NCBI GenBank assembly: GCA_947377865.1
Contig: CANCHK010000006.1
Location: 1 to 64,000 of the forward strand
Origin: Opitutia bacterium
Lineage (GTDB): Bacteria > Verrucomicrobiota > Verrucomicrobiia > Opitutales > UBA953
Length of the DNA: 64,000 nucleotides
Reading direction: 5' to 3'
The number at the start of each line of letters is the position of its first letter. Position 1 is the stretch's first letter. Shown in pieces: positions 1 to 64,000 of this stretch. The notes beneath the pieces were generated by a model. That model worked only from the letters and a program-made list of their open reading frames with translations. It ran no database searches and had not been told where the DNA came from. A program made the position numbers and the translations under genes.

Positions 1-831
1 GAGATGAAGCCCTACGCTGAGAAGAACAAGTGGACCTTCGACTACCTTTACGACGGCGATACCCAGACCATCGCCCGCGCCTACGGCTGCCTCGCGACCC
101 CTCACGTCTTCGTCTTCGATAAGAATCTCAAGCTCCGCTACCAGGGACGTTTCGACGACTCCCGCTATTACGATGACAGCACCGTGAAGTCCAAGGACTG
201 CCAGAATGCCGTGGACGCCATTCTTGCCGGCAAGAAGGTCGAAGTCGAACTCACCAAGCCCATGGGCTGCTCCACCAAGTGGCGCGAGAAGAAGGCCCTG
301 CATGACGCCAAGCACGAAGAGTGGGCTAAGACCCCGGTTGCCGTCGAGCTGATCGACAAGGCTGGTATCGCTAAGCTGCGCGCCAACACTTCCAATAAGT
401 ATCGCATCATCAACGTCTGGGCCACCTGGTGTGCTCCGTGCGTCAAGGAGTTCCCAGACCTCGTCGAGATCTCCCGCAAGTTCGACATGCGTGACTTCGA
501 ACTCGTGACCATCAGCCTAGATAAGCCGGAGGATAAGGCCAAGGCCGAGGCGTTCCTCTTCAAGCAGGCCGCCGGACTCAGCAAGAAGGTCTCCGCCTCT
601 CTCAAGAAGGAAGGCCGTACCACGAACAGCTATCTCTTCGCCGGCAGCGGTGATGACCTCGCGGCCGTCCTCGATAAGGATATGCCCGGCCCCATCCCGC
701 ACACCATCGTCGTGGCCCCCGGTGGCGAGATCGTCTACCGCCACACTGGCGTCATCGACCTGGCTGAGACCGAGAACGCGATCCTCGACAAGATGAACCG
801 CTTCTACTCTCCGGCAGCGCCGAAGAAGTAA
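1..831 (+). CDS. Thioredoxin-fold (redoxin/TlpA-like) protein, 5'-truncated by window edge
   Basis: The reading frame is open to base 1 (a Glu codon precedes the first visible Met), so the true start lies outside the window. The N-terminal part resembles the end of an AhpC/TSA-type redoxin, with the stretch ATPHVFVFD and a later MGCSTKW segment. A second thioredoxin fold follows, carrying WATWCAPC with the CxxC redox pair, as in TlpA/ResA. The product is therefore a tandem redoxin-thioredoxin protein, probably periplasmic, although the signal peptide cannot be seen. A hairpin terminator follows the stop. The family is clear; the substrate is unknown. Confidence 0.8.
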   Translation, partial: EMKPYAEKNKWTFDYLYDGDTQTIARAYGCLATPHVFVFDKNLKLRYQGRFDDSRYYDDSTVKSKDCQNAVDAILAGKKVEVELTKPMGCSTKWREKKALHDAKHEEWAKTPVAVELIDKAGIAKLRANTSNKYRIINVWATWCAPCVKEFPDLVEISRKFDMRDFELVTISLDKPEDKAKAEAFLFKQAAGLSKKVSASLKKEGRTTNSYLFAGSGDDLAAVLDKDMPGPIPHTIVVAPGGEIVYRHTGVIDLAETENAILDKMNRFYSPAAPKK

Positions 832-848
832 GCCGTTCCTTCGAAAAG

Positions 849-887
849 AAAAGCCCCGGACGCAGTGATGCGGGCCGGGGCTTTTTA
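849..887. terminator. Rho-independent terminator between convergent genes
   Basis: The arms AAAAGCCCCGG (849-859) and CCGGGGCTTTT (875-885) form a strong stem with a smaller CGC/GCG inner stem. It is followed by T residues on the plus strand and by a T-rich tract on the minus strand. It lies between the stop at 831 and the minus-strand stop at 905, so it can serve both genes. Confidence 0.9.
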
Positions 888-904
888 TTGGGTGGCGGCT
901 GAGT

Positions 905-1621
905 TTATACCGCGATCGCGAACGTCTGATCGAGCGGGTTGAGCCAGACCTTCACGCGCGGCATCCACGAAGGGCCGATGATCGCATCGATGTCGAGGGC
1001 GCGGAGGAAGGGGCTCATCGGCACGGGCGAGATACCGCCGCCGAGCGCACTCGGGGCTTCGCCAACGGTCTCGAGTAGCTCATGGCCCGCGAGCACGAAG
1101 GGCAGGGTGTACGACTGAGGGATGTCGAGGTCGCCGAACATCGGGCTGAAGTCTTTGAAGCCCGGCAGAGCCTTTGCGCCATTCACGAACTTCTTCTCGG
1201 TCACGTAGCCATACTGTGCGCCCGTGTCCCAGAGCACGCGAGCTGGATGACCGTTGAGCTTGACGGCGAAGAGCGGGATGTCGGACATCGGAGCGAGTTC
1301 GTAAGGCTGCGCCTTGAAGCCGGCAGGCATCTCGTCGCCGGCCGTCAGCGTGCGGTGGGCGACGTCGAAGAGCAGGGTGGTCTGGGCGAGCAGGTCCATA
1401 CCCAGCAACGCGTCGACCTGGGCGCCGATCTCAGCGGATAGCTTGTCGAAGGTGAAGCCCATGTAGCCGCCTTTGTTGACGCCGTGGTTCTGGTTCTGCC
1501 AGGTCAGGCGGCCGGTGGTCGAGGAACTGAAGGGGGCGCCCGTATCGATCAGGGCGCGACCTTCGGGGAGGTCGATGAAGAGGTGACGGTTGAGGAGATA
1601 CAGCTTGTAGGTGCAAACCAT
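905..1621 (-). CDS. Two-lobed aspartic protease-like protein (retropepsin/pepsin-like)
   Basis: The protein is 238 residues from the chosen ATG at 1621; an in-frame ATG at 1648 is possible, and neither has a Shine-Dalgarno. It contains two Asp-Thr-Gly-Ala motifs, ALIDTGAP (Asp26) and VLWDTGAQ (Asp132). Each is followed 40 or more residues later by a hydrophobic-Gly motif (DALLGMD near 70-76 and DAIIGPS near the C-terminus). That is the catalytic-loop plus psi-loop pattern of aspartic proteases, present twice in one chain. No signal peptide is evident from either start, so it may be cytoplasmic. It is monocistronic and convergent with the redoxin gene. The family assignment is good; its activity and substrate are inferred. 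Confidence 0.65.
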   Translation of the reverse strand: MVCTYKLYLLNRHLFIDLPEGRALIDTGAPFSSSTTGRLTWQNQNHGVNKGGYMGFTFDKLSAEIGAQVDALLGMDLLAQTTLLFDVAHRTLTAGDEMPAGFKAQPYELAPMSDIPLFAVKLNGHPARVLWDTGAQYGYVTEKKFVNGAKALPGFKDFSPMFGDLDIPQSYTLPFVLAGHELLETVGEAPSALGGGISPVPMSPFLRALDIDAIIGPSWMPRVKVWLNPLDQTFAIAV

Positions 1622-1753
1622 GGAGGAAATGTGGGTTTTACGCGGCATAGGCGGGATTACTGACAGTTGTAAGTGGTAACAGTAGTATGTCAAGCGGCTG
1701 ATAGATTGAAAAGGGAAACCGGAAACCAGGTGATTGGCGGGGGCCTATTCTCG

Positions 1754-1815
1754 GGTGCCAGGTCTCGGCTGCAGGTTCGGGTACGGGCACAGGTCCGGGT
1801 GCAGGTCCCGGGCCC
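1754..1815. repeat. Degenerate 6-bp tandem repeat, consensus GGTNCG
   Basis: From 1774 the sequence reads in steps of six: GGTTCG, GGTACG, GGCACA, GGTCCG, GGTGCA, GGTCCC, GGGCCC. A more decayed copy extends back to 1754. It lies beyond the 3' end of the sugar operon. A second hexamer repeat of similar build lies at 4169-4215. Confidence 0.7.
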
Positions 1816-1894
1816 TGCAACTAAACCCCTATCACCAAATGACCCGCAGCATCCTTTCCGGTCTCCCTTTGAGCCCTTGTCTCTGTCTGGGCAT

Positions 1895-1928
1895 AAAAGA
1901 AGCCCCGGATCGGGTGATCCGGGGCTTC
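1895..1928 (-). terminator. Rho-independent terminator of the sugar operon
   Basis: Thirteen perfectly paired bases, GAAGCCCCGGATC (1899-1911) and GATCCGGGGCTTC (1916-1928), enclose a 4-base loop. On the minus strand the stem is followed by TTTTATG. It sits 23 bp past the stop of the Gfo/Idh gene. Confidence 0.9.
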
Positions 1929-1950
1929 TGGAAGGCGGCTGGAGGGCTTG

Positions 1951-3114
1951 TTAGGCCTTCTTCACCTTAACCCACTGCTTCGTCTTGGCGGACTCTAGGA
2001 TGGCGTCGCAGACGTACTGGGTGCCCAGCGCGTGGCGGAAGTCCGGGTAGGCCTTAACAGCCTTAGGATCGTCGAGGCTCTTGAGGAACTCGGCGAGGGC
2101 GTGGGTGAAGGAGTGCTCGTAACCGAGGCAGAGGCCCGGGACCCACCAGTTGCCAGCGTACGGGTGGTCGCTGTCGGACGTGTGGATGCTGGACCAACCG
2201 CGACGATCGCCGGGGACGGAGTGATCGAAGTAGTTGAGACGGTTGAGGTCATGGAGGTCCCACTGGAGAGACTTCTTTTCGCCGTTGATCTCGAACGTAT
2301 AGAGCGCCTTGTGGCCACGAGCGTAGCGGGTGGATTCGAACTGTGCGATCGAGCCGTTCTCGAAGCGACAGAGGAAGATCGCAGCGTCGTCGATGGTGAC
2401 GGCCTGCTTCTTGCCCGTGGCGGTGTGGACGCGTTCCTTGATGAACGTCTCGGTCATCGCGGAGACTTCGGTGATGTCACCGTTGATCCAGCGGGCCGTG
2501 TCGATGCAGTGCGCGAGCAAGTCGCCGGTCACGCCAGAGCCGGCGGCAGCGGCGTCGAGACGCCAGAGACCCGCGCCGCCCTGCGGCAGCTCGGTGGAGA
2601 TCGTCCAATCCTGGAGGAAGTTGGCGCGGTAGTGGAACACGCGGCCCAGTTCGCCGGCGGCCACGATGTTCTTCGCGAGCGTCACGGCGGGGAGGAAGCG
2701 GTAGTTGTACCAGACCAGGTTCGGGAGGCCGGACTTCTCGACCGCGGCGACCATCTGCTCGCCCTGGGTGCCGTTGAGGGCGAGGGGCTTTTCGCAGAGG
2801 ATCATCTTGCCGTTCTTGATGCACTCTAGGGCGATCTCGGCGTGCGAGTCGTTCGGGGTGCAGATGTCGATGGCGTCGATGTCGGTGCGCGTGACCAGCT
2901 TGCGCCAATCCGTTTCGTAGGAGGCGTAGCCCCACTTCTCAGCGAAGTCCTTGACCTTGGCTTCGTCGCGGCCGCAGACGGCCTGGCGGACGATGTGGTG
3001 GCCCGCGGTCAGCTTGTCCTTCGGGAAGAAGTGACCGACCTGCGAGTAGGCGTTGGAGTGGGTGCGGCCCATGAAGCCGTAACCGATGAGACCGATGCGA
3101 ATGGCTTTAGACAT
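1951..3114 (-). CDS. Gfo/Idh/MocA family NAD(P)-dependent sugar dehydrogenase
   Basis: This is a 387-residue protein with an N-terminal Rossmann fold ([17 protein letters not shown]) and the Gfo/Idh motif CEKPLALN around residue 110. That is followed by the C-terminal alpha/beta domain typical of the family. Members oxidise or reduce sugars and sugar derivatives, or make 3-keto sugars. It is the last gene of a four-gene minus-strand operon with a TIM-barrel isomerase, a PMI-like cupin and a mutarotase-like gene, and a terminator follows. Length and motifs are complete; the exact sugar cannot be told from sequence. No signal peptide is seen, so it is probably cytoplasmic. Confidence 0.88.
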
Positions 3115-3160
3115 ATGATGTGGATTAAGCGGTTGGCGGATAGCGGTTAGGTCAGGCGGC

Positions 3161-4165
3161 TCAGAGGGCCTTCTTCACCTTGACCATGGCGGAGAGGATG
3201 GTGTTCCAGGTCTTCGGGTTCTCGAGCGTGGCGTTCGGGAACATGCAGCCATCCCAGCAGATGTGCTTCATGCCGCGATCGGCGGCGCCTTCGAGCCAGA
3301 CCTTGGAGCAGGCGGCGATGTCGAGCTTGCCGTTGGCGTCATCGGCCTGGCAGTGGCGACCGGTCTTCTCGTGGGAGCCCGTGCCGTGGACGGTGCCGTC
3401 GTTCTGGGCCACGTGGAAGTCGAGGGTCCATGGACGGAGCTTGCCGACCATCTCGCGGTAGGCGGGCCAGAACTGTTCCGAAGTGTAGCCTTCCTTGAGG
3501 AGGGCGGCTTCGGGTTCGTTGTAACCCATCAGGTAGAGGTAGGTGTGGGCGAGATCGGCCTGGAAGCCGAAGGTCTTCGGCATGCCGACGCCTTCGAGGG
3601 TGTCGAGCATCGCCTTCCAGGAGTGCATGCCAGCCCAGCAGATTTCGCCTTCGGCGGCGATGCGTTCGCCATGGCCTTCGGCGATCTTCGCGGCCTTCTT
3701 GAAGGTGTCGACGATGCGGGCCGTATTGGCCTTCGGGTTCTCGCGCCACTTCTGCACGCCGAACTCGGCGGAGTCCACGCGGATGACGCCGTATTGGCGG
3801 ACGCCATGTTTGTTGAGGAGCTTGGCGATGCGGCAGGCCTTCTCGATCGCGAGGAGGAACTTCTGCTGCTGTTCGTCGGTGCCCATCGCGGAATCACCCA
3901 CCGTGCCACCCCAGACCGGAGCCACGAGCGAGCCGACCTTCAGGCCCTTGGAGGCGATGAGGTCCGCCATCTTCTTGAGGTTATCCTCGGAGATGTCGGG
4001 GTCGGTGTGCGGGTGGAACAGGAACAGGTCGACGCCGTCGAACTTGTGTCCGTCGACGTTGGCGGCGACGGTCATGTCGAGCATGTGCTCGAGGGCGATC
4101 GGAGGGTGATCGGTGTTGGGCTCCTTGCCGACGAGGCCGGGCCACATCGCGTTGTGCAGTTTCAT
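3161..4165 (-). CDS. Sugar phosphate isomerase/epimerase (xylose isomerase-like TIM barrel)
   Basis: The protein has 334 residues. It shows the pattern of the AP-endonuclease-2/xylose-isomerase-like TIM barrel, with acidic and histidine metal ligands spread along the chain ([36 protein letters not shown]). The late HVAQN and earlier EGE and DLAH segments fit a divalent metal site. It sits 46 bp upstream of the Gfo/Idh gene, a common partner; together they often interconvert keto sugars. Its leader is a CCCTAT-type hexamer repeat rather than a Shine-Dalgarno sequence. The substrate is unknown. Confidence 0.8.
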
Positions 4166-4168
4166 GTG

Positions 4169-4215
4169 ATTAGGGATAGGGATAGGGGTAGGGATAGGGG
4201 CAGGGATGGGTGGGT
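4169..4215. repeat. Degenerate 6-bp tandem repeat, consensus GATAGG
   Basis: About seven hexamers (ATTAGG, GATAGG, GATAGG, GGTAGG, GATAGG, GGCAGG, GATGGG) lie between the cupin stop at 4226 and the isomerase start at 4165. On the transcribed minus strand it is a CCCTAT-rich leader ending three bases before the ATG. The plus strand carries at least six G-runs and could form a G-quadruplex. Confidence 0.85.
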
Positions 4216-4225
4216 AAGCGAAGGC

Positions 4226-5497
4226 TTACTTCTTCTTGGCCTTCTTGTAAGCGCCCATGGCCGGAGCGTCCGGGTTCACTTCCGGTCCGAAATAGCGCAG
4301 GCAGACCAGCGGCTCGGTGGTGGAGGTGTTGCGGAAGGTCACGCCCTTCTTGGCGCCGGCTTCGGTGCAGAAGTATTCGTCTTCGGTCAGTTCGTTGAAG
4401 CGGATGAGCTTCGGGCTGTTGAGGACCTGGCCGTTGATCGAGCCGGAGCCCTGGACGCAGATGAGGCCGTAGGCGCCCTTGTCCGTGATCGTGCACGCGG
4501 CGCCGGGTTCGACCGTCAGTTCCTTCGCGGTGAAGTACTGGAACTTGTCGACCTTACCGTAGACGATCCACTTGTCGGAGTAGCCCTTGCCCTGGACGGA
4601 GACGACCGGCTCGAGGTAGTGGTTATCTTTGAAGTTCGGGTCGACGTTCTTGTCCCAGTCGAGCTGGTCCACGATGAAGTCGACGTCCTTGTGCTTGGAC
4701 TTCGGCATGTCCTTGACGAGGAGGGCCCACGGTACTTCGCGGCCTTCAACGAGGTTCTGGTACATACCGAACACGTCGGAACCCCACTGCGGCTCATAGG
4801 TGCAGAGCGAGCCGGGAGCGTGGAGGATGCAAGGGTCGATGAGCCAGCCGGTGCCGGGCTCGAGCTTGTAGGCCTTGGAGAGGGCGAGGATCTTGTTGTC
4901 ACCCTTGTCCCAGTTGGCGATGCACTCGCGGACTTGGGCCTTGGTCGTGCCGGGCTCGAAGCCCATGAAGGTGTAAGGGAAATTATTGCCGACGTTGTTG
5001 TGCTGGGGCGGGAAGTAGTAGGACTCCGGCTTGCCTTCGAGGCCGAGCAACTTGGCCTGCTTGGCGTTCTGGTGCATGTGGTGCGGGATCGGACCCATGT
5101 TGTCGAAGAACTTGGAGTAGACAGGCCACTTCTTGTACTTGCTCCAGATCTTGGAACCGATGAGCGCGGAGCCGCATTCCTTGACGGCCTGCTTGAGCGT
5201 GAAGCGGGTGTTGCCGATGACGACGTAGGACAGGCCTTCGTCGGCGGTGCGGTTGTCGTTCGCAGCTTCGGTCGTGGAAGCGAACCAGCGCTCGTCGATA
5301 CCGCCACGGCTAAGGCCGAAAGCGTAGAGGTCATCCGGGTGAAGCTTGAGGCGCTTGCCGGGCTGGAGGAAGGAGCGCGGCACCCAGCACGGGGCGAGAC
5401 GCAGCAGGCCGCCGGTCTTGGCGAGTTCCTTCTCCACGAGAGAGGCGACGCCGCTCTTTTGGGTGGAGAGATCTTGGACAATCTTAGGGGAGGACAT
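4226..5497 (-). CDS. Cupin-type, mannose-6-phosphate isomerase-like protein
   Basis: The protein has 423 residues. The N-terminal half has His-rich metal-site candidates (GPIPHHMHQN, PPQHNNVG). A segment GTGWLIDPCILHAPGS follows, which resembles the zinc-site region of class I phosphomannose isomerases and related cupins. The C-terminal part has a second cupin-like stretch (TVEPGAACTI, GLICVQGSG). It may isomerise a sugar or sugar phosphate, consistent with the mutarotase, TIM-barrel and Gfo/Idh neighbours. Similarity to classical ManA is weak, so the reaction is inferred. The C-terminus ends in a Lys-rich tail. Confidence 0.6.
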   Translation of the reverse strand: MSSPKIVQDLSTQKSGVASLVEKELAKTGGLLRLAPCWVPRSFLQPGKRLKLHPDDLYAFGLSRGGIDERWFASTTEAANDNRTADEGLSYVVIGNTRFTLKQAVKECGSALIGSKIWSKYKKWPVYSKFFDNMGPIPHHMHQNAKQAKLLGLEGKPESYYFPPQHNNVGNNFPYTFMGFEPGTTKAQVRECIANWDKGDNKILALSKAYKLEPGTGWLIDPCILHAPGSLCTYEPQWGSDVFGMYQNLVEGREVPWALLVKDMPKSKHKDVDFIVDQLDWDKNVDPNFKDNHYLEPVVSVQGKGYSDKWIVYGKVDKFQYFTAKELTVEPGAACTITDKGAYGLICVQGSGSINGQVLNSPKLIRFNELTEDEYFCTEAGAKKGVTFRNTSTTEPLVCLRYFGPEVNPDAPAMGAYKKAKKK

Positions 5498-5573
5498 GGG
5501 TGGGGGAAAGGTGGGACAGGGAGGTCGGATTTAGGCGACTCCTTGGGCAGGGACAAGAATTGAGTAAGCCGAC

Positions 5574-6677
5574 TTACGACTTCAAAAACTGCCAATTAAT
5601 CGGGCAGGTAAGGGCGTGGCCGTTTTCGCCTGTGATCCGGACGGCTTCGGGGCCGGCGGGGACGATACTCTGGACTTGGCCGAAGTCGGGGGACACCGCG
5701 GCGGCGGCCTGAATCAGGGGGAGGCGGACGCGCTGGTCCTTGCGGAAAAGTCGGCTGGTCGGGATGCCCTTGGCGGCCAGGCGATCCTCGCGGGCGACGT
5801 CGACGCCGTCGCAGAAATGGGAGCAGACCTCCTCGAGGCCGAGGCGGCCGAGGTGGCGCTTTTCCCAAGGGTGGCCGGGGCGGCCGCCGTTCGAGAGCCA
5901 GAAGAGGGTGGACGGGAAGTCGGCGACGTTCTTGAGCGAGAACCAGACGTAGCCCGGGAAGGTCACGGCTGTCCAGGCGAACGGCTGAGCCTTGGTCGCA
6001 GGGGCGTTGACGAGCATGATGAGGTCATCGTTACCGGGGCGGGCGGGGTAGCTTGTGAGGTCGGTGTTCGTGCCATCCTTCATCGGGACGGACTTCAGCG
6101 AGGTGAATTCGGCGGACGGCTTCAGGGCGCCGGATTCGCCCGAGGCCGGATTGGAGAATTCGCCCGCATAAACTGAGCCGAAGCGGAAAGCGCTCGTGGC
6201 GATGCGGGCCGTGCCGGCGGGTACGTGCGAAAGGTCGAGCACGGGGTGGTTGCCGTAGTTCCAGCGCCCTTCGAGGTTCTCGATCAGGTGTTCTCCGTAG
6301 ATCGCGTGGTGGCCCGGGATGAGCGTGAAGTGCTTGGCGACGGTGGCGCCGGTGTCGGTGCCGGTCTGCGTGAGCTTGAGCGACGTTGCGGTAGAGGAGA
6401 CGAGCTGCCAGGGCGCGTTGGCCGTGTCGCCGTGGGGCGGGCCTTTTTCCTGTCCGCCGAACGGCAGGCACATGAAGTCGCCGCGCAGGTAAGTGAGGAG
6501 GTTCGGCAGCGACTGGTCGATCTGCGTGGGCGTCCAGGGCGAGAGCGAGTAGGGGGAGGCTTTGAGGCCGGGCAGGTGGAAAGTGACCGGCGCAAGGTGT
6601 CCGGCGGTCTGGGTGACGGCCAGTTCGACCTCGGCACTGCGCAGGGTGTAGCTGGGGGCTCCGTGAATGGTTTCCAT
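5574..6677 (-). CDS. Aldose 1-epimerase-like (galactose mutarotase fold) protein
   Basis: The protein has 367 residues. It has the all-beta mutarotase pattern: TAGHLAPVTFHL near the N-terminus, a GDFMCLPFGG segment comparable to the N-x-x-x-R-P-F-G region, and GEHLIENLEGRWNYGNHP in mid-protein. No signal peptide is seen. As first gene of the minus-strand operon it would present the correct sugar anomer to the downstream isomerases and dehydrogenase. It is divergent from the glutaredoxin gene at 6772. The catalytic His and Glu of true GalM cannot be assigned with confidence, so it may be a carbohydrate-binding relative. Confidence 0.6.
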   Translation of the reverse strand: METIHGAPSYTLRSAEVELAVTQTAGHLAPVTFHLPGLKASPYSLSPWTPTQIDQSLPNLLTYLRGDFMCLPFGGQEKGPPHGDTANAPWQLVSSTATSLKLTQTGTDTGATVAKHFTLIPGHHAIYGEHLIENLEGRWNYGNHPVLDLSHVPAGTARIATSAFRFGSVYAGEFSNPASGESGALKPSAEFTSLKSVPMKDGTNTDLTSYPARPGNDDLIMLVNAPATKAQPFAWTAVTFPGYVWFSLKNVADFPSTLFWLSNGGRPGHPWEKRHLGRLGLEEVCSHFCDGVDVAREDRLAAKGIPTSRLFRKDQRVRLPLIQAAAAVSPDFGQVQSIVPAGPEAVRITGENGHALTCPINWQFLKS

Positions 6678-6688
6678 GGGGATGCGTC

Positions 6689-6717
6689 ATTTCCTGCAAG
6701 AGCCGAGAGCCTGTCAA
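6689..6717 (-). promoter_or_regulatory. Candidate sigma70-type promoter of the sugar operon
   Basis: On the minus strand a perfect TTGACA (-35, plus coordinates 6712-6717) is spaced 17 bp from GGAAAT (-10, 6689-6694). Transcription would begin only a few bases before the ATG at 6677. The -10 match is poor. Confidence 0.3.
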
Positions 6718-6771
6718 CGCCTCGGGTGCTCTCCGCTTGCTAAGCCGGGCTTGCCCCGCTTGGTTTCCGTC

Positions 6772-7047
6772 ATGCCGCAGCCTCTGCCCATCCTTTACAC
6801 CAAGCCGGGTTGCCCCTGGTGCACCCAGGCTTTGGAATACTTCGCCCAGCAGGGCGTGAAGCTCGACGTCCGCGACGTGGTCGCCGACATGCATCAGATG
6901 CGCCAGCTCGTCGCCCTGACCGGCCAGTCCAAGTGCCCGTCCTTTCGATACGGTGACTTCATCGTGGCCGACTTCGGGGTGGATGAGTTCATCAACAAGG
7001 CCCGCAAGCACCCCGCCGTCTGCGCGGAACTAGGCCTCAAGCTCTGA
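6772..7047 (+). CDS. Glutaredoxin
   Basis: This 91-residue glutaredoxin has the fold start ILYTKPGCPWCTQA, with the active-site Cys-Pro-Trp-Cys near residue 13. The conserved TGQSKCPSF region with its cis-proline follows. The ATG at 6772 is chosen because it starts at the family's N-terminus; the frame is open further upstream but that sequence is unrelated to the family. It reduces disulfides or carries glutathione-dependent electrons in the cytoplasm. Divergent from the sugar operon and 53 bp before a sulfatase. Confidence 0.9.
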   Translation: MPQPLPILYTKPGCPWCTQALEYFAQQGVKLDVRDVVADMHQMRQLVALTGQSKCPSFRYGDFIVADFGVDEFINKARKHPAVCAELGLKL

Positions 7048-7064
7048 ACGCGTCATTTTAGGGC

Positions 7065-7093
7065 TTGGACAACTAGGGTAAACCCCCTAGTAA
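7065..7093 (+). promoter_or_regulatory. Candidate promoter with inverted repeat upstream of sulfatase
   Basis: TTGGAC (7065-7070) and TAGTAA (7088-7093) are 17 bp apart, and the predicted start of transcription falls at the ATG (7101). The spacer contains the inverted repeat CTAGGG/CCCTAG (7073-7078 and 7085-7090), a possible operator. Matches to consensus are modest. Confidence 0.3.
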
Positions 7094-7100
7094 TAGTCTC

Positions 7101-8489
7101 ATGAGGTTTACCCCAACCTTGGGCCTCCTGCTATGCGCACCCTTGTTCGGCGCACGGCCTAACGTCGTCTACATCATGTGCGACGACATGGGGTGGGCCG
7201 ATCCTGGCTGCTACGGTTCGACGCAGAACGTGACGCCGAACATCGATCGCCTGGCCAAGGAAGGCCTACGCTTCTCTAGTTTCTATGCGACGCAAGCCGT
7301 CTGCACATCCTCGCGCACGGCTTTGATGACCGGCTGTTATCCTAACCGGCTTGGCCTCGGCGGCACCGCGCTCGGCCCGCAGTCGAAGACCGGCCTGAGC
7401 AACGACGAGCAGACCCTCGGCACTTTGCTTCGTGACGCGGGTTATCACACCGGCGTGGTCGGCAAGTGGCATCTCGGTGACGCCCCGAAGTTCCTGCCGC
7501 CCAATCACGGCTTCGATGATTCGATGATCCTGCCGTATTCGAACGACATGTGGCCGCTTGGCTACGCCGTCGGTGACGAATCACGCCGCAAGATGTATCC
7601 GGAACTGCCGTGCTACGTGAATGGCCATCCGATGGGCTTCGTCCGCGATTGGACGGACATGGACGCGCTGACCTCGGCCCAGGGCCTGCGCGCAGTCCGC
7701 TTTATTTATGATAGCGCCGGCAAGGAAAAGCCATTTTTCCTTTATCTCGCAACCTCGATGCCGCACACCCCACTCGGGGCTTCGTCGGACTTCAAGGGCA
7801 AGGGTGTTACGCCTTATGCTGACACCTTGGCCGATATCGATCGCGCCGTGGGTGCCGTGCTGAAGGCACTCATTGATAAGGGCGTCGATAAGGAGACCAT
7901 TGTCGTATTCACCAGTGACAATGGACCTTGGCTCAATTTTGGTCGTCATTCCGGATCAGCCGGACCTTTCCGCGAAGGCAAGGGCACGACTTTCGAAGGC
8001 GGCGTCCGTGTCCCGTTCATCGTGCGCTGGCCCGGTGTCGTGAAGCCGGATACCCGCACCGCCGCTTTAGCCGCGAACATCGACGTCGTACCGACAATCA
8101 TCGAAGCCTGTTCGGCGCCTAAGCCCAGGCACGAGATCGACGGTCAATCCTTCCTTGCTTTGCTCAAGGGCGAGAAGGAGACGGCCCGCGATAGCTTCGC
8201 CTATTTCTACGGCGACCGCCTCGAAGCCGTGCGCAAAGGCAAGTGGAAGCTTCATCTCCCGCACGCCTATCGCAGCTACGTCGATATGGTGCCCGCCTCC
8301 AAAGACGGCCTGCCAGCCACGACGCATCAGCGGCAGATCGGGCTTTCGCTCTACGATCTTGAAGCGGATCCGGGCGAGACGAACGACGTCTCCAGCTCCA
8401 ATGCCGCACTCGTGAAAGAATTGCAGGAACTCGCGGCTTCTGAACGCAAGAAGCTCGATGCCGGTAAGCGCCCCGTCGGTCGCCTCTAA
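7101..8489 (+). CDS. Secreted sulfatase (arylsulfatase type) with CTSSR active-site motif
   Basis: The protein has 462 residues with a short signal peptide. Metal-ligand Asp28-Asp29 lie in IMCDDMGW. The catalytic region is VCTSSRTALMTG, with Cys68 as the residue that would become formylglycine. The usual CxPxR or CxAxR has Ser at the third place here. Downstream are GKWHLG and a FTSDNGPW metal-site motif, both normal for S1-family sulfatases. The product would hydrolyse sulfate esters of a polysaccharide or aryl substrate in the periplasm. Its stop codon directly abuts that of the convergent HupE-like gene. No maturase gene is in the window. Confidence 0.88.
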   Translation: MRFTPTLGLLLCAPLFGARPNVVYIMCDDMGWADPGCYGSTQNVTPNIDRLAKEGLRFSSFYATQAVCTSSRTALMTGCYPNRLGLGGTALGPQSKTGLSNDEQTLGTLLRDAGYHTGVVGKWHLGDAPKFLPPNHGFDDSMILPYSNDMWPLGYAVGDESRRKMYPELPCYVNGHPMGFVRDWTDMDALTSAQGLRAVRFIYDSAGKEKPFFLYLATSMPHTPLGASSDFKGKGVTPYADTLADIDRAVGAVLKALIDKGVDKETIVVFTSDNGPWLNFGRHSGSAGPFREGKGTTFEGGVRVPFIVRWPGVVKPDTRTAALAANIDVVPTIIEACSAPKPRHEIDGQSFLALLKGEKETARDSFAYFYGDRLEAVRKGKWKLHLPHAYRSYVDMVPASKDGLPATTHQRQIGLSLYDLEADPGETNDVSSSNAALVKELQELAASERKKLDAGKRPVGRL

Positions 8490-9626
8490 TCAGACAAGAT
8501 GGGCGATGCCGGCCGCTCGCCAGGCCATCACTGCGAAGCCGACGATTGCGACCGAAAGGCAGAGCGAACGTCGTACTGTGGTCTCGATTAGGCCCGTACG
8601 AAGGACAATCCAGAGCAGGCCGGCCAAGGTGAAGATGACCGCCATCTGGGCGAGTTCGACGCCGACGTTGAATCCGACCAGGATGCGGACGATGCTGCCA
8701 TTGTCCCACTCCTTGAGGCGATCGGAGACCGCCGCGGCGAAGCCAAGTCCGTGGACCAGACCGAAGGCGGCCGGCACGATGAGCATCTGACGGTTCGTCG
8801 CGGTGCCGCGGTAAGCCATCAAGGCGCCGAGGCCGATCGTGAGCGCGATAAAGGGTTCAATCCACATGCCGGGGTTACCGATCCAGCCTAGCGCCACGGC
8901 GCTGAGCGTGAGGCTGTGCCCAATCGTGAAGACCAACGAGCGTCCGAGGGCCTGGCGGAGCGAAGCCGCGCCGAGGAACATCGCTAGCATGAAGAGGCAG
9001 TGGTCCCAGCCATTAGGCAGTACGTGTCCGAATCCGTCGGCCAAGAGCGTGAAGAATGTCTGGTTGTCCATGGGGGTCGGACCATCCCCGATCTGAAATT
9101 CACCGGGTTCGTTCTTGGAGACAGCCATCACGGTCTGAAATTCCATCCCTTTACGTAGATTCGTGAAGACCGTGCCCAAGGTGTCGGGGAAGCGGAGCAC
9201 GAGTTTCTGAGTATCCACCGGCACCATCGCCGTGAGCTTCGCGTTCATCATCACCGGGTAGCGGTCGGCTTCGCCTTGGCGGCCGGACTGGGAGAGGATC
9301 TGCTCAGCCGACGGGAAGGTGTCGAGCGTCCATGCCACGGGCTTGCCGTCAGCTTCGAGGCGGAGTCCGGCGAGGAACAACTGTCGCCCCGGCTCGATCG
9401 AGGTGGCGAGGCGACCAGGCGTGAACATCAGCGCGTCGAGGTCCTTGATCGGAGCGTCCTTGGGCAGTTGGCCGATGAGGAACGATGGCACGTCGAACTT
9501 CACCGTCAGGGTGAAGGAGTTCTTCTCGTCAATCACGCCGATGCAGGACGCTTCCTTCCACTCCGGGTGGGCCCAGATAAGCGTCGGCAGCAAGGCCGAT
9601 AGCCAGAGGAGGAAGACTCGCCGCAT
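8490..9626 (-). CDS. HupE/UreJ-like membrane protein
   Basis: The protein has 378 residues from the ATG at 9626, where a signal peptide (MRRVFLLWLSALLPTLIWA) begins; an earlier in-frame ATG adds 12 non-signal residues. The N-terminal ~200 residues are extracytoplasmic beta-type. The C-terminal ~190 carry about six membrane helices with His-rich segments (GWDHCLFML, FTIGHSLTLS, FGLVHGLGFAAA) typical of the HupE/UreJ_2 family. Related proteins are thought to handle metals such as nickel, but this function is not shown for the long form. It follows the PEBP gene on the same strand. Confidence 0.8.
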   Translation of the reverse strand: MRRVFLLWLSALLPTLIWAHPEWKEASCIGVIDEKNSFTLTVKFDVPSFLIGQLPKDAPIKDLDALMFTPGRLATSIEPGRQLFLAGLRLEADGKPVAWTLDTFPSAEQILSQSGRQGEADRYPVMMNAKLTAMVPVDTQKLVLRFPDTLGTVFTNLRKGMEFQTVMAVSKNEPGEFQIGDGPTPMDNQTFFTLLADGFGHVLPNGWDHCLFMLAMFLGAASLRQALGRSLVFTIGHSLTLSAVALGWIGNPGMWIEPFIALTIGLGALMAYRGTATNRQMLIVPAAFGLVHGLGFAAAVSDRLKEWDNGSIVRILVGFNVGVELAQMAVIFTLAGLLWIVLRTGLIETTVRRSLCLSVAIVGFAVMAWRAAGIAHLV

Positions 9627-9672
9627 GGGGAGTGAGTACGACGGCGGGCCGTCGCGTTCCAATCAAAACCGC

Positions 9673-10362
9673 TTACTTGGCGCCTTCTTCGCGGCGGGGC
9701 GGGCGCTTCTCTTCCTTGCTGTCGCTGGCGCCTGCGGGTCGGGTGTAGACAACGGTGAGGTCGGCGGCGGCGAGGATCTTGCCCTTCATCGCGGCGAGGA
9801 CGGGGTCGACGGTGACCGGGTTTTCGGCCTTGGAGAGGTCCGGCTTGGTGGAGAGCGCGAAGAGCGTCAGGACGTATTTCTTTTCACCAGGGCCTTGAGA
9901 ATGGGGTGGGGCGTACTCGACGCGATTATGGACCGTGCTCATACCCATCTTGCCGAAGTCGGTAGAGTTCTTGGCGACGCTCGTCGTTTTCGGGTCGATG
10001 TCATACATCAGCCAGTAGATCTTCGTCTTACCTTCCGGGTCGAGGTGGTGCATGATCAGCACAAGGCTCTGCGTGCCTTTCGGGACGCCGGTCCAGGCGA
10101 GGGGCGGGCTGGCGGAGTCGCCGTCGCCGGTGTACTCGACGGGAAGTTTCTCGCCATCCTTCACCGCAGGACTCGTGAGCTTGAGGGTGGGATTCTTGTC
10201 GGCCGGCTTGGCGGCGGCGACGGTATCGACGGAGCCGGGGGGCGGGCCGCCTTTGCCACCCTTGCCGCCCTTCTTGCCTTCGGCCGGAGCGGCGCTCAGG
10301 CCGGACAGCGCGCCGATGGTCAGCAACAGAAGGAGGAAGAACTTTCGCAGCGGGGAGTTCAT
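9673..10362 (-). CDS. Secreted YbhB/YbcL-type PEBP protein with Lys/Gly-rich linker
   Basis: The protein has 229 residues with a Leu-rich signal peptide (to about residue 25). A low-complexity tract GKKGGKGGKGGPPPG follows, and then a phosphatidylethanolamine-binding-protein fold (ASPPLAWTGVPKGTQSLVLI, IYWLMYDID, NRVEYAPPHSQGPG). Bacterial PEBP proteins of this type have no settled function. The usual DPDAP-type ligand motif reads LDPEG here. It lies in a minus-strand run with a sulfatase and a YHYH protein that carry similar K/G tracts. Confidence 0.85.
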   Translation of the reverse strand: MNSPLRKFFLLLLLTIGALSGLSAAPAEGKKGGKGGKGGPPPGSVDTVAAAKPADKNPTLKLTSPAVKDGEKLPVEYTGDGDSASPPLAWTGVPKGTQSLVLIMHHLDPEGKTKIYWLMYDIDPKTTSVAKNSTDFGKMGMSTVHNRVEYAPPHSQGPGEKKYVLTLFALSTKPDLSKAENPVTVDPVLAAMKGKILAAADLTVVYTRPAGASDSKEEKRPPRREEGAK

Positions 10363-10411
10363 GGGGATGGGTTAAGTATATCTGATAGAGCCTTAAGAGG
10401 GCGTTAAGGGG

Positions 10412-11713
10412 TTACTTCTTGCCCTTGCCTTTGCCGCCCTTGCCGCCGCCGCCGCCGGGGCCGATGCTACCGCCTGAATAGGCCGGCAGGTCCTTTTTGA
10501 GGATATCTAGCTGGGTTCCCAGTTTGGCGGCCAGTTCGGGTTGGGCGGCGAGGAGATCCTTGGCCTCGGAGAGGTCGGCCTTCAGGTTGTAGAGAGTACG
10601 CAGGCCGGCGTTGGTCTCGACCAGCTTCCAGTCGCCGTCGAGGAGGGCGATGTCGGAAGAAGCGACGAGGAAGGGCGGGCGCGGCAGCGTCTTGCCGCCG
10701 GCGATCGCCGGCCACTGGTTGACGCCGTCGATCTTGAGTTCGGCGGCCAGCGGCAAGTTGGCGGCCGCGGCGATCGTCGGGAAGAGGTCGATGATCGCGA
10801 TGGGTTGCTCGAGCTTCACGCCGGCGGGCACGCGTTTGGGCCAACGGAGGATCGCCGGCGTGCGGATGCCGCCTTCGTCGACGGAAGCCTTGTAACCGCG
10901 CAGGGGCGCGTTGGAACCCGTCGGACGTGGGGCGCCGTTGTCCGAGACGAAGACGACGAGTGTGTTGTCGCGCAGCCCTTGTTCGTCGAGCGTGGCCAGG
11001 ATGCGACCGATGCCGATGTCGAGGCCTTCGACCACCGCGCCGTAAAGGCCGTCGGACTTATGCTTCGCGACAAGGTCCTCCGGCGCGGCGAGATCGATAT
11101 GCGGCGCGTTGAAGGCGACCTGGAGATAGAACGGCTTCGACTTGTCGCGGGCGCGGATCTGCTTCGAGGCTTCGTCGGCAAAGAGGTAGGTCGAGTAACC
11201 GGATTCCTCGATCTGCTTGCCGTCACGCTGCCAGTCCGGCTTGCCGCGCTTGTCGGTATGTTTCACGTAATCCACTTCGCCGCCCATGAAGCCGTAGAAA
11301 TGGTCGAAGCCCACGGAGGTCGCGGGGTTCTGGTTGCCGAGATGCCATTTGCCGACGAGCGACGTCGCGTACCCGACGGACTTCAGCCTGGCCGGCAAGG
11401 TCGGCGTGGCTTTCGTGATGCCGGCCTGTCCCGGCATGATGACGTTGACTAGGCCGAGGCGCCGTGGGAGCACGCCGGTGAGGAGGCCGGCGCGAGCGGG
11501 ACTGCAGAGCGGGTAGGCGTAGAAGCGTTGTAGCTCGACGCCTTCCTTGGCCAGCCTGACGAGGTTCGGCGTGACGATCTTCGGGTTGCGCGTACCGATG
11601 TCGTTCCAGCCGAGGTCGTCGGCGATGAGGACGACGATGTTGGGTTTGGCGTTCTGCGCCGCGATATCAGGGATGGTCGCGAAGCAGGCGAGGATGGCGA
11701 AGAGCAGGCGCAT
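10412..11713 (-). CDS. Secreted sulfatase with canonical CSPAR motif and Lys/Gly-rich tail
   Basis: The protein has 433 residues. A signal peptide (to about residue 20) is followed by the metal-binding DDLGWND (Asp32-Asp33) and by PLCSPARAGLLTG, where Cys70 fits CxPxR and would be converted to formylglycine. GKWHLGNQ and FVSDNGAPRPTG are further sulfatase motifs. The last 25 residues are Gly/Lys-only (GGGGGKGGKGKGKK). It desulfates a sulfated glycan, most likely outside the inner membrane. It is 5 bp downstream of the YHYH gene and 49 bp upstream of the PEBP gene, in the same direction. Confidence 0.92.
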   Translation of the reverse strand: MRLLFAILACFATIPDIAAQNAKPNIVVLIADDLGWNDIGTRNPKIVTPNLVRLAKEGVELQRFYAYPLCSPARAGLLTGVLPRRLGLVNVIMPGQAGITKATPTLPARLKSVGYATSLVGKWHLGNQNPATSVGFDHFYGFMGGEVDYVKHTDKRGKPDWQRDGKQIEESGYSTYLFADEASKQIRARDKSKPFYLQVAFNAPHIDLAAPEDLVAKHKSDGLYGAVVEGLDIGIGRILATLDEQGLRDNTLVVFVSDNGAPRPTGSNAPLRGYKASVDEGGIRTPAILRWPKRVPAGVKLEQPIAIIDLFPTIAAAANLPLAAELKIDGVNQWPAIAGGKTLPRPPFLVASSDIALLDGDWKLVETNAGLRTLYNLKADLSEAKDLLAAQPELAAKLGTQLDILKKDLPAYSGGSIGPGGGGGKGGKGKGKK

Positions 11714-11718
11714 CGGGC

Positions 11719-12759
11719 TTACTTGCCTTCAGGGGGAGGACCCTTCTTGCCCTCGCCACCCTTGGGCCCGCCTTTGCCGCCCTTGCCGCCTTTCGAGCCG
11801 CCCTTGCCTCCGTCGCCGCCGGTCTTGGTGGCATCGCAGGTATCGACGTCGCCGAGCACGGCGGTGCCTAGCGGGCCCTTGAAGCCGCCGACAATGTAAG
11901 GCCACTCGTTGCTGACGTGGTAGTGGTAGCCCAGGCCGTCGTGGTCGTGGCCGTTGATCGAATCGAGTTTCTTGGGGGCGGAGCCGTCGGCTTCCGTGGG
12001 GCCGCGGACTGGGAAGCCGTCGAGCGCGAAGCCGACGACCTTGCCCGACTTGTCGCTATCCATCACGGAAGGCGCGCGGTGGTAGTGGTATTCGTGACCA
12101 AAGCCCGTGTGGCCGCCCTTCGGGTCGAGCGGGGCGATGTTTTTGAACGCCGTAATGCGATCCACCGGCTCTGGCGGGAAGAAACGGATGCCGTTGGTGC
12201 TGATGCCGAGGCCCGAGCGCGGGGAGAACTTCGCCTGGCGCAATGGCGTGACCTTCTCGGAGGCCTTGGGATTCTTCGGCAAGAATAGGGTGACGATCTG
12301 TTCGAGGGGCTGCAGTTCGATGACCGAGTTCGTGACGCCTTCCTTGGCGGCCTGTTCGTAAGTCCAGCCGGCCAGTTCCTGGCGGGCGACCTTGTCGAAC
12401 TCTGTGCGATCCTTCGTGCGGTGCACCGTGCCGTCCTTTTCGAACATGTTCCAGCCGCGCTTGTTCAGGATCTTGAGATAGTCGGCGTCGACCCGGTAAA
12501 GTTTCTTATCGACGGTATCTTCCCAGTAGCCGCCTTTGTCCTTGAGGGTGGCCGGTGACCACGGCCCCATCGCGTGATCGTAGGGCAGGGAGCGGACGAC
12601 GATTTTGTAGACCGTGGCCTTAGAGCCGTCGCTGAGGATGCCTTCGATCTCGGTGATCGGTTTCACCAAGGCGCGCTTATCGAAGAGCGACGGGAGGTCG
12701 ACCTGGGCGGCATCGGCGGCCAGGCAGAACGTGGCGACGACGAAAGAGAGCAATCTCAT
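11719..12759 (-). CDS. Secreted YHYH-domain protein with Lys/Gly-rich tail
   Basis: The protein has 346 residues with a signal peptide (MRLLSFVVATFCLAADA). YHYH motifs occur near residue 220 (HEYHYHRAP) and near residue 270 (GLGYHYHVSNEWPY), with the conserved GFALDGFPVRGP between them, which defines the YHYH family. The final ~45 residues alternate Gly, Lys and Pro. The family's function is unknown; it is often found with secreted sulfatases in marine bacteria. First gene of the sulfatase-PEBP run. Confidence 0.85.
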   Translation of the reverse strand: MRLLSFVVATFCLAADAAQVDLPSLFDKRALVKPITEIEGILSDGSKATVYKIVVRSLPYDHAMGPWSPATLKDKGGYWEDTVDKKLYRVDADYLKILNKRGWNMFEKDGTVHRTKDRTEFDKVARQELAGWTYEQAAKEGVTNSVIELQPLEQIVTLFLPKNPKASEKVTPLRQAKFSPRSGLGISTNGIRFFPPEPVDRITAFKNIAPLDPKGGHTGFGHEYHYHRAPSVMDSDKSGKVVGFALDGFPVRGPTEADGSAPKKLDSINGHDHDGLGYHYHVSNEWPYIVGGFKGPLGTAVLGDVDTCDATKTGGDGGKGGSKGGKGGKGGPKGGEGKKGPPPEGK

Positions 12760-12773
12760 GGTCTAGGGATTAT

Positions 12774-12810
12774 GGCACAAAAGGCCTTAACCCAAGATTA
12801 AGAGACCTTT
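12774..12810 (-). terminator. Probable terminator of ruvX-truA
   Basis: AAAGG-C-CTTAA pairs with TTAAG-AGA-CCTTT across 12779-12810 with a small internal bulge. On the minus strand it is followed by TTTTGTG. The 3' arm overlaps the truA stop codon. Confidence 0.5.
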
Positions 12811-13654
12811 ATTCTGAAGTGCCGGTGCCTTCGCTGCTCCGCAAGGGGCGCGGGTTCTGGAGCGAGCCTGGCTTAAAAAAGACTTTCTCCATGAAAAGCC
12901 CCCGGGCGGGCGCTGTTGGCACTTCGGAGGTGATTGCTCGCTCCTTGCGGTAGGCGACGAGGCGTTCGGGCGGCATCTTGCCTTCGCCGACGCGGAGGAG
13001 TCCGCCGACGAGGCGTCGGACCATCTTATAAAGGAAGCCGCTGCTTTCGGCGACGATTGTGATGCGTTTCCCGCATCGGCGGACGTCGAGGCGGCGCAGG
13101 TCCTTGACCGGATTTTCCTTTTCCATGCCTTGTCCGTGGTTTGCGCCGAAGGCGTAGAAGTCATGTTTCCCGAGCAGCAGCTTGGCGGCCTGGCGCATCA
13201 TCTTTACGTCGACGGTCTTCGTGCCTAAACCCAGGCAGAAGCGTGCTTCCCAGGGTGGCGGATAGCCGTCACAGATCTCGTAACGGTATCGTTTTCCGTC
13301 GGCATGCCAGCGGCAATGGAAGGTCGGTGCGACCCGCTGTAATTGGGTCACAAGCAGGCCGTTCTGTTCGCACGAATTCATCGCGTGGACGAGGTAGCTG
13401 CAGGGGTGCGGCCAGAAGGCGTCGAAGTGGAAGCGTTGGCCGACGCTGTGCACGCCTGAGTCGGTACGGCCGCTGCCATGGATGACGATTGGGGTCTTGA
13501 GGATGCGCGACAAGCGCGCCTCGAGTTCGCCTTGAATCGATAGTCGCCCCGTCTGGACCTGCCAGCCGATGTGGTCGGTGCCATCGTAGGCAACCGTCGC
13601 TAGGAAACGCTCGAGCTTCGGCGTGAACGGCTTCTTGGTCTTGGCGGGAGGCAT
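12809..13654 (-). CDS. truA: tRNA pseudouridine(38-40) synthase TruA
   Basis: The protein has 281 residues. The N-terminal VAYDGTDHIGWQVQTG and the catalytic GSGRTDSGVHSVGQ (Asp nucleophile) identify TruA, with later FYKMVRRLVGGLL-type conservation (FLYKMVRRLVGG). It isomerises U38-U40 in tRNA anticodon arms. The ATG at 13654 is chosen because upstream in-frame sequence overlaps ruvX and is unrelated. It starts one base after the ruvX stop, so the two are co-transcribed. Confidence 0.95.
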   Translation of the reverse strand: MPPAKTKKPFTPKLERFLATVAYDGTDHIGWQVQTGRLSIQGELEARLSRILKTPIVIHGSGRTDSGVHSVGQRFHFDAFWPHPCSYLVHAMNSCEQNGLLVTQLQRVAPTFHCRWHADGKRYRYEICDGYPPPWEARFCLGLGTKTVDVKMMRQAAKLLLGKHDFYAFGANHGQGMEKENPVKDLRRLDVRRCGKRITIVAESSGFLYKMVRRLVGGLLRVGEGKMPPERLVAYRKERAITSEVPTAPARGLFMEKVFFKPGSLQNPRPLRSSEGTGTSE

Positions 13655-13655
13655 G

Positions 13656-14093
13656 TCAGGAGCCGATGCCGCGGCTGTTGAGGAAATCTTGGAGCAGGAC
13701 GGCGGCCGCGCGGGAGTCGCGCTCGCCGGAGCGAGCCTGTTGCTTGCGTTCGTTCGCCGAGCGCGCTTTTCGGCCACCGAGATCATCGGCTGCCTGGCTC
13801 GTGAGGGCTTCGTCGACCTTCTCGATCGGAAGATTGAAGCGGCGAGTGAGTTCCGCGGCGAAGACGTCGACCTCGTCGCAGCGCTTCGTGCGTTCGCCTT
13901 CCACCGACAAAGGGTAGCCGAGGACAAGCAGGGTGACTTTGAGACGGGCGATCTCCTTGCCGATTTGCGTGAAACGTTCTTCCGCGCTTTCCCCCACCGC
14001 GGCGGGAAGGGGGAATGCGAAGCCCAGTTCGTCGGCATGGCTCAGCCCGACCCGTCGGGAGCCATAATCGATGCCGAGGAAGACCTGTGCCAC
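13656..14093 (-). CDS. ruvX: Holliday junction resolvase-like RuvX/YqgF
   Basis: This 145-residue protein begins with the RNase H-like motif FLGIDYGSRRVGLSHAD. It includes VLGYPLSVEGERTKRCDEV and ends with an acidic helix, the normal length and pattern of YqgF. The family acts in rRNA 5'-end maturation and/or recombination intermediate processing. First gene of the ruvX-truA pair; divergent from the MoeB-rhodanese gene. Confidence 0.93.
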   Translation of the reverse strand: MAQVFLGIDYGSRRVGLSHADELGFAFPLPAAVGESAEERFTQIGKEIARLKVTLLVLGYPLSVEGERTKRCDEVDVFAAELTRRFNLPIEKVDEALTSQAADDLGGRKARSANERKQQARSGERDSRAAAVLLQDFLNSRGIGS

Positions 14094-14185
14094 GGGGTCA
14101 AGTTGGGATACCTTTGGGGATTATTCAATCCGACACGTGGAAGGGGCGGTTTGACACCGCTCCATGCGGGGGTTCCACTGTCGGC

Positions 14186-15331
14186 ATGTCCGCGGAACAG
14201 CGCCTGAGCGACCATGAGAGGGCCTTGTACTCCCGGCAGATTCGTCTGCCTGGGGTAGGGGAGGCCGGTCAGGTGCGTCTGCGCGAGGCCAAGGTGCTGC
14301 TTCTGGGTGCAGGCGGCCTTGGTTCGCCGGTCGGGCTTTACCTGGCGGCCGCCGGGGTCGGTCTCATCGGCATCGCCGACCCGGACAAGGTCGAGATCTC
14401 CAATCTTCATCGTCAGATCATCCACGGTTTCGACACCTTGGGGCTTCCGAAGACGATTTCAGCGGCCGAGGCGTTGGGCGAGATCAATCCCGGCCTGAAG
14501 GTCGCCTTGCATCCCGAAGGCTTCACGGTCGAGAACGCCGCCGAACTCATCGCGCGTTACGACGTCGTGGTCGACGGCACCGATAATTTCGCGACGCGTT
14601 TCCTGGCTGCCGACGCCTGTGTGCTAGGCGGTCGGCCGCTCGTCCATGGCAGCGTCCTGCGTGAAGCTGGTCAGGTCGGCGTCTTCCTGCCCCGCGGCGG
14701 ATGCTATCGTTGTCTTTATCCGGTGATTCCCGATGCGGCGTCCGTGCCGACCTGCGCCGATGCGGGCGTCTTCGGCGCGACCTGCGGGGTGATCGGTTCC
14801 TGGATGGCCTCCGAGGTCATCGCGATCCTCCTCGGCAAGCGCGCGGCTTCGCGCCTGTTGGTCATCGACGTCGCCGCCGGTAGTTCCAAGTCGCTCGCCC
14901 TGGCCGCCGATCCGGCCTGTCCTTGCTGCGGCGCCTCGCCCAGCATTCGCTCTCTGGATAAGGCCGCCTACGCGTCGACTCTTTGCCTGACCTCTCTCCC
15001 TATGTCCGAAACTCCCCTCGAAGTGACCGTCGAAGAGGCCCAGCGCCTGCTCTCCGGTCCGAATCCGCCCCTTCTGATCGATGTCCGTGAGACGGACGAG
15101 TACGCCGTCTGCCGGATCGAAGGCTCTCGGCTCATCCCCATGAACACCGTGCCGTCGCGGCTGGCCGAGATTCCACAGGATGTACCCGTGCTGGTCCACT
15201 GTCACCATGGCGGCCGCAGCATGAAGGTGACCCAGTTCCTCCGGGCGAAGGGCTACGCCCACGCCTCCAACGTCAAGGGCGGCATCGATGCCTGGTCGCT
15301 CAAGGTCGACCCCAAGGTCCCGCGCTACTGA
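14186..15331 (+). CDS. MoeB/ThiF-type adenylyltransferase fused to a rhodanese domain
   Basis: The protein has 381 residues. Residues ~10-270 form an E1-like domain: GAGGLGSPVGLYLAAAGVG for ATP binding, DGTDNFATRF, and zinc cysteines CYRC and CPCC. Residues ~275-381 are a rhodanese domain with persulfide Cys in VHCHHGGRS. Such MoeZ/MOCS3-type fusions activate ubiquitin-like sulfur carriers (MoaD, ThiS) and hand them sulfur. The ATG at 14186 matches the family start. No moaD or thiS is in the window, so the acceptor is undetermined. Confidence 0.92.
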   Translation: MSAEQRLSDHERALYSRQIRLPGVGEAGQVRLREAKVLLLGAGGLGSPVGLYLAAAGVGLIGIADPDKVEISNLHRQIIHGFDTLGLPKTISAAEALGEINPGLKVALHPEGFTVENAAELIARYDVVVDGTDNFATRFLAADACVLGGRPLVHGSVLREAGQVGVFLPRGGCYRCLYPVIPDAASVPTCADAGVFGATCGVIGSWMASEVIAILLGKRAASRLLVIDVAAGSSKSLALAADPACPCCGASPSIRSLDKAAYASTLCLTSLPMSETPLEVTVEEAQRLLSGPNPPLLIDVRETDEYAVCRIEGSRLIPMNTVPSRLAEIPQDVPVLVHCHHGGRSMKVTQFLRAKGYAHASNVKGGIDAWSLKVDPKVPRY

Positions 15332-15343
15332 GCGAGACTAGGC

Positions 15344-15373
15344 TTGCCGACACCCGTCCGCTGTTCTTTTATT
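15344..15373 (+). promoter_or_regulatory. Candidate promoter of the OmpA-like lipoprotein gene
   Basis: TTGCCG (15344-15349) and TTTTAT (15367-15372) are 17 bp apart, which would give a leader of only about 6 bases before the ATG at 15385. The consensus match is moderate. Confidence 0.3.
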
Positions 15374-15384
15374 CCCGTCACACC

Positions 15385-16005
15385 ATGAAGCGTTTCACCT
15401 TCCTTCTCGCCGTCGCCGCCTTGAGCGTCGGTTGCACCTCGCGTATCCCTGCCGGCTTCAACCCGCTTGCCTCCGGCAACACTGGCGCTGGCGGTGCCGA
15501 CACCCTTGACATCCGCTCCGCCAATCAGCGTCGCGACATTCTCGCCGCCGCCATCTTGGCCGGGAATATCCCTCCTGAGGCCATCCTGACCACGGTCTAC
15601 TTCGAGTTCGACAAGTACACTGTCTCTTCCTCCGAACGCGCGAAGATCGACGCCATCGCGGGTCGCGCGAAGTCCACCGATATTATCATCGCTGGCTACA
15701 CCGACCATTTCGGAACCGAAGAATACAACCTCGGACTTTCCGATCGTCGTGCCCAGTCCGTCCGCGATTACCTGGTCAAGTCTGGTTCCAACCAGTCCAA
15801 GTCCGAAATCATGGCTCTGGGTTCCCAGCATGCCGACAAGAATGCTGCCGGTCGCCAGTCGGGCGCCAAGGACCGCAAGGCCGTGATTGTGGACGTGAAC
15901 TACTCGGGTCCGGTTTCGGCCGCCAAGCCTGCAGCCGCTAAGCCAGCTGCTCGCCCGGCTTCTGCTCCAGCCGCCACCGCGCCTGCTCCGGTCACCGCCC
16001 TCTGA
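15385..16005 (+). CDS. OmpA-family (Pal-like) lipoprotein
   Basis: The protein has 206 residues. The signal peptide ends in the lipobox LSVGC (Cys17). The OmpA/MotB peptidoglycan-binding core starts near residue 70 (VYFEFDKYTV) and holds the key motif TDHFGTEEYNLGLSDRR. It binds peptidoglycan and tethers the outer membrane. The last 35 residues are an Ala/Pro-rich tail, longer than in typical Pal. No tol genes are adjacent, so a Pal role is not proven. It is followed by a strong terminator. Confidence 0.9.
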   Translation: MKRFTFLLAVAALSVGCTSRIPAGFNPLASGNTGAGGADTLDIRSANQRRDILAAAILAGNIPPEAILTTVYFEFDKYTVSSSERAKIDAIAGRAKSTDIIIAGYTDHFGTEEYNLGLSDRRAQSVRDYLVKSGSNQSKSEIMALGSQHADKNAAGRQSGAKDRKAVIVDVNYSGPVSAAKPAAAKPAARPASAPAATAPAPVTAL

Positions 16006-16025
16006 GGCTTCGGATTTTAAATGCA

Positions 16026-16056
16026 AAAGGCCCGCCTGATGGCGGGCCTTTTTGTT
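16026..16056. terminator. Bidirectional Rho-independent terminator
   Basis: AAAGGCCCGCC (16026-16036) and GGCGGGCCTTT (16041-16051) pair perfectly around TGAT and are followed by TTTGTT. The minus-strand side also has a T-tract. It separates the OmpA-like gene from the convergent dsbD-like gene. Confidence 0.93.
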
Positions 16057-16072
16057 GCCTACGATTCGCGGC

Positions 16073-18103
16073 TTACGGCAGCGTAGCGAAGAGGTAGGCG
16101 AGCGTGCCCACGAAGAGCACTGCAGCCACTAGTTTGGCGCCGCGGCGTTCATTGTCCGAGCGATGCAGTGCTCCCCAGCGGCCGAGCACCCAGCAGGATG
16201 TGGCGATAAGCGCGAGTCCCAGCGAGGCATCACGTACCCAGGCGGCGTCTTCGACGAGCGCGTTGAGGACCCAGAGCAGGTAAAGCGCATAGGCGAAGAG
16301 CGGGAAGGACATGCCCTGCTTCAGCGATTCCATCCATTCGCCCGGACGAGGGAGCATCGCAGCGAGACGAGGGAACAGGGAGAGCAGCAGGTAGGGGAGA
16401 GCCATGCCGAGGCCGATTACGGTGAAGAAGAGCAGTGTCTCACCCGTGGAGCGTTCCTTGTCCAAGGCGAAGCCGAGGGCGGCGCCGAGGCCAGGTGCCG
16501 TGCAGGGCGTGGCTACGACCGTGGCGAGGACGCCTGAAAGGAAGGTCGCGATGCGGCCGTCGCCTTCGCCGGCGGAAACACCGCCGAGGCCGACACCGAT
16601 CTCAAAGACACCGGCGAGGCTGAGGCCAAGTACGATCATCAGCACACAGGTGCCGAGCACAAAGCCGGGCGACTGCATCTGGAAACCCCAACCGACGGAG
16701 CTGCCGCCGGATTTCAAGCCGATGATGAGCAGCGCGAGCGCGAGGAAGCTGGCGATCACGCCTGCGGAGTAGAGCAGGCCGTTGAGGACGACCGTGCGGC
16801 GGGAGGCGCCGGCTTCTTTGGCGAAGCCGAGGACCTTGAGGCCGATCATCGGGAAGACGCAGGGCATCAGATTCAGGAGCACGCCGCCGCCGAACGCGAG
16901 CAGCAGCCAGAAGCCGAAGGCATGCGTCGTCGTCTCGGCTTGATAGGCCTTGCCGGCGGAGACGGCCTTGAGGGCGGCGAGTACTTCCGTTCCAGTGAGC
17001 GCTTCAGAGAGAACCGCGGGAGGCTGGCCCGCCTTTAAAAAGACGTTCAGAGGGATGCCGGTGCGTCCGTATTTGCGGAGCTCTTCGGCGATGACCGCAT
17101 CCTTCTTCGTCCAGTCGGCCTTGAGCAGCACAACGCCGGAGGTCGTTAGCGCCGCCGCGACATCGTCCTGCTTGTAGACGCGTTTATTGACCTGGCAAGT
17201 GGCGCACCAGCGGGCGGTGAAATCGACGTAGACGATCTTGCCGTCCGCGAGGGCCTTGGCCTGCGCCTCGGGGGACCAAGGCTGCCACTCGATGCCGCCA
17301 GCATGAGGTTGGGCGGTTTCGGCGGCTGCCGACTTCACAGTAGCCGCACCGAGTTTAACATTGATGTCGACGTAGCCACCGTCTTCCGTGCGCGTCGTGA
17401 AATTGAGAGGGCCGGAGGAGAGGGTCTCGGTGGCATCCCGTAGTTCAAACGTGAGTTTTCCGTCGGCCTTTTTCTGCATCACCGTGGCGTTCGGCGTGAC
17501 GAAATTGCGCTCGGGGAACCAGAGGTCGCCCAGCTTGCGGTCGGCGGGTAATGCGACCGTCAGCGTCTTCCCGTCGCTCGAGCCCGTGGTCGAGATTACC
17601 TTGCGGAAATGAGGGTAAAGCTTCGGGTCGTATTTATAAGCGGAGTTACCAGGGCCGACCTTCAAGGCGAGTTCGACGAGGGTGTCGTGCGGCCAGCAGC
17701 CCTTGTCGTCGCACTCGAGCCACTCCGCTTTTGCTTTGAGGACGATCGTGCCCGTCTTGCTGGCAGGGACGGTTACCTCCATCAGGATGAGCGTCTCGTT
17801 CTCGTAGACGAAGTTCATCACTCCGGCTTGATCGAGGAGCTTGGGTCCTGGCCAGATGAAGCCGCCGACTTCGGTGCCTGACTTCTCGGTCCATTCTACG
17901 GTCGGAGAGGCCCCGGCGTCGCCAGGGTTCTTCCAGTAGATGTGGAAATGCGGGTCGCAGCGATAGCGCAGGGCGATGAGGGATTTTTCACCAGCGCGGA
18001 CATCGGGCGTCAGGTTGACGAGGTCGACCTTGGTGCGGACGGCGGCGCTCAGGTCGCCGAGGAGGGCGAACAGCGAGAGCAGACCGAGGGCGAGGAGTCT
18101 CAT
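16073..18103 (-). CDS. DsbD-family thiol:disulfide interchange protein with thioredoxin domain in the middle
   Basis: The protein has 676 residues with a signal peptide (to about 21). The periplasmic alpha-like domain runs to about residue 260, with the cysteine pair Cys131-Cys136 (ECDDKGCW). A thioredoxin-like domain follows with WCATC (Cys300, Cys303). Only after about residue 395 come the membrane helices with their redox cysteines in LMPCVFP (Cys415) and ATPCTAP (Cys534). E. coli DsbD has the order alpha, membrane, thioredoxin; here the thioredoxin precedes the membrane part. All six redox cysteines are present, so it should carry electrons from the cytoplasm to periplasmic thiols. Downstream of prfB and an unknown gene. 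Confidence 0.9.
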   Translation of the reverse strand: MRLLALGLLSLFALLGDLSAAVRTKVDLVNLTPDVRAGEKSLIALRYRCDPHFHIYWKNPGDAGASPTVEWTEKSGTEVGGFIWPGPKLLDQAGVMNFVYENETLILMEVTVPASKTGTIVLKAKAEWLECDDKGCWPHDTLVELALKVGPGNSAYKYDPKLYPHFRKVISTTGSSDGKTLTVALPADRKLGDLWFPERNFVTPNATVMQKKADGKLTFELRDATETLSSGPLNFTTRTEDGGYVDINVKLGAATVKSAAAETAQPHAGGIEWQPWSPEAQAKALADGKIVYVDFTARWCATCQVNKRVYKQDDVAAALTTSGVVLLKADWTKKDAVIAEELRKYGRTGIPLNVFLKAGQPPAVLSEALTGTEVLAALKAVSAGKAYQAETTTHAFGFWLLLAFGGGVLLNLMPCVFPMIGLKVLGFAKEAGASRRTVVLNGLLYSAGVIASFLALALLIIGLKSGGSSVGWGFQMQSPGFVLGTCVLMIVLGLSLAGVFEIGVGLGGVSAGEGDGRIATFLSGVLATVVATPCTAPGLGAALGFALDKERSTGETLLFFTVIGLGMALPYLLLSLFPRLAAMLPRPGEWMESLKQGMSFPLFAYALYLLWVLNALVEDAAWVRDASLGLALIATSCWVLGRWGALHRSDNERRGAKLVAAVLFVGTLAYLFATLP

Positions 18104-18153
18104 GGGCCTACCTTGGGCTTAAACCCGGCAGGAAGCAAGGCGTCGGAGGCGCC

Positions 18154-19542
18154 TTAAGGGACCAGATGGCAGGGGAGCAGGGCCGCGTCGCTCATCCCGT
18201 GGATAATCTTCTTATCCGCTGGGCAGAACGTGGAAAGGATGCCGGAAAGTTCGACCGTGTCGTTGTCCACGAAGAAGTAGGGGCAGAGGCGGACGCGTCC
18301 GTCGGCGGGGACGATCGATCCGTCGTCGGCGTAGACCGGGTGGGTCAGGCGGGATGGCTTGTGGTATTCCTGCATCACGTGGAAAGTTTCGTTCTCGGAA
18401 CTCAGCGCGTTCTCTATGGCTTCGAGCCACTCCTCACGGGAGACGTCGCTGCCGAGGGTCACCGAGCGGGCGCCCCAGGCGGTCTCGTGGAAGCCGCTGG
18501 CCTTGATGATGAGGTTGCGTTCGCGCTGGGAGGCTTCGGCAAGCTCGGTCCATTCGCGGATCGGGCGGCCGGCGAAGCCGGGGGCGTGCAAGACGGCCGT
18601 CGGCGGTAGTTCCGTCTTCTCCATGATCCACGTCTGCGGGACGATGCGGAAGAGGGCCTCGTGATGGTCCTCGGGCAGGTTTTCTTTCCAGAACTCGGCG
18701 AGTTGCGGATGGTGGAGGAGAGCCAGTCCGAGTTTCTCTTCTTGGAACGCCTTCATGGGAGGCGTCAGCATCAGGGTGCCGGCCTCGACGGCGTTGAAGA
18801 TGCCGTCGGCACCCTTGACGTTGGCGAGGTCGAAGAGCTCGAAGAAGCGGTAGAGGATATCGACGCGACGCGGGGCGCCGTCGACCGGGATATAGGAACC
18901 GTCACCCATCTGCATGATCTGGGCTGGCGCGACGACGTGGACGTCATGGCCGAGCGTCCGGAGTTTTTCGCCGAGCCATTCGAATTCCGGGCGATAGGTC
19001 GCGGCTTCGTCGCTGACGACGATTGCGACCAGCGGGAATTTCTCCTTCGGCGTCAGGCGGGCCAGGGAGGCCATGAAGCGGTCGGGCATCGCGGCGCCGC
19101 CGATGACGCGCGGGAAGTCTTCGGCGTAGACCTCGTTGAGGTAGGCCGTGAGGCCGACGCCGCCGGGCACGCTGTCCAGCTCCGTCATCGTGAAACCCTG
19201 GTCTGTGATCAGCAGGTCGGGGCGGAGGACGACCGGACACTGGCCTTTGACGGCCCGGTGGCGGCCATGTTCGACGAGGCCGGCGGGCTTATAGCGATCG
19301 AGGTATTCGGCGACCCAGGGCGCGTAGACCTCGCGGTTACGGAGGATCTTCTTGTTCGAGAAGGAGCGGACGTAGAGGCGTTCCAGCGCGCGATGGTAGC
19401 TCAGGCAGGCCGAGCCGATGCGCTTAAGGTCGCGCAGCTGGGCTTCCGAGATGGGCCACGGCTCCGGCGAGAGCTTCCAGATCTTCTCCGCGAAGAGCGG
19501 AGTATCGAGGAGCTTCTGGCGAAGGGTGTCCCGGGTGGGCAT
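18154..19542 (-). CDS. Unknown protein, possible ATP-grasp-like ligase
   Basis: I do not recognise this 462-residue protein with certainty. It is soluble, with no signal peptide. Features include TMTELDSVPGGVG near residue 120, KASGFHETAWGARSV near 350, and a C-terminal VRLCPYFFVDNDTVELSG. These recall glutathionylspermidine-synthase-like and circularly permuted ATP-grasp proteins, but the usual ATP-binding residues cannot be assigned by eye. It lies 15 bp after prfB and 50 bp before the dsbD-like gene in the same direction. Confidence 0.45.
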   Translation of the reverse strand: MPTRDTLRQKLLDTPLFAEKIWKLSPEPWPISEAQLRDLKRIGSACLSYHRALERLYVRSFSNKKILRNREVYAPWVAEYLDRYKPAGLVEHGRHRAVKGQCPVVLRPDLLITDQGFTMTELDSVPGGVGLTAYLNEVYAEDFPRVIGGAAMPDRFMASLARLTPKEKFPLVAIVVSDEAATYRPEFEWLGEKLRTLGHDVHVVAPAQIMQMGDGSYIPVDGAPRRVDILYRFFELFDLANVKGADGIFNAVEAGTLMLTPPMKAFQEEKLGLALLHHPQLAEFWKENLPEDHHEALFRIVPQTWIMEKTELPPTAVLHAPGFAGRPIREWTELAEASQRERNLIIKASGFHETAWGARSVTLGSDVSREEWLEAIENALSSENETFHVMQEYHKPSRLTHPVYADDGSIVPADGRVRLCPYFFVDNDTVELSGILSTFCPADKKIIHGMSDAALLPCHLVP

Positions 19543-19557
19543 GAGGGCGGCGAGGAC

Positions 19558-20703
19558 TTAGTCCTCGATCTTGATGTCCTTGTTACGCGTGCGCGGGCCG
19601 CCGGCGCGGAGCCAGCCGTTGATGAACGCGTCGATGTCGCCGTCCATCACCGCTTGGATGTTGCCCGTCTCGACCCCGGTGCGGAGGTCCTTCACCATCT
19701 GGTAAGGCTGGAAGACGTAGGAACGGATCTGGTTGCCCCAGCCGATGTCCCCTTTTTCTCCATAATATTTCTCCATCTCGGCGCGCTTGTCGTCGATGGT
19801 CTTCTCGTAGATGCGGGCGCGCAGGATCTTCATCGCGAGGGCGCGGTTCTTGACCTGGGAGCGTTCGCGTTGGCAGGCCACGACGATACCCGTCGGGATG
19901 TGCGTGAGGCGGACTGCGGATTCGGTCTTATTGACGTGCTGGCCGCCCTTGCCGCTGGAACGGTAGACGTCGACGCGCAGGTCGGCTTCGTTGACCTCGA
20001 CGTCGATGTCATCATCGATTTCGGCGACCACGTCGACGGAGGCGAAGGAAGTGTGGCGGCGCGCATTGGCGTCGAAGGGCGAGATGCGGACCAGGCGATG
20101 GACGCCGCGCTCGGCCTTGACGTAGCCGTAGGCGTTCGGGCCTTCGAGGCGGAAGGTGGCCTGGCTGATGCCGGCGCCTTCGCCTTCGGCGATGTCTTCG
20201 ACTTCGATCTTGAAGCCGCGACGCTCGGCCCAGCGGGTGTACATACGGTAGAGCAGGTCGGCCCAGTCGTTGGACTCCGTGCCCCCGGCGCCCGCCTTGA
20301 CGGTGACGATGGCGTTGGAGCGGTCGTGTAGGCCGGAGAGGAATGAGGCAATCTCGAGCTCAGAGACGGCGGCGAGCAGGTCGGTGCCGAGTTTTCGGAG
20401 TTCCTCGACCTCGGCGTCGGCGGTGCCGTCCGGGGATTCGGTGATGAGTTCGGCGAGGGTCTTGGCGTCGTCGATCTGGCGGCGGAAGGCGACTTGAGGG
20501 CCGACGATGTTCTTGTGGCCGTTGCACTCCGAGATGACCTTCTGGGCTGCCTTCTGGCTGTCCCAGAAGTTCTGGGCGGCCATCTGCTCTTCAAGCTTCG
20601 CGATGGCGGCCTGTTTGCCTGCGACATCGAGGAACTTCCAGAGGTAGCCGGCGCGGCGTTCGACTTCGTCAAGACTGGCGCGGATTTCGGGCGGAATATA
20701 CAT
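19558..20703 (-). CDS. prfB: Peptide chain release factor 2
   Basis: The protein has 381 residues. The stop-codon recognition motif SPF ([14 protein letters not shown]) marks RF2 rather than RF1, and [16 protein letters not shown] holds the GGQ catalytic loop. It releases peptides at UGA and UAA. The reading frame is uninterrupted where many bacteria have the programmed +1 frameshift after about codon 25 (here [11 protein letters not shown]), so autoregulatory frameshifting is absent. First gene of the prfB-unknown-dsbD run and divergent from the M16 peptidase. Confidence 0.96.
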
Positions 20704-20842
20704 CGGAAGGCGGAAGGAAGGGGGAGGGGCCCTCCTTGGTCGGCGGGCGAAGGTTGGGAATACCTAGGCCCTCCTTTGTTTTCAATGTCAGAGTGGGGCT
20801 AGCGGGCTCTCATTTGCCGGGGTGCGGACTGGTCGCACTTGC

Positions 20843-20861
20843 GCCCCGTCAAGGGCGGGGC
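20843..20861 (+). other. GC-rich stem-loop in the leader of the M16 peptidase gene
   Basis: GCCCCG (20843-20848) and CGGGGC (20856-20861) can pair across a 7-base loop, ending 13 bases before the ATG at 20875. No T-tract follows, so it is not a terminator; it could affect translation. Confidence 0.3.
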
Positions 20862-20874
20862 ATACATCCAGCCC

Positions 20875-23427
20875 ATGTCGTATCTTGAAGGCCTGAGTTT
20901 CGCCCAGATTGCCGGCCCCTTGCCTGAGCGCCGGGTCCTTTCCAACGGACTCGAGGTCATCTACTCCCATCGCCCCGGGATCGGCCTCTGCACCGTGCAA
21001 GCATGGGTGCGCACCGGTAGCATTCACGAAGGTCGCTGGGAGGGCTCGGGCATCTCGCACTACCTCGAGCACATGGTCTTCAAGGGCACCGGCCGTTTCA
21101 CTAACCGTGAGCTCACCGACGCCATCCATCGCAGCGGGGGGTCCTCTAACGCCTACACGACCTTCGACCGCACGGTCTATTACGTCGACGCGCCACAGGA
21201 AGGGTTCGAGACCGCGATGGAAGCCATCGCCGACATGGTCTTCGACCCGCTCATCACCGACGCTGACGCCAAGATGGAGCGCGAAGTCATCCTGCGTGAG
21301 ATTGCGATGTGCGATGACGAGCATGACCAGGTGTTGGCCAAATCCGTCCTCGAGGAGGCGGTGCGTTCACATCCCCTTCGCCAGCCGGTGATCGGCCATC
21401 GCGACCTCTTCGTGCGCATCACCCCGGACGACCTGCGGGCCTATCATGCCAGCCGCTATGTCCCGACGAACGTCGTGCTCGCCTTGGGCGGCAGCATGCC
21501 TCCGGAAGAAGTCTTCGCCGCGGCCGAGCGCTGGTTCGGTCGTTTCGCCCGCCGTCCGCTCATCGACATCGCCGGACACCAGGAGCCGCCGCAGGGCGGC
21601 GTCCGACGTGCCGACCTGATTCGGGAGGTCAGTACCTCCAAGGGTGTTGCCTGCTGGCGTATTCCAGGATACTTCGACGAAGGACGCCTCGCTACGGACC
21701 TGTTCCTAGGTGTGCTTGGCGCCGGCAATAGTTCGTTGCTCTGGAGCGAACTCCGCGAGAAGCGCAAACTTGTCCACGGTATCGATGCCTCTGGCTTTGG
21801 TATTCGCGATCTGGGTCTGGCCTGGTGCAGCTGGACCGGCGAAGCCGGCACGTCCGCGCCTGTGGTCGAACAGGCTATCGTCGAGGTCGTCGACGGTCTC
21901 CTGCAGAAAGGGGTCACTCTGGCCCAGTTCGAGAAGGTCCGCCGCCAATCGGTTGTGGCCATGGTCAATGGCCAGAAGAACATCCACGGGCTGACCAGCC
22001 GCGTCGCCCATGCAGCGACTATCGGACATGACATCGCCTGGCCACAGCGCGGGGTGGAGCATCTCGCCAAATTGGGCGCCGAAGACCTCACGCGCGAAGC
22101 GCGCAAGCATCTCCGGCCCGACAACATCACCTTCGGCACCATGCGCGGGGGCAAGGCCGACGCTGCTACCTCCAGCGCCACGGCGACGGCCACGCCGGAT
22201 CGCTTCGAGACGTTCACCTTGGACAATGGCGTTCGCGTCGTCCTGCAGCACGATGCTACTATTCCCAAGGCCGGCGTCGGCATTTTCCTCGCCGGTGGCG
22301 TCGCCTATGAGGAAGCCGATAAGCGCGGTACGACGGGACTACTCGGCACCATGTTCGCCCGGGACAACGTCCATCGTACCAAGGAAGAGGTGGCTCAGCT
22401 CGTCGACAGCATCGGCGCGACCTTCGCCGACCATGGTTCGCAGGTATCCTGCGGTCTCTGGGGCGAGGCCCTCAGCTCGGACTTCGAAAAGATTTCTGAA
22501 CTCATCGCTGATGGTATCCTCGGGCCAAAGATCCTGCCTGAGACCTTCGCCTTAGAGCGTGCGGCCATCATCACTGCGTGTCGCGAAGCCGAGGACGACA
22601 TCGTCGAGAAAGCACGCCTGCGTCTGCAGCGTCAGTATTTCGGTGAACACCCCCTTGCGGTCGATGCCTGTGGCACGCCGGAGACCTTGGCGAACATCCA
22701 GCCTGCCGATCTGGCGGCGCTGCACCAGTCTCTCGTCGTCGCCGATAACATCGTCGTCGGCGTCAGCGGAGCTTTTGATCGCCCGGCGGTCATGGAGTTC
22801 GTGAACCGACGTTTCGGATCGCTGCCTAAGTTGTCGTTGAGCCGCCGCGGATTGCCTAAGCACGTCGCGGCTTCGGCTGGCAAGGTCTTGGATCGTGCCC
22901 AAGGCGAGCAGGCTGTCGTCGCCATCGCTTTCCCGCACTGTGGTTTCGCACCGGATGAAGTCGTTGCGGCGAATGTGACCGAAGAACTACTCAGCGGCAT
23001 GGCTAGCGGGCTTTTCCGTCGGGTGCGCGAAGAGAAGGGTATGGCTTATTTTGTCGGTGCGACCCGCGTCGAAGTCGTTGATCAGGGGATGTTCTACCTT
23101 TATGCCGGTACTGCACCCGCCTCGGCCCAAGAGGTCGTGAAGGAGATGCGCCTAGAACTCGATCGCCTGCGCAAGGGTAAGTTTGGTTCGAATGAGATTG
23201 AGGATGCCAAGCGTCGCATGCGCGTGTCACGCCGCCAGGGTCGTCAATCCGCCGGCGCCCGCATGCAGGGTGCTCTCGTCCGTGAGGTCGCCGGACTTGG
23301 CGCCAATTTCGATGCCGAATGGGAACGCCGCATGAGTCTGACCGACGATGCCGCCGTGCAGGGCTTTGCGCAGCGCTATCTCGCCGCTCAGTTTGAGCAG
23401 GAGCTGATCGTCCTTCCCAAGGAGTAA
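20875..23427 (+). CDS. Tandem-domain M16 family zinc metallopeptidase
   Basis: The protein has 850 residues, consisting of two fused M16 (pitrilysin-like) halves. The first has the inverted zinc motif HYLEH (His62, Glu65, His66) and the distal EREVILREI helix. The second half, from about residue 440, keeps the fold (GIFLAGGVAYEEADKRGTTGLLGTM) but lacks the HxxEH, as in many active/inactive pairs. It probably degrades peptides. No clear signal peptide is seen from the chosen ATG, which begins right at the family N-terminus; an in-frame upstream ATG at 20839 would add 12 residues. Its stop abuts the convergent MFS gene. Confidence 0.9.
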   Translation: MSYLEGLSFAQIAGPLPERRVLSNGLEVIYSHRPGIGLCTVQAWVRTGSIHEGRWEGSGISHYLEHMVFKGTGRFTNRELTDAIHRSGGSSNAYTTFDRTVYYVDAPQEGFETAMEAIADMVFDPLITDADAKMEREVILREIAMCDDEHDQVLAKSVLEEAVRSHPLRQPVIGHRDLFVRITPDDLRAYHASRYVPTNVVLALGGSMPPEEVFAAAERWFGRFARRPLIDIAGHQEPPQGGVRRADLIREVSTSKGVACWRIPGYFDEGRLATDLFLGVLGAGNSSLLWSELREKRKLVHGIDASGFGIRDLGLAWCSWTGEAGTSAPVVEQAIVEVVDGLLQKGVTLAQFEKVRRQSVVAMVNGQKNIHGLTSRVAHAATIGHDIAWPQRGVEHLAKLGAEDLTREARKHLRPDNITFGTMRGGKADAATSSATATATPDRFETFTLDNGVRVVLQHDATIPKAGVGIFLAGGVAYEEADKRGTTGLLGTMFARDNVHRTKEEVAQLVDSIGATFADHGSQVSCGLWGEALSSDFEKISELIADGILGPKILPETFALERAAIITACREAEDDIVEKARLRLQRQYFGEHPLAVDACGTPETLANIQPADLAALHQSLVVADNIVVGVSGAFDRPAVMEFVNRRFGSLPKLSLSRRGLPKHVAASAGKVLDRAQGEQAVVAIAFPHCGFAPDEVVAANVTEELLSGMASGLFRRVREEKGMAYFVGATRVEVVDQGMFYLYAGTAPASAQEVVKEMRLELDRLRKGKFGSNEIEDAKRRMRVSRRQGRQSAGARMQGALVREVAGLGANFDAEWERRMSLTDDAAVQGFAQRYLAAQFEQELIVLPKE

Positions 23428-24693
23428 TCAGGCTTCCTCAAAGTGTCGCTTTGCGAACCAGGCTGAGAGAATACCTGGAATCGCAAGGCTGAGTGCGAAC
23501 AGGAAGTAATGGGCGTAGCCGAGGCGATCCGAGAGCGAGCCCGCCCAGAGGCCCGGGAGGTAATTGGCCAGAAGCGCGAAGGTGGACAGCGCGGCGTAGC
23601 GGATGGCAGCTCCAGGGCCGGAGGCTAGTTTCATCATCGCGAGCAGTAGGGCGCACAGGCCGGCACCATAGGCCAGGTATTCGATGAAGAAGACCGTACC
23701 GATGACTCCTAGGTCATGGGACCCGTTGGCGGCGAGCCAAGCGATGGCGACCAAGGGGGCGTGCATCGCGACGCCAAGCGGTATTAGCGAACGGGCGAGA
23801 CCGAGTCGGGCGACAACCTGCGAGCCGATGATGCCTCCGAGGGCCAGTCCTAGGACCGCGGTCACGATGCGCATCTGGGCATAGGTCTGGTTATCTAAGG
23901 CGAGCCCGCCGGAGGTCGTCGAGGTTGCGAAGAGCGGGAGGATGCGCGCCATGTGAATCTCGCTGGCGCGGTAGAATAGGATGAGGCCGAGGACGGCGAA
24001 CAGCCGATGGTCGATCAAGAGTGAGAGAAGACCTTGTTTCATCTCACGGAAACGTTCGGAGACCGAACGAGTGTCCGTACTCTCAGCGGTTTCGTTTCTG
24101 AGTCCGAGGGCGTTGGCCGCGGTAGCTAAAGTCGCGAGCAAGGCTGCCGCGATGAGCGCCCATGACCAAGCGTCAGCGGACTGCGCGCCGTAGGACATCG
24201 TCCAGCCGGCCAGCCAGATTAGGCCGGGGCCCGCGAGGACCATGCCGAGTTTGGAAGCGAAGTTCAGCAGCCCTGAGTGGGTCGCGCGGGTGCGGTCATC
24301 GAGCGCCGAGATGAAATATCCATCCAGGGCAAAGTCGTGAGCGGCCGCGATGAACGACAGAAGCACTAGGCATCCGATAATGGTCGGGGAGGAGGGGTGC
24401 TCGGCGGCCACCTGCAGGGCCAATGCACCAAGCAGGACTGAGATGCTCAGTTCGGCGAAGAGGATGAAGCTGCGGGGGCGGAAGGCGGCGACCAGCGGTG
24501 CCAGGAGGATCTTGAAGCCGAAGATGAGTCCAAGATAGGCGACAGCCTTGGTGATGTCCTTGTCTGCATAGCCGGTATTCTTCAGGGCGATCGGCAAGGC
24601 CTCATCGCGGACCGCGGCGGGAATGGACTGGAAGAGGTAGGCAGCGGTGACCCAGAGCCAGGCGCGACGGGGGGGTGCCGCGGCTTCGTTCAT
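23428..24693 (-). CDS. MFS transporter, AmpG-like
   Basis: The protein has 421 residues with about 12 hydrophobic segments and no large soluble domain. The N-terminal AWLWVTAAYLFQSIPAAV and a cytoplasmic-loop pattern near the second helix fit the PAT/AmpG branch of the major facilitator superfamily. AmpG imports muropeptides, but the cargo here is uncertain. Last gene of an eight-gene minus-strand operon that starts with mlaE-like, 3 bp after the previous stop. Confidence 0.7.
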   Translation of the reverse strand: MNEAAAPPRRAWLWVTAAYLFQSIPAAVRDEALPIALKNTGYADKDITKAVAYLGLIFGFKILLAPLVAAFRPRSFILFAELSISVLLGALALQVAAEHPSSPTIIGCLVLLSFIAAAHDFALDGYFISALDDRTRATHSGLLNFASKLGMVLAGPGLIWLAGWTMSYGAQSADAWSWALIAAALLATLATAANALGLRNETAESTDTRSVSERFREMKQGLLSLLIDHRLFAVLGLILFYRASEIHMARILPLFATSTTSGGLALDNQTYAQMRIVTAVLGLALGGIIGSQVVARLGLARSLIPLGVAMHAPLVAIAWLAANGSHDLGVIGTVFFIEYLAYGAGLCALLLAMMKLASGPGAAIRYAALSTFALLANYLPGLWAGSLSDRLGYAHYFLFALSLAIPGILSAWFAKRHFEEA

Positions 24694-24696
24694 CGC

Positions 24697-25533
24697 TTAG
24701 GCGCCTTCGCCGAGCTGAGCGCGTCCGAAGTGATCGACGGAGCGAAGTAGGCCATCGACGAACTTGGCTACGGTGATGTTCAGGCCTAGCAGTTCGGAAT
24801 CCGTGAGGTTCAGCATCTCGCCTGGCTTAAAGGTCCGGGTGGTGTCCGTGAGGCGGGCGACCGTCTTAGGCTTGTTCTCTTTGCCAAGTGTATGTCGGGT
24901 GACGCCCGGCGGAAGTTCGGTCGCGGCTTCAGGAGCTTTCTCCAGCTCGGCTGGGGCTTCGAAATCCTTCATCGCTTTGAACTCGAGAGTCAGGGAGCCA
25001 TCAGGGGTGATGTCGTCGTTGGTGACGAGTCCGCCACGAACGAGCACGCGGAGGGCAGCGGCGAGGCTGAAGACTCCATCCTCTAGGTCGCAGACGATGC
25101 CGAAGTTTTCCTCTAGGGCCGTGAAGCGATCCTGCAAAGTCAGCTTGAGAAAGTCATTTTGTTTCTCCGTGATGATTTTTTCGATGAGTGGATCGCGACG
25201 TTGGTTCTTGCCTTGTTCCCGTATGAAAAGACAGAGGAGGTGACACTGCGCCATGCATTCAGCGGAAAGCGTCAGTAGGTCGTTAACGGTCGTTCGCATC
25301 ATCAGGCCGCGGGCGTAGGCGAGCATCTGCTCGGGGGGGAGATGAGCCTGAGGAACCGGCATGACCCGGGAGACTGAGGAGAAGTGCTCGTAGGCCTTCG
25401 GGTCCGCTGTGTGCAATCCAGCGATGCTGAAGGCGAGCATGTCATGCTGGCGCTGGAGTGCCGTGAAGAACGTACGGCTGATGTTCTGGAGCGAGAGGAC
25501 GTTCTCGCCGTTGCCGGGCTGGGGCTGGGACAT
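24697..25533 (-). CDS. Unknown soluble protein
   Basis: Not recognised. The 278-residue protein is acidic and helical, without signal peptide or membrane helices. The N-terminal half is rich in Leu, Met and Cys (LLTLSAECMAQCHLLCLF). The central part (EKIITEKQNDFLKLTLQDRF) looks helical, and a Pro/Glu-rich linker precedes the C-terminal ~60 residues. It sits tightly between the SpoU-like gene (5 bp) and the MFS gene (3 bp) in the Mla-headed operon, so it is probably co-expressed with them. Confidence 0.5.
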   Translation of the reverse strand: MSQPQPGNGENVLSLQNISRTFFTALQRQHDMLAFSIAGLHTADPKAYEHFSSVSRVMPVPQAHLPPEQMLAYARGLMMRTTVNDLLTLSAECMAQCHLLCLFIREQGKNQRRDPLIEKIITEKQNDFLKLTLQDRFTALEENFGIVCDLEDGVFSLAAALRVLVRGGLVTNDDITPDGSLTLEFKAMKDFEAPAELEKAPEAATELPPGVTRHTLGKENKPKTVARLTDTTRTFKPGEMLNLTDSELLGLNITVAKFVDGLLRSVDHFGRAQLGEGA

Positions 25534-25538
25534 GGGGG

Positions 25539-26366
25539 TTAGCTGGTCGGATTGGAACCCTTGTCCTTGGCGTGGCGAGCCCTTTTGCGGGACAGGAAGC
25601 CGTCGGCGCGTGGCTGAGGGGTGGAGGCGAACCAGGCGATGGCCAAGGGGGCGATCTCGGAGAGGGAAAGGGCGGGCTGGCCGACCAGGCCCGGGAAACG
25701 GTAGCAGTGCTCGACGCGCGGCTGGATGTCGGGGTCGAGTTTACCGCCCGGGATGAGCAGGGCGAGGTGACGGGCGGGGACGCGGACCGGCACGCCGAGG
25801 TCGATCTTGCGGCCGATGTCGGGCGAAAGCGCCACGACGCAGCAACGGTCCTCGACGAGCTTCAGGAGTCCACCGAGCGCGGCGGCGCGCATGAGGCGGA
25901 GCTGTTCCATCGCCCCGCGCGAAAGGTTCCAGGCTTCAGGGTGGAAGGAAAGCTTCTCGGTGCCACCGGAGAGCAGCAGGCGTTTGAGGCCGAAGGCGGC
26001 CATCGATCGGGCGATCGCGGCGAGGTCGGCCGGATCGGTCACGCCGTCGGCGATGACAATACTTTCCCGGGATTCGCGCCACTCGGCGAAGTCGGAGATG
26101 CGGGCCAGGCCGAAGTCGGGTCGCATCGTGAGTGCGCAGACGTCGTCGCATGGGCCTTCGGCCGTCTGGGCGAGTTCAATCGGCCCGACGATACGGGTCT
26201 TGACGCCGAGCTCAGCGAACGCGGCGTCGTGTTCGGCCAGGTTCGGCGCGAATGCGGCGGTGGCGACGACCTCGCGCAATGCCTTAGGGTGGTGCTTGAG
26301 GCAGGCGAGCAGCGCAGCGATGCCTCGAATGACCAGGCGGTTGGGGTGGGGGTCGTTGGTATTCAC
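25539..26366 (-). CDS. Degenerate SpoU/TrmH-like RNA methyltransferase homologue
   Basis: The protein has 275 residues. The segment IVIADGVTDPADLAAIARSM, followed by FGLKRLLLSGG and LSRGAMEQLRL, matches SpoU motif 1 and the start of the SPOUT fold. The cofactor-knot motif normally reading SLNVSVA is ALSLSEIAPLA here, and the GxExxG motif is not evident. It may therefore methylate an unusual RNA, bind RNA only, or be inactive. It overlaps the DUF5069 gene by 4 bp. The C-terminus is Arg/Lys-rich. Confidence 0.6.
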   Translation of the reverse strand: MNTNDPHPNRLVIRGIAALLACLKHHPKALREVVATAAFAPNLAEHDAAFAELGVKTRIVGPIELAQTAEGPCDDVCALTMRPDFGLARISDFAEWRESRESIVIADGVTDPADLAAIARSMAAFGLKRLLLSGGTEKLSFHPEAWNLSRGAMEQLRLMRAAALGGLLKLVEDRCCVVALSPDIGRKIDLGVPVRVPARHLALLIPGGKLDPDIQPRVEHCYRFPGLVGQPALSLSEIAPLAIAWFASTPQPRADGFLSRKRARHAKDKGSNPTS

Positions 26367-26836
26367 AGAATGCGTCCTTCGTCGAAGTCGATCATGTCCG
26401 CGAAGGAGATCACGTCAGTGCGGTGTTCGGCGCCCATCTTGCGTTTGGCATCATCGAGGGCCTCGCGGCCCATTTCGCTCATGCCTTTCTGGACCAGTTC
26501 GCGGTTCCAGACGGCGACGCGGAGTTCGGCGGGAAAGAGGGCCTTGAGGCGGGCGTCGAGTTCGGGCTCGGACTGCGTCTCGCGGACGCAGGCGATTACC
26601 TGCTCAGGGTCTACGCCCAGATGTAGGCAGAGAAACCGGTCAAAACCCTTGCAGAAATTGCGCTGATAGGATTTCGGGAGCTCGCCCTTCAGGTGCTTGC
26701 GTATCTTGGCCAGGAAACGGGGCAGGTGGAGCAGGCCCGTCGCTGGGTGGGGGATATAGGCTGACGGAAGGTCGTAACAGATCTCGCCGGTGGCTTCGGA
26801 GAAACCATTGGGGCGAGTGGAGGGCGGCGTGGTCAT
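26363..26836 (-). CDS. DUF5069 family protein
   Basis: The protein has 157 residues. The pattern GLLHLPRFLAKIRKHLKG followed by FLCLHLGVDPEQVIACV is that of DUF5069 proteins, whose function is unknown. It is small and soluble. It overlaps both neighbours by 4 bp (ATGA type), which indicates translational coupling within the Mla-headed operon. Confidence 0.75.
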   Translation of the reverse strand: MTTPPSTRPNGFSEATGEICYDLPSAYIPHPATGLLHLPRFLAKIRKHLKGELPKSYQRNFCKGFDRFLCLHLGVDPEQVIACVRETQSEPELDARLKALFPAELRVAVWNRELVQKGMSEMGREALDDAKRKMGAEHRTDVISFADMIDFDEGRIL

Positions 26837-27459
26837 TTCAGCGAGGAAGGATTGGGCAGCGACTTAGCAATCTCGGCGGCGATGGCGGCGAGGTTCTCGG
26901 ACTGGGCTTGCGTGAATTCCGTCGGCGAGCGCTCTCTGAGTGCGCGAGATTTGGATAGGGTTTTAGCGGTCACGAGCGTTCCGTCGGATTTCTCAAGTCG
27001 GAAGGTTAGCTGTAGGACCGCACTATCGGTGTTGGTCGATGTTCCGGGAAGGGAGAAGATTGAGCGCCCAGGAGAGGGGGCAGCATTGATCTCCATCTTG
27101 TCCACATTCAGGAGTAGGACGAAGTGTTCATCGGCCGGCGAATGTCCAGACGAAGGTAGGCCCGTTAATGCCGTGAGATGACGAGCAACGCATTCGGACA
27201 CGGCACGGTCGAGTGGTGCGATCCATCGGTGGGCATCCTCGACACGAACCCAGCCTGTGTCGTCGATGAGTACGATATTGGGACGGCGCAGCGCGGCCGG
27301 GATGATGGAGCGGGGAATGAAGAGGGTCGGGGTGGTGCGCGTGGCCAGGCTAGCCGGCGAGGCAAGCTGATGGAAGGTGACTGCCTCGCTCTTCTTGTCG
27401 AAGATGATGCAGCCGCTCAGGAGGGCGGTAAATCCGAGCAGTAGGGCGCGGGCGTTCAT
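26833..27459 (-). CDS. ABC-type transport auxiliary lipoprotein (PqiC-like)
   Basis: The protein has 208 residues. The lipoprotein signal peptide ends in LLSGC (Cys17). The mature part has the pattern of the ABC_trans_aux/PqiC domain (VTFHQLASP, IPRSIIPAALRRPNIVLID, WIAPLDRAVSECV). Such lipoproteins are outer-membrane partners of MCE proteins in phospholipid transport. It overlaps the mlaD-like gene by 4 bp and is the fourth member of that transport set. Confidence 0.85.
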   Translation of the reverse strand: MNARALLLGFTALLSGCIIFDKKSEAVTFHQLASPASLATRTTPTLFIPRSIIPAALRRPNIVLIDDTGWVRVEDAHRWIAPLDRAVSECVARHLTALTGLPSSGHSPADEHFVLLLNVDKMEINAAPSPGRSIFSLPGTSTNTDSAVLQLTFRLEKSDGTLVTAKTLSKSRALRERSPTEFTQAQSENLAAIAAEIAKSLPNPSSLK

Positions 27460-28490
27460 TTGGCGGCAGGTTCCTCCTTTGGCTTGGCATCTTTGGCGGG
27501 CGACTTGCTGCGGCCCTGGATGATTGTCTCCGGGTTACGTTCGATGAAATCGGCAAGCGAGCGGATCGCCTGGGCGGCCTCCGAGACGTCGGCCAACGCT
27601 TGATCCAGGTCGCGACGGGCAGGCGAGCCTGGCTTGGTGAGGGTGCGCAGGTTTTCGGAGGTTTCGTTGAGGCGCTCAAGGGCTTTACGGCCGGCGGTGG
27701 CCATCGCCTTGATGTCGTCGCTCACTGGATCGACCTTGCCGCTGAGACGTTTGACAAGGGTGTCGATACCTTGCATCGCGCCGGAGAAGTCGGAGACCGC
27801 GCGGGCGATGGCGGGGTCGCCGGTGATCTTAGAAATGTTGGAAGAAGCTTGGACTAGGTTGCCGTTGATCTTCTCGAACTCAATCTGCGAAGCGCCCTTG
27901 TCGATGCGCGTTAGGATTGAATCGACCTTCTTCGTAATCGAGACGAAGTCGATGCGGCTGAGTTGGTCGAGCGTCTGGGCGACGGCCTTCGTGAGCGCGC
28001 CGAGGTTAGACGGCTGGGTCGGAATCTCTGGCAGTTCGCCTTTCGGGTCGTGCAACTTGTAGGCCGTGTCAGGGAGGTAATCCAGCTCGACGTAAAGTAC
28101 GCCGGTGACGACCGATTGCTGCTGCAGTTTGGCGCGGAGGCCTTTTTCCAAGGAGAGTCGCAGGCCTTGCTTTTGAAGCAGAGCTTGGTCTATGCCGCGC
28201 CGAGTGAGCAGATCAGGTGAGAATTCCATGACTACAGGGACCGAGTAGTCGGAAGCCGACTGACCGGAGGTACGCAGCAGGACCTGACTGACTTTGCCGA
28301 TGGTGACTCCTCGAAACTTGACCGGGGCACCGATATCGAGGCCACTGACGGAATCTTCAAAGTAGGCGATTGTGGTGGGCTTGGCGCCCGTGAACGAACC
28401 GGCTCCCAGCAGAATGACTGCGGCGATAATGAGCACGATTCCTCCGACCACGAAGGCCCCGATCAGTGCTATGTTGGCGGATCTACGCAT
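27456..28490 (-). CDS. MlaD-like MCE-domain protein
   Basis: The protein has 344 residues. One N-terminal membrane anchor (residues ~8-32) is followed by an MCE domain (TIAYFEDSVSGLDIGAPVKF, GVTIGKVSQVLL). A long helical C-terminal region (residues ~150-310) then resembles the tunnel-forming coils of MCE proteins, and a Lys/Pro-rich end closes it. It binds lipids in the periplasm between the permease and the outer membrane lipoprotein. It lies 2 bp after mlaF-like. Confidence 0.92.
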   Translation of the reverse strand: MRRSANIALIGAFVVGGIVLIIAAVILLGAGSFTGAKPTTIAYFEDSVSGLDIGAPVKFRGVTIGKVSQVLLRTSGQSASDYSVPVVMEFSPDLLTRRGIDQALLQKQGLRLSLEKGLRAKLQQQSVVTGVLYVELDYLPDTAYKLHDPKGELPEIPTQPSNLGALTKAVAQTLDQLSRIDFVSITKKVDSILTRIDKGASQIEFEKINGNLVQASSNISKITGDPAIARAVSDFSGAMQGIDTLVKRLSGKVDPVSDDIKAMATAGRKALERLNETSENLRTLTKPGSPARRDLDQALADVSEAAQAIRSLADFIERNPETIIQGRSKSPAKDAKPKEEPAAK

Positions 28491-28492
28491 GG

Positions 28493-29251
28493 TCAGTCGA
28501 AACGTGCTTGGCTGAAGAAGGCGTGCACCTTCGGGGATTGGCCAGCCTGAAGGAAGGTCTTCGGAGGTCCATAGGCACCCATCGTGCCGGTGTCGGGGTC
28601 CAGGTAGACGCAGAAGTCGGCGGTCCGCAGGATGCTGGGGATCTCATGACTGACTAGCACGATGGTCGTGCCAAAAGCTTCGCGGAGGCGCAGGATTAGT
28701 TCGTCCAGTCGGCCTGAACTGACTGGGTCGAGGCCGGCGCTCGGTTCGTCGAGGAAGATGACGGCCGGGTCGAGGGCCATTGCCCGAGCGATACCGGCTC
28801 GTTTGGCCATGCCGCCGCTGATTTCAGAGGGAAGCTTGTCCATGGCGTCGGCGAGGCCGACGAGGGCTAACTTGTATTCGGCGAGCTGGTGAATCTCCTT
28901 GTGTGGTGCCTTGAGAAATTCCCGCATCGGCATCTCGATGTTCTCGCGGAGGGTGAGAGAGGAGAACAGGGCGGCACCTTGAAATAGGAAGCCTGTCCTC
29001 CGAAGAATATCCTGTCGCTCTTGTCCGTGGGCAGCAGCGAGGTCGACGCCCATAAGCGTGGTCTTGCCCTCAAGTGGATCATCTAATCCGCCGAGTGCAC
29101 GCATGAGAGTGCTCTTGCCGCAACCACTCGGTCCGACGATGGCCAGGATTTTCCCAGGGGCCAGCGATAGGTTCAGGCGATTCATAATCACGGTCTTGCC
29201 GTGGCCGATGGCTAGGTTCGCACAGGTGAGAATGTCAGTTGCGTCGCTCAC
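28493..29251 (-). CDS. MlaF-like ABC transporter ATPase
   Basis: The protein has 252 residues. Walker A is GPSGCGKST, the signature is ISGGMAKRAGIARA, and Walker B is VIFLDEPSAGLD, all intact. The ISGGM form of the signature is typical of MlaF/Mkl ATPases. It powers lipid transport with the MlaE-like permease, whose gene it overlaps by 4 bp. Confidence 0.94.
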   Translation of the reverse strand: MSDATDILTCANLAIGHGKTVIMNRLNLSLAPGKILAIVGPSGCGKSTLMRALGGLDDPLEGKTTLMGVDLAAAHGQERQDILRRTGFLFQGAALFSSLTLRENIEMPMREFLKAPHKEIHQLAEYKLALVGLADAMDKLPSEISGGMAKRAGIARAMALDPAVIFLDEPSAGLDPVSSGRLDELILRLREAFGTTIVLVSHEIPSILRTADFCVYLDPDTGTMGAYGPPKTFLQAGQSPKVHAFFSQARFD

Positions 29252-30342
29252 AGGTCGAATAGGTTGAAAATCACCGCAAAGACTGCGTCGAAGATTACGA
29301 TGAACGTGATGCCAAGCACTGCGGCAGAAGTTGCGGCCTCACCAACGCCGAGGGCGGAGCGCTTGGCGACCGAGCCGCGGTAACATCCAGCCCACGCGGC
29401 GATGAAACCGAATGCGACGGACTTGATGAAGCCGACCAGGAAGCTCTTGAAGGTGATGGCCCTTACGGCCTGAGTTAGGTATTGCTCGATGCTGAGGTCG
29501 CCGGCGCAGGCGACGATCATCCCGCCGAAGACGCCGATGAAGGTAGCAAAGACGCCGAGGAGCGGGACCATTAGCGTGACGGCGAGAATGCGGGGTAGCG
29601 CGAGGTACTCGATGGGGTTGATGCCCAATGCTCGGAGTGCGTCGGTCTCCTGGCTAACGTTCATGCTGCCAAGCTGTGAGGCATAGGCCGTGGAAGTGCG
29701 TCCGCATGCAATCACGCCCGTCATCAGGGCGCCCATCTCGCGGGTCATCGCCAGCGAGACGAGGTTGGCGACGTAGACCGTGGCGCCGACTTGACGGAGT
29801 TGGATGAGTCCGACGTAGGCCATGATCAGGCCGGTGAGGAAGCCGAGCAGGGCGACAATCGGAAGTGCATCAACGCCTGCAGTCTGCAGCTGCAGGGTGA
29901 AGTCCGCCCAGTTGACCTTGGCCCGGCCGACAAGCATTTTGAGAAAGCCCAGCGCGGTGTGCCCGATGTGTTCAAAGGCGCGACCCCAGGAGCCGCCGCT
30001 TTCGATGCCCCAAGCTCCGAAGGTCTCAAGGAATCCGTCGTGGGTCGATTTGATCTGCTCGGTTGAAGCCTTCTCCGCCATCTGGACGAGAGACTGCAGG
30101 CGTAAAGGCAGGGGGGAGAGATCCAACTGGCGAACATTTTTAAAGTTGGCGTAAAGCCAAGCTGGTAAGGAAGAGTCGAAATCGGCTAGATTTTCCGCCA
30201 CTACTCTGGCTCGATCACCCTTGACGACGATAGCCGGGAGGGGTTGGTCAAGGTTCCACGAGCCTCCGACGGTGACCAAGGCGCTGCCATCGGCCTGGAC
30301 TTCCGTCCGGGCAAAGGGCAAGCCTGTGGCAGCATGGGACAT
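29248..30342 (-). CDS. MlaE-like permease with N-terminal STAS-like domain
   Basis: The protein has 364 residues from the ATG at 30342; a GTG at 30378 would add 12. The first ~95 residues look like a STAS/MlaB domain (ALVTVGGSWNL to the Leu-rich LSPLPLRLQSL). The MlaE permease then spans about residues 110-364, with the family hallmark GVIACGRTSTAYASQLGSM. Fusion of the regulatory STAS protein to the permease is known in other phyla. First gene of the operon and divergent from the LpxR-like gene. Confidence 0.9.
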   Translation of the reverse strand: MSHAATGLPFARTEVQADGSALVTVGGSWNLDQPLPAIVVKGDRARVVAENLADFDSSLPAWLYANFKNVRQLDLSPLPLRLQSLVQMAEKASTEQIKSTHDGFLETFGAWGIESGGSWGRAFEHIGHTALGFLKMLVGRAKVNWADFTLQLQTAGVDALPIVALLGFLTGLIMAYVGLIQLRQVGATVYVANLVSLAMTREMGALMTGVIACGRTSTAYASQLGSMNVSQETDALRALGINPIEYLALPRILAVTLMVPLLGVFATFIGVFGGMIVACAGDLSIEQYLTQAVRAITFKSFLVGFIKSVAFGFIAAWAGCYRGSVAKRSALGVGEAATSAAVLGITFIVIFDAVFAVIFNLFDL

Positions 30343-30433
30343 CCTGACTGTCAAATACTTGGGTGCATCGATGTTCACAAGTCAGAAAGGCGTGGACGCC
30401 CTCGTTCAGAGGCTCTTTGCTGTTGTTTCAGAA

Positions 30434-31393
30434 ATGTCGAAATCACGTCTCATCGCCTTTGCGCTGGCCTCTACCGTCGCCCGGGCTGCTGACGCGCCTG
30501 TCGATCTGGTGCCAAGTTCCGTCTGGGTTGTCTCGCTGACTGAAGAGAACGACAAGTTCGCACCCAAGAATAAGGATCGTTACTACACGCAAGGACTGAA
30601 GGTCGCATTGAACCGTGGTGATCGGACTTTCTTCTCGCTCACTCAGGAGATAAACACGCCATCCGACACGGTGAGTCCCAATCCGTCGCTTAATGATATG
30701 CCTTACTCCGGTGCCCTCTATGTTGGTTGGGGCTACGGCGACATCTTGAACCGCGGCGGCCGGAAGGACTGCATGTTCTCTGTGGAAGCCAAACTGGGTG
30801 TAATTGGCCCGGCTGCAGGCGGTCAGACGGTTCAAAACAAGTTTCACGAACTCATAAATACGCCGCCGGCCGCGGGTTGGGAAAATCAGGTTCCTAATGA
30901 ATTATTGGTAAACATCGACAGCGAGTTTCGTCGACGCTTTGACCTGGATTCGACCGGACATGGCTATCGCGACCTCATCGCTCGAGGGGTCATCGAACTT
31001 GGCACAGTTCGCACCGAGGTGATGCTCGGGGCACAGTTACGCTGGGGCGTGAACCTCGACAAGTCCTGGGGGCACTCCTATATCCGCCATTCTAATGGCT
31101 ATGATCCAATCGACGCTCTTAAATCCGAGGAGGCGCGTCCGAATTTCTCTTATTGGGCTTTCGTGGATTCGCAGCTCGAGGTCGTGGTCCGCAACTATGC
31201 CACCGATGGGGCGAATTTCCGGGATTCGCGCGGTGTCACCCGTTCGCCCGTCGTACTCCAGTGCGCCGTCGGGACGACCTTCCAGGTTTACTCCTGTTCC
31301 GCTACCTATTTCATCGCCGTACGTACAAAGGAGTTTGAGACGCAGGATGGCGTCCATTTCTTTGGCGGCATCAAGGGACAATTCCTTTTCTGA
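30434..31393 (+). CDS. LpxR-like lipid A deacylase, outer-membrane beta-barrel
   Basis: The protein has 319 residues with a signal peptide (MSKSRLIAFALASTVARA), which selects the ATG at 30434. The start VSLTEENDKFAPKNKDRYYTQG carries the Asn-Asp and Tyr-Thr-Gln-Gly pattern of the LpxR family (formerly DUF2219). A conserved His is in NKFHELINTPP. The chain ends in Phe (KGQFLF), as outer-membrane barrels do. LpxR removes the 3'-acyloxyacyl group of lipid A. It is divergent from the Mla operon and 2 bp before ppx/gppA. Confidence 0.85.
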   Translation: MSKSRLIAFALASTVARAADAPVDLVPSSVWVVSLTEENDKFAPKNKDRYYTQGLKVALNRGDRTFFSLTQEINTPSDTVSPNPSLNDMPYSGALYVGWGYGDILNRGGRKDCMFSVEAKLGVIGPAAGGQTVQNKFHELINTPPAAGWENQVPNELLVNIDSEFRRRFDLDSTGHGYRDLIARGVIELGTVRTEVMLGAQLRWGVNLDKSWGHSYIRHSNGYDPIDALKSEEARPNFSYWAFVDSQLEVVVRNYATDGANFRDSRGVTRSPVVLQCAVGTTFQVYSCSATYFIAVRTKEFETQDGVHFFGGIKGQFLF

Positions 31394-31395
31394 AC

Positions 31396-32319
31396 ATGTC
31401 CGCTATCGCCGTTGTCGACGTAGGGTCTAATTCCATCAAGGTGGCCGTCGTGTCCGAACAGGATCATAGCGAGCTCGGCCGCCTTACCGAATCCGTCCGT
31501 CTGCAACAGGTAGGCAATCCCTCCGACCCCTTGCCCGCCGAGGCACAGGCGTCAGCCGCGGCTGCGATTGGCCGGTTGCTCGATTTCGCCCGCTCCAAAG
31601 GTGCCACGCGTTTCACAGTTCTTGGTACGAGCGCCGTCCGGGAATGCTCGAATCGGCAGGCCTTCGCCGATAAGGTCCGCATGGTGACTGGCGTGCCGCT
31701 CACCATCGTCTCTGGCGAGGTAGAGGCTCGGCTCGCCGGATCTGGGGTGCGTACGGATCCCGCCTACAAGGCCTATGAGAACATCATGGCGTTCGATCTC
31801 GGTGGCGGTAGCCTCGAGATCACGGCCATCCGAGGCCAACATTACGTACTAGCCCGAAGCTTTCCCTTGGGGTCGGTCCGCATGACTAACGGTTACCTCC
31901 GCGGGGGGGCGACTATCGTCGATGAACTCGACCAAGCCTCGATCCGCACCCATCTCATGGGCGTACTGCAGGCAATCATCCCCGCCAATGCCGCCGAGAA
32001 CTACCTGATCATCGGCGCGGGCGGGGCTTTTGCGGCTGTCGCCCTTCATCTTGAGGCGATTGGCGAACCTCCAGTGGGTGGCCGACTCCCTGTTCTGCGG
32101 ATCCGCGAGCTGCGTGATCAGATGTGTGCCCTCGATATCGAGGCCCGCCGCAAGATTCCTGGTATCCCCGCCGACCGCGCCGACATCATGCCCGCGGCTC
32201 TCATTACGCTCTGTGTCCTAGCCGACCTTACGGGCGCCGAAGCCTTCCATCTTTCCCATCGCGGCGTTCGCCATGGTATGATCGAACTCATGCTCGGACC
32301 TTCCAAGGATCATCTCTGA
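31396..32319 (+). CDS. Ppx/GppA-family phosphatase, short form
   Basis: The protein has 307 residues. The ASKHA fold begins with VVDVGSNSIKVAV; TSAVRECSN, FDLGGGSLEI and a GAGGAFAAVAL segment complete the exopolyphosphatase/pppGpp phosphatase core. The C-terminal HD-like domain of E. coli Ppx (513 residues) is absent, as in many short homologues. It hydrolyses polyphosphate or the 5'-phosphate of pppGpp; which one cannot be told. Second gene of the lpxR-ppx-sco run, with 2-bp gaps. Confidence 0.9.
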   Translation: MSAIAVVDVGSNSIKVAVVSEQDHSELGRLTESVRLQQVGNPSDPLPAEAQASAAAAIGRLLDFARSKGATRFTVLGTSAVRECSNRQAFADKVRMVTGVPLTIVSGEVEARLAGSGVRTDPAYKAYENIMAFDLGGGSLEITAIRGQHYVLARSFPLGSVRMTNGYLRGGATIVDELDQASIRTHLMGVLQAIIPANAAENYLIIGAGGAFAAVALHLEAIGEPPVGGRLPVLRIRELRDQMCALDIEARRKIPGIPADRADIMPAALITLCVLADLTGAEAFHLSHRGVRHGMIELMLGPSKDHL

Positions 32320-32321
32320 CC

Positions 32322-33158
32322 ATGCTCCGACTGTTCGCCCTAATTTTCTCAGTTATCGGAGTTTCCGCCGCCGCGGAAACTGGCATGGTCGAATCGATCT
32401 CTACCGATGGCATGGCTAAGATCTTGCTTGAAAAAGGCGTATCGGTCTCTCGCCGCCTCTCGGATGGTGATCGAAAGGTTGGCTGGGTCGGCAGGATGAT
32501 TCGTTATGATGCAGTGAAGGAGTCTGTCGAGACTCAGGCCCGCAGGGTCGTCTCCGCAGACGCCGAGGAATTACGACAGGCTGCCGAAGTCACAGATACG
32601 CTTCGGCGCGAGACGGCTGACAAAGGTCGCATGGTCACGCGTATGCCCAACGAGCTTATGCCCAACATGGCTCTATGGGACCAGTCCGGACGTTTGGTCA
32701 TGAAGAAAGATTTTCTTGGTCACCCACTTGCGTTGAACTTTATCTTCACCAGTTGCCGTTCAGCGCGCATGTGCCCGGCATCCTCCGCTTGTATGAAACA
32801 GCTCGGGGATGCCCTGGCGAAGATGCCTGGCGCCGCCGAGGTCCGTTTGCTGACTATCACTTTCGACCCTGAGACAGATACGCCCGGCGTCCTGTATGCC
32901 TATGCTGATGGCTACGGCATCGACCATGCCCGTCATCGCTTCCTCACCGGAGACGCGGGTCAGATCAAGGACCTCATGCGCCATTACGGAATCCAGACGC
33001 TGCGCGATGACGGGACCATCGTGCACAATGCTGCCCTGATTATCATCAGTCCCGAAGGGCGCATTACCTACCGAAGTGAAGGTCCTTCCTTCGACGCCGA
33101 AGATGTCGCCGCCAGGTTGCTCAAGCTTTCCGGCACCGCCGGCACGAAGGCCCGATGA
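32322..33158 (+). CDS. SCO1/SenC-like protein with C-x5-C copper site
   Basis: The protein has 278 residues with a signal peptide (to about residue 18). An unassigned region to about 105 precedes a thioredoxin-like SCO domain. The copper cysteines are spaced CRSARMC (Cys145, Cys151) rather than the usual CxxxC, with Cys157 close by. The partner His is in GTIVHNAALII. SCO proteins deliver copper to cytochrome oxidase CuA or act as redox partners. No oxidase gene is in the window. The next gene overlaps it by 4 bp. Confidence 0.8.
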   Translation: MLRLFALIFSVIGVSAAAETGMVESISTDGMAKILLEKGVSVSRRLSDGDRKVGWVGRMIRYDAVKESVETQARRVVSADAEELRQAAEVTDTLRRETADKGRMVTRMPNELMPNMALWDQSGRLVMKKDFLGHPLALNFIFTSCRSARMCPASSACMKQLGDALAKMPGAAEVRLLTITFDPETDTPGVLYAYADGYGIDHARHRFLTGDAGQIKDLMRHYGIQTLRDDGTIVHNAALIIISPEGRITYRSEGPSFDAEDVAARLLKLSGTAGTKAR

Positions 33159-34009
33159 CAACGCAACGGCAGGCTTTGTTCATCAGTTTCCTGGCGGTGG
33201 CTGGCTTCTTTGGTCTACGTGCCTTACCGGATACCCAGTGCGCTTTCCTGCACGCAGATCATCAGCCGGTGATCGTCGACGGCGTCGAATTCTGCGGTAT
33301 TAACGAAGAGGCCAATTTCTATTCTCCGAAGGCTTTGCAGTTTCCGGTCGAGCTTAAGGTCGAACTCTCGGCCGACGGAACCAAGGGTGAGCTGCGGCTC
33401 ATTAAGGACGACGGCCAGCCCTACTACGGCCACGAAATCGCCGTATCCCACACGCAGAAGGTGCATCTCCATCTCCGTCAGTTCGGCGGTGCCCGCGCCT
33501 ATGCGCACCTGCATCCTATGCCGGGTGACGATGGCATCTGGCGTTTCGACCTGCCGGCTAAGCTTCGTGGCTCCGCCTTAGAAGCCTACGTGGACTTCGC
33601 GGATCTGCGGACTTCGCGCGTCATGCTAGCACAGGCCGCTATCCCGGCCGTATCGATCTTCGACGGGTTCGTCCTTCATTCCCGCAACGCCATCGTGTCG
33701 ATGGAGGCGTCGACGTATAAGTCAGGAGAATCCGCCACTTTGCGCCTCAGGCTTTCCGGACCGGAAGGTAAGCCGCTTAAGCTGCTTCCGATCATGGGCT
33801 CGTTAGGGCATGCCGTGGTTTTCTCGGTCGATAAGCCCGCCGCTGGCTATGCGCATATGCATCCCACGCTCGAGGGCGGCGAGTATGCGTCTAATCCGAC
33901 GCTATCCTTCCGTCTGCGTCTACCTCCCCCGGGCACTTATGACCTCTGGCTGAACCTCAACGACGGACAGGAGGAGCTCCTGCGCACGACGTTGGTCGTT
34001 ACCCCTTGA
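33155..34009 (+). CDS. Unknown envelope protein with duplicated His-rich domain
   Basis: No named family is certain. The 284-residue protein has one N-terminal hydrophobic segment (ALFISFLAVAGFFGL). Two similar repeats follow. The first has YGHEIAVSHT then AYAHLHPMP (near residues 90-122), and the second has LGHAVVFSVD then GYAHMHPTL (near 210-232). The repeated GH and HxHP pattern suggests a metal-binding beta fold, plausibly for copper, because the gene overlaps the SCO1-like gene by 4 bp. Its end overlaps the convergent epimerase gene by 11 bp. Confidence 0.6.
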   Translation: MTTQRQALFISFLAVAGFFGLRALPDTQCAFLHADHQPVIVDGVEFCGINEEANFYSPKALQFPVELKVELSADGTKGELRLIKDDGQPYYGHEIAVSHTQKVHLHLRQFGGARAYAHLHPMPGDDGIWRFDLPAKLRGSALEAYVDFADLRTSRVMLAQAAIPAVSIFDGFVLHSRNAIVSMEASTYKSGESATLRLRLSGPEGKPLKLLPIMGSLGHAVVFSVDKPAAGYAHMHPTLEGGEYASNPTLSFRLRLPPPGTYDLWLNLNDGQEELLRTTLVVTP

Positions 34010-34925
34010 TCTGACGGAAATATTCTACCGTCTCGGCCAGTCCGGTGCTGACCGAAGACTGCGGTTTCCAGCCGGTGGCGAGGAGGCGCCCGGTCGATGC
34101 CAGCGAATGGCGGACGTCGCCGGCACGAGGCAGCAGGTGTTCGATCTTAGATCTCGAGCTGGTGAGCTGGATAATCTCCTGCGCGAGTGCGAGGATCGAC
34201 TGGCTCTGGCCATAGCCGACGTTGTAGGTGCCAGCCATGTCCTTGGAGGCTCCGGCATAGGCGAGGGCACCGACGATATCGGTCACATGGATGAAGTCGC
34301 GGGTCTGGCCACCGTCGCCATGGATGCCAATCGGTTCATTGCGTAGAGCTTTCGCGATGAAGATGGGGACGGCGGCAGCGTAGGCGGAGCGAGGGTCCTG
34401 TCGCGGCCCGAAGACGTTGAAGAAGCGCAGGCTCGTGGTGCCGAGGCCGTGAGCTTGGCGGTATTGTTCGAGCAATTGTTCGCCGGCGAGCTTGGTCTCG
34501 GCGTAGGGAGATTTCGGCTCTGGCGGCATCGATTCGAGCTTCGGTACCGTCGGATTGTCGCCGTAGATGGCGGCGGAAGACGCCAAGACGACCCTCCGAG
34601 CGCCGGCAGCTAAGGCGGCGGCGAGCACACGATGCGTGCCTTCGGTGTTCAGTTCGGCGCACTCGGTCGGTTTGGCGACGGATTCCGGCACCGAGATCAT
34701 CGCGGCGAGGTGGTAGACCTCCTCGGCCCCCGCGATGGCTTTTGACAAGGCGGTTGCGTCGAGGATGGAGCCTTGCAGGAAGCGGCAACGGACGCCTTCT
34801 AGGTTGCTGGCATACCCGCTCCTCAGGTCGTCGAGCACCGTCACTTCGGCATACTCGGCGAAGTGGCGCGCTAAATGTGAGCCGATGAACCCGGCGCCGC
34901 CGGTGATAAGCACGCGTTTACTCAT
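33999..34925 (-). CDS. NAD-dependent nucleotide-sugar epimerase (GalE-like)
   Basis: The protein has 308 residues of the extended SDR family. The NAD motif is TGGAGFIGSHLARHF, with the catalytic SSAAIYG and YAETK (Tyr-x-x-x-Lys). Members interconvert UDP-glucose/galactose or UDP-GlcNAc/GalNAc. Its place after the NahK-type kinase and a nucleotidyltransferase suggests the N-acetylated substrates. It overlaps the kinase gene by 4 bp and is last in the valS-headed run. Confidence 0.88.
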   Translation of the reverse strand: MSKRVLITGGAGFIGSHLARHFAEYAEVTVLDDLRSGYASNLEGVRCRFLQGSILDATALSKAIAGAEEVYHLAAMISVPESVAKPTECAELNTEGTHRVLAAALAAGARRVVLASSAAIYGDNPTVPKLESMPPEPKSPYAETKLAGEQLLEQYRQAHGLGTTSLRFFNVFGPRQDPRSAYAAAVPIFIAKALRNEPIGIHGDGGQTRDFIHVTDIVGALAYAGASKDMAGTYNVGYGQSQSILALAQEIIQLTSSRSKIEHLLPRAGDVRHSLASTGRLLATGWKPQSSVSTGLAETVEYFRQIKG

Positions 34926-36031
34926 GCGCTTGTGACCAGCGCCTGCATGGCGGGCAGCTGGGCTTCGATGGATTCGACTAGTTTGAACTGGGTACGTGCA
35001 CGGTCGAGGTTGTGTGATGGCCGCTTGATCTTAAAGTAGATGTCGCCTTCGAGCCAGTCGGTCAGGAAGCGTAGCCCGATTTCGAAGGTGATGAGTTTGC
35101 CGGCGAAGGGCAGGAGTTCTTTCTCTTTAGGCGTCAGGAAGACCCTGGTGGATTCGAGGTATCCTTTGATCAGGGCCTCGAACAGGGGAAGTTGCATTCT
35201 GACCTTGGAGAGATCTGTTTCGTCCTCTGCGGCTGGCGAGGTCGACGTGCGCACGAGGTCGCCAAAATCATAAAGCACCGAGCCGGGCATGACCGTGTCG
35301 AGGTCGATGACGCAGACGCCTTCCTGGGTGACGTCGTCGAGCAGGACGTTGTTCAGCTTGGTGTCATTGTGCGTCACGCGTTCAGGGAGGGAGCCATCGC
35401 GCAAGGCGTCGACGACCACGCTGACTTCGTGGGCGCGGGCTAAGGCGAAGGCGATTTCAGGTACGGCGAGAGCGGCCCGGCCATGGTCGTCCTTCGCTAA
35501 GGCCTGCTGGAAGCGGGCGAAGCGTGAGGGGGTGTGATGAAAGTCGGGGATGGTCTCGTGGAGTCGGCCACCGGGAAGGTCGGCGAGCAGGGCTTGGAAT
35601 GCGCCGAACGATTTTGCCGCAGCGTAAGCTTGTTTGGGTGAGCGGACGATATCATGCCCGGTGGCGCCTTCGATGAAATGGTAGCAGCGCCAGCGATTGC
35701 CCGCGTTATCGACGAGCCAAGCCTTGCCTGTGCGGGTCGGGATGAGGCGCAGCGTGCGTCGATCGGCGTCGGAGACGCCCGCATGCTTAAGTTTGGCGTA
35801 GGCATGGGCGCAGACGCGCTCCACGTTGGCCATGAGCTCGTCCGGTCGGTGGAAGACGTTGTGGTTAATGCGTTGGAGTACGTAGCGGCTAGGACCGCCG
35901 TCGGGCTTTACGTCTACCTTGAAGGTATCGTTGATATGGCCGCTGCCGTAGGGGGAGGCCGATACGATTTCACCGGAGAGCGAGAATGCCCGGGCGATCG
36001 TGACGGCGTCATATCCTGCGGTGCCGGACAT
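34922..36031 (-). CDS. N-acetylhexosamine 1-kinase (NahK-like)
   Basis: The protein has 369 residues of the phosphotransferase (APH) fold. Stretches closely resemble bifidobacterial NahK as I recall it: ASPYGSGHINDTF, RYVLQRINHNVF, the catalytic VTHNDTKLNNVL, VIDLDTVMPGSVLYDFGD, and FLTDWLEGDIYF near the C-terminus. NahK phosphorylates GlcNAc and GalNAc at O1. The ATG at 36031 starts at the family N-terminus; upstream in-frame sequence overlaps the previous gene. The spacing of 2 bp to the nucleotidyltransferase and 4-bp overlap with galE argue for one pathway. Confidence 0.88.
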   Translation of the reverse strand: MSGTAGYDAVTIARAFSLSGEIVSASPYGSGHINDTFKVDVKPDGGPSRYVLQRINHNVFHRPDELMANVERVCAHAYAKLKHAGVSDADRRTLRLIPTRTGKAWLVDNAGNRWRCYHFIEGATGHDIVRSPKQAYAAAKSFGAFQALLADLPGGRLHETIPDFHHTPSRFARFQQALAKDDHGRAALAVPEIAFALARAHEVSVVVDALRDGSLPERVTHNDTKLNNVLLDDVTQEGVCVIDLDTVMPGSVLYDFGDLVRTSTSPAAEDETDLSKVRMQLPLFEALIKGYLESTRVFLTPKEKELLPFAGKLITFEIGLRFLTDWLEGDIYFKIKRPSHNLDRARTQFKLVESIEAQLPAMQALVTSA

Positions 36032-36033
36032 CG

Positions 36034-36939
36034 TCAGGCCCAGAGGGAAGGTGGGTAGGCGCCGCTGCTCACCTGCTGGCTGATGCTGGCTTGAACGACG
36101 GGCTTGTCTTCGCGGTAGGTCACTCCGAACCAGGTGGAATCGGAGCGCAGCACCTGACAACTTGCCTGTCCGGCGCGGATGAGGCTGCCGACGGACATCG
36201 GGATGTAGGACTCGCTTTTCATCTCGGATCCTTTGGCGGTCAGGAAGGCTCGGAAGTCGGCCTCGAGCTGGGGGAAGATTGCTGGCGTGAAGCCCCACAT
36301 GTTCATCGATACCGGTTCGTTTCCAGTTAGTGGCACGCCGACACCGTCCTCGCCGCGATGTTCGGCGCCATTCGCCAGCTTTGAGATCTTCGTCAGCTCT
36401 TGGATGTCGGTCAGCTTGCCGGTGGAATCGGTCTGGCAGACGCCGCGGGCGACGGTGCCATGTTCCGAGAGGGTGTTCTTGAGGGTGAACCCGACCATCG
36501 CGTAGGCCTTTGAATCGTTGGTCAGCGCTGAGAGATAGCGGCCGAGCGTCGCGTAGGAGTCGCGGCCGTAGAAATCGTCGGCGTTGATGACTGCGAAGGG
36601 CGTATGGACAGCGTCACGGGCGCAGAGAATAGCGTGGGTCGTGCCCCAGGGTTTTTCTCGACCGGTCGGGACCGTGAAGCCTACCGGCAGTTGGTCGATC
36701 GTCTGAAAGGCGAAGCCTACGTCGATACGCCCGGTGAACTTTGCGGCAATACGGTCGCGGAAGTCTTTCTCGAAGTCAGGACGGATGATGAACACCACCT
36801 TGCCGAAGCCGGCACGGATCGCATCGAAGACTGAGTAGTCGAGGATGGTTTCGCCGGACGGACCCATCGGGTCAATCTGCTTCAGGCCGCCGTAACGGCT
36901 GCCCATTCCGGCGGCGAGGACGAGGAGAGTCGGTTTCAT
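36034..36939 (-). CDS. Sugar-1-phosphate nucleotidyltransferase
   Basis: The protein has 301 residues. The nucleotide-binding start VLAAGMGSRYGGLKQ is the NTP_transferase signature, and INADDFYG holds the catalytic metal Asp. It joins a sugar 1-phosphate to a nucleoside triphosphate. Placed between a NahK-type kinase and a GalE-like epimerase, the natural reading is HexNAc-1-phosphate plus UTP to UDP-HexNAc, but the nucleotide and sugar cannot be proven from motifs. 1 bp after the PIG-L gene. Confidence 0.85.
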   Translation of the reverse strand: MKPTLLVLAAGMGSRYGGLKQIDPMGPSGETILDYSVFDAIRAGFGKVVFIIRPDFEKDFRDRIAAKFTGRIDVGFAFQTIDQLPVGFTVPTGREKPWGTTHAILCARDAVHTPFAVINADDFYGRDSYATLGRYLSALTNDSKAYAMVGFTLKNTLSEHGTVARGVCQTDSTGKLTDIQELTKISKLANGAEHRGEDGVGVPLTGNEPVSMNMWGFTPAIFPQLEADFRAFLTAKGSEMKSESYIPMSVGSLIRAGQASCQVLRSDSTWFGVTYREDKPVVQASISQQVSSGAYPPSLWA

Positions 36940-36940
36940 G

Positions 36941-37789
36941 TCAGAGGGATTTTCGGATGCGGGCGGAGACGTCGGCCTTCAGGCGGTCGATGAATCCGAC
37001 CGTATAGGCGAGAGAATCAAGGGTTTCATCTTGAATGAGAGGGGTCAGGTCCATCGCCCACTGCATGGCCGATTCTTGATCGGTCGAATGCGCGTTGCTG
37101 AAGGTCGCGTTGGCCGTGCGGCGTCCGAGGACAGCTAGGTCGTAGCGCTTGCCCCCGGCGATCTGGGTGGCGAAGACCTCGTTGAGGGCGCGGGCCAGTT
37201 CCGGGTGGGCCGAGATCGGCATCGCGGTCTTTTCGCTATCCACGAGCCAGTCAAGGTCGCGCCATACTTCGCAACCATAGACCATCTTAGGTCGATCCGC
37301 TTTGGCCATCTGGCGCATGGCTTCGATGCACCGGAGTGCGCAGCCGACGTGCGTGTCGTGCTTGTCGGCGAGGTTATGCAGGTAGACGACCTCGGGGTGG
37401 CTGGCTTCGAGAATGCGGCGGAGGTCGTCGCGGACGGTGGTCTGCTGGGAGTCGCGGACAGCCGCGCTGCCGAAGCCCAGTTGGGCGATGAAGGAGTACT
37501 GGCCGATGACGGCGGCGGCTTCCTGTTCGCGGATGCGTTCGGCGGCAATCTGATCGTCGGTCCAGTCCTTAAACTGGCCAGCACGGGAACTTCCCCGTCC
37601 ATCAGTGATGGTCACCCCGCCGAACCATCGATCGGTGCGATTGTAGCAGGCAAGGATCCCGTGGAATGCCATGAACTCTAGGTCATCTTGGTGGGCGCCG
37701 ATGCCGAGGTGCGTCGTGCGGCTTAGGGCGCCCAGTCCGGTCTCGCCGTCCGGAGTCACGATGCGTGCGAGAGGGTTGAGTGAGATCAT
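36941..37789 (-). CDS. PIG-L (LmbE-like) family deacetylase
   Basis: The protein has 282 residues. The zinc motif is GAHQDDLEF (His33, Asp36, a variant of AHPDDE), and the second zinc His lies in LADKHDTHV. PIG-L enzymes remove the acetyl group from GlcNAc-containing molecules. There is no signal peptide, so it acts in the cytoplasm. The gene overlaps the sugar-kinase gene by 4 bp and stands between it and the nucleotidyltransferase, with nagB two genes upstream. I infer GlcNAc-6-phosphate or a related sugar as substrate. Confidence 0.85.
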   Translation of the reverse strand: MISLNPLARIVTPDGETGLGALSRTTHLGIGAHQDDLEFMAFHGILACYNRTDRWFGGVTITDGRGSSRAGQFKDWTDDQIAAERIREQEAAAVIGQYSFIAQLGFGSAAVRDSQQTTVRDDLRRILEASHPEVVYLHNLADKHDTHVGCALRCIEAMRQMAKADRPKMVYGCEVWRDLDWLVDSEKTAMPISAHPELARALNEVFATQIAGGKRYDLAVLGRRTANATFSNAHSTDQESAMQWAMDLTPLIQDETLDSLAYTVGFIDRLKADVSARIRKSL

Positions 37790-39171
37790 CGGCTGAGGGC
37801 GGGAAGGGAGGCGGCGGCGATGGCCTGGCCATGACGCTTATCTTTCTCGCCCGGAACGACGAGGTCGATGCGAAGTTCTGGGAATTCTTCCCGCAGGATC
37901 ATCCTGGCCTTGTCGATGATGAGTGTGCCGCCCTGACCGGAGGTGACACGCCCCATCATTAACAGGCACCCTATCTCATAGAAGCTGGCGAAATGGGCGA
38001 TCGCGTAACCAAAGGCGATGCCGATGGCTTCGTAGACCTGTTGTGCTCTCGGGTCATGGGAGAGAATCAGCCTCTGCAGTTCTTCGAGCTGCTCGGGTAG
38101 GCGCATCGAGGCGGGCAGGGTGATGCCAGCAAGAGGGAGCAGGCGGCCGACGCCTTGTTGGCTGAAGTATTGCACTGCGCAGCCGCGATCGCCGGACCAC
38201 TCATCTGCCGGGCCGTCCGGGCGATAATCCACAGGCACGAAGGCCAGCTCGCTCAGCCAGTTGGTAAGGCTGCCTGCCGTATCGACATACCCAGCTGCCA
38301 CGCTGGTTCCCATGGCAACACCGAGAACGGCATTACGCCCTAGGGACATCGAGCCTGCCAGGGCGGTGACGTCGCCGTCGTTCAGGACTTCGAACGGTAC
38401 GCCGTAGGATTTTGCGAGGTCTAGGAAGATATCACGTACCTGAGAGTCGAAGAGGGAGGCGTCCGTGATTCCGCGGAAGAGCGATGCGACTCTCACCTTA
38501 TTGTTCACGTAGACGCCAGCGGAAGAGCCCCCGATGGCGTCGACACGGGGTAGATGGCTGGCGGCGAGATTCAATGAATGACGAATGCCGGCGAGATGGT
38601 AGGCCGGGTCGGACTGGAAATAAGGATCCCATTTCACTTCCTCGGAGAAGACGACCTTGCCATCGATGAGCGCGGCACACTTGCGGTCGGATCCGCCTAG
38701 GTCGAAACCGATGCGACACCCGTCTAGGTTGCGTCCGAGCGGGAGGTGGGCGGAGACGGCTTCCGGAAGTTCAGAGATTTCGATCGCACGGAATGAAAGC
38801 GGCCGCTCAAAGACCTTACGGAGGAAGTCGGCGTCGAAGGCCCGACAGCCCGACGAAGAGTAGTCAGCTTGCAGGCGAAAGGCGAGGTGGGTGGCTTCCG
38901 GTCCGCAGAGTAGGATGTCCGGGGCACCGCGCGACCAGAGCAGGAACTTCACCGTGCGTTCGACGTGAAGATAGGTCGCATCGTCGTCGACTCCGCTTGC
39001 CAGTACCTGTGTGCGAAATAGCGAGGCGGTGCCATCGTCTCGCCGTAGGGCAATCGTGAGTTCGGATGAGCCAGCCGTCGCCGCGCAACGGCGCAGGTAG
39101 GCGCGGGTCCAGAGGGCGGCAGGAACGAGGCCCGGGTCGATGGCGGAGCGATGGCGAGGGGCGACGTCCAT
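37786..39171 (-). CDS. ROK/BadF-like sugar kinase, possible N-acetylhexosamine kinase
   Basis: The protein has 461 residues from the ATG at 39171. The ASKHA phosphate-1 motif IGFDLGGSDRKCAALIDG lies near residue 165, and LGVAMGTSVAAGYVD near 295 is the second phosphate loop. The first ~150 residues form an extra N-terminal domain not found in compact ROK kinases. The neighbours nagB (8 bp upstream) and PIG-L (4-bp overlap) suggest phosphorylation of GlcNAc or another amino sugar at O6. Sugar identity is inferred from context only. Confidence 0.7.
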   Translation of the reverse strand: MDVAPRHRSAIDPGLVPAALWTRAYLRRCAATAGSSELTIALRRDDGTASLFRTQVLASGVDDDATYLHVERTVKFLLWSRGAPDILLCGPEATHLAFRLQADYSSSGCRAFDADFLRKVFERPLSFRAIEISELPEAVSAHLPLGRNLDGCRIGFDLGGSDRKCAALIDGKVVFSEEVKWDPYFQSDPAYHLAGIRHSLNLAASHLPRVDAIGGSSAGVYVNNKVRVASLFRGITDASLFDSQVRDIFLDLAKSYGVPFEVLNDGDVTALAGSMSLGRNAVLGVAMGTSVAAGYVDTAGSLTNWLSELAFVPVDYRPDGPADEWSGDRGCAVQYFSQQGVGRLLPLAGITLPASMRLPEQLEELQRLILSHDPRAQQVYEAIGIAFGYAIAHFASFYEIGCLLMMGRVTSGQGGTLIIDKARMILREEFPELRIDLVVPGEKDKRHGQAIAAASLPALSR

Positions 39172-39179
39172 CGGGCTGG

Positions 39180-39920
39180 TCAAAGAGCCTTGGCGGCAGC
39201 CGCGTCGAGGTGGAACGTGCAATGGGGGTGCTTCTGCAGCCAGGTAGCGGGACAGTGGGCGGAAGGTGTCTCTTGGATCGCCCGACGGATGACGTCGGCC
39301 TTGGCTTCGCCAAAGGCGATGAGTTCGACTCGGCGAGCCTCGAGGATCGTAGCGACACCCATCGTCAGGGCGCCATGGGGCACTAGGGCGATGTCGCCGA
39401 AGAAGGCCGAGTTGTCGCGACGGGTCACCTCATCGAGGTGGACCCAGCGGGTGCGGGTGTCGACGGCGGAGGGTGGTTCATTGAAACCGATGTGGCCCGT
39501 GCGGCCTATGCCGAGAATCTGGAGATCGATTCCGCCGACGGCACGGATGGCCGCTTCGTAGTCGGTGCAATTCTTTGCCAGATCTTTCGACAGACCGTCA
39601 GGAATATGGATATTGGCCGCGGGAATATCCAGATGACGGAAAAGATTTTCCTCCATGAAGAACCGGTACGATTGCGGATGCGTCGCGCCGAGGCCTTCGT
39701 ACTCATCGAGATTAAAGGTGATGACTGAACTAAAACTCAGCTTTTCCTCGCGGTGGAGACGGATGAGCTCGGCGTAAAGCGGCAGAGGCGTAGAGCCCGT
39801 CGCCAATCCTAGCACCGTTGGCTTGCCCGATTTCGAGCGTATCTCAATTAGGTCGGCAATCTCCCGGGCAATCGCCTGCGCGGCGGTTTGTTTGTCGGGA
39901 TGAAGCCTGGTCGCGATCAT
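39180..39920 (-). CDS. nagB: Glucosamine-6-phosphate deaminase
   Basis: The protein has 246 residues. VLGLATGSTPLPLYAEL binds the phosphate, and FNLDEYEG and GIGRTGHIGFNEP hold the catalytic Asp, His and Glu of NagB. It converts glucosamine-6-phosphate to fructose-6-phosphate and ammonia. The ATG at 39920 lies one base after the valS stop; an in-frame ATG at 39938 would overlap valS. No nagA-type deacetylase is near, but a PIG-L gene is. Confidence 0.94.
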   Translation of the reverse strand: MIATRLHPDKQTAAQAIAREIADLIEIRSKSGKPTVLGLATGSTPLPLYAELIRLHREEKLSFSSVITFNLDEYEGLGATHPQSYRFFMEENLFRHLDIPAANIHIPDGLSKDLAKNCTDYEAAIRAVGGIDLQILGIGRTGHIGFNEPPSAVDTRTRWVHLDEVTRRDNSAFFGDIALVPHGALTMGVATILEARRVELIAFGEAKADVIRRAIQETPSAHCPATWLQKHPHCTFHLDAAAAKAL

Positions 39921-39921
39921 C

Positions 39922-42645
39922 TTAGCCGAGCGTGGCAATCATGCGCGCAATCTCATCGCGCTTGGCTTTAGCGTCATCGAGCTGCTTGCGGGCGCCTTCA
40001 AGGATCTTAGGCGGGGCTTTTGAGACGAAAGCTTCGTTGGTCAATTTGGCTTCGCCCGCGGCGACTGCCTGTTCGAGCTTGATGAGTTCCTTGGCGAGGC
40101 GGATCTTCTCGGCGGCGACGTCGACCGTGCCGGAGAGTTCGAGTAAGACGGTGCCGAGTGAGTTGAGTGAACCGGTACGGTCGCCGGCATCGTCGGCAAA
40201 GGTGATTTCGGCCAGACCGGCCATGCTGCTGAGCTTATCGCTGTTCGACTGGAGGAGGGCTTTCGCCGTGGCGTCCTTGGCGACAATCGTGATGACCGAA
40301 TCGCGGCGGGTCGCCTGGTTGGCTTGCGACTTGAGGCCGCGGACCGAGGCGACGAATTCGCGGAGGAGGGCGACATCGGCGACCTTGGCGGCGCTGAGCT
40401 TGATGCCGTTTTCGCGAAGGACGCGGAGAAGATCGCCGCCGGAGCCGGTGTGGTGGTTCTGGATAAAATCCTTTTCTGCGCCATAGCCAAGCAGGTGCCA
40501 GAGTTCTTCGGAGATGAACGGAGCGACCGGGTGGAGCAGCAGGAGGAACTGTCGCAGTACGAGATCTTGCACCGCGAGGCAATTATCGACGAGGGCGGGG
40601 TCCTTAAGGCGAGCCTTCGAGGCTTCGACGTACCAGTCGCAGAAGTCGCCCCAAAAGAAGGAGTACAGTCCCTGCGCGTAGGCGGTGAACTCGTGCTCGT
40701 CCAAGTTCTTGGTCGTGCTGTCGGTCAGTTCGGCGAGGCCTTGGAGGATGGCGAAGTCGTCGTCATCGAGTTGGGAGGCCTTGATGCGGCTGACGACAGC
40801 GGCGAGCGTCGAGTTGTCGGCCATCGGGCCAGACATCTGGCGGAAGCGGGCAGCATTCCAGAGCTTGTTGCAGAAGTTGCGTCCTTGGCTGACGCGATCT
40901 TCGTCGAAGAGGATATCCTGGCCCTTGGGGGCGATGGATAGCAGGCCGAAGCGGAGGCCGTCGGCGCCGAACTTCGCGATCAGGTCGAGGGGCTCGGGAG
41001 AGTTGCCCAGTGACTTGGACATCTTGCGTCCGAGCTTGTCGCGGATGATGCCGTTGAAATAGACGCGCTTGAACGGGATGCGCTGACGGATCTCGTCATC
41101 GGTGAGCGTCTTCTTCTCGGGGCCGTGAAGTTCGAGGCCTGCGATGATCATGCGGGCAACCCAGAGGAAGATGATGTCGGGGCCGGTCGCGAGGGCGCCA
41201 GTCGGATACCAATGCTTCAGTTCTTCAGTCGTCTCTCCGGGCCTGCGCCAACCGATGGTCGCCAGGCACCAGAGCCAGGAGGAAGCCCACGTGTCGAGCA
41301 CATCGGGGTCCTGTTCCCAGTTGGCGGCATCTGCTGGGGCCGTGAGGGAGACGTGCAGGTTCTTCGGGTCGTTACGGTCGGCGCCCTTGCGGTACCAGAC
41401 CGGGATGCGGTGGCCCCACCAGAGCTGGCGGCTGACGCACCAATCCTGGATATTCTCCAGCCAGTGGAGGTAGGTCTTCGTCCAGCGTTCTGGGTGGAAC
41501 TTGATGATGCCCGACGTGACGGCCCGCTTAGCTTCGTCGATCTTTGGGTAGCGGATGAACCACTGTTCGCTGAGGCGAGGTTCGATCGGAACGTCGGCGC
41601 GTTCCGAATAACCTACCGTGTTCTCATAAGGTTCGGTCTTCACGAGGGCACCGAGTTCCTCGAGGAGTTTTTCGGCCATACCGCGTGCCTTGAAGCGTTC
41701 CACGCCGGCGAGCGGACCCGCGTCGGCGTTCATCGTGCCATCCGGGTTCATCACGTCGACTACCGGAAGGTTATGGCGCTTGCCGATGTCGAAGTCGGTG
41801 CGGTCGTGAGCCGGCGTGACCTTGAGGACGCCCGTGCCGAACTCCTTCTCGACGGCGGTGTCGCCGACAATCGGGATCTGGGCGCGAGGGAAGGGGCGCC
41901 AGACGTGCTTGCCGATGAGGTGCTTGTAGCGTTCGTCGTCAGGGTGGACCGCTACGGCGGCGTCGCCTGGGATGGTCTCGGGGCGCGTGGTGGAGATCTC
42001 GAGGAATGTGCCCGGGATCTCGGCGACCTCGTAACGCATGCGGTAGAGTGAGCCCTTAGAGGGCTTCATAATCACCTCTTCGTCGGAAAGGCCGGTCTGC
42101 GAGACCGGGCACCAGTTGACCATGCGCTTGCCGCGATAAACGTAGCCGCGTTCGTAAAGGGTGACGAAGGTCTGCAGGACTGCCTGCGAATAGCCGGCGT
42201 CGAGGGTATGGACCGTGCGATCCCAATCGCAGGAGGCACCAAGTTTACGGAGCTGACCAAGGATGATGCCGCCATGTTTGTCGCGCCACTCGGACGCGAC
42301 TTGAATGAATTTTTCGCGACCGAGGTCGTGGCGAGTCTTGCCTTCCTTCTGACGGAGTTCCTTTTCGACGCGGGACTGCGTGGCGATGCCTGCATGGTCG
42401 GTACCCGGGAGCCAGAGCGCGGATTTGCCTTCTTGGCGGGCGCGTCGGACCATGATGTCCTGCAGCGTGTTATTGAGCAGGTGTCCCATGTGTAGGACGC
42501 CCGTCACGTTCGGCGGCGGGATCATGACCGCGAACGACTCGCGGGTGTGGTCTACCTTGCCCTTGAAGCAACCGGCCGCGACCCAGCGGTCGTACCACTG
42601 CTGTTCGACGCCTTGCGGTTCATAAGATTTGGGGATTTCGGCCAT
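39922..42645 (-). CDS. valS: Valyl-tRNA synthetase
   Basis: The protein is full length at 907 residues. The class I signatures are PPNVTGVLHMGHLLN (HIGH-type) and KMSKSLGNSPEP. The C-terminal ~65 residues form the tRNA-binding coiled coil (KIRLAKELIKLEQ). It charges tRNA-Val and has an editing domain in mid-protein. It is the first gene of a run that continues without a gap into nagB and the amino-sugar genes, and it is divergent from the SRP RNA gene. Confidence 0.98.
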   Translation of the reverse strand: MAEIPKSYEPQGVEQQWYDRWVAAGCFKGKVDHTRESFAVMIPPPNVTGVLHMGHLLNNTLQDIMVRRARQEGKSALWLPGTDHAGIATQSRVEKELRQKEGKTRHDLGREKFIQVASEWRDKHGGIILGQLRKLGASCDWDRTVHTLDAGYSQAVLQTFVTLYERGYVYRGKRMVNWCPVSQTGLSDEEVIMKPSKGSLYRMRYEVAEIPGTFLEISTTRPETIPGDAAVAVHPDDERYKHLIGKHVWRPFPRAQIPIVGDTAVEKEFGTGVLKVTPAHDRTDFDIGKRHNLPVVDVMNPDGTMNADAGPLAGVERFKARGMAEKLLEELGALVKTEPYENTVGYSERADVPIEPRLSEQWFIRYPKIDEAKRAVTSGIIKFHPERWTKTYLHWLENIQDWCVSRQLWWGHRIPVWYRKGADRNDPKNLHVSLTAPADAANWEQDPDVLDTWASSWLWCLATIGWRRPGETTEELKHWYPTGALATGPDIIFLWVARMIIAGLELHGPEKKTLTDDEIRQRIPFKRVYFNGIIRDKLGRKMSKSLGNSPEPLDLIAKFGADGLRFGLLSIAPKGQDILFDEDRVSQGRNFCNKLWNAARFRQMSGPMADNSTLAAVVSRIKASQLDDDDFAILQGLAELTDSTTKNLDEHEFTAYAQGLYSFFWGDFCDWYVEASKARLKDPALVDNCLAVQDLVLRQFLLLLHPVAPFISEELWHLLGYGAEKDFIQNHHTGSGGDLLRVLRENGIKLSAAKVADVALLREFVASVRGLKSQANQATRRDSVITIVAKDATAKALLQSNSDKLSSMAGLAEITFADDAGDRTGSLNSLGTVLLELSGTVDVAAEKIRLAKELIKLEQAVAAGEAKLTNEAFVSKAPPKILEGARKQLDDAKAKRDEIARMIATLG

Positions 42646-42679
42646 CGGAAAGAGGAATGATTAGGGGTTAAGTTGGGGA

Positions 42680-42711
42680 TTGAAAAGAACGGACTAGGCG
42701 GGCATTAAGAT
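42680..42711 (+). promoter_or_regulatory. Candidate promoter of the SRP RNA gene
   Basis: TTGAAA (42680-42685) lies upstream of TAAGAT (42706-42711), with an alternative -10 CATTAA (42703-42708) at the ideal 17-bp spacing. Either would start transcription at the 5' end of the RNA near 42717. Confidence 0.35.
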
Positions 42712-42716
42712 TAGCA

Positions 42717-42814
42717 AGTCAGGCCCCATGCAACGGGTGGCAGACGAATCCCGCCAGGTCCGGAAGGAAGCAACGGCAGTCAGTCCATCCGTGTGCCGTG
42801 GCAAGCCTGGCCCC
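42717..42814 (+). ncRNA. ffs: Bacterial signal recognition particle RNA (small 4.5S type)
   Basis: The domain IV core AGGTCCGGAAGGAAGCA is present at 42756-42772. The ends TCAGGC (42719-42724) and GCCTGG (42805-42810) pair to close the hairpin of about 98 nucleotides. With Ffh it targets membrane proteins. It lies in the gap between valS and lpdA, transcribed away from valS, and is followed by a terminator. The end positions are approximate. Confidence 0.93.
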
Positions 42815-42827
42815 TTGTTTTTCATTC

Positions 42828-42860
42828 GACGCCTTCCCTTCATTTGGGAGGGCGTCCTTG
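42828..42860 (+). terminator. Terminator of the SRP RNA gene
   Basis: GACGCCTTCCC (42828-42838) pairs with GGGAGGGCGTC (42846-42856) with one U-G pair, followed by the weak T-tract CTTGTTT. Confidence 0.7.
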
Positions 42861-42870
42861 TTTGGCTGTA

Positions 42871-42901
42871 AAATGAGAAAGGGTGCTATTCGCACCCTTT
42901 C
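42871..42901 (-). terminator. Terminator of the lpdA gene
   Basis: GAAAGGGTGC (42877-42886) and GCACCCTTTC (42892-42901) form a perfect 10-bp stem. On the minus strand it is followed by TCATTTTAC. It lies 22 bp past the lpdA stop. Confidence 0.7.
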
Positions 42902-42922
42902 GTTCAAAAGTCCGACCCTCGC

Positions 42923-44323
42923 TCAGAGCGAGTGGATGCTCGACTTGCTGACGGCCATCGCGGCTTCCTTGAAGGACTCGCTGACGGTCGGGTGGGCGAA
43001 GCAGGTGCGGGCGACGTCTTCGGCGCTGCCACCGTATTCCATGTGGGCGCAGGCGGCGGCGATCATCTCGGAAGCACCCTTAGCGACCATCTGGACGCCG
43101 AGGAGCTTGTCGGTCTTGGCGCAGGCGATGACCTTGACGAAACCAGAGGTGCAGTCGGAAGCAATCGCACGTCCGTTGCCGGCGAGCTGGAACTTGCCGA
43201 TGGCGACTTCGATATTCTTGGCCTTCGCTTCGGCTTCGGAGAGACCGACGCAGGCGACTTCAGGGTCGGTGTAGATGACGCCGGGGATGATGGCGTAGTT
43301 CACGTGGCCATGCTTGCCGGCGAGGTTCTCGGCGACCGCGACGCCTTCTTCTTCGGCCTTGTGGGCGAGCATCGGGCCGACAACGACGTCACCGATGGCG
43401 TAGACTCCGGGAAGGTTGGTCTGGAAGTGGGCGTCGATGACGATACGACCGCGCTCGTCGAGCTTGAGGCCGGCTTCTTGGGCGCCAAGGCCGGTCGTGT
43501 TGGCCTTTCGGCCTACGGCGACGAGAATCTTGTCGGCGGGGAATTCGAGGGCTTTGCCGTCGCGTTCGGCGGTGAGCGAGGAGCCTGCGGCGCTCTTCTT
43601 CACGCCGGTGACCTTGGCGCCCATCTCGAACTTGATACCCTGCTTCTCGAAAGCGCTTTGCGCGGCTTTGGCGACGTCCGCATCGTAAGCCGGGCCGCCG
43701 ATGGAGGGCAGCATCTCGACAACGGTGACCTGGGAGCCGAGACGGGCCCAGACGGAACCGAGCTCTAGGCCGATGGCGCCGGCACCGACAACGACCATCT
43801 TTTCAGGGACGGACTTCAGTGAGATGCCGTGGTCGGAAGAGATGACGGTTTCGCCGTCGAACTTCATGAATGGCAGTTCGATTGGTACGGAGCCCGTAGC
43901 GATGAGAATGTTCTTCGTCTCGAGCGTGCGGTCGCCAGCGGTGGACCGGACGAGCACTTGGCCGGACTTCACGAGGCGCCCGAGGCCGCGGACGATTTCG
44001 ACGTTACGCTTCTTGAGCAGGGCGCCGACGCCCATGTTGAGCTGGGCGACGACCTTGTCCTTGTTTGCGAGCATCGCAGAGACGTCGAAGGTGATCTTCT
44101 CGGCGCCGACGAGGCCGTGCTTCTTGCCGTGCAGGGCGTGCTGGTAGACTTCGGTGGAATGCAGGAGGGCCTTGGAAGGGATGCAGCCGACGTTGAGGCA
44201 GGTGCCACCAAGGGAATTGTCCTTTTCCACGAGGGCTACCTTGAGGCCGAGCTGGCCGGCCTTGATGGCGGCGACATAGCCACCGGGGCCGGAGCCGATT
44301 ACGACGAGATCGAATTGAGACAT
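42923..44323 (-). CDS. lpdA: Dihydrolipoyl dehydrogenase (E3)
   Basis: The protein has 466 residues. FAD binding is shown by VVIGSGPGGYVAAIKAGQLG, the redox disulfide by GGTCLNVGCIPSKALL, NAD binding by VVVGAGAIGLELGSVWARLG, and the C-terminal dimer motif by HPTVSE. It reoxidises the lipoyl group of 2-oxoacid dehydrogenases. It follows the E2 gene by 23 bp, completing the 2-oxoglutarate dehydrogenase set. Confidence 0.97.
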   Translation of the reverse strand: MSQFDLVVIGSGPGGYVAAIKAGQLGLKVALVEKDNSLGGTCLNVGCIPSKALLHSTEVYQHALHGKKHGLVGAEKITFDVSAMLANKDKVVAQLNMGVGALLKKRNVEIVRGLGRLVKSGQVLVRSTAGDRTLETKNILIATGSVPIELPFMKFDGETVISSDHGISLKSVPEKMVVVGAGAIGLELGSVWARLGSQVTVVEMLPSIGGPAYDADVAKAAQSAFEKQGIKFEMGAKVTGVKKSAAGSSLTAERDGKALEFPADKILVAVGRKANTTGLGAQEAGLKLDERGRIVIDAHFQTNLPGVYAIGDVVVGPMLAHKAEEEGVAVAENLAGKHGHVNYAIIPGVIYTDPEVACVGLSEAEAKAKNIEVAIGKFQLAGNGRAIASDCTSGFVKVIACAKTDKLLGVQMVAKGASEMIAAACAHMEYGGSAEDVARTCFAHPTVSESFKEAAMAVSKSSIHSL

Positions 44324-44346
44324 TGAGGTAGGATGATGAAAGGGAA

Positions 44347-45627
44347 TCAGACGCCGAACAGCAGGCGCTGCGGGTCCTCGATGAACTGACGCACCTTGAC
44401 GAGGAAGGTCACGGCTTCCTTGCCGTCGATGATGCGGTGGTCGTACGAGAGGGCGAGGTACATGATCGGACGGATTACGACTTGGCCGTTCTCGGCGACG
44501 GGACGTTCGACGATGTTGTGGAGGCCCATGATGGCAGCTTGCGGGTGATTGAGAATCGGCGTCGAGAGCATCGAGCCGTAGATGCCACCGTTCGAAATCG
44601 TGAAGACGCCGCCCTGGAGTTCAGGTAGCTGAATCTTGCCGTCACGGGCGCGCTTACCGAAATCTCCGATAGCTTTCTCGATGCCGGCGAAATTCAGCTG
44701 GTCGCAATCACGGACGACCGGAACCATCAGGCCCTTGTCGGTGCCGACGGCCACGCCGATATCGAAGAAGTTGTTCTCGACGATGTCTTCGCCGTCGAGC
44801 TGAGCGTTGATCGCCGGAACTTCCTTCATCGCCTGGACAGCGGCTTTTACGAAGAAGGACATGAAGCCGAGTTTGACCCCGTATTTCTTAAGGAATTCTT
44901 CGCCGTGGCGTTTGCGCAGTTCCATCACCGGGGCCATGTTAACCTCGTTGAAGGTAGTGAGCATCGCGGTCTCTGTCTTAGCCTGAACGAGGCGCTCGGC
45001 GATTTTGCGACGTAGCGGGGACATACGCTTGCGCGTGGTGCGACCATCGCGCGAAGGGATAGAGACGGGGGCGGCCGGAGCGGAAGGAGCGGCGGCGGCG
45101 GGAGTAGCCGTAGTGGCGCTAACCGTACCGACGGCGCGAATCGGGGCCTGACCTGCAAGGGCGGCGAGCATGTCGCCTTTGGTCACGCGACCCGCCTTCC
45201 CCGAGCCCTCTACGCCTGCGGGGTCGAGACCGGTTTCAGCGGAGAGACGACGGACGGCGGGAGAAACTTCGGCGGCGGCGCCGGACTTGGCGGCAACTGG
45301 CGCAGCTTTCGGTGCAGGAGCTGGAGCGGCGGCAGCGGTCTTGGCGGCGGCGGGTGCAGCGGAGGTCGGAGCGGAGGGAGCGTTGCCGGCGGCGCCTGCT
45401 TCGATCGACGCCACGACCTGATTGACGAGCACTTCGGTGCCGGCTTCGACGGCGATGGTGATCTTTCCGTCGACTTCAGCGGTGCCTTCCGAAGTCACCT
45501 TGTCGGTTTCGTAGGAAAAGAGGGCTTGGCCCTTGCGAACAGCGTCACCGCTTTTAACCAGCCAAGCGGCCAGCAGGCCCCCGGTGATGGATTCGCCCAT
45601 GGGAGGGATTTTGACTTCGACGGCCAT
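44347..45627 (-). CDS. sucB: 2-oxoglutarate dehydrogenase E2, dihydrolipoamide succinyltransferase
   Basis: The protein has 426 residues. The lipoyl domain carries the modified Lys in [11 protein letters not shown]. An Ala/Pro-rich hinge (~80-115) precedes the E3/E1-binding domain [16 protein letters not shown] second linker leads to the catalytic domain ending in [16 protein letters not shown] (His-x-x-x-Asp-Gly). The ATG at 45627 matches the family start [13 protein letters not shown]. Located between sucA and lpdA. Confidence 0.95.
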
Positions 45628-45652
45628 GAAATTAGGTAAGTTCAACCTTGGA

Positions 45653-45719
45653 ACCCATTCCTCCTCGTTTCAACGGGGAAATGACCCTTTAAACGACCTT
45701 CGATAGCCGTTTAATGGGT
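45653..45719. other. Intergenic inverted repeats between sucA and sucB
   Basis: ACCCATT (45653-45659) and AATGGGT (45713-45719) are complementary across 53 bp. A smaller pair AAACG/CGTTT lies inside, so a cruciform or an mRNA structure is possible. The 137-bp gap is the only sizeable one in this gene set and may hold a second promoter. Confidence 0.3.
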
Positions 45720-45764
45720 AGTAGGAGAGATTCCCGGGCGAAGAAAGACTGCTTCTGAACCCTA

Positions 45765-48488
45765 TTAGGCGGTAAAGGCCTGCTTCACCATGTCGGCCTG
45801 CTCGATCTTGTGGACGGCCAAGGAGCCGACCGCAGGGGAGGCGGCGGCATCGCGGCCGGCATAAGCAGGTCGGAGGCCGAGGGTGGATTCGATCAGGTCG
45901 GCGACGAAGGACCAGCCGCCCATGTTCTTGGGCTCATCCTGGACCCAGACGACCTTCTGGGGCGAACCCAGCGAGGCATGTACCTTGGCGAGCGCTTCGC
46001 CGTCGAAAGGATAGAACTGCTCGATACGTACGATCGACGTGGCGGTGTCCTTGCGGGCGGCACGTTCGGCGTCGAGTTCGTAGAATACTTTTCCAGAGCA
46101 AAGAATGAGTCGTTCGGTCTTCGCGGCCGGGGTGGCGTCAGCGAGGACGGCTTGGAAGCGACCCTTCGTCAGGTCTTTAAGCGTACTGACGCACGCCTTG
46201 TGGCGAAGCAGGCTCTTCGGCGTCATGACCACGAGCGGCTTGCGGTGTTCGGACTTCACTTGACGACGTAGGACGTGGAAGAGCTGAGCCGGGGTCGAAG
46301 GCTGGACGACTTGGAGATTGTTCTCGGCGCAGAGCTGCAGGAATCGTTCGAGGCGGGCGGAGGAGTGCTCAGGCCCCTGGCCTTCGTAGCCGTGGGGCAG
46401 GAGCATGACGAGACCGCTGGTCTGGCCCCACTTCGATTCCGCCGAGGCGATGAACTGGTCGATCATGATCTGCGCGCCGTTGGCGAAGTCTCCGAACTGG
46501 GCTTCCCAGATCACGAGAGAATCCGGGGCTTCGAGCGAGTAGCCGTAGTCGAAGCCGAGGACGGCGTATTCTGAGAGCGACGAATTAACGAGTTCGACTT
46601 CGGCGCCGGCGATGGAGCCGAGCGGGCAGTATTCAGCGTCGTTCGAGGGGTCGTGCAGGACGGCGTGACGGTGCGAGAAGGTGCCGCGTTCGCAATCTTG
46701 TCCGGACAAGCGGACCGGGTAGCCTTCGGCTAGTAGGGAAGCGAAGGCAAGGCCTTCACCGAGGCTCCAATCGAAGTTGATGCCCGACTTATAAGCCTCC
46801 GCCTTCGTGTCGAGTAGGCGTTTGATTTTAGGGTTCGGGGAGAAGTCAGGGGGCATCTGCCAGAGGACCGGCGCGACCTTGTCGAGGAGCTCCTGTGGGG
46901 CCGCGGTGTCGACCGCATGATCATAAGGCGACTTGAACGGTCGAACGCCGACAGGATTCTTTTTACGTTCTTCAATCTCGATGGCCAGGGCGGCTTGGGC
47001 GCGTTCCTGGGCAGCGTTCAGCAGGATATCGAATTCGGTGCGCAGTGCGATGAGTTCGCCGTCCGGAGCAGAACCGGATTCAGTTAGGCGAGAAGCGTAG
47101 AGGTCGGCGACGGAGGAGTGGGCCGAGATTTCGCGGTAGAGCACCGGTTGCGTGAACGCGGGTTCGTCGGTCTCATTGTGGCCGTAGCGGCGGTAGCAGA
47201 CGATATCGACGACAGAGTCGGCACCGAACTTCTGTCGATATTCAAGGGCGATCTCGGTCGCGAGGACGACGGCGTCCGGGTCGTCGCCATTGGCATGGAA
47301 AATCGGGGATTCGGTGAACTTGGCGATCTCCGTGCAATGACGTCCGGTGCGGGATTCGTCAGGGTTGGTCGTGAAGCCGACCTGGTTGTTGCTGACGATG
47401 TGCAGCGTGCCGCCGACCTGGTAGCCTTTGAGTCCGGCCAAGTTGAGGGTCTCCATCACGATGCCTTGGCCCGCGAAGGCCGAGTCTCCGTGCAGCAGGA
47501 TGGGCAGCGCCTTCGAGCGATCGGCTCCGCCTTGGAGGTCGACGAGCGCGCGGGTGCGTCCGAGGACGACCGGGTTGACGGCCTCGAGGTGGCTGGGGTT
47601 GTAGGCCAGCGTGATGCTGACTTCCTTGCCTTCGACGACGCGGGCGCCGGCGTAGCCGAGGTGGTACTTCACGTCGCCGTCGCCATGGGTGGTGTCGGGG
47701 ATATGGTTTTCCGAGAAGCCAGCGAAGAGAACTTCCGCTTTCTTCCCGCAGACATTCACGAGGACGTTGAGGCGGCCGCGGTGAGCCATGCCGATGACGA
47801 GGTCCGTCACGCCGAGGCCCGGCGCGCGATGGATGACCTGGTCGAGCGCGGACAGCATGACTTCGCCGCCTTCGACGGAGAAACGCTTGGCGCCGACGAA
47901 AGTCTTGTGGAGGAATCGTTCGAACTGCTCGGCCTGAACAATCGAGCGGAGGAAGCGGCGGCGCGCGGCGGCGTCATAGGCCGGCCGGAGTCCGGTCGAC
48001 TCGACGCGTTCTTGGAGCCAGCGTCGGCGTTCGCCGTCTTGTATGTGGCTGAATTCCACGCCGATCGGCGAACAGTAGATGGACTTCAGCTTCGCGATAA
48101 TCTCGGCCAGAGGGAGCATCTTGCCACCCAGGAAATCCCCGGTGTGGAAGACGCGGTCAGCGGGTATGCCGTCGAGGCCGAGGGCTTTGTCGGTGAGTTC
48201 GAAGTGAGCAGTCGGTTCGGCAAGGGGGTTGATGCGCGCCTGCAGGTGTCCGATGCTCCGGTAGGCGTTGATGGCAGCGAGGACCTTCCATTGGGCTACA
48301 GCGTCGACGCCTCCGGCGGCGGGAGCGGCGCCTTTGGCGGGCTTGGGGGGCAGGCTCATGCCGAGCTCGAAGCCCTCGAAGAAGGCACGCCATTCAGCGT
48401 CCACTGAGGTAGGGTCCTTTGACCACTGTTCGTGATAAGAGGATACAAGGTCCGCATTCCAGCGGGTTCCGACGCTAAGATGTTTCAT
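45765..48488 (-). CDS. sucA: 2-oxoglutarate dehydrogenase E1 component
   Basis: The protein has 907 residues. The N-terminus (LVSSYHEQWSKDPTSVDAEW) matches the E2-interacting helix of SucA. IGMAHRGRLNVL, GDSAFAGQGIVMETLNLAGL and the thiamine-diphosphate region near RYGHNETDEP are typical. The ATG at 48488 is chosen because the family begins there; the frame stays open for ~980 bases further, but that overlaps the divergent helicase gene. It catalyses the decarboxylation step of the TCA cycle enzyme. Confidence 0.96.
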   Translation of the reverse strand: MKHLSVGTRWNADLVSSYHEQWSKDPTSVDAEWRAFFEGFELGMSLPPKPAKGAAPAAGGVDAVAQWKVLAAINAYRSIGHLQARINPLAEPTAHFELTDKALGLDGIPADRVFHTGDFLGGKMLPLAEIIAKLKSIYCSPIGVEFSHIQDGERRRWLQERVESTGLRPAYDAAARRRFLRSIVQAEQFERFLHKTFVGAKRFSVEGGEVMLSALDQVIHRAPGLGVTDLVIGMAHRGRLNVLVNVCGKKAEVLFAGFSENHIPDTTHGDGDVKYHLGYAGARVVEGKEVSITLAYNPSHLEAVNPVVLGRTRALVDLQGGADRSKALPILLHGDSAFAGQGIVMETLNLAGLKGYQVGGTLHIVSNNQVGFTTNPDESRTGRHCTEIAKFTESPIFHANGDDPDAVVLATEIALEYRQKFGADSVVDIVCYRRYGHNETDEPAFTQPVLYREISAHSSVADLYASRLTESGSAPDGELIALRTEFDILLNAAQERAQAALAIEIEERKKNPVGVRPFKSPYDHAVDTAAPQELLDKVAPVLWQMPPDFSPNPKIKRLLDTKAEAYKSGINFDWSLGEGLAFASLLAEGYPVRLSGQDCERGTFSHRHAVLHDPSNDAEYCPLGSIAGAEVELVNSSLSEYAVLGFDYGYSLEAPDSLVIWEAQFGDFANGAQIMIDQFIASAESKWGQTSGLVMLLPHGYEGQGPEHSSARLERFLQLCAENNLQVVQPSTPAQLFHVLRRQVKSEHRKPLVVMTPKSLLRHKACVSTLKDLTKGRFQAVLADATPAAKTERLILCSGKVFYELDAERAARKDTATSIVRIEQFYPFDGEALAKVHASLGSPQKVVWVQDEPKNMGGWSFVADLIESTLGLRPAYAGRDAAASPAVGSLAVHKIEQADMVKQAFTA

Positions 48489-48641
48489 TTCTTTGCCTGT
48501 AAAAGGGAAGTAAATCCTAGACGATTGGAGCTGTGCATAACAAGCCAAGACCCAGTCAAAACAAGGCCGTCCCCTGCTTAAAATTGGCAGAGTTTGGGGG
48601 TTGTAACAGCAAAACGGGGCAGGTTTAATTCGGATCCGTCG

Positions 48642-51161
48642 ATGTCGTCCCCACGTCCGGCCAATCGCTCCTACTCCACGGAAGCCCTGGAGAGGTGGTT
48701 TGTGTCCATACCCGAAGAATGGGAGTCTGCCTTCAAGGAGGCCGATCTTGTCGAAGGCCGCAGGCTTTATACCGAAGGTTTGGTAAGGCAGATTGAACTC
48801 AAACCTGAGAACGCCGAAGCGGTCACCCGCACCGAGACTCAGACCGTCCGGGCGGTGATCGAGATCAACGGCACGAAGCTCGAATGGCGCACCTCCTTGC
48901 CTGAGGAAGAAAACGGCGCCCCTTTCGCCGTGGCTTCCATCTATGAGATCGAAGAGCTGATCGCCGATGAGATTCCGGCCATTGACGAGTCGGCGGCCGC
49001 GGCCGCGCCTGAGGCGCCTAAGGAGCCTGAGCGCAAGGATGCTAACGCCCGTACCTCGCTGAAGTTGCAGGTCACCTTCGAGCTGTCTTCCGACGGGCTG
49101 AAGATTTCCGCCGCCTGGGCAGGGCGGGGTGGGCATGCGTGGAACTGCTTCGGCCCCGGTGCCATTCCTGGCGACGAGCTTTCCGACGAACAAAGGCAGA
49201 CTCTTTTCCGTTTCAACACCGTGGCGCACCGCGCCGGCTTCGTCTACAGCAAGGCCACCGGCGCTTGGGCGATCGATAACATCGGCCGGATTGAGCGGTT
49301 CGTTCGCGAAGAGCTCAACGACTGGCGCAAGCGTTTCAAACTCATCGGCGAGGATTCCCTCAATATCTTCCGTAACGAGCAGTTGCAGGTGGCCGTCGAT
49401 GCGGAAGCTGAGTCCGCCGCCGACGGCAAGTCCTTCAAACTCAACTGGCGCCTCAAGGCCGGCGGCCATCGCCTCCTGGCGGACGAGCAGAAGCTGTTGC
49501 TCAAGGCCGGTGGTCGTCCGGTCATCCTGCCTGGGAAGGGCGTCGTTGCCTACAACGCCGCGGTCGCAGATTTCTCAGAAGATTGGCGAGCCAAGGACGG
49601 CGAAGTGCCTCGCTACCTGTTGCTGTCCCTCTTCGATCATGCCGCGGTCGGTGCGCTGAAACTCAACGACGACCTTAAGGCCTGGAAGGATAAACTCCTT
49701 CAGGAGCCGATGCCGCCGGACAATCTCCCGGCCCACCTTCGTCCTTATCAGGCCAAGGGCGTCGCTTGGCTCGGACGGCTTTGCGAACTGGGCTCGCATC
49801 CGCTGCTGGCCGACGAGATGGGCCTCGGCAAGACCGTCCAGGTCCTCGCGTTGCTGGCTTCGCGACCCATCGGCGAACGCTCACTCATCGTCTGTCCTGC
49901 CAGCGTCATCCCGGTGTGGCTCGGCGAAATCAAACGCTTCCATCCCGAGATGAGCGCCGGGGCGGCCGTACTCACGGCCGACGACGATTTCGTCAAGAAT
50001 CCTTCGGCGCGCCTCTGGATTTCCAGCTACACCCAGTTAAGGCGCCATGCTGACCTGCTCGCCAAGACCCGTTTCGGCTATGCGGTGCTCGATGAGGCGC
50101 AGGCGATCAAGAACCCTGAGTCTAAGACGACCCAGACCTGTGTCTCGCTGCAGGCTGACCACCGTATCGCCATCACCGGCACCCCGTTGGAGAACCGGCC
50201 GACTGATCTCTGGACTATATTCCGCTTCCTCATGCCCGGCCTGCTCGGCAAGCGCGCCAACTTCGAACGTATGATGCTGCGCGATCCTTCGATCGCCCTC
50301 GGTAAAGTGCGTCGCCAGGTTTCCCCGTTCATCCTCCGTCGCCTCAAGCGCCACGTCGCCGCCGACATCCCGCCGAAGATGGAGGTGGTCCTGCCTTGCC
50401 CGCTCACTCACGAGCAGCGTTCGCTGTACCAGCACCTCACCCAGGGGAGCGGCCTCTCGGGCGAACTCGCGTCGCTGCTCTCAAAGGATGCGACTTCGGT
50501 GCTTACTCTGCTCATGCGGCTTCGCCAGGTCTGCTGTGACCCAGGCCTACTTCCCGAGAACTCGCATTGTCCTTCGGCCCACTCGGGCAAGGTCACGCTA
50601 CTGGTCTCCAAACTTTCTGAGATCGCCGCCAACGGCTCCAAGGCCGTCGTATTCTCGCAGTTCGTCTCGCTCATCGAACGCGTAAAGTCGGCGCTCGCCC
50701 GCGACCTGCCGTCGCTGCCGATCTACGAGCTTACCGGCGAGACCAAGGACCGCTCTGCTCCCGTCGAACAGTTCAAGGAGACCAAGGGTCCGGCCCTATT
50801 TCTTGCGTCGCTGAAGGCCGGCGGCACTGGCATTACGCTCAATACCGCCGAATACGTCTTCCTCATGGATCCGTGGTGGAATCCCGCCGTTGAGGCCCAG
50901 GCCGTTGATCGCGTGCACCGTATCGGTCAGAAAAACCCCGTCCTGATTTACCGCATGATCGCCCCGGGCACCGTCGAAGAGCGCATTGAAGAGCTGAAGC
51001 AGGAGAAGCGCGAACTGTTCTCGACCGTCGTCGGCGATATCCCGGACATGACCGACTGGACGCGCCACTTCTCTTCGTTGGACGCCCTTATCCGTCTCAG
51101 TGATTCGCCCGCCGCGGCGGCCTCTGCGGAAGCGGCACCGGAACGCGACGCCGAAGGCTAA
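48642..51161 (+). CDS. SNF2-family DEAD/DEAH helicase
   Basis: The protein has 839 residues from the ATG at 48642; an in-frame TTG at 48594 is less likely. The N-terminal ~360 residues are unassigned and include an Ala/Glu/Pro-rich stretch near 110-135. The SNF2 core has Walker A DEMGLGKTVQ, box II VLDEAQAIKN, and the C-terminal motifs ASLKAGGTGITLN and DRVHRIGQ. It probably remodels protein-DNA complexes or works with RNA polymerase. Its stop abuts that of rimO. Confidence 0.92.
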   Translation: MSSPRPANRSYSTEALERWFVSIPEEWESAFKEADLVEGRRLYTEGLVRQIELKPENAEAVTRTETQTVRAVIEINGTKLEWRTSLPEEENGAPFAVASIYEIEELIADEIPAIDESAAAAAPEAPKEPERKDANARTSLKLQVTFELSSDGLKISAAWAGRGGHAWNCFGPGAIPGDELSDEQRQTLFRFNTVAHRAGFVYSKATGAWAIDNIGRIERFVREELNDWRKRFKLIGEDSLNIFRNEQLQVAVDAEAESAADGKSFKLNWRLKAGGHRLLADEQKLLLKAGGRPVILPGKGVVAYNAAVADFSEDWRAKDGEVPRYLLLSLFDHAAVGALKLNDDLKAWKDKLLQEPMPPDNLPAHLRPYQAKGVAWLGRLCELGSHPLLADEMGLGKTVQVLALLASRPIGERSLIVCPASVIPVWLGEIKRFHPEMSAGAAVLTADDDFVKNPSARLWISSYTQLRRHADLLAKTRFGYAVLDEAQAIKNPESKTTQTCVSLQADHRIAITGTPLENRPTDLWTIFRFLMPGLLGKRANFERMMLRDPSIALGKVRRQVSPFILRRLKRHVAADIPPKMEVVLPCPLTHEQRSLYQHLTQGSGLSGELASLLSKDATSVLTLLMRLRQVCCDPGLLPENSHCPSAHSGKVTLLVSKLSEIAANGSKAVVFSQFVSLIERVKSALARDLPSLPIYELTGETKDRSAPVEQFKETKGPALFLASLKAGGTGITLNTAEYVFLMDPWWNPAVEAQAVDRVHRIGQKNPVLIYRMIAPGTVEERIEELKQEKRELFSTVVGDIPDMTDWTRHFSSLDALIRLSDSPAAAASAEAAPERDAEG

Positions 51162-52541
51162 TCACTTAGCGATCAGGTCATATTCCTCGGCGCCAGTGAC
51201 GGTCACTTCAGCGAACTGACCAATCGGGAGCTTCTTCGGCACCTTGACGATGCCATCGATCTCCATTGCGTCACCGACGCTGCGGGCGACGCCCGGGCTT
51301 TCGACGAGGACAAGGAGCTTGCGGCCCACAAACGCTTCGCCGCGCTGCTTGGAAAGACGCTGGAGGAGGAGCATGGCGCGCGCATGGCGGTCGGCCTTCA
51401 CCTCATCGGAGAGATGGCCTTCCATCTTGGCTCCCTTGGTGCCTTCTTCCTTGGAATACTTGAACACGCCGACGCGGTCGAACTTGGTCTGCTCGAGGAA
51501 GGCCAGCAGTTCGGTGAAGTCTTCTTCGGTCTCGCCGGGGAAGCCGACGATGAACGTCGTGCGGATGACGAGCTCGGGGATACCAGCGCGCATACGGTTG
51601 ATCAGGTCGCGGATATAAGCGCCGTCGGTCTCGCGCTGCATCGCGCCGAGCATCTTATCGGAGACGTGCTGGAGCGGGATGTCGACGTAGCGGACCACGT
51701 GTTTAGAATGGCCGATAGTCTCGATGAGCTCGTCGCTCCAGTGGGCCGGGTGGGTGTATAGCAGGCGAATCCAGAAATCCCCTTCAATCTGGTCTAACTC
51801 GCGGAGGAGCGAGGCGAGAGATTCGCCCTTGGAGGAGTCGACCTTGCTGCGCGGGTTCGGGCGGGCTTCCGTCCAGCGGTCCATGCCGAAGTAGGTCGTG
51901 TCCTGGGAGATCAGGTTGATCTCCTTCACGCCTTCGGCGATGAGCTGACGGGCTTCCTTGACGACGGATTCAACCGTGCGGCTGCGGTGGCGACCACGGA
52001 TGCGAGGGATGATGCAGAAGGTGCAGGGGTGGTTGCAGCCTTCGGCAATCTTGATGTAGGCCGAGTGGCGTGGGGTCAGGCGGAAACGCGGCGTGTCGAA
52101 GTCGGGAATGAAGGTCGTCGTCTTGGCCAGGAACTCGGTCATACCGGCTTCGCCGCCCATGACCTTGTGGATGACTGGGACGATGTTAGTGACCTGATCG
52201 AGGCCGATGAAGGCATCGACCTTCGGCAGCTCGACGCGACCCTTGGCGCCTTCAACGACGGGCAGTGAGCCTTGGTAGCGCTGGGACATGCAGCCGGCGA
52301 CGATGAGCTTCTGGCCTTTCTTGCGGGCGGTGGCTTTACCATCGCTCATCTCGTAGATGGCTTCGAGGGCTTCGTGTTTCGAGGCGTCGATGAACGAGCA
52401 GGTGTTGACGATGACCACATCAGCCTCTGAGGCGTCGGGGGTCATGGTCATGCCGGCCTTGGCGAGGTGGCCAATCATGATCTCGGAATCGATCAGGTTC
52501 TTGGCGCAGCCAAGGGAGACGAGGCCTACTTTTACGGACAT
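51162..52541 (-). CDS. rimO: Ribosomal protein S12 methylthiotransferase RimO
   Basis: The protein has 459 residues. The N-terminal UPF0004 domain has the cysteines of VSLGCAKNLIDSE, VNTCSFID and AGCMSQR. The radical-SAM cluster is EGCNHPCTFCIIPRIRG (CxxxCxxC), and a C-terminal TRAM domain follows. It methylthiolates Asp88 of ribosomal protein S12; the GCAKN and IPRIRGRHRSR wording favours RimO over MiaB. Convergent with the helicase gene. Confidence 0.95.
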   Translation of the reverse strand: MSVKVGLVSLGCAKNLIDSEIMIGHLAKAGMTMTPDASEADVVIVNTCSFIDASKHEALEAIYEMSDGKATARKKGQKLIVAGCMSQRYQGSLPVVEGAKGRVELPKVDAFIGLDQVTNIVPVIHKVMGGEAGMTEFLAKTTTFIPDFDTPRFRLTPRHSAYIKIAEGCNHPCTFCIIPRIRGRHRSRTVESVVKEARQLIAEGVKEINLISQDTTYFGMDRWTEARPNPRSKVDSSKGESLASLLRELDQIEGDFWIRLLYTHPAHWSDELIETIGHSKHVVRYVDIPLQHVSDKMLGAMQRETDGAYIRDLINRMRAGIPELVIRTTFIVGFPGETEEDFTELLAFLEQTKFDRVGVFKYSKEEGTKGAKMEGHLSDEVKADRHARAMLLLQRLSKQRGEAFVGRKLLVLVESPGVARSVGDAMEIDGIVKVPKKLPIGQFAEVTVTGAEEYDLIAK

Positions 52542-52585
52542 GGCGGGATAAGGAGCAGAGACTGGGCGGAAAGCAACCCCAGGCG

Positions 52586-53419
52586 TCAGAGAGTCAGCCA
52601 GGCTTCGGCCGGAATCGCCTCGGGGCGGGCCAAACTGGTCAAACCGTAGCGGGGCAGGTCCGCCAGCCAGGCGGCCACATCCGCGGCGCCTGGGAAAAGT
52701 TTCTTGGCGGCGGAACCGACCTGTTTGCGCCGCTGGGTGAAGAGCATTCGGGCGACTTCGCGGGCACGCGGACTTAGGCGCTTGGCGTCAGGGCGACGAC
52801 GAAGGACAAGCAGGCATGAATCGACCTTCGGCGGCGGATTAAACGACTGGGCGGGTACCGGGTGTACCTTGATCTTCTCGAACGCCAGGTGGACCTGAGC
52901 GGTCACCGCTGACCAGTGACCGGTGCCGACTTCGGCCGTGAGGCGTTCGGCGGCTTCGCGCTGGAGCATGAGTACCATCATCGAAGGATGCGGGCCGACG
53001 CAGATGCCATCCATCCACGGCGTCGAGATCGCGTACGGAAGGTTGGCGACGACCTTGAACGAGCCATCGGCCGGATCGACGAGGCCGGCGCGTGGAAAAT
53101 CCACGGCGTCACCCTCCTTGAGGTGGAAGGTCTTCGGGAAACGAGGGAGCAGTGACTCCGTCAGGTGGAAGTGCATCGTGCGGTCAGCTTCGACCGCGTA
53201 GAGGTCGACGCCTGCGCAGAGCAGGGTGCGGGTAAGCGTACCTAGACCGGGTCCCACTTCGACGACCGTGTCGCCGGCCTTGACCTCGCCGAGTTCGAGG
53301 GACTTGCGGACGATGTTTCCGTCGATGAGGAAGTTCTGGCCGAGCCACTTCTTGGGCATGTGGGAGAGACGGGCCAGTAGGTCCCGTGTCTCGTTCGGTG
53401 AAAGAGGCCCGTCGTTCAT
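52586..53419 (-). CDS. rsmA: 16S rRNA adenine dimethyltransferase RsmA (KsgA)
   Basis: The protein has 277 residues. KWLGQNFLIDGNIV, the SAM-binding VVEVGPGLGTLTRTL and the catalytic NLPYAIST identify RsmA, which dimethylates two adjacent adenosines in helix 45 of 16S rRNA. Its start overlaps the trpC stop region by 4 bp (on the minus strand trpC lies upstream), so it is translationally coupled. Confidence 0.95.
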   Translation of the reverse strand: MNDGPLSPNETRDLLARLSHMPKKWLGQNFLIDGNIVRKSLELGEVKAGDTVVEVGPGLGTLTRTLLCAGVDLYAVEADRTMHFHLTESLLPRFPKTFHLKEGDAVDFPRAGLVDPADGSFKVVANLPYAISTPWMDGICVGPHPSMMVLMLQREAAERLTAEVGTGHWSAVTAQVHLAFEKIKVHPVPAQSFNPPPKVDSCLLVLRRRPDAKRLSPRAREVARMLFTQRRKQVGSAAKKLFPGAADVAAWLADLPRYGLTSLARPEAIPAEAWLTL

Positions 53420-54207
53420 GCGAACTGTAGCGCCTTCATGAGCGCAGCTGGATTCTGCTCACGCATGAGGGACTCGCCGACGAGCAACGCATGAGCGCCG
53501 GCGGCCCGCATGCGTGCGGCGTCTTCTGCCGTCTTGATTCCGCTCTCGGCGACCTTCAGGACGGACTTCGGCATATGAGGGATGACGCGTTCGGCGAACG
53601 ACAGGTCGATCTGAAAGGTGGAAAGGTTGCGGTTGTTCACGCCGACCATGTCGGGGTCGTGGCGCAGGGCGCGCTCGAGCTCGGCTTCGTCGTGCACTTC
53701 GAACAAGGTGTCCAGTCCGGCGAGTTTGGCCGAACGGTGGATCGGAATGATTTCCTTGTCAGTCAGGCCGCGGACGATGATCAGGATGCAACGGGCGCCG
53801 GCTTGGGCGGCTTCGAGCACCTGATAGGGGTGCACCATGAAGTCCTTGCGGATGCAGGGGAGGGGGTGGGCCCAAGTGGGCTGGTCTTGGATGACTTGGA
53901 CGAGGTCCTTGAGCTCGCCTTTGAAATATTTCGTCTCGGTGAGGACCGAGAGGCAGTCGGCGCCGGCCGCGGCGTACATCCGAGCCTGGGTCACGGCATC
54001 CACGCCTTCGCGGATCTGGCCGACGCTCGGCGAGGCCCTTTTCACCTCGGCGATGACGCTAAGCCGTCCTTGGACCTGCAAGGACTGGCGGAAGCCAGGT
54101 GTCTTGTGCTTCCCGGCGAAGGCCGCCAGTTCGGCGTCCGTGACGGCACGGGCGAACGGGGCGATTTCCCGGCGCTTGGCGTCCATGATTTCGGTCAGCT
54201 TGTCCAC
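53416..54207 (-). CDS. trpC: Indole-3-glycerol phosphate synthase
   Basis: The protein has 263 residues, a complete TIM barrel. AEVKRASPSVGQIREG holds the catalytic Lys, IRKDFMVHPYQV the second Lys, and VGVNNRNLSTFQID the conserved Asn-Asn-Arg-Asn motif. It makes indole-glycerol phosphate in tryptophan synthesis. It stands alone without other trp genes and overlaps rsmA. Divergent from mazG. Confidence 0.96.
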   Translation of the reverse strand: MDKLTEIMDAKRREIAPFARAVTDAELAAFAGKHKTPGFRQSLQVQGRLSVIAEVKRASPSVGQIREGVDAVTQARMYAAAGADCLSVLTETKYFKGELKDLVQVIQDQPTWAHPLPCIRKDFMVHPYQVLEAAQAGARCILIIVRGLTDKEIIPIHRSAKLAGLDTLFEVHDEAELERALRHDPDMVGVNNRNLSTFQIDLSFAERVIPHMPKSVLKVAESGIKTAEDAARMRAAGAHALLVGESLMREQNPAALMKALQFA

Positions 54208-54283
54208 TGACCCTAAAGCAAGCGCTCCCTAGGCTTCTGGCAATCGTTTTGACTCTCTTCCTTCCTGCCTTCTGCATCGGGTC

Positions 54284-54943
54284 ATGCCCGGCATTGACCT
54301 TCTGCTTGCGACCACCGCCCGACTCCGTGCTCCTGACGGTTGCCCTTGGGACCGTGAACAGACCCACCGCACCATCTGCGACTGCTTGGTCGAAGAAGTC
54401 GCCGAGCTGATCCAGGCCATCGATCGGAACGACGACGCCAATCTCCGCGAAGAACTCGGCGATTTGCTCTTTCATATCGCGATGCACGCGCAGATGGCTT
54501 CCGAGGCTGGCAAGTTCACTTTCGACGATGTCGCCCGCGAGGTGAACGAGAAGATGGTCCGTCGTCACCCGCATGTCTTCGGCGACGGCGTCAAGCTCGG
54601 TACGGCCGATGCGGTCGTGACGCAGTGGGAGCAGATTAAGCTAAAGGAGAAGGGCGCCAAGAAGCCCACGATCTTCAAAGAACTGCCGCCTTCACTCAAC
54701 GCCATTCTGACCGCCCGCGAAGTCTGGAAGCAGGTCCGCAAGAAGCAGCTCGACGCCGGCGCGACGGTCGACGTCGCCCAGGTCGACGAGCTCTCGAGGG
54801 GGCTAACCGAAGAGGACGCCGGGCGGAAGTTGTTCGAGCTGATCGCCGCTTGCCGTGATGCTGGCATCGACCCTGATTCCGCCCTGCGCCGACGGACGTC
54901 CATGGTCGTCGCCGAAGCCGAGCTTCGCGCCCCTCAAGGCTGA
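54284..54943 (+). CDS. mazG: Nucleoside triphosphate pyrophosphohydrolase MazG
   Basis: The protein has 219 residues. The first MazG domain begins RAPDGCPWDREQTH and has the metal motif EEVAELIQAID-EELGDLLFH. The second is shorter and less conserved, giving a shorter protein than E. coli MazG (263). It hydrolyses non-canonical or excess NTPs. First gene of a plus-strand run with a YgjP-like peptidase and a Nudix hydrolase. Confidence 0.93.
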   Translation: MPGIDLLLATTARLRAPDGCPWDREQTHRTICDCLVEEVAELIQAIDRNDDANLREELGDLLFHIAMHAQMASEAGKFTFDDVAREVNEKMVRRHPHVFGDGVKLGTADAVVTQWEQIKLKEKGAKKPTIFKELPPSLNAILTAREVWKQVRKKQLDAGATVDVAQVDELSRGLTEEDAGRKLFELIAACRDAGIDPDSALRRRTSMVVAEAELRAPQG

Positions 54944-54945
54944 GC

Positions 54946-55671
54946 ATGGAGCAGGACGGCCAGCCACTCACCGTGCACGTCGGCGGACGCCCCGTGCTTG
55001 TCTGGCCGCATGTCTCCGCTCGTACCACCCGCGTTCGGCTTTCGGTGAAGCCAGGGCCTAAGGTCGTCCTCACCTATCCGCCACACGCCACGCATGCCTC
55101 CGCGCTGGCTTTCCTGCGCGACAACCTTCCTTGGTTGGAGCGTGTGCTGGCCAAGTCCCGTACCGTCCAGCCTTCGCTCGCCTCTCATCTGCGTAAGTTT
55201 CCCTGGGTTACCTTGGATGACCGCCTACTGGCGATTGAGATGGAGCAGGGCACGCGTGGTTCCATTCGCATTTCTAAAACCGAGGACAAGGTCAACCTTG
55301 TCATGCCGTCGGCAGATCCGGAGGCAGGAGCAGTCCGCGTTATCCGTCGCCTAGCCGAGACCGGTCTGGGCTTGGCCGTCGACCGTCTGAGCAGCAAGGT
55401 CGGCGTGACCGTCGAGCAGGTCAGTGTGCGCGATCAGACGACCCGCTGGGGGTCATGCTCAACCGCTGGAACGCTTTCGCTGAACTGGCGATTGATCCTG
55501 CTCCCTCCGATGTTGCACGACCACGTCATCTTGCATGAACTCTCCCATCGTCGTCATATGGATCATTCCGACCGCTTCTGGAACCAGTTAGCCGCTTGGG
55601 ATCCGGATTGGAAGAAGCATGACCGCGAGCTGACCAAGCGCTGGAATGTCATCATGGACCTTGGACGATGA
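54946..55671 (+). CDS. YgjP-type (M48/SprT-like) metallopeptidase
   Basis: The protein has 241 residues. TTRWGSCSTAGTLSLNWRL and the zinc motif LHELSHRRHMDHSDRFW (HExxH) are diagnostic of the YgjP (DUF45) family. It is a presumed cytoplasmic metallopeptidase with no known substrate. It starts 2 bp after mazG and overlaps the Nudix gene by 4 bp. Confidence 0.9.
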   Translation: MEQDGQPLTVHVGGRPVLVWPHVSARTTRVRLSVKPGPKVVLTYPPHATHASALAFLRDNLPWLERVLAKSRTVQPSLASHLRKFPWVTLDDRLLAIEMEQGTRGSIRISKTEDKVNLVMPSADPEAGAVRVIRRLAETGLGLAVDRLSSKVGVTVEQVSVRDQTTRWGSCSTAGTLSLNWRLILLPPMLHDHVILHELSHRRHMDHSDRFWNQLAAWDPDWKKHDRELTKRWNVIMDLGR

Positions 55672-56216
55672 GTCAGCGCGAAGTCGGACAATCACCGGAT
55701 GAGATTTTTGACGTCGTGAACGAAAGCGATGTTGTCATCGGTCGTGAGTTTCGCCGTGAAATCCACAGGCGAGGCCTGATTCATCGAGCGATTCATATCT
55801 TCTGGCTGCGTGGCGACGGCCGGCTATGCCTTCAGCGACGTTCCTACGCCAAGGATAATTGCCCTGGGTTACTTAGTTCCTCTTGCGCCGGCCATGTCGA
55901 TTCGGGCGAGACTTATCTGGGTGCGGCCGTTAGGGAGTTGCGCGAGGAACTAGGCGTGGACGTATCTCCCACGGCTTTGCTTGAGGTCGATTACGCCCCT
56001 TGGCACGCCGAGCTCGGTAACGAATTCGTGCGCTCCTATGTGCTCTGCGGAGACCACGCGACCACTCTTGCGGCTTTCGAGGTGGATTCGATCCTGTGGC
56101 GTACGCCGGACGAGACGGAAACATGGGCCGGTTCGGCCCCTGAGTTGTTCGCCACCCCGTTGGCGCATCTGCTCCGGAGGTCCGGAGTACGTCGCGCGCT
56201 GGGGCTGTCTGCGTAA
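55668..56216 (+). CDS. Nudix hydrolase
   Basis: The protein has 182 residues. The Nudix box is complete: GHVDSGETYLGAAVRELREE followed by LG. Overall similarity is to the isopentenyl-diphosphate isomerase/YfcD-like subgroup (FDVVNESDVVIG, IHIFWLRGDGRLCLQRR). It hydrolyses a nucleoside diphosphate derivative; the substrate is unknown. Overlaps the previous gene by 4 bp. Confidence 0.9.
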   Translation: MSQREVGQSPDEIFDVVNESDVVIGREFRREIHRRGLIHRAIHIFWLRGDGRLCLQRRSYAKDNCPGLLSSSCAGHVDSGETYLGAAVRELREELGVDVSPTALLEVDYAPWHAELGNEFVRSYVLCGDHATTLAAFEVDSILWRTPDETETWAGSAPELFATPLAHLLRRSGVRRALGLSA

Positions 56217-56254
56217 TTGTTTGAACTGCCCGCCGGGAGGTGAGATAGAGGGGT

Positions 56255-56914
56255 GTGTCTGAAGCCCCCCGAGATCCTGCCGATGCGCCTGCCGTGGTAC
56301 CGTGGTATCATTGGGCCTGGGTTGTCCCGGTGGCTTTGTTTCTTCGTCTGTGGCTGGCGACGCTTCGTTTCCGCTGCAATGTCGATCGCATTGACGACTC
56401 CGAGGGGCCAGTGGTCCTTTTGCTCTGGCACGACAAACTTTTCGTCTCCTCGTGGATTGCGAACCGCTACTTCTCGCGTCCGGCGACGGCGCTCATCAGT
56501 ACCAGCAAGGATGGTGCCTGGCTGGTCGCCTTCTTCAAATTCATGGGCGTCACTGCCGTTCGTGGCTCCTCAAGTCGCCGAGGTGCCGCCGCCTTGATCA
56601 CCCTTACGCGCTCGATGCGCGCTGGCAATCATGCTGGCATCACGCCCGATGGACCCAAGGGCCCTGCGCTCGAATTCAAGGCCGGCGCCGTTTCGCTCGC
56701 TCGCCTGACACGCTGTCCCTTCGTCGTGATGGGGATACGTTATCACTCATGCTGGCGGATGCGGAGCTGGGATCGGTTCGCTATGCCGGTGCCATTCTCC
56801 CGAGTCGACGTGACGCTGCTGCGTGAGCCTACGCCGACAGAAGGCGAAGCCGATGACGCAATCACTGCCCGCTTGCAGGCGCGATTGAACGAGACTTCGA
56901 CCGGTCCGGCGTAA
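56255..56914 (+). CDS. DUF374 lysophospholipid acyltransferase-like protein
   Basis: The protein has 219 residues from a GTG start at 56255, with a GGGAGG tract 14 bases upstream. It has one membrane segment (WAWVVPVALFLRLWLATL), then LLLWHDKLF (the HxxxxD-like motif), and ITPDGPKGP, typical of DUF374/LPLAT proteins. Related proteins acylate lipid A or other lipids. Convergent with ribE, 4 bp apart. Confidence 0.85.
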   Translation: MSEAPRDPADAPAVVPWYHWAWVVPVALFLRLWLATLRFRCNVDRIDDSEGPVVLLLWHDKLFVSSWIANRYFSRPATALISTSKDGAWLVAFFKFMGVTAVRGSSSRRGAAALITLTRSMRAGNHAGITPDGPKGPALEFKAGAVSLARLTRCPFVVMGIRYHSCWRMRSWDRFAMPVPFSRVDVTLLREPTPTEGEADDAITARLQARLNETSTGPA

Positions 56915-56918
56915 GCGT

Positions 56919-57509
56919 CTAGGCCTTGCCCAGGAGCTTCTCGGCGTACTTGGCCAGCAGGTCCGATTCCAGATTGACCCGATCGCCGGCCTTGCGGCCG
57001 GATAGGTTGGTCACTTCGAGCGTGTGAGGGATGATCCAGATGCGGAACCCGCCGGGAATCATATCCGCGACGGTTAGGGACATGCCATCGATGGCTACGC
57101 AGCCCTTACGGACGACGTGACGGAGGAAGGTGTCAGACGCCTTGATATCCAGACGCCAGTCGGCGCCGTCCTGTCCGAAGGCGAGAATCTCACCGCATCC
57201 GTCGATATGTCCGGTCACGAAATGGCCTCCCATGCGGTCGGTCGGCAGGAGGCTGGGCTCGATATTGACGACTGACCCTGGGCGGAGATCGCCGAGGTTC
57301 GTCAGGCGAAGCGTCTCGGCGAGGAGGTCGAAGCTGGCTTGTTGCCCCTGAGGGTCGACGACCGTGAGGCAGCAACCGTTGGTCGCGATGCTATCGCCCG
57401 GCTTAGTCTCGGCGAGGAGGGGGTGGGCGAGGGTCAGGCGGGCGCCGTCCTTCTCGCGGGGGGAGATGGCGACGACTTTGGCGGCTCCCTGGACTAACCC
57501 TGTGAACAT
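56919..57509 (-). CDS. ribE: Riboflavin synthase, alpha subunit
   Basis: The protein has 196 residues: two lumazine-binding repeats, the first beginning MFTGLVQGAAKV and the second at GHFVTGHIDGCGEI. It dismutates two 6,7-dimethyl-8-ribityllumazine molecules to riboflavin. The ATG lies only about 5 bases after the T-tract of the tatA terminator, so its own promoter must be in the tatA gene or the terminator must leak. No FMN riboswitch is seen. Confidence 0.95.
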   Translation of the reverse strand: MFTGLVQGAAKVVAISPREKDGARLTLAHPLLAETKPGDSIATNGCCLTVVDPQGQQASFDLLAETLRLTNLGDLRPGSVVNIEPSLLPTDRMGGHFVTGHIDGCGEILAFGQDGADWRLDIKASDTFLRHVVRKGCVAIDGMSLTVADMIPGGFRIWIIPHTLEVTNLSGRKAGDRVNLESDLLAKYAEKLLGKA

Positions 57510-57513
57510 CGGG

Positions 57514-57541
57514 AAATAAAAAGGGGCCTTGGTAGGCCCCG
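57514..57541 (-). terminator. Terminator between tatA and ribE
   Basis: GGGGCC (57523-57528) and GGCCCC (57535-57540) pair around a 6-base loop and are followed on the minus strand by TTTTTATTT. It ends about five bases before the ribE start codon, so it could act as a terminator of tatA or as an attenuator of ribE. Confidence 0.75.
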
Positions 57542-57547
57542 GAGGTC

Positions 57548-57844
57548 TTAGTTTTGCTTGCCGTCTTGGGCTCGCTTGGCGCGCTCTTCGGCTTCGAGCT
57601 TGGCGCGGACGGCCGCACGTTCTTCTTCTTCGATTTGCTTAAGGCGGAGTTTCTTGCGTTCGTCTTCTTCGACGGCGCTACGTACTTCGTCTTCGACTTC
57701 CTCGGAAGCCTTCTTGAACTCGCGCTTGGCCTTGCCTAGACCGCGGGCGAGCTCAGGGAGCTTGGAGCCGCCGAAAAGGAGGACGACCACGACGAGGATG
57801 ATCAGGGCGGTTTCGCCGTTGAGGAATGCGAGGGGGAGGTGCAT
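57548..57844 (-). CDS. tatA: Sec-independent protein translocase TatA/B-like
   Basis: The protein has 98 residues from the ATG at 57844, which starts the family sequence. One N-terminal helix (ETALIILVVVVLLFGGSKL) has the conserved FG hinge, followed by an amphipathic helix (ELARGLGKAKREFKKA) and a charged Glu/Lys-rich tail. It forms the pore or receptor component of the twin-arginine export system. No tatC is adjacent. Confidence 0.92.
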   Translation of the reverse strand: MHLPLAFLNGETALIILVVVVLLFGGSKLPELARGLGKAKREFKKASEEVEDEVRSAVEEDERKKLRLKQIEEEERAAVRAKLEAEERAKRAQDGKQN

Positions 57845-57909
57845 GGTCTGAGAGGATTGGTGTGGATAAGTCCCGAAAGGTAAACCAATAATCACAAGGC
57901 CTCTCGCTC

Positions 57910-58191
57910 ATGTCAACCCATGTCTCCCATCGTGATGTCTGGTACACTGGCCACGTCCAAGGGGTCGGTTTTCGTGCCCAAGTCCTCGGTTTGGCCCGTG
58001 GTTATGACGTGACGGGATATATCCAGAACCTGTCCGACGGACGGGTCTATCTGCATGCCGAGGGCGACGAAGGCGAAGTCGAAGCCTTTACCGACCAGAT
58101 CGCTAAGTCCCTCGACGGACATATCCGCGGCGAGGAGATCAAGACTTTCACTGGCTTGCGCACCTGTCGCGAGTTCGCCATCCGCCGATGA
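57910..58191 (+). CDS. acyP: Acylphosphatase
   Basis: The protein has 93 residues. The catalytic signature GHVQGVGFRAQVLGLAR holds Arg, and GYIQNLSDGRVYLHAEG holds the conserved Asn. It hydrolyses acyl phosphates. Its stop overlaps the start of the ABC ATPase gene by 4 bp. Confidence 0.95.
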   Translation: MSTHVSHRDVWYTGHVQGVGFRAQVLGLARGYDVTGYIQNLSDGRVYLHAEGDEGEVEAFTDQIAKSLDGHIRGEEIKTFTGLRTCREFAIRR

Positions 58192-59039
58192 GTTCCGCCA
58201 TCTCCGTCCGGCACCTGACTAAAGATTTCCGCATCGGTATTCGCGGACTTAAGCTTCGTGCCGTTGACGACCTTTCTCTCGAGATTCCCCGCGGACAGGT
58301 TTATGGCCTGCTTGGCCCTAACGGCTGCGGCAAGAGTACCACGCTTAAGATCGTGCTCGGACTCGTCTCCGCCACCGCTGGGGAGATTAGCATCCTCGGC
58401 CATCCATCGGCTACGAGCGCCGCCCGTCGCCGCACGGGGTTCCTGCCCGAGGCGCCTTATTTTCATAAGTTCCTTACAGGCCGCGAACTCGTGCGCTACT
58501 GCGCGCAATTGAGTGGGGTCGCCGCCGACTCTGTAGGCGCGGCCGTCGAAGATGCACTGGGGCTGGCCGCCATGACTGAGGCCGCCGACCGTCCAATCGG
58601 CACCTACTCCAAGGGTATGTTGCAGCGCATCGGCTTCGCTCAGGCCGTGGTGCACGACCCGGAGCTTGTAATCCTCGATGAGCCCACCGCCGGAGTCGAC
58701 CCGGTCGGTTCCGCGGCCATCGGCCGCATGATCCATACGATGCGAGACAAAGGGAAGACCATCGTCCTTTGTTCGCACCTTCTTGGCCAGGTCGAACAGG
58801 TCTGCGATCGCGTGGCCATTATGGACCGGGGTAAACTCGTCCTCGAAGGCGCCGTGGATGACGTCCTAGCGCGGCGTGACCGGCATGTGATGACGGTCGA
58901 GGCGATGACACCCGCCGCGCGTGACGCCGCCGAGGCCGCACTCGCAGCCCATGGCGCCAAGGTCACCTCGGTGACTCATCCCCGCCGATCCTTGGAAGAC
59001 CTCTTCCGCGAACTCGTCACCGGCAGCCGCGATGCCTAA
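58188..59039 (+). CDS. ABC transporter ATP-binding protein
   Basis: The protein has 283 residues. Walker A is GPNGCGKSTT, the signature is YSKGMLQRIGFAQA, and Walker B is LVILDEPTAGVDP. It is an ABC-2 type exporter ATPase, with C-terminal ~80 residues typical of CcmA/DrrA-type proteins. It overlaps the permease gene by 8 bp. Substrate unknown. Confidence 0.92.
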   Translation: MSSAISVRHLTKDFRIGIRGLKLRAVDDLSLEIPRGQVYGLLGPNGCGKSTTLKIVLGLVSATAGEISILGHPSATSAARRRTGFLPEAPYFHKFLTGRELVRYCAQLSGVAADSVGAAVEDALGLAAMTEAADRPIGTYSKGMLQRIGFAQAVVHDPELVILDEPTAGVDPVGSAAIGRMIHTMRDKGKTIVLCSHLLGQVEQVCDRVAIMDRGKLVLEGAVDDVLARRDRHVMTVEAMTPAARDAAEAALAAHGAKVTSVTHPRRSLEDLFRELVTGSRDA

Positions 59040-59874
59040 CATGAAAGCTTCCCTCCAGCGCACCCTGTGGATCTCCCGGGTCACCTTCCTTGAGGCCGTC
59101 CGTCAGCGCTTCTTCGCCTTCCTCTTGGTGCTCAGCGCCGCCATGGTATTGTCCTCGGTCTCCTTCCGGGTCTTTGATTTCGGGCATGGCGAGCTCAAGT
59201 TCATCGCCGACTTCGGCTTTGGCGGCATGTTCTTCTTCGGGTCCGTGCTGGCGGTTGTCATGACCGCCCAGTTGTTCTTCAGCGAGATGGATAACAAGAC
59301 CGCGCTGACCTTGCTCGCCAAGCCGCTGAGTCGTACCGAGTTCCTGCTGGGCAAGTTTTGCGGTGCCTGGGCGGTGCTGGGCGTGTTCGTCATCGTGCTT
59401 GCTTCGCTGCTCGGTCTGGTGCTCTGGGCCCGTGAGGCCGAGCTGATCGCCCTGGCGGAGCAATCCGGAAAGATTCCGGCGACGTTCAGCGCGGCCGGTC
59501 TGGCCGAGTTCGTCCTGCTGCAGTGGCTTCGTCTCGGGGTGGTCACGGCCATCGTGCTGGCGATCTCCGCGCTGGCCCGGACTTTCCTCTTCGCGGTCGT
59601 GGTGGGTTCGCTCGCGGTCGTCGCTGGTCAGTTGCAATGGATCGCCCAGGATGCGGTGCTCAAGCCCTCTGACTCATTGCTTTACGAGGGTTTCCTCTGG
59701 GTGAGCTGCCGCCTCATTCCGAATCTCCAGCAGTTCAACATCGGCGACGCGTTGGTGCTTGGCTCCGCCGGGGTCGCCCCGGGTGCCGTGGCCGAGGTCG
59801 CCCTGTCTGGTCTTTTATACGTGACCGCTTATCTCTGCGTGGGGTCCCTGGTCTTCCGTCGGAGGGAAATCTGA
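59032..59874 (+). CDS. ABC-2 type transporter permease
   Basis: The protein has 280 residues with about six membrane segments (for example GGMFFFGSVLAVVMTAQLFF and VLGVFVIVLASLLGLVLW). It is the partner of the preceding ATPase; an alternative start lies at 59041. The N-terminal RTLWISRVTFLEAVRQRFFA is typical of gliding-motility-type permeases. The next gene overlaps by one base. Confidence 0.85.
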   Translation: MPNMKASLQRTLWISRVTFLEAVRQRFFAFLLVLSAAMVLSSVSFRVFDFGHGELKFIADFGFGGMFFFGSVLAVVMTAQLFFSEMDNKTALTLLAKPLSRTEFLLGKFCGAWAVLGVFVIVLASLLGLVLWAREAELIALAEQSGKIPATFSAAGLAEFVLLQWLRLGVVTAIVLAISALARTFLFAVVVGSLAVVAGQLQWIAQDAVLKPSDSLLYEGFLWVSCRLIPNLQQFNIGDALVLGSAGVAPGAVAEVALSGLLYVTAYLCVGSLVFRRREI

Positions 59875-60644
59875 TGCGTAGGTTCTCTCCTTGGATCTTC
59901 GCCTTCGTCTTTATCGCCGGTGCCGGCGTCTATGCGGAGACTTCTTGGCGCAGCGTCCGCCCGAGCATTCCTGAGATTGGCCGGAAGGATCTCGAGCCCA
60001 CGCTGGGCCAAGGTGTGCTGCTTGGGGTGCTCGGAGGTCTGCGTACGGTGGTGGCGGATCTTACCTGGATTCGGAGCTACGTGCTCTGGGAGCAAAGGGA
60101 CCGCGCTGGGTGCGAAGCGTTGATGCGTGCGGCCTGTGCTTTAGATCCATACTCCCGATATTTTTGGGAGCACACGGGCTATGTCGTCGGCTATGACCTG
60201 GCACACTGGGAGATTCGTCGTCGAGGGGGTTACGGCAAGGTTCCTGCCGAAGTTCAGGAGCGTCTCTTCAAGGGCTACGCGCTGCGAGGGGTCGATATCT
60301 TCGAAGAAGGCCTCTCACGTAGCAAGGTGACCACCCCTTTGCTGCTCTGCGCGGCACAGCTTGCTGAAATCAAGCTGAAGGACCACAAGTTGGCCGCACG
60401 ATACTACCAGAAGGCCGCCGAGGCTCCGGACGCCCCTTGGTACGCTGCTCGTATCTGTTCGCAGGTGATGTGGGATGATGGTCGTCAACTGGAAGCCTAT
60501 CGCTGGTTTAGAGCATATTGGACGTCCCGCATGTTGCCTAAGGAGGATGGGTTTCCCGACGACCTTAGGCAGCTTCGTATGATGGAGGGAGTCCTGCGTC
60601 TAAGTCCGGAGGACAGGATCCCGCGTCCATCTTGGGAGAAGTAA
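59874..60644 (+). CDS. Unknown TPR-like membrane-anchored protein
   Basis: Not assigned to a named family. The 256-residue protein has one N-terminal hydrophobic segment (residues ~5-22). The soluble part has alternating helices with Tyr/Ala/Leu pairs (AACALDPYSRYFWEH, AARYYQKAAEAPDAPWYAA) that look like TPR-type repeats. It begins in the ABC permease stop codon, so it is likely part of that transport system. Its stop directly abuts that of topB. Confidence 0.5.
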   Translation: MRRFSPWIFAFVFIAGAGVYAETSWRSVRPSIPEIGRKDLEPTLGQGVLLGVLGGLRTVVADLTWIRSYVLWEQRDRAGCEALMRAACALDPYSRYFWEHTGYVVGYDLAHWEIRRRGGYGKVPAEVQERLFKGYALRGVDIFEEGLSRSKVTTPLLLCAAQLAEIKLKDHKLAARYYQKAAEAPDAPWYAARICSQVMWDDGRQLEAYRWFRAYWTSRMLPKEDGFPDDLRQLRMMEGVLRLSPEDRIPRPSWEK

Positions 60645-63383
60645 TCAGAAAGGCTCGTCCGACTTCTTCTCCGCCGGCGCACCCTTGGGGGCGCGAGGCT
60701 TGCGGGGAGGGAATTCGAACCACCAGCCCTTCTGCTTGTCGGCGACAAGGAAGGCTTCGAAAGTGCGCTTGGTGCGATTGGAGACGAACTTCTTAAGCCC
60801 GGTCTTGCCCTCGTTGAGGAGTCGGCGGACGTCGTCAGCCGAGATCGGTGACTTGAGCATCTCGGAGTTGAGGCTGAAAGTCTTCTTCGCACCGGCCTCC
60901 TGAGCCTTGTGTGGGCAGACGCGGTAACCCGCGGTCGGGGTATGCTGGACAGGGAGGCCGCTGACAGGGCAGGGGCCGAGGACCGCCCATTCGGCGTCAA
61001 AGGCATCTGGGTTGCCGTCTGCGCCTTCGCGAGGCGGGAAGTAGAGCACGGCCTTGAGCTTACCGCTCGGGGCCTTGGGCTTGGTCTTGCGGGGGGCTTT
61101 GACCGGCTTGGCTTCTTCGCCTTCGGCGACAGGGGCAGGGGCGGTCTCGGTCTTCTCTTCGGTGCCGCGAGGTTTAATCGTGTCTGGGTCGACGAGGTCG
61201 ATGTAGCCCGTGAAGTTCTTGCCCGACTTCATTGAGCGGAAGTCGGAGAAGGGACCGATGCGGCGCTTCTCGATGAGTTCAGCGACCTCGGGCGGAGTAA
61301 TCGTGTGGCCGTTCATGCCGACATAGATTGTCAGCTTCGGGCGGTCCGTGGTGCCGACAGTATCCTGGGAGAAGTATTTCTCGCCGTCGGTCTGCAGCGG
61401 TTTGCCGTCGGTCGGAGAGAGGACCTGCGGGGACAGTTCGAGCGAAGGAGGCTTCACGGCGCCTTTTTTCACGATGATTTCAAGGAGCTCCTTGATCTCT
61501 TTCATGAATTCACGCGGCCCCATCTTGCCGTGCTCGATCTGCTTGAGCTTGTATTCCCACTCACCGGTCATCTGCGGTTCCGTGAAGACGCCCATTTCCT
61601 TGGCGTGCAGGAACTGGTGGAGTTGGAAGGCCTTGGCGAGGGGGACGAGTTCCTTACCCTGACGTTCGATGTAAGTCTTCGAAAGGAGTTCTTCGATCGT
61701 GGCAGCGCGGGTCGCGGGCGTGCCGAGACCGCGTTCCTTCATTGCTTCGGCGAGGGCTTCGTCGTCGACGAGCTTGCCGGCATTTTCCATCGCTCCGAGG
61801 AGCGAGGCTTCGTTGTAGCGGGCCGGCGGCTTGGTCGCGTCTTCCTTGACGTCGACGCCGTGGACCTTGGCCTTGGCGGGAGAACCGTCGCCGGAAGAGA
61901 GGGCGGGGAGGCTCGCGGAGCCTTCCTTGTCCTTGTCTTCTTCGGCTTCGGCTTCTTGACCCCAGACGGCGCGCCAACCAGCGACGACGAGCACCTTGCC
62001 CGTCGTGCGGAAATTATGTTCACCGACGAGGGTCGTGCGGACGGTCTCCTCGAACTCGGCCATCGGGAAAAAGACGGCGACGAAGCGACGGACGACGAGG
62101 TCGTAGATCTTCTGCTCGACGTCGGTCAGGCCGTGCGGGACGGTGCCGGTCGGGATGATGGCGAAGTGATCGCTGACCTTCTTGTTGTCGAAGACGCGGC
62201 GGCCGGCGGAATCGACCCAGCCGCTCCGGAGCGCTTCCTTGGCGAAGACGCCGGCGGGGTGGGCGCCTTCGAGCGACTGGAGCGCCGCCTTGGCGTTGGG
62301 GAGATAGTCTTCCGGAAGGTATTGGGAGTCGGTGCGAGGATAGGTGAGCGCCTTGTGCTTCTCGTAAAGGGCCTGGGCGACGCCGAGGGTGGTCTTGGCC
62401 GAGAAGCCGAAGCGACGGTTACCTTCGCGCTGGAGGGTCGTGAGATCGAAGAGACGAGGGGCGCTTTCCTTCTTCGGTTTGCGTTCGTCGGTGACGATGC
62501 CGGTGCCGATCTTGATCGACTCATCGGCCACCTTGCGGGCCTGGGCTTCGTCGTAGAAGCGTTCAGCTTCCTTGCGGTCGGTGACGCCGGGGACCTGGGC
62601 GGCGCCACGGTATCCGCCATTGGAGATGCCGAAGTCGCCTTCGATCTTCCAGAAGGTCTTCGGAACAAAATTACGGATCTCCAGCTCGCGCTTCACGATG
62701 AGCATGAGCGTGGGGGTCTGGACGCGGCCGACGGAGAAGACTTCGCGTTTCGCGCCACCGATGATGATAGTCGAGAAGCGGCTGGCCGTCATACCCACGA
62801 GCCAGTCGGCTTGGGAGCGGCAGATCGCCGCATCTAGCAGGCCTTGCTTGGCGGAAGCGGGCAGCAGGTGGTCGAAAGCTTCGGCGATGGCCGAGTTGGT
62901 CATGCTCGCCAGCCAGAGGCGCTGGCAGGGTAGCTTGCACTTCGCGAGCTGGTAGACGTAGTGGAAAATCAGTTCGCCTTCGCGACCGGCGTCGCAGGCA
63001 TTGACGACCGTGCCGACGTCGGGACGGTTGAGGAGCTTCTTCAGCAGCTTATAGCGGTCACCGTTATTACGCTCGCTGATGACGGCCTTGAGGATGTCAG
63101 GGCTGGCGGTGCCGTCGAACTTGACCGGATCGATCGGGAGGTCCTTGAGCGTCCAGCGCTTGAACTTCGGATCGATGTCATCCGGATCCACGAGGCGTAC
63201 CACGTGGCCGATGGAAGAACTAATCACCCACTTATCGTTCTCGAAGTAGTCGCTGGTGGCCTTGGGCACCTTGAGGACCTTGGCCAGGTCGGTCGCCACC
63301 GAGGGCTTCTCGGCAATGACTAGGATCTTGGAGCCGGCGGGGGCGGAAACTTCGTCGGACGACTTAGATGATTTCTTGCGCAT
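60645..63383 (-). CDS. topB: DNA topoisomerase III (type IA)
   Basis: The protein has 912 residues. The TOPRIM domain begins KILVIAEKPSVATDLAKVL, and the active-site Tyr is in ALTYPRTDSQYLPED. The C-terminal ~200 residues carry a Lys/Pro/Ala-rich region and two C-terminal repeats with cysteine pairs (GPCPVSGLP, RVCPHKA). It relaxes and decatenates DNA. Convergent with the ABC-linked gene; follows the aminotransferase gene by 31 bp. Confidence 0.93.
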   Translation of the reverse strand: MRKKSSKSSDEVSAPAGSKILVIAEKPSVATDLAKVLKVPKATSDYFENDKWVISSSIGHVVRLVDPDDIDPKFKRWTLKDLPIDPVKFDGTASPDILKAVISERNNGDRYKLLKKLLNRPDVGTVVNACDAGREGELIFHYVYQLAKCKLPCQRLWLASMTNSAIAEAFDHLLPASAKQGLLDAAICRSQADWLVGMTASRFSTIIIGGAKREVFSVGRVQTPTLMLIVKRELEIRNFVPKTFWKIEGDFGISNGGYRGAAQVPGVTDRKEAERFYDEAQARKVADESIKIGTGIVTDERKPKKESAPRLFDLTTLQREGNRRFGFSAKTTLGVAQALYEKHKALTYPRTDSQYLPEDYLPNAKAALQSLEGAHPAGVFAKEALRSGWVDSAGRRVFDNKKVSDHFAIIPTGTVPHGLTDVEQKIYDLVVRRFVAVFFPMAEFEETVRTTLVGEHNFRTTGKVLVVAGWRAVWGQEAEAEEDKDKEGSASLPALSSGDGSPAKAKVHGVDVKEDATKPPARYNEASLLGAMENAGKLVDDEALAEAMKERGLGTPATRAATIEELLSKTYIERQGKELVPLAKAFQLHQFLHAKEMGVFTEPQMTGEWEYKLKQIEHGKMGPREFMKEIKELLEIIVKKGAVKPPSLELSPQVLSPTDGKPLQTDGEKYFSQDTVGTTDRPKLTIYVGMNGHTITPPEVAELIEKRRIGPFSDFRSMKSGKNFTGYIDLVDPDTIKPRGTEEKTETAPAPVAEGEEAKPVKAPRKTKPKAPSGKLKAVLYFPPREGADGNPDAFDAEWAVLGPCPVSGLPVQHTPTAGYRVCPHKAQEAGAKKTFSLNSEMLKSPISADDVRRLLNEGKTGLKKFVSNRTKRTFEAFLVADKQKGWWFEFPPRKPRAPKGAPAEKKSDEPF

Positions 63384-63414
63384 GCGTAGGATGATAACCG
63401 ATGGTCAAATCCGG

Positions 63415-64000
63415 TTACATTCCCTGCTCGGCGAAGGAATCGTCAAGGGCGGCGATCAGCGTGGAAATCGTGGCGTCGGTCTCATCTCCCATGTTCGAGA
63501 TGCGGAAGGTCTTGCCCTTCAGCTTGCCGTAGCCGCCGTCGATGACGAGCTTGTGGCGGGATTTGAGGGTCTTGTTCAGGCGCTCGAGGTCGGCGTTGCG
63601 ATCGTTCTTAAAGCAATTGAGACCACGGGTACCGAACTGGACTTCTGGCAGGAGCGAGAAGCCCTTGGCGAGGCCCCAGGCACGCATGCGATCGTTGAGG
63701 CGGATATGGCGGGCGTAACGGTTGTCCAGGCCTTCGGCTTCGACTTCGAGCAGGCGCTGCTGGAGGCCATAGAAGAGCGAGATGCAGGGGGTCGAAGGGG
63801 TCATGCCTTTGACGTGGTTGTCGTGAAACTCGATTAGGTCGAAGTAGTAGCCGCGGTCCGGCGACTGCTTGGCGCGTTCACGGGCACGCTCGCTGACGGC
63901 GAAGATCGCCAGGCCGGGGGGCAGGGCGAGGGCCTTCTGCGAACCGGTGAGGAAGATGTCGACGCCGAGCTCGTCCTTCTTGATCGGGATGGTCGAGAAG
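63415..64000 (-). CDS. Class V aminotransferase (alanine-glyoxylate/serine-pyruvate type), truncated by window edge
   Basis: The frame runs open to the window end, so the N-terminus is missing. The PLP-binding Lys lies in LTGSQKALALPPG, followed by a helix and the C-terminal domain (NDRMRAWGLAKGFSLLPE, TFRISNMGDETDATIS). It transfers amino groups between small 2-oxo acids; which pair is unknown. Same direction as topB, 31 bp upstream. Confidence 0.85.
   Translation of the reverse strand, partial: FSTIPIKKDELGVDIFLTGSQKALALPPGLAIFAVSERARERAKQSPDRGYYFDLIEFHDNHVKGMTPSTPCISLFYGLQQRLLEVEAEGLDNRYARHIRLNDRMRAWGLAKGFSLLPEVQFGTRGLNCFKNDRNADLERLNKTLKSRHKLVIDGGYGKLKGKTFRISNMGDETDATISTLIAALDDSFAEQGM

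Follow-up and report, generated by a model that had tools for sequence, protein, structure and literature searches.

Which enzyme could remove the acetyl group in an operon that carries a sugar kinase and nagB was the question raised by this locus. A preliminary description of the window, i.e., the whole 64,000-nucleotide stretch of DNA that was analysed, had regarded a cytoplasmic PIG-L enzyme with His33 and Asp36, encoded between the sugar kinase and a nucleotidyltransferase, as a stand-in for NagA. The position of the gene, both residues and the presence of nagB were borne out by the analysis. Moreover, no NagA-type gene was found in the cluster, as had been claimed, or in the rest of the 64-kb window, and the sole match in the genome was located on another contig. 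The PIG-L protein would act in a GlcNAc route together with the kinase and NagB, as an alternative to NagA; the probability of this reading as a whole was put at about 0.6.

The PIG-L protein and its operon

The PIG-L gene opens with an ATG codon, and its product scored 48.6 bits against PF02585, for which the gathering score is 28.2. The HXDD motif and a distal metal-binding histidine were present, as is typical of the PIG-L/LmbE superfamily, in which HXDD and H supply the metal ligands and base (PMC4101496). The metal and catalytic residues H33, D35, D36, H144 and H147 were invariant across 45 relatives. Basic residues, K214 and R223 among them, are also conserved in the subfamily and might bind the phosphate of the sugar. 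The AlphaFold model of the protein had a pLDDT of 95, and a fold search with this model gave 40 PDB matches at E ≤ 0.001, all of which were LmbE/PIG-L-fold enzymes. They included GalB, BC1534, archaeal diacetylchitobiose deacetylases, BshB, MshB and glycopeptide deacetylases. A sequence search of the PDB gave no matches, and only the fold search was productive. The protein has the PIG-L/LmbE fold with an intact metal motif. It had no NCBIfam match to NagA, and PIG-L was its sole Pfam family; it is thus not an amidohydrolase-type NagA.

No NCBIfam model gave the protein a name. The only matches in this collection were to the bacillithiol deacetylase BshB, at 23-24 bits, which would be the starting point for assigning the protein to bacillithiol synthesis. 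These weak scores were far below the cut-offs of TIGR04000 and TIGR04001 (182-195 bits), and BshC was found in none of the 38 genomes searched, the control genomes being positive. A bacillithiol role was rejected on account of the missing BshC, and the chance that the protein is BshB was considered negligible.

Table 1. Genes of the operon around PIG-L in the window; from nagB to GalE, the start of each gene is its higher coordinate.
Feature	Coordinates	Strand	Evidence
valS, first gene of the chain, neighbour kept in the genus	39922..42645	-	
nagB, glucosamine-6-phosphate deaminase	39180..39920	-	TIGR00502 over cut-off
ROK-fold sugar kinase, proposed N-acetylglucosamine kinase	37786..39171	-	fold matches
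PIG-L/LmbE-type de-N-acetylase (predicted), 282 aa	36941..37789	-	PF02585, invariant residues, AlphaFold model, fold search
Sugar-1-phosphate nucleotidyltransferase, relative of PDB 3pnn	36034..36939	-	E=1e-103
NahK-like N-acetylhexosamine 1-kinase	34922..36031	-	PDB 4wh1, E=2.9e-95
GalE-like NAD-dependent sugar epimerase	33999..34925	-	TIGR01179 175 bits, below cut-off

PIG-L was the fourth gene of a minus-strand chain in the order valS, nagB, ROK-type kinase, PIG-L, nucleotidyltransferase, NahK and GalE (Table 1). From valS to GalE, adjacent genes were separated by no more than 8 nt or overlapped by 4 nt, and the 3' end of the kinase gene overlapped the PIG-L start by 4 nt. NagB, encoded two genes upstream of PIG-L, scored 263 bits against TIGR00502 (cut-off 236.9). 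The fold search for the kinase gave matches to ROK glucokinase, N-acetylmannosamine kinase and GlcNAc kinase. The same operon order was observed in the fetched contigs of genus relatives wherever these were long enough. The downstream genes for the NahK-like kinase, the 3pnn-like nucleotidyltransferase and GalE resemble a pathway for salvaging HexNAc as UDP-HexNAc. A relationship between the nucleotidyltransferase and Amuc_0031, which is a GalY candidate (PMC5583593), is possible.

Neighbours across phyla and NagB–PIG-L fusions

The neighbourhoods of PIG-L were compared across 80 GTDB loci from Verrucomicrobiota, Acidobacteria, Chloroflexi, Armatimonadetes, Clostridia, Acholeplasmataceae and other groups. 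The same kinase was located within 1 kb upstream of PIG-L and on the same strand at 50 of the 79 testable loci. NagB was a partner at 21 of the 80 loci and a SIS-domain protein at 10, and NagA occurred at none of the 80. NagB-II is a SIS-type GlcN-6-P deaminase that is unrelated to NagB. When four of the SIS proteins were compared with NCBIfam, NagB-II was the best model for two of them, the second for one and the third for one; all four NagB-II scores were below the cut-off, and the isomerase half of GlmS ranked alongside. Two unrelated candidate deaminases for one metabolite were therefore found in one position, which indicates GlcN-6-P as the product of the kinase and PIG-L. At one locus (G027), a NagB fusion, the kinase, PIG-L, a GH20 hexosaminidase, an SSS transporter and a NagX-like membrane protein followed one another, and this genome, which was 97% complete, was without nagA. 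At loci of Clostridia, of Chloroflexota and elsewhere (L106, L112, L128, L136, L155 and others), the protein standing in NagB's place beside PIG-L was a SIS-domain relative of NagB-II and of the GlmS isomerase half.

The same comparison bears on whether PIG-L could serve the branch of NahK, the nucleotidyltransferase and GalE, acting on HexNAc-1-phosphate, UDP-HexNAc or GalNAc, with its neighbourhood to NagB and the kinase being secondary. Such an arrangement would suit the Opitutae loci L119, L134, L137, L153 and L164, where the kinase was missing and NahK or the nucleotidyltransferase was close to PIG-L. However, the kinase was the constant partner in most phyla, often together with a GlcN-6-P deaminase, whereas NahK occurred at only 11 and the nucleotidyltransferase at only 10 of the 80 loci. 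This assignment was accordingly rated as improbable.

Fused NagB–PIG-L proteins of Bacteroidetes had been cited in the preliminary description as support for a shared role. The fused family does exist (NF002557), and, as judged by open-frame length, such proteins were present in 21 genomes of the class, 20 of which also had a separate PIG-L. In seven fused proteins (L065, L066, L067, L111, L154, L162 and L172), the metal-binding histidine of HPDD was lost, and the motif was replaced by EPxDD, EPSDE, EPSHD, EPDED or RPDD. A separate intact PIG-L was located near the fused gene at six of these seven loci. From these replacements, the fused PIG-L domain of the examined relatives is probably not an active deacetylase, and it is possibly a pseudo-enzyme domain on NagB. 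The support from fusions for a shared role was considered weak because, in these relatives, the fused PIG-L is catalytically degenerate and belongs to another subgroup.

NagA in the source genome and in the class

The source genome is a MAG with 76% completeness. The preliminary description had implied that nagA was absent from the whole genome, which did not hold, since a NagA-family gene was found on contig C15 (6486-7463, minus strand). It scored 195 bits and so fell short of the NCBI cut-off (225.65). All PDB matches of its product at E ≤ 1e-10 were NagA, the best at 9e-38. The product retains Q59, N61, E131, H143, H195, H216, N219, R227, H251 and D273 of E. coli NagA, which we take to be catalytic and substrate-binding residues, and this set was better retained than in two compared 'full-score' NagAs. 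Because of this retention, the score below the cut-off was no longer counted against the gene, which, judging from its sequence, is probably the nagA of the source genome. A NagA match was found in about half of the genus, and a match of similar strength to that of C15 in at least 12 other members. A second, divergent nagB directly adjoins the C15 gene, without a kinase (L012:6426-8384). With nagA and its own nagB elsewhere in the genome, PIG-L is not a forced substitute for a missing nagA. A functional nagA elsewhere, one of the two points that the preliminary description had set as evidence against its reading (the other being a lack of activity on GlcNAc-6-P), is thus probably present. The stand-in idea was retained as a statement on function, given the pairing of kinase, PIG-L and deaminase across phyla and the genomes without nagA, and was given up as a statement on necessity in this genome.

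Two further observations were made on related loci. In genome G016 (L045 and L075), nagB, nagB2 and nagA were split into several frames, which are probably assembly errors and not pseudogenes. Contig C32 of the source genome has a further PIG-L/NagB-like neighbourhood (L013:453-6445), in which another PIG-L and a highly divergent NagB-like protein are accompanied by a Gfo/Idh oxidoreductase, a metallophosphoesterase, an MFS transporter and a regulator of the AraC type.

The distribution of both deacetylases was evaluated in 141 genomes of the class, each at least 90% complete except the source genome, and any NagA match was counted as presence. PIG-L was found in 64 of them, and NagB1 was missing from 15 of these 64. 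Kinase and NagB occurred together in 65 genomes: 14 (nine families) had PIG-L without NagA, 18 had both, 29 (seven families, the sister genus included) had NagA without PIG-L, and four had neither. The naive anticorrelation between PIG-L and NagA, with any NagA counted and kinship ignored, gave a Fisher p of 1e-4. The presence of PIG-L changed five times on the kinase tree, and a kinship-corrected pair test of PIG-L against NagA, with 4-5 independent changes, was not significant. The phyletic pattern is therefore suggestive, since too few independent changes were left after the correction. Furthermore, PIG-L may have another job, because a probable NagA exists in its own genome and both enzymes were found in 18 genomes of the class. 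Within the genus, all six GH20-positive genomes (G009, G014, G017, G020, G021 and G023) were without nagA, and all 14 nagA-positive genomes were without GH20 (Fisher p=0.003); this split may be a single evolutionary event in one clade. GH20 was not found in the source genome at its 76% completeness.

These genomes also bear on the order of the steps. Deacetylation might come first, with free GlcNAc or a short piece of chitin as the substrate of PIG-L; the kinase, as a glucosamine kinase, would then make GlcN-6-P for NagB, similar to the archaeal Dac route. Archaeal diacetylchitobiose deacetylases and BC1534 were indeed among the closest folds to the PIG-L model, and the tie of PIG-L to the kinase was at least as close as that to NagB. 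Against this order, the kinase family was found with NagB and NagA in the 29 genomes without PIG-L, where GlcNAc-6-P would be needed. In the sister genus (G173), a nagB–kinase pair was accompanied by a NagA over the cut-off and no PIG-L. GlcNAc-6-P was thus favoured as the PIG-L substrate, because the sister-genus kinase would have to feed NagA, and prior deacetylation was considered unlikely, at roughly one chance in four.

Proposed route and its known counterparts

In the preferred reading, with phosphorylation first, the ROK-type kinase would convert GlcNAc to GlcNAc-6-P. PIG-L, as a cytoplasmic metal-dependent de-N-acetylase, would then deacetylate this product to GlcN-6-P, from which NagB would produce fructose-6-P and ammonia. 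NahK, the nucleotidyltransferase and GalE, encoded downstream, would form a parallel salvage branch to UDP-HexNAc. PIG-L would be a non-orthologous alternative to NagA, and in this genome it coexists with the separate nagB–nagA pair. The observed basis consists of the fold, the intact metal motif, the operon, the conserved pairing and the occurrence in genomes without nagA. On this basis, PIG-L is rather likely to be an amino-sugar deacetylase feeding GlcN-6-P formation, an activity that we infer. Its assignment to GlcNAc-6-P specifically, together with the order of the steps, is tentative. A broader proposal, which we would put somewhat below even odds, is that many bacterial phyla share a widespread route for GlcNAc, built on a ROK-type GlcNAc kinase, NagB or NagB-II and a dedicated subfamily of PIG-L proteins that deacetylate GlcNAc-6-P instead of NagA; it would also include a dead fused PIG-L as the non-enzymatic partner of NagB in Verrucomicrobiota.

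PIG-L deacetylases are already known in archaeal amino-sugar catabolism; no report of PIG-L replacing NagA, or of the biochemistry of this subfamily, was found in the open-access papers searched. If the proposal is correct, many genomes judged incapable of using GlcNAc for want of nagA would have a full route. The proposal would also assign a function, and an easy test of it, to a large subgroup of PIG-L proteins, and it would provide a non-orthologous replacement for NagA.

Four known systems are close to the one proposed. The first is the NF002557/PRK02122 fusion, against whose NagB half the window NagB had its best score (313 bits). The window PIG-L gave no match to the PIG-L half, and the window genes are separate. 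The idea that the window PIG-L is a split version of the fusion was rejected, as this match was missing and both forms coexist in 20 of 21 genomes. The second, BshB (PDB 6p2t), shares superfamily and fold with the window PIG-L. Amidohydrolase-type NagA has the same proposed reaction and the same position between kinase and NagB, but its fold and active site are unrelated to those of the LmbE-type window protein. The archaeal Dac enzymes (PDB 8bgn, 3we7 and 4xm1), of which TkDac was reviewed in PMC4101496, have the PIG-L fold, the metal motif and a place in amino-sugar catabolism in common with the window PIG-L; sequence identity in the fold search was 13-17%. The substrate of Dac is the disaccharide GlcNAc2, whereas the partners of the window PIG-L are a ROK-type kinase and NagB or, in relatives, a NagB-II-like protein.
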